A stretch of 11,825 nt of DNA. It comes from Actinomycetes bacterium (GTDB lineage: Bacteria; Actinomycetota; Actinomycetes; Actinomycetales; Cellulomonadaceae). The DNA is taken from the NCBI GenBank assembly GCA_023390875.1, contig JAEWCA010000255.1, forward strand, positions 1 through 11,825, in the 5' to 3' direction. A model generated the notes under the pieces. It searched no databases. It worked only from the letters and a program-made list of their open reading frames with translations, and was not told the DNA's origin. Positions 1-11,825 of the stretch are shown here, piece by piece; within the stretch, counting starts at the first letter, position 1, and each line of letters opens with the position of its first letter. Made by a program: the position numbers and the translations under genes.

Positions 1-2
1 CC

Positions 3-404
3 CCCGGCCTGGGCACCGGGTCGTCGCGCGGCAGCGCCGGCCAGGGGCAGGCGGCCCTCGACTGGGCCCGCACCCGGCTCGGCGTCATGTACGGCTGGGG
101 CGCCACGGGCCCGGACGCCTACGACTGCTCGGGCCTCACGATGCGCGCGTGGCAGGCGGCCGGCGTCAACCTCAACCGGACGTCGCGCGACCAGTACAAG
201 CAGGTCCTCAAGATCAGCTACTCGGACCTGCGCATCGGCGACCTGCTGTTCTGGTCGACGAACCCGAACGACGCCAACGCGATCTACCACGTGGCCATGT
301 GGGCCGGGAACGGGCAGATCCTCGAGGCCCCGTCCGAGGGCAAGCCGGTCCGCATCGCCGCGATGCGCTGGGGCAACGTCATGCCCTACGCCGGCCGCCC
401 CTGA
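3..404 (+). CDS. NlpC/P60 family peptidoglycan endopeptidase, C-terminal part (5' end outside window)
   Basis: This is the C-terminal catalytic domain of a secreted cell-wall hydrolase that cuts peptide stems of peptidoglycan (D,L-endopeptidase). The frame is open from base 3, so the start, signal peptide and any N-terminal domain lie off the left edge; 133 residues are visible. The catalytic Cys sits in YDCSGL (visible residue 42), the His in YHVAMW (96) and a Glu in ILEAP (108). Most NlpC/P60 enzymes have His, Asn or Gln at the third place; Cys-His-Glu is the arrangement of mycobacterial RipA/RipB, and the His-Glu distance of 12 is the same as I recall for RipA. The visible upstream part is Gly/Ser/Gln-rich and reads like a linker. 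It ends 13 bp before the convergent HD gene, inside a shared hairpin. Family assignment is firm; the exact substrate is inferred. Confidence 0.9.
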   Translation, partial: PGLGTGSSRGSAGQGQAALDWARTRLGVMYGWGATGPDAYDCSGLTMRAWQAAGVNLNRTSRDQYKQVLKISYSDLRIGDLLFWSTNPNDANAIYHVAMWAGNGQILEAPSEGKPVRIAAMRWGNVMPYAGRP

Positions 405-422
405 GGTCCGACGGGCCTCAGG
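400..422. terminator. Bidirectional hairpin carrying both stop codons
   Basis: The arms CCTGAGG (400-406) and CCTCAGG (416-422) are perfect 7-bp inverted repeats around a 9-base loop. The TGA of the NlpC/P60 gene lies in the left arm and the TGA of the convergent HD gene (TCA on the plus strand) in the right arm. There is no T tract, so intrinsic termination is inferred from position and symmetry only. Confidence 0.5.
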
Positions 423-1419
423 CCTCGACGGACCGGGCCACCGCGAACCGCCGAGGGAGACCGTCGAGGACCCGGCGCTGCTCGTCCGAGAACCGCCACC
501 GTGTGCCGTCGACGACGGGCAGGTCGACATAGAGCCTCGCGACCTCGTGGACCAGCGTCGGCGGGTGGATCGCGTCGGCGGGGCCGGCGATCGGCTCGAC
601 GGTCCAGCGTTCCGGGTGCCTCATGAGCTCGCGGGTCGCGTCGGCGGTCGACGGGCTGCCGAGCAGGAGGGACCACAGCTCGTGGTCGGCGAAGGCCGCG
701 AGAGCCTCCGGCTCGGGGCCGCCCGCGGCCGACATCGCCGCCTCGGTCAGGTGCCGCAGCACGGCGACCGCCCGGACGTTCCAGCTCGCCGTCTGCCGCA
801 CCGCCTCGTCGACGACGAGACGGGCGAGGTCCGCGGCGGTCGCGGCGTCGCACACCACCGCTCCGTCGTGGACCCCGCAGCGTGCGAGCGTGTCGGCGGG
901 TGGCTCGCGGGTCCGGCCGTGCGCGTGCGCGCCGCGGACCAACGACTCGAGGTGGTCGAGCGTCAGCAGCCCGGCAGGGCCGCGCAGCATGGACGGCCGT
1001 CGCCCCGTCGCCACCGAGACGACGCCGCCGGCGTCGAGACCGAAGCGGTGCAGCACCGGGGCGAGCGAGCGGACGCCCTCCTCGGTCAGGCGGTGGTGGT
1101 CGGGCCCCGCGAGGCCCTCGAGGGTGTGGCTCAGGGGCGTGTGGCCGATGTCGTGCAGGAGCGCCCCGGCACGTGCCACGTGATCGTGCGGCGCCAGCCG
1201 GGCGACCAGGGCGAGCAGGCCGAGCGAGTGCTCGAGCCGGGAGTAGGTCTGCGTCGTCACGGCGGCGGCGGCGCCGGCGTGCGCGACACCGGCGAGCCGG
1301 CGGACGGGCCACGTCGTCAGGAGCTCGCGTTCGAGCGGCGACAGCTCCACCTCGGCGCGCCAGACGGGATCGACGTAGTGATCGGCGTCGCCGAGCACGT
1401 TCGCCCAGGGCCGGCTCAT
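418..1419 (-). CDS. HD-domain phosphohydrolase (dGTPase/SAMHD1-like superfamily)
   Basis: A 333-residue metal-dependent phosphohydrolase of the HD superfamily. The metal-binding set is visible in order: His64 (in RLEHSLG), His89-Asp90 (in LLHDIGHTPLSHTLEG) and a distal Asp155 (in LTLDHLESLVR). This is the H...HD...D pattern of HD enzymes that act on phosphomonoesters or nucleotides. The spacing and the LSHTLE segment recall the dGTPase/SAMHD1 branch, but the substrate cannot be read from sequence. The ATG at 1419 was chosen because the domain begins soon after it; its Shine-Dalgarno is weak. A strong GGAGGAGG just after the upstream gene's stop has no start codon at a usable distance. The gene lies 55 bp downstream of the glycosyltransferase on the same strand and is probably cotranscribed. 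In this setting it may dephosphorylate a sugar-phosphate intermediate; a housekeeping dNTPase is the alternative. Confidence 0.8.
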   Translation of the reverse strand: MSRPWANVLGDADHYVDPVWRAEVELSPLERELLTTWPVRRLAGVAHAGAAAAVTTQTYSRLEHSLGLLALVARLAPHDHVARAGALLHDIGHTPLSHTLEGLAGPDHHRLTEEGVRSLAPVLHRFGLDAGGVVSVATGRRPSMLRGPAGLLTLDHLESLVRGAHAHGRTREPPADTLARCGVHDGAVVCDAATAADLARLVVDEAVRQTASWNVRAVAVLRHLTEAAMSAAGGPEPEALAAFADHELWSLLLGSPSTADATRELMRHPERWTVEPIAGPADAIHPPTLVHEVARLYVDLPVVDGTRWRFSDEQRRVLDGLPRRFAVARSVEA

Positions 1420-1474
1420 GTCTGCGAGCCTGGTCCGTCGCGGTCCGCGGCCCCCCGGCGACCTCCTCCGGCTC

Positions 1475-2686
1475 TCATGCGCGTGCGGCCGCCGTGGTCG
1501 TCGACCGCCACAGATGGGGGACGGCCGCGTGCTCGCGGATCGTCGTGCGTGCGCCGTCGAGCGTGAATGTCTCGAGGTGACGACGCCACCGCTCCGCGGC
1601 GAGCGCGGCCCCCGGGTCGGCCTCGAGCTGGTCGACCGCGTCGCGCACCGTGGTGAAGGGTGTGTCGTGGCCGTGGCCCGCCTGCGCCGACCAGTCGACC
1701 TCCGCCGGCTCGCCGACGGCCGCGAACGAGCCGAACGCCCGAGCCTTGACCGCGTTGGCGGCGCGCTCCGGGCTGCCGTCCACGACGACGACCGTCGGCG
1801 TCCCGGCCTGCAGCATCGTGAGCACCACGCCGTGCCCTCCGTGCACCACGGCCGTCCGCGGCCCGGCCCCGGCGCCGGGACGGACGGCCCACAGGTCCCG
1901 GACGGCGAACCCGGCGAGGAGCGGCTCCGCGCGGAGAGCCGCCGCGGAGCGCTCGTCACCCGTCGCGACGTGCACCCGGTCGCGGACGTCCCCGAACGCG
2001 TCGACGAGCTCGTGCGCGCGCTCCACCTGGGTGAACGTCTTGTAGAAGAGGATCGCGTCGTCGGGCAGCGGGTGCCCGGCGTCCGCCCGGTCGACGCCCG
2101 TGAGGGGCCCCACGTACGTCGTGTAGCCGAGCGCCTCGGCGGGCACCGGGTCCGTCTCGGGGATCCCCGGGACGGCGACCGGGGACGCGACGATCACCTG
2201 CCGGAGGTCGGTGAGGTCGTCGACGGGCCCGTGGTCGGCGAGGGCACGCCGGAAGGCGGCGGCTCCCCGCGGCCACAACGCCTCCGTCGGGCGACCGGGG
2301 TAGGTGTGCCCGGGGAAGTCCATGTCCTGCACGAGCCCCACCACGGGCACGTCCTCGAGGTGTGCGGCCACGTTCATCGAGATCCGGCTGTCGACGACGA
2401 CCCGCGCGGCCCTCGTGCTGCGCAGGAGCGCGCGGTCCGCGGCGATCGCGGACCGGACGACCGTCTCGTCGGTCCACATCATCCACGGGTCGTGCTGCGA
2501 CCAGTCGCCCTCGTACGGGACGGCCCGCAGGCCTGCCGACTCGACGAACGCTCGCTGCCGCGCGTCCGGGACGGCGATCGCGACCGGGTCCCCGGCATCG
2601 CGGGCTGCCTGCGCGAGGACGACGCACCGCATCAGGTGGCCGTTGCCGTTCCCCCACGGGGTGAACAAGGTGATCTGTCCCGCCAT
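1475..2686 (-). CDS. GT-B fold glycosyltransferase (GT1/MurG-like)
   Basis: A 403-residue glycosyltransferase expected to move a sugar from a nucleotide-sugar donor to an acceptor in the cytoplasm. The N-terminal half opens with a glycine-rich acceptor-side loop (WGNGNGHLMRC, residues 11-21), as in GT-B proteins such as MurG, PseG and UGTs. The C-terminal donor-binding half has HGGHG (282-286), followed by a hydrophobic LQAGTPTVVV stretch, the usual nucleotide-sugar motif of GT1. No membrane segment is apparent. The ATG at 2686 has GAGAGG six bases upstream and places the first beta strand (QITLFTP) at the N terminus; an in-frame ATG at 2794 would add 36 residues unlike the family. It is the first gene leftward from the divergent control region and is followed by the HD gene. 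Donor and acceptor are unknown; the neighbouring aminotransferase suggests an aminosugar or aminocyclitol. Confidence 0.82.
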   Translation of the reverse strand: MAGQITLFTPWGNGNGHLMRCVVLAQAARDAGDPVAIAVPDARQRAFVESAGLRAVPYEGDWSQHDPWMMWTDETVVRSAIAADRALLRSTRAARVVVDSRISMNVAAHLEDVPVVGLVQDMDFPGHTYPGRPTEALWPRGAAAFRRALADHGPVDDLTDLRQVIVASPVAVPGIPETDPVPAEALGYTTYVGPLTGVDRADAGHPLPDDAILFYKTFTQVERAHELVDAFGDVRDRVHVATGDERSAAALRAEPLLAGFAVRDLWAVRPGAGAGPRTAVVHGGHGVVLTMLQAGTPTVVVVDGSPERAANAVKARAFGSFAAVGEPAEVDWSAQAGHGHDTPFTTVRDAVDQLEADPGAALAAERWRRHLETFTLDGARTTIREHAAVPHLWRSTTTAAARA

Positions 2687-2939
2687 GTGTGACCTCTCGA
2701 ACGTCAGCCCGACCCCCTGCGGCCCGGCGAAGCCCTCCCTGGTATCACGTTCCTGGAGTCGCCCGGGCGGGAACGAAACGTTTTTGCGATTCATCTGCAC
2801 GTCATCTCCCGATGATTGAAGCGAATTGCTCAGGATATGGACGGGATTCGCCAGGCCCGTCGCGCGGTGACTAGAACCGTGGCCCACATCCAAAGCGCGG
2901 GGCCGACGGTGCCCGTGCGTTTCCGCAGGGGGTGGAGAT
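2687..2939. promoter_or_regulatory. Divergent control region of the sugar cluster
   Basis: This 253-bp gap separates the leftward glycosyltransferase from the rightward dehydrogenase operon and must hold promoters for both. From 2776 to 2840, 36 of 65 bases are A or T, far above the surroundings. Within it are a perfect AAACGTTT palindrome (2776-2783), two TCATCT copies exactly 11 bp apart (2791 and 2802), a TCATC-TCCC-GATGA inverted repeat (2802-2815) and a TTGAAG hexamer (2816-2821). I could not pair a convincing -35 and -10 on either strand. Confidence 0.55.
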
Positions 2940-3983
2940 GTGGTGACAGTTCTGCGCGCCCACGAGGGCGTGGCGCACGGTCCGGGGTCCAGGACGCTGC
3001 CGCGCACGGTCGCGGTGGTCGGCGCGGCGGGCCATCAGGGCAAGGAGTACCTGGACGCCGTCGGCGAGATCGACGGGGTCTCGGTGGTGGGGGTCGTGGA
3101 CCCGGCCCGCGCAGCGGTGCCGACCGGCCACCGCCGGTTCGACAGCACCGCCCAGATGCTGGCGGAGGTCGTCCCCGACGTCGCGATCGTCGCGGTCCCG
3201 CACGCGCACCACGTCGACGTGACGCTCGAGCTGCTCGCCGCGGGCTGCCACGTGCTCAAGGAGAAGCCGCTCGCGACGACCGTGGCCGCGGCGAACGCGC
3301 TGGTCGACGCGGCGCGGCGCGCCGACCGCGGGATCGTCACGCTCACGCAGCGGCCGTACCAGCCGCTGTTCCACGAGCTTGCGCGGGCCGTCGGCGCGAT
3401 CGGCGACCCGTACTGGCTGGCCTACACGTACGCGATGTCCTTCGAGCGTCCCACGCAGGGCTGGCGGTCGGTCGCCGCGCTCGCGCACGGCGGGGTGCTC
3501 CTCGACATGGGATACCACGTGATCGACGTGCTGCAGCGGATGTTCGGGGACTCCGAGGTGCTCGCCGCCCGCCGCCACTACCGGTACGGGGCCAGCCGGC
3601 GGGAGCGGCTCGAGGACCTCGTCAGCGCGAAGCTCAGCATGCGCGACGGGTCCCTCACCGCCGACGTCACGATCGCCCGGCACGCCCACACCCGCGAGGA
3701 GTCGGTGGTCGTCCACGGGACCCACGGGGTCGCGACGGTCGACGTCCGCCGGGGCGAGCTGGTCGTGTACGACCGCTCAGGAAAAGTCATGTCGCAGTTT
3801 TCCGGTAAAGCGTCGAACGACCGGGCAGGTCGCGCCGAAATGCTGGCGCAGATGATGGGCTCGGTCGTCGACCCGGAACGGGCGGGCCGCGACATGGAAA
3901 TGCACGTCATGAACGTACGGACGTGCGACGCCGTCTATCAGGCGTGCCGGCACCGCCCGCGCGCCCGCACCTCGATCGTCTGA
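2940..3983 (+). CDS. Gfo/Idh/MocA family NAD(P)-dependent sugar/cyclitol dehydrogenase
   Basis: A 347-residue oxidoreductase that most likely oxidises a sugar or inositol hydroxyl to a ketone, giving the substrate for the aminotransferase encoded next. The Rossmann fold starts near residue 23 (TVAVVGAAGHQG). The family EKP motif follows in VLKEKPLA (108-110, Lys109 the usual active-site lysine). The second motif, GGVLLDMGYHVIDV (184-197), supplies the catalytic His193. Length is typical of the family. A GTG at 2940 is chosen, with AGGGGG about 7 bp upstream; the next codon is also GTG and could serve instead, and the ATG at 2938 is out of frame and stops at once. The first 20 residues precede the fold and may be over-called. 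It ends 9 bp before the aminotransferase gene. Relatives paired with a DegT aminotransferase include NtdC (glucose-6-phosphate 3-dehydrogenase). The substrate here is not determined. Confidence 0.88.
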   Translation: MVTVLRAHEGVAHGPGSRTLPRTVAVVGAAGHQGKEYLDAVGEIDGVSVVGVVDPARAAVPTGHRRFDSTAQMLAEVVPDVAIVAVPHAHHVDVTLELLAAGCHVLKEKPLATTVAAANALVDAARRADRGIVTLTQRPYQPLFHELARAVGAIGDPYWLAYTYAMSFERPTQGWRSVAALAHGGVLLDMGYHVIDVLQRMFGDSEVLAARRHYRYGASRRERLEDLVSAKLSMRDGSLTADVTIARHAHTREESVVVHGTHGVATVDVRRGELVVYDRSGKVMSQFSGKASNDRAGRAEMLAQMMGSVVDPERAGRDMEMHVMNVRTCDAVYQACRHRPRARTSIV

Positions 3984-3992
3984 AGGAGAACC

Positions 3993-5330
3993 GTGGAGCC
4001 GAAGCTCGCCCTGCTCGGTGGGGAGCCCGCCGTCACCGCCGCCCATCCGCACGAGCCCTGGCCGCCGCCGGCGGCCCAGGAGGAGCTGGACCGGCTGGCG
4101 CGCCAGCGCGTGGACGACATCAACATCCGCGGTAACGCGGGACCGATCGGGGAGCTCGAGGAGGCCTTCCGCGAGGAGCTCGCCCCGGAGAGCCGGTACG
4201 CCGTCGCGTTCAACTCCGGCACCTCGGCGCTCCTCGCCGCGTACGTCGGTGTCGGCGTCGGGCCCGGGGACGAGGTCGTCGGTCCCGAGCTCACGTACCA
4301 CGCGGCGCTCAGTCCGGCCTTCGTGCTCGGTGCGCGCGTGCGGACCGCCGACATCGAGCGCGGCAGCCGGTGCCTCGACCCCGCCTCCGTCGAGGCCGCC
4401 GTCACCGAGCGGACGCGAGCGGTGGTGGTGGTCCACCAGTGGGGGCACCCCGCCGACGTCGACGGGCTCCTGCGCGTCTGCGACAAGTACGACCTGCCCC
4501 TGATCGAGGACTGCTCGCACGCCCACGGCACCACGTACAAGGGCCGCGCCGTGGGGACGTTCGGGACCGCCGGTGCGTTCTCGCTGCAGACCAACAAGGC
4601 GGTGTTCGCCGGCGAGGGCGGCATCCTCGTCACGAGCGACCCGCTCGTGAAGGACCGGGCGATCCTGCTCGGGCACTACCGCGACCGCGCGAAGAGCGAC
4701 GTCGAGGACGAGTCGCTGCGCCGGCACTGGGTGTCGGGCTTCGGCCTCAAGCTGCGGATGTCGCCGTTCAACGCCGTCGTCGCCCTCGCGTCGCTGCGTG
4801 CGTTCCCCGCTCTGCGTGACGAGCGCGCCCGGTGCCTGACGTACTTCCGCTCCCGGCTCGCCGAGATCCCGTACCTCGAGCACGTCTCGGTCCCGAGCGG
4901 CGACAGCATGGGCGCGTGGTACGGCTTCAAGCCGCTCTACCTGCCCGAGGAGCTGGGCGTCTCGCGCGCGACCCTCGTCCGTGCCCTGCAGGCGGAGGGC
5001 GTCGAGGTGGACGCACCCTCGGCTCCGCCGTTGTCGACCCTCCCGCTGTACGACGACCCCGTCGCCCTGTACGGAGGGCGGGCCCCGAGCGGGCGGCTCG
5101 CACCCGTCGAGCACCCCGTCGCCGCGCACGTCGGTGCGCACGCCCTGTCGTTGCCGACCTTCTACCGGTGGGACAGCGACCGTGAGGTGATCGACCAGTA
5201 CGTCGCCGCGTTCTCGAAGGTGTACGAGCACCGTCACGCGCTGGTCGAGTGGGAGCGGTCGGCGGTCGGCGTGCAGCCGGGTGCGGCGCCCGCGGCGCTC
5301 CCGCGCGACGCGGTGGGCGCGGGCCGGTGA
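3993..5330 (+). CDS. DegT/DnrJ/EryC1/StrS-family PLP aminotransferase
   Basis: A 445-residue PLP-dependent sugar or cyclitol aminotransferase that would convert a keto group into an amine, usually with glutamate or glutamine as donor. Visible landmarks are NSGTSAL (74-80, phosphate-binding), IEDCSHAHG (171-179, Asp173 contacting the pyridine nitrogen), and FSLQTNKAVFAGEGG (196-210), where Lys202 should form the Schiff base. The opening LALLGGEPAV is common in the branch that includes AHBA-synthase-like and cyclitol aminotransferases. It starts at a GTG preceded by AAGGAG (spacing 4). It follows the dehydrogenase by 9 bp, and its TGA overlaps the GTG of the next gene, so translation is probably coupled. 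The last 25 or so residues are Ala/Pro/Gly-rich and look like a non-conserved tail. The family is clear; whether the product is a 3-amino sugar, a scyllo-inosamine type or another compound is not. Confidence 0.9.
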   Translation: MEPKLALLGGEPAVTAAHPHEPWPPPAAQEELDRLARQRVDDINIRGNAGPIGELEEAFREELAPESRYAVAFNSGTSALLAAYVGVGVGPGDEVVGPELTYHAALSPAFVLGARVRTADIERGSRCLDPASVEAAVTERTRAVVVVHQWGHPADVDGLLRVCDKYDLPLIEDCSHAHGTTYKGRAVGTFGTAGAFSLQTNKAVFAGEGGILVTSDPLVKDRAILLGHYRDRAKSDVEDESLRRHWVSGFGLKLRMSPFNAVVALASLRAFPALRDERARCLTYFRSRLAEIPYLEHVSVPSGDSMGAWYGFKPLYLPEELGVSRATLVRALQAEGVEVDAPSAPPLSTLPLYDDPVALYGGRAPSGRLAPVEHPVAAHVGAHALSLPTFYRWDSDREVIDQYVAAFSKVYEHRHALVEWERSAVGVQPGAAPAALPRDAVGAGR

Positions 5331-6619
5331 CGCGCGTGCGACCCGGCGTCGTCCCGTCGCCCGCGCCCGGTCCGCGGACCGGTGTCTCGGTGGTGGTCCC
5401 CACCTTCGAGCGTGCAGACGAGCTGGAGGCGACCCTGCGATCGCTCGAGGCCCAGCGCGGTGCGGCGGGCCCGGGGTTGCAGGTGGTCGTCGTCGACGAC
5501 GGGTCGCACGCCGACCTCCTGCCTGTCATCCGCCGCCACGAGCGGACGCTCGACCTCCTGCTCGTGCGGCAGCCGGACCGCGGGTTGCGGGCGGCGGCCG
5601 CCCGGAACCTGGGGGCGCGCGTCGCGACCGGTGACGTCCTGGTCTTCCTCGACTGCGGGACCCTCGCCGGGCAGGATCTCGTCGAGGCCCACCGCCGCGC
5701 ACACGAACGCGCAGGCGGGGCCGTGGTGGCGACCTTCGCACCGACCTACGGGTACGACGTCACCGGCCCCGACAAGCGGCGGCTGCGGGACGTCCTGCTG
5801 TCCGCCCCGGGAGCCATCGACCTGGCGCCGCTCGCCGGTGTGCCGGGCATGGACGACTACCGGACCCAGAAGCTGCTCGACGTGCAGCTCGACGGCACCC
5901 GCCTCGCGGTGCCGTGGCGGTTCTTCTGGAGCCGCAACGTCTCGGTCCATGCCGACGCGTTCGCGGCCGTCGGCGGCTTCGACGACTCCTACGACTCGTA
6001 CGGCGTCGAGGACATCGAGCTCGGGTACCGGCTGTACCGGCACGGCGTCCCGCTGGTGTGGGTGCCGGAGGCGTGGGGCGCGGAGGTCCCGACGTTCGAG
6101 GGCGAGGAGGAGGCGCTCGGGCGGTCGAACCGCACGAACCTGCTCGCCCTCGCCGACCGGTACGCGGACGTCGAGGTCGAGTTCTACGTCGTGAACCGGC
6201 CGCTGGAGCGCCTCGAGCAGCAGGAGTTCGACCTGATCGACCGTTGGCGCGGCGAGGCCGGCACGACCCCGGCAGACCGGGACGTCGTGGCGCGCGCGGC
6301 CGCCGCGGGTTCGGTGCTCGTGGTCGGCGCCGACGACCGCGTCCCCGACCTGCCGGGCGTCGTCCGCGTCGGACCGTCGTTCGCCTCGGCGGAGGGGGCG
6401 TGGGCGCGCGCGCTGGCGACGGGTCGCGGGGACGTCTCCGGCCTGGGCATCCGCCTCGGGCTCCCGTCCGACTCGTTCGACGTGGTCGTCCTCACGAGCG
6501 CACTGGCGGGGATCTGGTCGCGCTGGGGCGAGTGGATCCTCGCCGAGGCCCGGCGGGTCGGCCGCGCCGTCGAGCTCGGGGCAGGGGTGGAGCCGGCGCT
6601 CACACGGACGTCGTCGTAG
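5327..6619 (+). CDS. Family-2 (GT-A) glycosyltransferase with galactosyltransferase-type C-terminal motif and extra C-terminal region
   Basis: A 430-residue glycosyltransferase. The GT2 fold begins at about residue 19 (GVSVVVPTFERADEL), with the nucleotide-binding VVVVDDGS (53-60). The usual metal-binding DxD position reads LDCG (Asp109-Cys110-Gly111), so the second acidic residue is missing. The segment VGGFDDSYDSYGVEDIELGYRL (215-236) matches the Glyco_transf_7C type, with Glu228-Asp229 as the likely base and acceptor-binding pair. About 150 further residues follow; residues 371-415 (LPSDSFDVVVLTSAL then ILAEARRVGR) vaguely recall the second half of a class I methyltransferase, without a complete SAM-binding motif. 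The GTG start overlaps the aminotransferase stop by 4 bp (GTGA), indicating coupling; a GTG three codons later is possible. The 3' end overlaps the convergent MFS gene by 20 bp. The transferred sugar is unknown. Confidence 0.82.
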   Translation: MTRVRPGVVPSPAPGPRTGVSVVVPTFERADELEATLRSLEAQRGAAGPGLQVVVVDDGSHADLLPVIRRHERTLDLLLVRQPDRGLRAAAARNLGARVATGDVLVFLDCGTLAGQDLVEAHRRAHERAGGAVVATFAPTYGYDVTGPDKRRLRDVLLSAPGAIDLAPLAGVPGMDDYRTQKLLDVQLDGTRLAVPWRFFWSRNVSVHADAFAAVGGFDDSYDSYGVEDIELGYRLYRHGVPLVWVPEAWGAEVPTFEGEEEALGRSNRTNLLALADRYADVEVEFYVVNRPLERLEQQEFDLIDRWRGEAGTTPADRDVVARAAAAGSVLVVGADDRVPDLPGVVRVGPSFASAEGAWARALATGRGDVSGLGIRLGLPSDSFDVVVLTSALAGIWSRWGEWILAEARRVGRAVELGAGVEPALTRTSS

Positions 6620-7811
6620 GTCGGGTGCGGGCCGGCTCGGCGGGTGCCAGCGAGGACCTGGCGCTGACCAGAAGAACACCGGCGACGGCGCACAGCCCGG
6701 CGCCGATGAAGAAGATGGGACGCGAATATCCCGGGACCGCGAGCGGAAGAAGGACACCGACCGCGGTGCCCGTCTGCATCACCGCGGTGAATGCATTCGC
6801 ACCCGCGCCGTTGCCGCCGCGCAGCTGCTTTCCGAGAACGACCAGACCGATGCTCTGGAAACCCGCGGCAAATGCCGCGTACACCACCTGGGCGAGGGTC
6901 AGCGTGACCATTCCCCCCGCCGTCGTCACCAAGAGGAACGCCCCGGCGCCGGCGGCGCAGCACGCCATCAGCACGGGCACGGGCCCTCGCCGGCGGGTCG
7001 CGAGCACCAGCCAGGAGAGCAGCGGGATCTCGAGCAGCGCGGTCACCAGGAAGAGCCACGCGATCTGCGACTGCGCGACCGACTGCGCGTCGGCGTAGAG
7101 CGGCAGGTAGACGGCCCTCAGCTGGTCCGCGCCCCGCATGAGCGCGATCGAGACCAGGCAGGCGGCGACGACCACGCGCGCGCGGACCGGACTCGTGCCG
7201 GTGCCGGCCCGGGGCGCGACGGCGACGTGCCTCGCGAGCGCCCCGCGGGGAAGTGCCAGGGGGACGGCGGCCGCGCCGGCAGCGAGCCCGACGGCCACGA
7301 CGATCGCCTGACCCCCGAGCGCCGTGACGCCGGAGTGGAGCGCGAGGCCCGCGATGAAGCCGACCACGATCGCGCGGCGCATGCGCGCGATCACCGTCGG
7401 GTCGTCGACGCCCTCGGCCTCCTGGCCGGAGGCGATCCCGATGGCCATGGGCACGATCGTCGAGACGAACATCATGAGGACGCCGGCCGGGTAGAGGACG
7501 GGCGTACCGCCCCAGACGCTCACGAGCAGGAGCCCGGCGGGGAACGCCACCGACGCTCCGAGCAGCCCCCACCGGGGGTAGCCGTGCCGCTGGAGCCGCG
7601 GCAGGAGCAGCGTGCTGTACAGCACAGCCAGCGCGGCGTTCGCGAGGAAGAACGCCGCGATCGTCGTCTTGCTCGCGCCCAGCGCGGAAAGCCGCAGCGG
7701 CAGCGCGACCGCCATGATTCCGCCGGCGGTGGTGTTGCACAGGACGATCACCGTCAGGATGCGCTGCAGTCGGTTCTCGCGATTTCCCGACGGTGCCCGG
7801 AAATGCCGCAC
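6600..7811 (-). CDS. MFS transporter, Set-type sugar efflux pump-like
   Basis: A 403-residue polytopic membrane protein with about 12 hydrophobic segments and a charged central loop near residues 188-211, as in the major facilitator superfamily. Its second half (RGADQLRAVYLPLYA, 226-240; LLEIPLL, 259-265; LTLAQVVYAAFAAGFQSIG, 304-322; GNGAGANAFTAVMQTG, 333-348) follows the pattern I recall for E. coli SetA. Set pumps expel lactose, glucosides and some aminoglycosides. I infer export of the cluster's glycoside product; a drug or sugar exporter unrelated to the cluster is the alternative. The GTG at 7811 has a strong GGAGAAGGGGG upstream (spacing about 6). The frame stays open far upstream, but that part is antisense to other genes. 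The gene is convergent with, and overlaps, the GT2 gene by 20 bp, and diverges from the Nudix gene across 51 bp. Confidence 0.82.
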   Translation of the reverse strand: MRHFRAPSGNRENRLQRILTVIVLCNTTAGGIMAVALPLRLSALGASKTTIAAFFLANAALAVLYSTLLLPRLQRHGYPRWGLLGASVAFPAGLLLVSVWGGTPVLYPAGVLMMFVSTIVPMAIGIASGQEAEGVDDPTVIARMRRAIVVGFIAGLALHSGVTALGGQAIVVAVGLAAGAAAVPLALPRGALARHVAVAPRAGTGTSPVRARVVVAACLVSIALMRGADQLRAVYLPLYADAQSVAQSQIAWLFLVTALLEIPLLSWLVLATRRRGPVPVLMACCAAGAGAFLLVTTAGGMVTLTLAQVVYAAFAAGFQSIGLVVLGKQLRGGNGAGANAFTAVMQTGTAVGVLLPLAVPGYSRPIFFIGAGLCAVAGVLLVSARSSLAPAEPARTRPTTTSV

Positions 7812-7846
7812 GGTTGGCCCCCTTCTCCGTACCCGGTGCGGCACCG

Positions 7847-7852
7847 TAGCAT
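7847..7852 (+). promoter_or_regulatory. Possible -10 element (TAGCAT) for the Nudix gene
   Basis: TAGCAT ends 10 bases before the first ATG of the Nudix gene, with a loose TTCTCC 18 bases upstream as a possible -35. The Nudix start has no visible Shine-Dalgarno, so a very short leader or leaderless mRNA is likely. The element is weak and predicted by eye. Confidence 0.25.
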
Positions 7853-7862
7853 TTCGTGCACA

Positions 7863-8357
7863 ATGTCCGACATGATGTCTCAGGAACGCGACGGCTCGGC
7901 TGCACCTCCTTCCGGCGCGCTCGTCGGGGCGCTCATCGTCGACGGCGACGGGCGCGTCATGGTGCAGCGGCGGAGCCGGTCGCGCCGGCTGTTCCCCGGC
8001 GCGTGGGACGTGGTCGGCGGCGCGGTGGAGCCCGGCGAGGACGAGCTCGCGGCGTTGCACCGCGAGGTGCGCGAGGAGACCGGCTGGGAGGTGCAGGAGG
8101 TCGTCGCGTGGGTCGCGGACCTCGACGTGGACCTCGACGGCACGCCGGCCCGCGAGCGGGTCGCGCTCGTCCGGGCGGACGGACCCGGCTATCCGGTCCC
8201 GACCCTCGAGGAGGGCAAGCACGACGCGTGGGCGTGGGTCGACACCGAGAGCCCCGAGCTCACCGAGAACCGTCGGCTCGGGTTCGGCGACCACCTGCAC
8301 GACGTCGTCGTCGCGGGCCTGCGGTGGTCGGCGGAGCGCGATCCCGCCGACCGGTAG
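7863..8357 (+). CDS. Nudix hydrolase (MutT/isopentenyl-isomerase-like NUDIX domain)
   Basis: A 164-residue Nudix enzyme, which hydrolyses a nucleoside diphosphate linked to another moiety. The complete Nudix box runs from Gly53 to Trp75 and fits Gx5Ex7REUxEExGU exactly (VEPGE...REVREETGW). The metal-binding glutamates are intact, so it should be active. The segment VMVQRRSRSRRLFPGAWDVVGGAVE (33-57) is typical of the broad NUDIX group that includes Idi-like and YfcD-like proteins. Substrate is not predictable: oxidised nucleotides, NDP-sugars and others are all possible. The first ATG (7863) is used; ATGs follow at 7872 and 7875, and none has a clear ribosome-binding site. The gene diverges from the MFS gene and converges on the pyrophosphatase gene, with a terminator-like hairpin between. 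It may be a neighbour of the sugar cluster rather than a member. Confidence 0.88.
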   Translation: MSDMMSQERDGSAAPPSGALVGALIVDGDGRVMVQRRSRSRRLFPGAWDVVGGAVEPGEDELAALHREVREETGWEVQEVVAWVADLDVDLDGTPARERVALVRADGPGYPVPTLEEGKHDAWAWVDTESPELTENRRLGFGDHLHDVVVAGLRWSAERDPADR

Positions 8358-8423
8358 GACACGTCCAGCAGCGAGGGCGGGGGCGCGGGGCGGCACGGAC
8401 ACGGACCGCCGCACGGACGACGA

Positions 8424-8456
8424 AGGCCGCCGCCCCCGCACGGGGAACGGCGGCCT
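8424..8456. terminator. Bidirectional terminator-like hairpin between Nudix and ppa
   Basis: AGGCCGCCG (8424-8432) and CGGCGGCCT (8448-8456) form a perfect 9-bp stem, with a further CCCC/GGGG pairing inside the 15-base middle. It lies in the 109-bp gap between two convergent genes, where a terminator is expected. No long T tract flanks it, as is common in high-GC actinobacteria. Confidence 0.65.
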
Positions 8457-8466
8457 CCGGCTGCCG

Positions 8467-8967
8467 TCAGTGGGTCGTGTGGTACCCGGAGTCGATGGCG
8501 CGCTGGCGCGACCGCTCGATCTCGGCCTCCGCCTCGGCGCGACCCACCCAGTGGGCGCCCTCGACGGACTTGCCGGGCTCGAGGTCCTTGTAGACCTCGA
8601 AGAAGTGCTGGATCTCGAGCCGGTGGAAGTCCGACACGTCGTCGATGTCCTGCCGCCACGCGGCGCGCTGGTCGCCGGTCGGGACGCACAGCACCTTGTC
8701 GTCGCCGCCGGCCTCGTCGCGCATGCGGAACATGCCGAGCGCACGGCAGCGGATGAGGCAGCCCGGGAACGTCGGCTCCTCGAGCAGGACGAGCGCGTCC
8801 AGCGGGTCGCCGTCCTCGCCGAGGGTGCCCTCGATGAAGCCGTAGTCGTCCGGGTAGCGCGTCGAGGTGAACAGCATGCGGTCGAGCCGGATGCGGCCCG
8901 TCGCGTGGTCGACCTCGTACTTGTTGCGCTGACCCTTGGGGATCTCGATCGTGACGTCGAACTCCAC
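8467..8967 (-). CDS. ppa: Inorganic pyrophosphatase, family I
   Basis: A cytoplasmic 166-residue soluble pyrophosphatase that splits pyrophosphate to two phosphates and so drives nucleotide-sugar, nucleic acid and aminoacyl-tRNA synthesis. The signature [11 protein letters not shown] (51-61) carries the metal-binding aspartates. [14 protein letters not shown] (7-20) and [11 protein letters not shown] (38-48) are also diagnostic, and length is typical for bacterial family I enzymes. The start is a GTG at 8967 with AAGGAG 4 bases upstream; the long open frame further upstream is antisense to the carboxypeptidase gene. It diverges from the dacB-type gene across 162 bp, an arrangement commonly seen in actinobacteria. 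Confidence 0.96.
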
Positions 8968-9129
8968 AGCACTCCTTCGCACCAACACCGCGGCCGGGAT
9001 GCGGGCCGGGGGACCGGCGACGTTGTGTCGTCGTGAACGGCGCGCCGGGGAGTCAGGGCGCCCCTTGTCTCGGACAGTAGTCTGACGCACCGGCGGGGAT
9101 CGGCCCACCCTGCCTCCCGACGGAGATGG
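8968..9129. promoter_or_regulatory. Divergent promoter region between ppa and the D-Ala-D-Ala carboxypeptidase
   Basis: This 162-bp region must drive both divergent genes. Around 9066-9083 it holds a TGTC-TCG-GACA inverted repeat (9066-9076), a TAGTCT (9078-9083) that could be a rightward -10, and on the other strand TACTGT (complement of 9074-9079) that could be a leftward -10. No good -35 is visible for either. Confidence 0.35.
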
Positions 9130-10548
9130 GTGACGATGAACACAGCGGCGCGTGCGAGCGGCATCGCCGCGCTCGTCGTGGTCCTCACCGCGGGGGCGTA
9201 CGTCACGGCCGACGCGCACGACCTCGTGCCGGGTCCGCTCACGCTCGCGCCCACGGTCGCGCCGGCCGCCCCGTTCCCGACGGCACCGGGCGCGGTGAGC
9301 CCGACGGACCCGGCGGCGGCGCTCGCGGCGCTGGACCCGCAGGTTCCCCTCCCGTCGTCGTCCGTCGTGCAGGGCATGGTCGACGGCCTCGTCGCCGACC
9401 CGCGCCTCGGCCCGAGCGTCGGGGTGGTCGTCGCGGACCAGCTCACGGGTGAGGTGGTGGGCGCGCACCTGCCCGACGACGGCCGCACGCCGGCGTCGAC
9501 CGCGAAGCTCGTGACGGCCGTCGCCGCCCTGAGCACGCTCGGCCCGGACGAGACGATGCCGACGCGCACGGTCCGGGGCGCCGCGGACGAGGTCGTGCTG
9601 GTCGGTGGCGGCGACATGATGCTCGCGCCAGGCGAGGGCGACCCCGACGCGACGGTCGGCCACGCGGGTCTCGCGGACCTCGCGGCGCAGACGGCGAAGG
9701 CCCTGCAGCTCGCGGGCACCACGTCGGTGCGCGTGTCGTTCGACGACTACCTGTTCACCGGCCCGGCCCTGAACCCGACGTGGAACCCGGCCGACATCGC
9801 GGCCGGGTTCGTCGCGCCCGTGACCGCGCTCGCGGTCGACACAGCCAAGATGAAGGCCGGCGAGTACCCGCCGCGCTGGCCCGACCCGTCGCTCGCCGCG
9901 GCGAAGACGTTCGCGCAGCGGCTCGCCGAGGCGGGCATCACCGTCACCGGCACGCCGACCCGCGTCGACGCCCCCGACGACGCCCCGCAGCTCGGGGAGG
10001 TCCGTTCGGCGCCGCTGGACCAGGTGGTGCACCACTTCCTGGACGAGTCCGACAACACCATCACCGAGGTGGTGTCGCGGCTGGTCGCGATCCACGAGGG
10101 CCTGCCGGCGAGCTTCGAGGGCGGCACGCAGGCGGCGCTGCACGCCGTCCAGGTGCTCGGCGTGGACACCGCCGGTGCGCACCTGTCGGACGCGTCCGGG
10201 CTCGGGTCGGGGTCGGTCCTGCCGCCGAACCTGCTGCTCGGGCTGCTGCGCCTCACGGCCGACCCGGCGCACCCCGCGCTGCGCGACGTCGCGACCGGCA
10301 TGCCGATCGCGGGCCTCACGGGCACGCTGGCCGACCGGTACACCACGAGCCCCGCGCGCGGCATGGTCCGCGCCAAGACGGGCAGCCTCCCGCACGTGAC
10401 CGCGCTCGCCGGCACCGTGCTCGACGTGGACGGCCGCCAGCTCGCGTTCGTCGTCCTCGCGGACGCGACACCCGACGGCGGCCAGTACGCGCCCCGCCAG
10501 ACGATCGACGCGTTCGCCGCCGCGCTCGCGGCCTGCGGCTGCCGCTGA
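9130..10548 (+). CDS. dacB: D-alanyl-D-alanine carboxypeptidase/endopeptidase, PBP4 (S13) type
   Basis: A 472-residue penicillin-binding protein that trims or cuts D-Ala cross-links of peptidoglycan outside the membrane. A signal or membrane-anchor segment lies at about residues 10-28, followed by a Pro/Ala-rich stretch. All three serine-peptidase motifs are present: STAK (Ser123, Lys126), SDN (307-309) and KTG (416-418). DASGL (354-358) is also a PBP4 feature. Length is normal. The GTG at 9130 is preferred, with GGAG 4 bases upstream; an ATG two codons later (9136) with a longer spacing is nearly as likely. The ATG at 9126 is in another frame. The protein ends with two Cys in its last four residues (CGCR). 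A metalloprotease gene follows after 143 bp, the usual actinobacterial order. Confidence 0.93.
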
Positions 10549-10569
10549 CCCCGGGTCGACGACCGGGCC

Positions 10570-10627
10570 GCACCGGCGCCGGCACCTGCTCCGGCGGCGC
10601 ACCGACGCCGGCACCTGCTCCGGCGGA
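10570..10627. repeat. Two-copy 29-bp tandem repeat, each unit a hairpin
   Basis: Units at 10570-10598 and 10599-10627 match at 27 of 29 positions, with differences at unit positions 7 and 29. Each contains CGCCGG and CCGGCG arms (6 bp) around the loop CACCTGCT. The repeat starts 22 bp after the dacB-type stop, so it may act as a double-hairpin terminator or mRNA stabiliser. Confidence 0.7.
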
Positions 10628-10679
10628 GTTCCCGGTTGCGCCGAGGGCGGACGCCCGGCCGCCGCGCCGTCCGCCCGGT

Positions 10680-10685
10680 TACCGT
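10680..10685 (+). promoter_or_regulatory. Probable -10 (TACCGT) of a leaderless transcript
   Basis: TACCGT fits TAnnnT and ends six bases before the ATG of the metalloprotease, the spacing expected when transcription starts on the start codon. No Shine-Dalgarno lies before that ATG. Leaderless mRNAs of this design are common in actinobacteria; here it is inferred from sequence only. Confidence 0.4.
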
Positions 10686-10691
10686 GGCCGG

Positions 10692-11786
10692 ATGGAGCAC
10701 CAGGACGGACCCGTCGACTGGACCGCGGCCGCCCGGATCGCCGGGAGGCTCGTGCAGCCCGGGCCGCGCGCGTCGCGTGACGAGCTCACCGCGCTCGTCG
10801 CCGAGCTGCACGACGCGGCGCACCGCGCGGGCGGGCACGCGTCGCGGATCACGGGCCTGACGGCGGCCGACGGCACGCCGCCCGACGAGGTGTCCCGGGT
10901 GCTCGTCGTGGACCGCCCCCGGTGGGCGCGGGCGAACACGCAGATGTTCGCCGAGATGACGGGCCCGCTCGCGACCCGCTCGGACGGCACGCCGGTGAAG
11001 GTGCCGCCCGGTGCCCGGTCGGCGGCGGCCGTGCAGGTCGGCGGCGTGCTCGCGCTGCTCGCCGGCAAGGTGCTCGGCCAGTTCGACCCGTTCGTCCGGT
11101 CGGACGACGGCCGCGGACGGCTGCTGCTCGTCGCGCCGAACGTGCTGCACCTCGAGCGCACGCTCGGTCTCGACGCGTCGGACTTCCGCCTGTGGGTCTC
11201 GTTGCACGAGCAGACGCACGCGCTGCAGTTCGCCGCCGCACCGTGGCTGTCCGGCTGGCTGCGCGGGCGTGCGGCCGACCTCGTCGGGGACCTGTCGGAC
11301 GCGCTCCCGGGGGTCGACGGCTCGCGCGGCAGCGGCGGCCCGCAGCTCGCGGACCTCGTCGAGCTGATCGGGCGGGCCGTCTTCGGCCCCGAGGGGTCGG
11401 TCAGCGTGCTCGACCTGCTGGGTGCCCGGCAGCGCGAGGTGTTCGAGGAGATCGGCGCGGTCATGGCGCTGCTCGAGGGCCACGCGGACGTCGCGATGGA
11501 CGAGGTCGGTCCGGGCGTCGTGCCGAGCCTGGCGACGATCCGCCGCAAGTTCGAGGCGAAGCGCGACCAGGGCGCGCAGTCGACGGGCGTCGAGCGCCTG
11601 CTGCGCAAGCTGCTCGGCATGGACGTCAAGCTCGCGCAGTACCGCGACGGCGCGAGGTTCGTCCGGGCGGTCCGCGCGGACGTGGGCCTCGACGGGTTCA
11701 ACGCCGTCTTCGCCGGCCCGCAGAACGTGCCGACGGCACGCGAGATCGCCGACCCGCGGGCCTGGACGCGCCGCGTGCACGGCTGA
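10692..11786 (+). CDS. Zincin_2 (DUF2342) putative zinc metalloprotease, 'F420 biosynthesis-associated' family
   Basis: A 364-residue protein of the actinobacterial zincin_2 family. It carries the zinc-binding HEQTH (172-176, general base Glu173), and a third ligand is probably supplied by [11 protein letters not shown] (260-270). Members are named after an early link to coenzyme F420 genes, but no proteolytic substrate is established that I know of. No signal peptide or membrane helix is evident, so it is probably cytoplasmic. The ATG at 10692 lacks a ribosome-binding site and is preceded by a TAnnnT box, suggesting a leaderless mRNA. It follows the dacB-type gene, and in many actinobacteria tilS, hpt and ftsH come next. 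Family assignment is strong; molecular function is not known. Confidence 0.88.
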
Positions 11787-11825
11787 CGTGCGGACCGTCG
11801 CCCGGCCCCCGGCCGACGTGCGGAC
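11785..11825. repeat. 11-bp direct repeat after the metalloprotease gene
   Basis: GACGTGCGGAC occurs at 11785-11795, starting inside the stop codon, and again at 11815-11825, the window's end. The 30-bp offset and edge position prevent judging whether more copies follow. A C/G-rich CCCGGCCCCCGGCC stretch lies between them. No gene start is visible before the edge. Confidence 0.45.

Follow-up and report, generated by a model that had tools for sequence, protein, structure and literature searches.

Puromycin, A201A and 3'-amino-3'-deoxyguanosine are aminonucleosides that block translation or RNA synthesis. The puromycin core is a nucleoside bearing an amino group on the ribose, and A201A is a glycosylated aminonucleoside. 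According to two reports, Pur4/Pur10-type enzyme pairs act on the ribose of ATP (PMC11641026) or of GTP (PMC9239236). The adg set comprises an MFS gene and homologues of pur10, pur4, pur7 and pur3; in E. coli the four enzymes sufficed to yield 3'-amino-3'-deoxyguanosine (PMC9239236). The nucleocidin system provides an example of a nucleoside 3'-O-glucosyltransferase (PMC7017864).

Here we describe a related locus in an 11,825-nucleotide stretch of Cellulomonadaceae DNA (hereafter the window). We put at about 0.74 the probability that positions 418-8357 form a seven-gene cluster making a glycosylated 3'-amino-3'-deoxynucleoside (Table 1). The cluster would make and export what is probably a sugar-bearing relative of the puromycin core, not an aminoglycoside. 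No paper describing such a cluster was found among the best matches in the open-licence literature, judged by titles and abstract openings.

Table 1. Genes and intergenic region of the proposed aminonucleoside cluster.
Feature	Position	Strand	Evidence or proposed role
HD-domain phosphohydrolase, 333 aa	418..1419	-	SAMHD1-type fold; proposed 3'-amino nucleotide dephosphorylation in place of Pur3
GT-B glycosyltransferase, 403 aa	1475..2686	-	GT1-like natural-product GT fold (predicted structure)
Divergent intergenic region, 256 bp	2687..2942	.	Presumed promoters of both arms, from the gap
Gfo/Idh/MocA dehydrogenase, Pur10/AtaP10-like	2943..3983	+	PF01408, 72.7 bits; proposed NAD-dependent ribose 3'-OH oxidation of purine NTP
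DegT/StrS aminotransferase, Pur4/AtaP4 type	3993..5330	+	PF01041, 237 bits; proposed 3'-keto to 3'-amino step
GT2 glycosyltransferase, C-terminal extension of ~150 aa	5327..6619	+	PF00535, 63.9 bits
MFS transporter	6600..7811 (or start 7751)	-	PF07690, 29.2 bits, below cut-off; proposed exporter
NUDIX hydrolase, candidate Pur7/AtaP7 counterpart	7863..8357	+	PF00293, 69.5 bits; proposed 3'-amino-NTP to NMP + PPi

The first six genes are present, open and as compact as an earlier note on this DNA had claimed. The HD and GT-B genes lie 55 bp apart, GT-B and Gfo diverge across 256 bp, and Gfo and DegT are separated by 9 bp; DegT and GT2 overlap by 4 bp, and GT2 and MFS converge with a 20-bp overlap. 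Motifs read in the proteins are EKP (Gfo), TNKAVFAGEGG (DegT), RLEHSLG and HDIGHTPLSH (HD), HGGHG (GT-B) and DDGS (GT2), whose usual catalytic meaning we assume. The left flank holds an NlpC/P60 gene cut by the window edge, and the right flank PPase, PBP4 and DUF2342 protein genes.

The core of the argument is the DegT and Gfo pair. AtaP4 of the A201A pathway aligns with the window DegT at 60% identity over 94% (519 bits; 59.5% over 425 columns in a second alignment), whereas the best PDB chain reaches at most 165.6 bits. In the DegT tree, for which the search was short and the outgroup branches long, a seven-row clade (SH-aLRT 99) unites the window sequence and P0196 with the five other DegTs that have a linked GT-B relative. 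This clade is nested in a 33-row group (99) with AtaP4, a Marinactinospora sequence and both puromycin-type loci, and stands apart from the 96-supported branch holding AtaP4. For the window Gfo, the top whole-genome match is the gene in the Pur10/AtaP10 position in all four genomes carrying the pair (two puromycin-like, one A201A-like and one Microbacterium), at 168-240 bits against 31-47 for the runner-up, a margin above 120 bits. The locus had been said to match no named cluster; this pair does match that of A201A and puromycin.

Gene content, motifs and Pur4/Pur10 kinship are results at the level of sequence, and from them we infer every reaction, the base, the sugars, the role of the HD protein, glycosylation as a cap and any bioactivity. 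The proposed order runs from NTP through 3'-keto and 3'-amino-NTP intermediates to nucleoside, glycoside and export. Starting from a purine nucleoside triphosphate, the Pur10-like Gfo would oxidize the 3'-OH of its ribose, and the Pur4-like DegT would convert the 3'-ketone to the 3'-amine. The base would be ATP- or GTP-derived, with no Pur5-type methyltransferase matched in the window. Phosphates would be removed by the NUDIX hydrolase, the SAMHD1-like HD protein or both. The HD protein would replace Pur3 and might in addition break down 3'-amino-NTP, which is toxic. One or two sugars may then be added by the GT1-like GT-B and the GT2 enzymes, and the glycoside would leave through the MFS protein.

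What places the NUDIX and HD proteins in this scheme? A NUDIX gene occurs together with the pair in all five loci compared (window, L001, L010, L011 and L012), and the GC3 of the window gene (0.939) matches the cluster and differs from the flanks. Given its presence in relatives and this GC3, the NUDIX gene probably belongs to the set; the extent of 418..7811 proposed earlier holds for the six genes but leaves out this seventh, at 7863-8357. Searched against the four genomes, it picks out the NUDIX of the cluster first in three; in the other, G1079, that gene comes second, with 71 bits against 93.8 for another NUDIX. In the NUDIX tree the window sequence groups with cluster and non-cluster genes alike (support 81/84), the cluster NUDIX of Microbacterium is weakly placed, and kinship to Pur7 is weakly resolved. 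The NUDIX protein also matches the PADLOC model PDC-S07 at 42.4 bits.

The HD protein shares its fold with SAMHD1, a dNTP triphosphohydrolase, and carries the RxEHS and HDxGH motifs, a SAMHD1 hallmark; it may act as a triphosphohydrolase. SAMHD1 and an E. faecalis dNTPase-type HD protein (presumably EF1143) are only 14-18% identical to it, and their chains are longer (roughly 430-480 residues versus 333). A Pur3-type IMPase was not matched in the window, L001, L006 or L010 (L012 IMPase query, E<=1) but was in L011. This absence, like that of Pur5, is only partly telling, because the same queries miss the IMPase in the 20-kb L010 and Pur5 in L011. An HD relative in Microbacterium sp. H83 is fused to a formyltransferase, for which the top PDB matches by score are a sugar 3-N-formyltransferase (45.2 bits) and, tied with it, PurN (45.1). 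A parallel with cordycepin was dropped: Cns2, which we took to be an HD protein, is described both as a phosphohydrolase and as a SAICAR synthase, with no HD wording in the parts of the literature available.

The HD and/or NUDIX genes might instead be chance neighbours of a Gfo, DegT, GT-B, GT2 and MFS pathway in which host phosphatases remove the phosphate. The HD protein was not found in G953, G980, G1079 or G117, and the NUDIX phylogeny is weak. Among the matches listed (120 HD relatives and 120 DegTs), most HD relatives show no apparent linkage to a DegT and at least three do, the window among them, which suggests that HD proteins of this kind also occur outside such clusters. Against chance stand the presence of HD, as a fusion, inside the L001 locus, its likely position alongside GT-B relatives in two further cases (contigs of 9552 and 9540 bases), its rarity, and the grouping of HD and NUDIX GC3 with the cluster. 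An expectation that HD is widespread was not borne out: among sampled genomes it was found in 1 of 246 for the class and 1 of 139 for the genus (G001 each time), although misses are possible because at most a few candidates were scored per genome. We consider chance neighbourhood unlikely.

The earlier note had read the locus as making an exported aminosugar or aminocyclitol glycoside; such a product could be a kanosamine-like compound built from free sugar phosphate or inositol. Kanosamine, UDP-GlcNAc3N and scyllo-inosamine are indeed products of Gfo and DegT pairs, two glycosyltransferases are present, and the window Gfo matches NCBIfam models for UDP-GlcNAc 3-dehydrogenase and inositol dehydrogenase. 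However, these scores lie far under cut-off (68.5 versus 450 and 56.8 versus 355 bits) and the puromycin-type Gfo of L012 scores higher on both (81 and 70.2). Likewise, the window DegT scores only 74.7 bits against NtdA and 119-130 against 2-deoxy-scyllo-inosose aminotransferases, compared with 519 for AtaP4, and no cyclitol-forming synthase or NDP-sugar gene was seen among the window proteins scanned. Kanosamine, aminocyclitol and sugar-nucleotide pathways were rejected because of these score gaps, leaving such a product very unlikely. A compact make-and-export set built on a dehydrogenase and DegT pair, probably glycosylating, survives from that description without its aminosugar or aminocyclitol product; the aminonucleoside reading appears to fit the six genes better.

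The GT-B fold is clear from the predicted structure (pLDDT 84.4), with top Foldseek matches including the kitacinnamycin, elaiophylin, UrdGT2, CalG and OleD glycosyltransferases (E 1e-14 to 1e-12, TM about 0.6-0.7). The protein has no Pfam match, its best NCBIfam score is far below cut-off (22.9 versus 195.9 bits), and it is rare, with four proteins at E<=1e-10 among 7997 scored candidates. A Pur4-type DegT is apparently linked with all four database GT-B relatives, making co-occurrence of the two likely. The MFS protein falls below the PF07690 cut-off (29.2 versus 33.4 bits) and matched no NCBIfam model or PDB sequence, profile results that do not bear out its description as Set-like. The GT2 protein resembles polysaccharide glycosyltransferases such as EpsD and chondroitin synthase, its best PDB match (E 4.4e-23, residues 19-269). 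That resemblance, with the formyltransferase domain in L001 and the frequency of sugar N-formylation in surface glycans, could indicate an aminonucleotide-derived or amino-sugar precursor built into a larger surface glycan rather than an antibiotic, but this is very unlikely: no lipid-carrier transferase, flippase or polymerase was seen among the 11 window proteins or the 10 ORFs of the close relative L001 that were scanned, the latter also showing no sign of the cell-wall glycan locus that the note had named as a refuting case, the GT-B fold matches natural-product enzymes, and an MFS pump is present.

Returning to the glycosylated aminonucleoside, its decorating genes vary: a related trio sits beside another core in L006 of genome G117, GT2 has no match in G001 and MFS has none in L001. 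In L006 the relatives share 31.7% (GT-B), 44.1% (GT2, 339 bits) and 39.5% identity (MFS, over 380 aa, directly after GT2), and no Pur4-type DegT, Pur10-like Gfo, NUDIX or HD match was found there. Since the related trio adjoins a different core, it may be a movable module. Plasmid carriage was set aside, PLSDB giving no GT-B or HD match and one distant DegT (36.8%, in Natronosalvus); viral contigs gave no GT-B relative. An anti-phage role was likewise dropped, PADLOC giving no match for HD, GT-B or MFS.

A bolder and rather doubtful picture is that GT-B, GT2 and MFS form a movable cap-and-export module acting on varied small cores across Actinomycetota, here on a 3'-aminonucleoside whose amine would be N-formylated in the Microbacterium relative. 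The SAMHD1-type enzyme would provide both final dephosphorylation and self-protection against chain-terminating 3'-amino-NTP, and the exported glycoside would be a prodrug, active only once deglycosylated in the target cell. Under the main reading, sugar-bearing aminonucleosides made with a SAMHD1-like enzyme instead of the customary phosphatase would widen this small family and suggest a new self-protection route; at about 8 kb the cluster lends itself to expression and testing.

How does the locus compare with described systems? The G117 trio has related GT-B, GT2 and MFS genes, but its core is a class-V PLP enzyme and a HIT-like protein. Nucleocidin NucGT, a nucleoside-glycosylating enzyme in a nucleoside antibiotic cluster, is likened by function only, and no glucosidase was seen among the window proteins scanned (PMC7017864). 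With the pur cluster the window has genes in the Pur10 and Pur4 positions in common, along with a candidate for the Pur7 position. Of the two puromycin-like loci, L012 holds a puromycin N-acetyltransferase relative (E 3.5e-47), an IMPase, a methyltransferase and an M28 peptidase, and L011 M28, GNAT, O-methyltransferase and MFS genes, the IMPase of L012 being matched there at 48.7%; the home-made gene caller served as an ORF pointer only, with some genes missed or misframed. The window instead has glycosyltransferases and HD without an IMPase match. The features of puromycin proper are likewise not seen: the window proteins scanned matched no Pfam model for GNAT (puromycin N-acetyltransferase) or M28 (N-acetylpuromycin hydrolase), and Pur5 had no match in the window. 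The A201A (ata) type, represented by AtaP4 (P0151) and the Marinactinospora-type L010, has NUDIX, Gfo and DegT in series as in the window, with DegT identity of 59-60%, but L010 adds a Pur5-like methyltransferase, GDP-mannose 4,6-dehydratase, acyltransferase and GT4/RGP genes, and the window GT-B and GT2 have no match there. The adg cluster of Photorhabdus luminescens, compared by description rather than sequence from the accessible part of its report, carries a pur3 homologue and no glycosyltransferases where the window has the HD protein and two glycosyltransferases, but the two sets are equally small and share an MFS pump with pur10- and pur4-type genes and, as a candidate in the window, a pur7-type gene in a compact arrangement (PMC9239236).

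All genes named in the earlier note were borne out by six-frame ORFs, Pfam and NCBIfam, with open frames and the expected motifs. The GT-B glycosyltransferase has no Pfam match and was identified by fold; its model (pLDDT 84.4) matches GT1-type natural-product glycosyltransferases (E 1e-14 to 1e-12, TM-scores ~0.6-0.7). GC3 is 0.911-0.948 across HD, GT-B, Gfo, DegT, GT2, MFS and NUDIX and 0.970-0.993 in four flanking genes. In this small sample the seven genes, NUDIX included, differ from the flanks, a hint that they were acquired separately as a block whose end is at 8357, past NUDIX, rather than at 7811. Judged by eye, the C-terminal extension of GT2 resembles a degenerate domain of Rossmann or methyltransferase-like type.

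Features of the cluster, its flanks and related loci
Feature	Position	Strand	Remark
HD	window 418-1419	-	
GT-B	window 1475-2686	-	
Gfo	window 2943-3983	+	
DegT	window 3993-5330	+	
GT2	window 5327-6619	+	
GT2 C-terminal extension	window 6190-6619	+	~150 aa; also in L006; no Pfam match
MFS	window 6600-7811 or 7751	-	
NUDIX	window 7863-8357	+	
Left flank			NlpC/P60 gene, cut by window edge
Right flank			PPase, PBP4, DUF2342 protein
L006 (G117) group	L006:8952-14773		relatives of GT-B, GT2 and MFS grouped with a HIT-like protein and a class-V PLP enzyme (cysteine-desulfurase-like)
P0126	L001:5597-7438		HD fused to N-acyl-transfer domain
Three DDE transposase genes	L012:13778-19797		one side of puromycin-type locus
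DegT, 36.8% identity	NZ_CP101160.1:343553-344818		417-kb Natronosalvus plasmid record

By homology, the core enzymes are of a known, aminonucleoside kind. The window DegT shares 60% identity (519 bits; alignment covering 94% of its length) with AtaP4, the A201A-pathway aminotransferase retrieved by name from the protein database, and 59.5% over 425 columns in a second alignment; for scale, the L012 and L011 DegTs share 56.7% and 73.0% with AtaP4. The best solved structure scored 165.6 bits, ArnB 158.4, 2-deoxy-scyllo-inosose aminotransferases 119-130 and NtdA 74.7. A 37-row tree (28 of 120 relatives among the matches listed, the window, four loci and four outgroups; short search, SH-aLRT support only, long outgroup branches) placed the window DegT with P0132, P0136, P0206, P0209, P0196 and L001 (support 99). 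This clade is nested in a 33-row group (99) that also contains AtaP4, the sequence from Marinactinospora and the two puromycin-type loci, which lie on a separate branch (96). P0242, P0222 and P0155 (Coprococcus, Paceibacterota and Acidobacteriota), Pur4-type DegTs 52-55% identical to that of the window, fall on the AtaP4/Pur4 branch, and aminonucleoside chemistry may by sequence extend beyond Actinomycetota.

At E<=1e-90 DegT was found in 4/394 genomes sampled from the class (Microbacterium sp. H83, G953, G980 and G1079) and in 1/396 of the order sample, again H83. The puromycin-like L012 (G1079) reads M28 peptidase, NUDIX, Gfo, DegT, methyltransferase, IMPase and a GNAT akin to puromycin N-acetyltransferase (E 3.5e-47); L011 (G980) reads M28, NUDIX, Gfo, a 753-aa ORF (no Pfam match), DegT, IMPase match, GNAT, O-methyltransferase and MFS. 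The A201A-like L010 (G953) carries NUDIX, Gfo and DegT together with a Pur5-like methyltransferase that shares 59.6% identity with the L012 enzyme; genes for GDP-mannose 4,6-dehydratase and acyltransferase lie close by. Over the retained alignment columns, the L010 DegT does not differ from the one in Marinactinospora thermotolerans, which a title cited in PMC11641026 names as an A201A producer. The window Gfo found the cluster Gfo as top match in all four genomes (168-240 bits; runner-up 31-47), and the window NUDIX found the cluster NUDIX as top match in three; in G1079 a different NUDIX outscores the cluster one (93.8 vs 71 bits), and the NUDIX tree is weakly resolved. A NUDIX gene is present in 5/5 loci with the Gfo/DegT pair, adjoining Gfo in L010, L011 and L012, adjoining GT-B in L001 (H83) and lying past MFS in the window.

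GT-B is rare: four relatives at E<=1e-10 were found among 7997 candidates scored, the species genome collection yielded one locus, and viral contigs gave none. At E<=1e-15 it occurred in 2/398 genomes of the family sample (H83 and a distant protein of L006) and 1/396 of the phylum sample (H83). Each of the four relatives has a Pur4-type DegT listed on an equal-sized longest contig (9552, 9540, 6826 and 4043325, the last Cellulomonas sp. JZ18), and HD proteins are also listed with sizes 9552 and 9540, equal size being taken to mean the same contig. In P0126, P0054, P0049 and P0121 the HD domain shares a chain with an N-acyl-transfer domain, either formyltransferase or GNAT.

L006, from the same family as H83, groups relatives of the window GT-B (31.7%), GT2 (44.1%) and MFS (39.5%); a short protein there has a HIT-like HxHxH stretch, read by eye, with no Pfam or NCBIfam match. 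None of the window proteins DegT, Gfo, NUDIX and HD finds a match in this locus, which is probably another cluster, distinct from that of the window, built with a related glycosyltransferase and export module. Among five genomes examined, its GT2 is the only strong relative (339 bits; others 30 bits or none). The 21 kb of L001 contain GT-B but no match to GT2 or MFS; a 373-aa protein lacking a Pfam match, possibly a GT-A enzyme, stands in their place. As the trio sits beside another core in L006 and GT2 and MFS find no match in L001, the decorating genes differ from cluster to cluster and are not confined to aminonucleosides.

Among the open-licence papers listed by the literature searches, judged by titles and abstract openings, none showed the HD substitution, the formyltransferase fusion or the GT1/GT2/MFS module. 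A text search of PMC11641026 found no mention of glycosyltransferase, HD domain, formyltransferase, Cellulomonas or Microbacterium, and the terms sought in the text of PMC12648386 were all absent. By analogy with the pur, ata and adg pathways, as outlined in PMC11641026 and PMC9239236, the most likely route would begin with Gfo oxidising a purine NTP at its ribose 3'-OH and DegT aminating that position. NUDIX and HD would then strip the phosphate, and the glycosyltransferases would attach sugar before export via MFS. No Pur5 match lies in the window, so the base does not have to be dimethyladenine. For a nucleoside glycosylated by an enzyme of its own biosynthetic cluster, nucleocidin offers a precedent (PMC7017864). 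So few genes can be enough to make the core, since the adg enzymes (pur10, pur4, pur7 and pur3 homologues) yielded 3'-amino-3'-deoxyguanosine in E. coli (PMC9239236).
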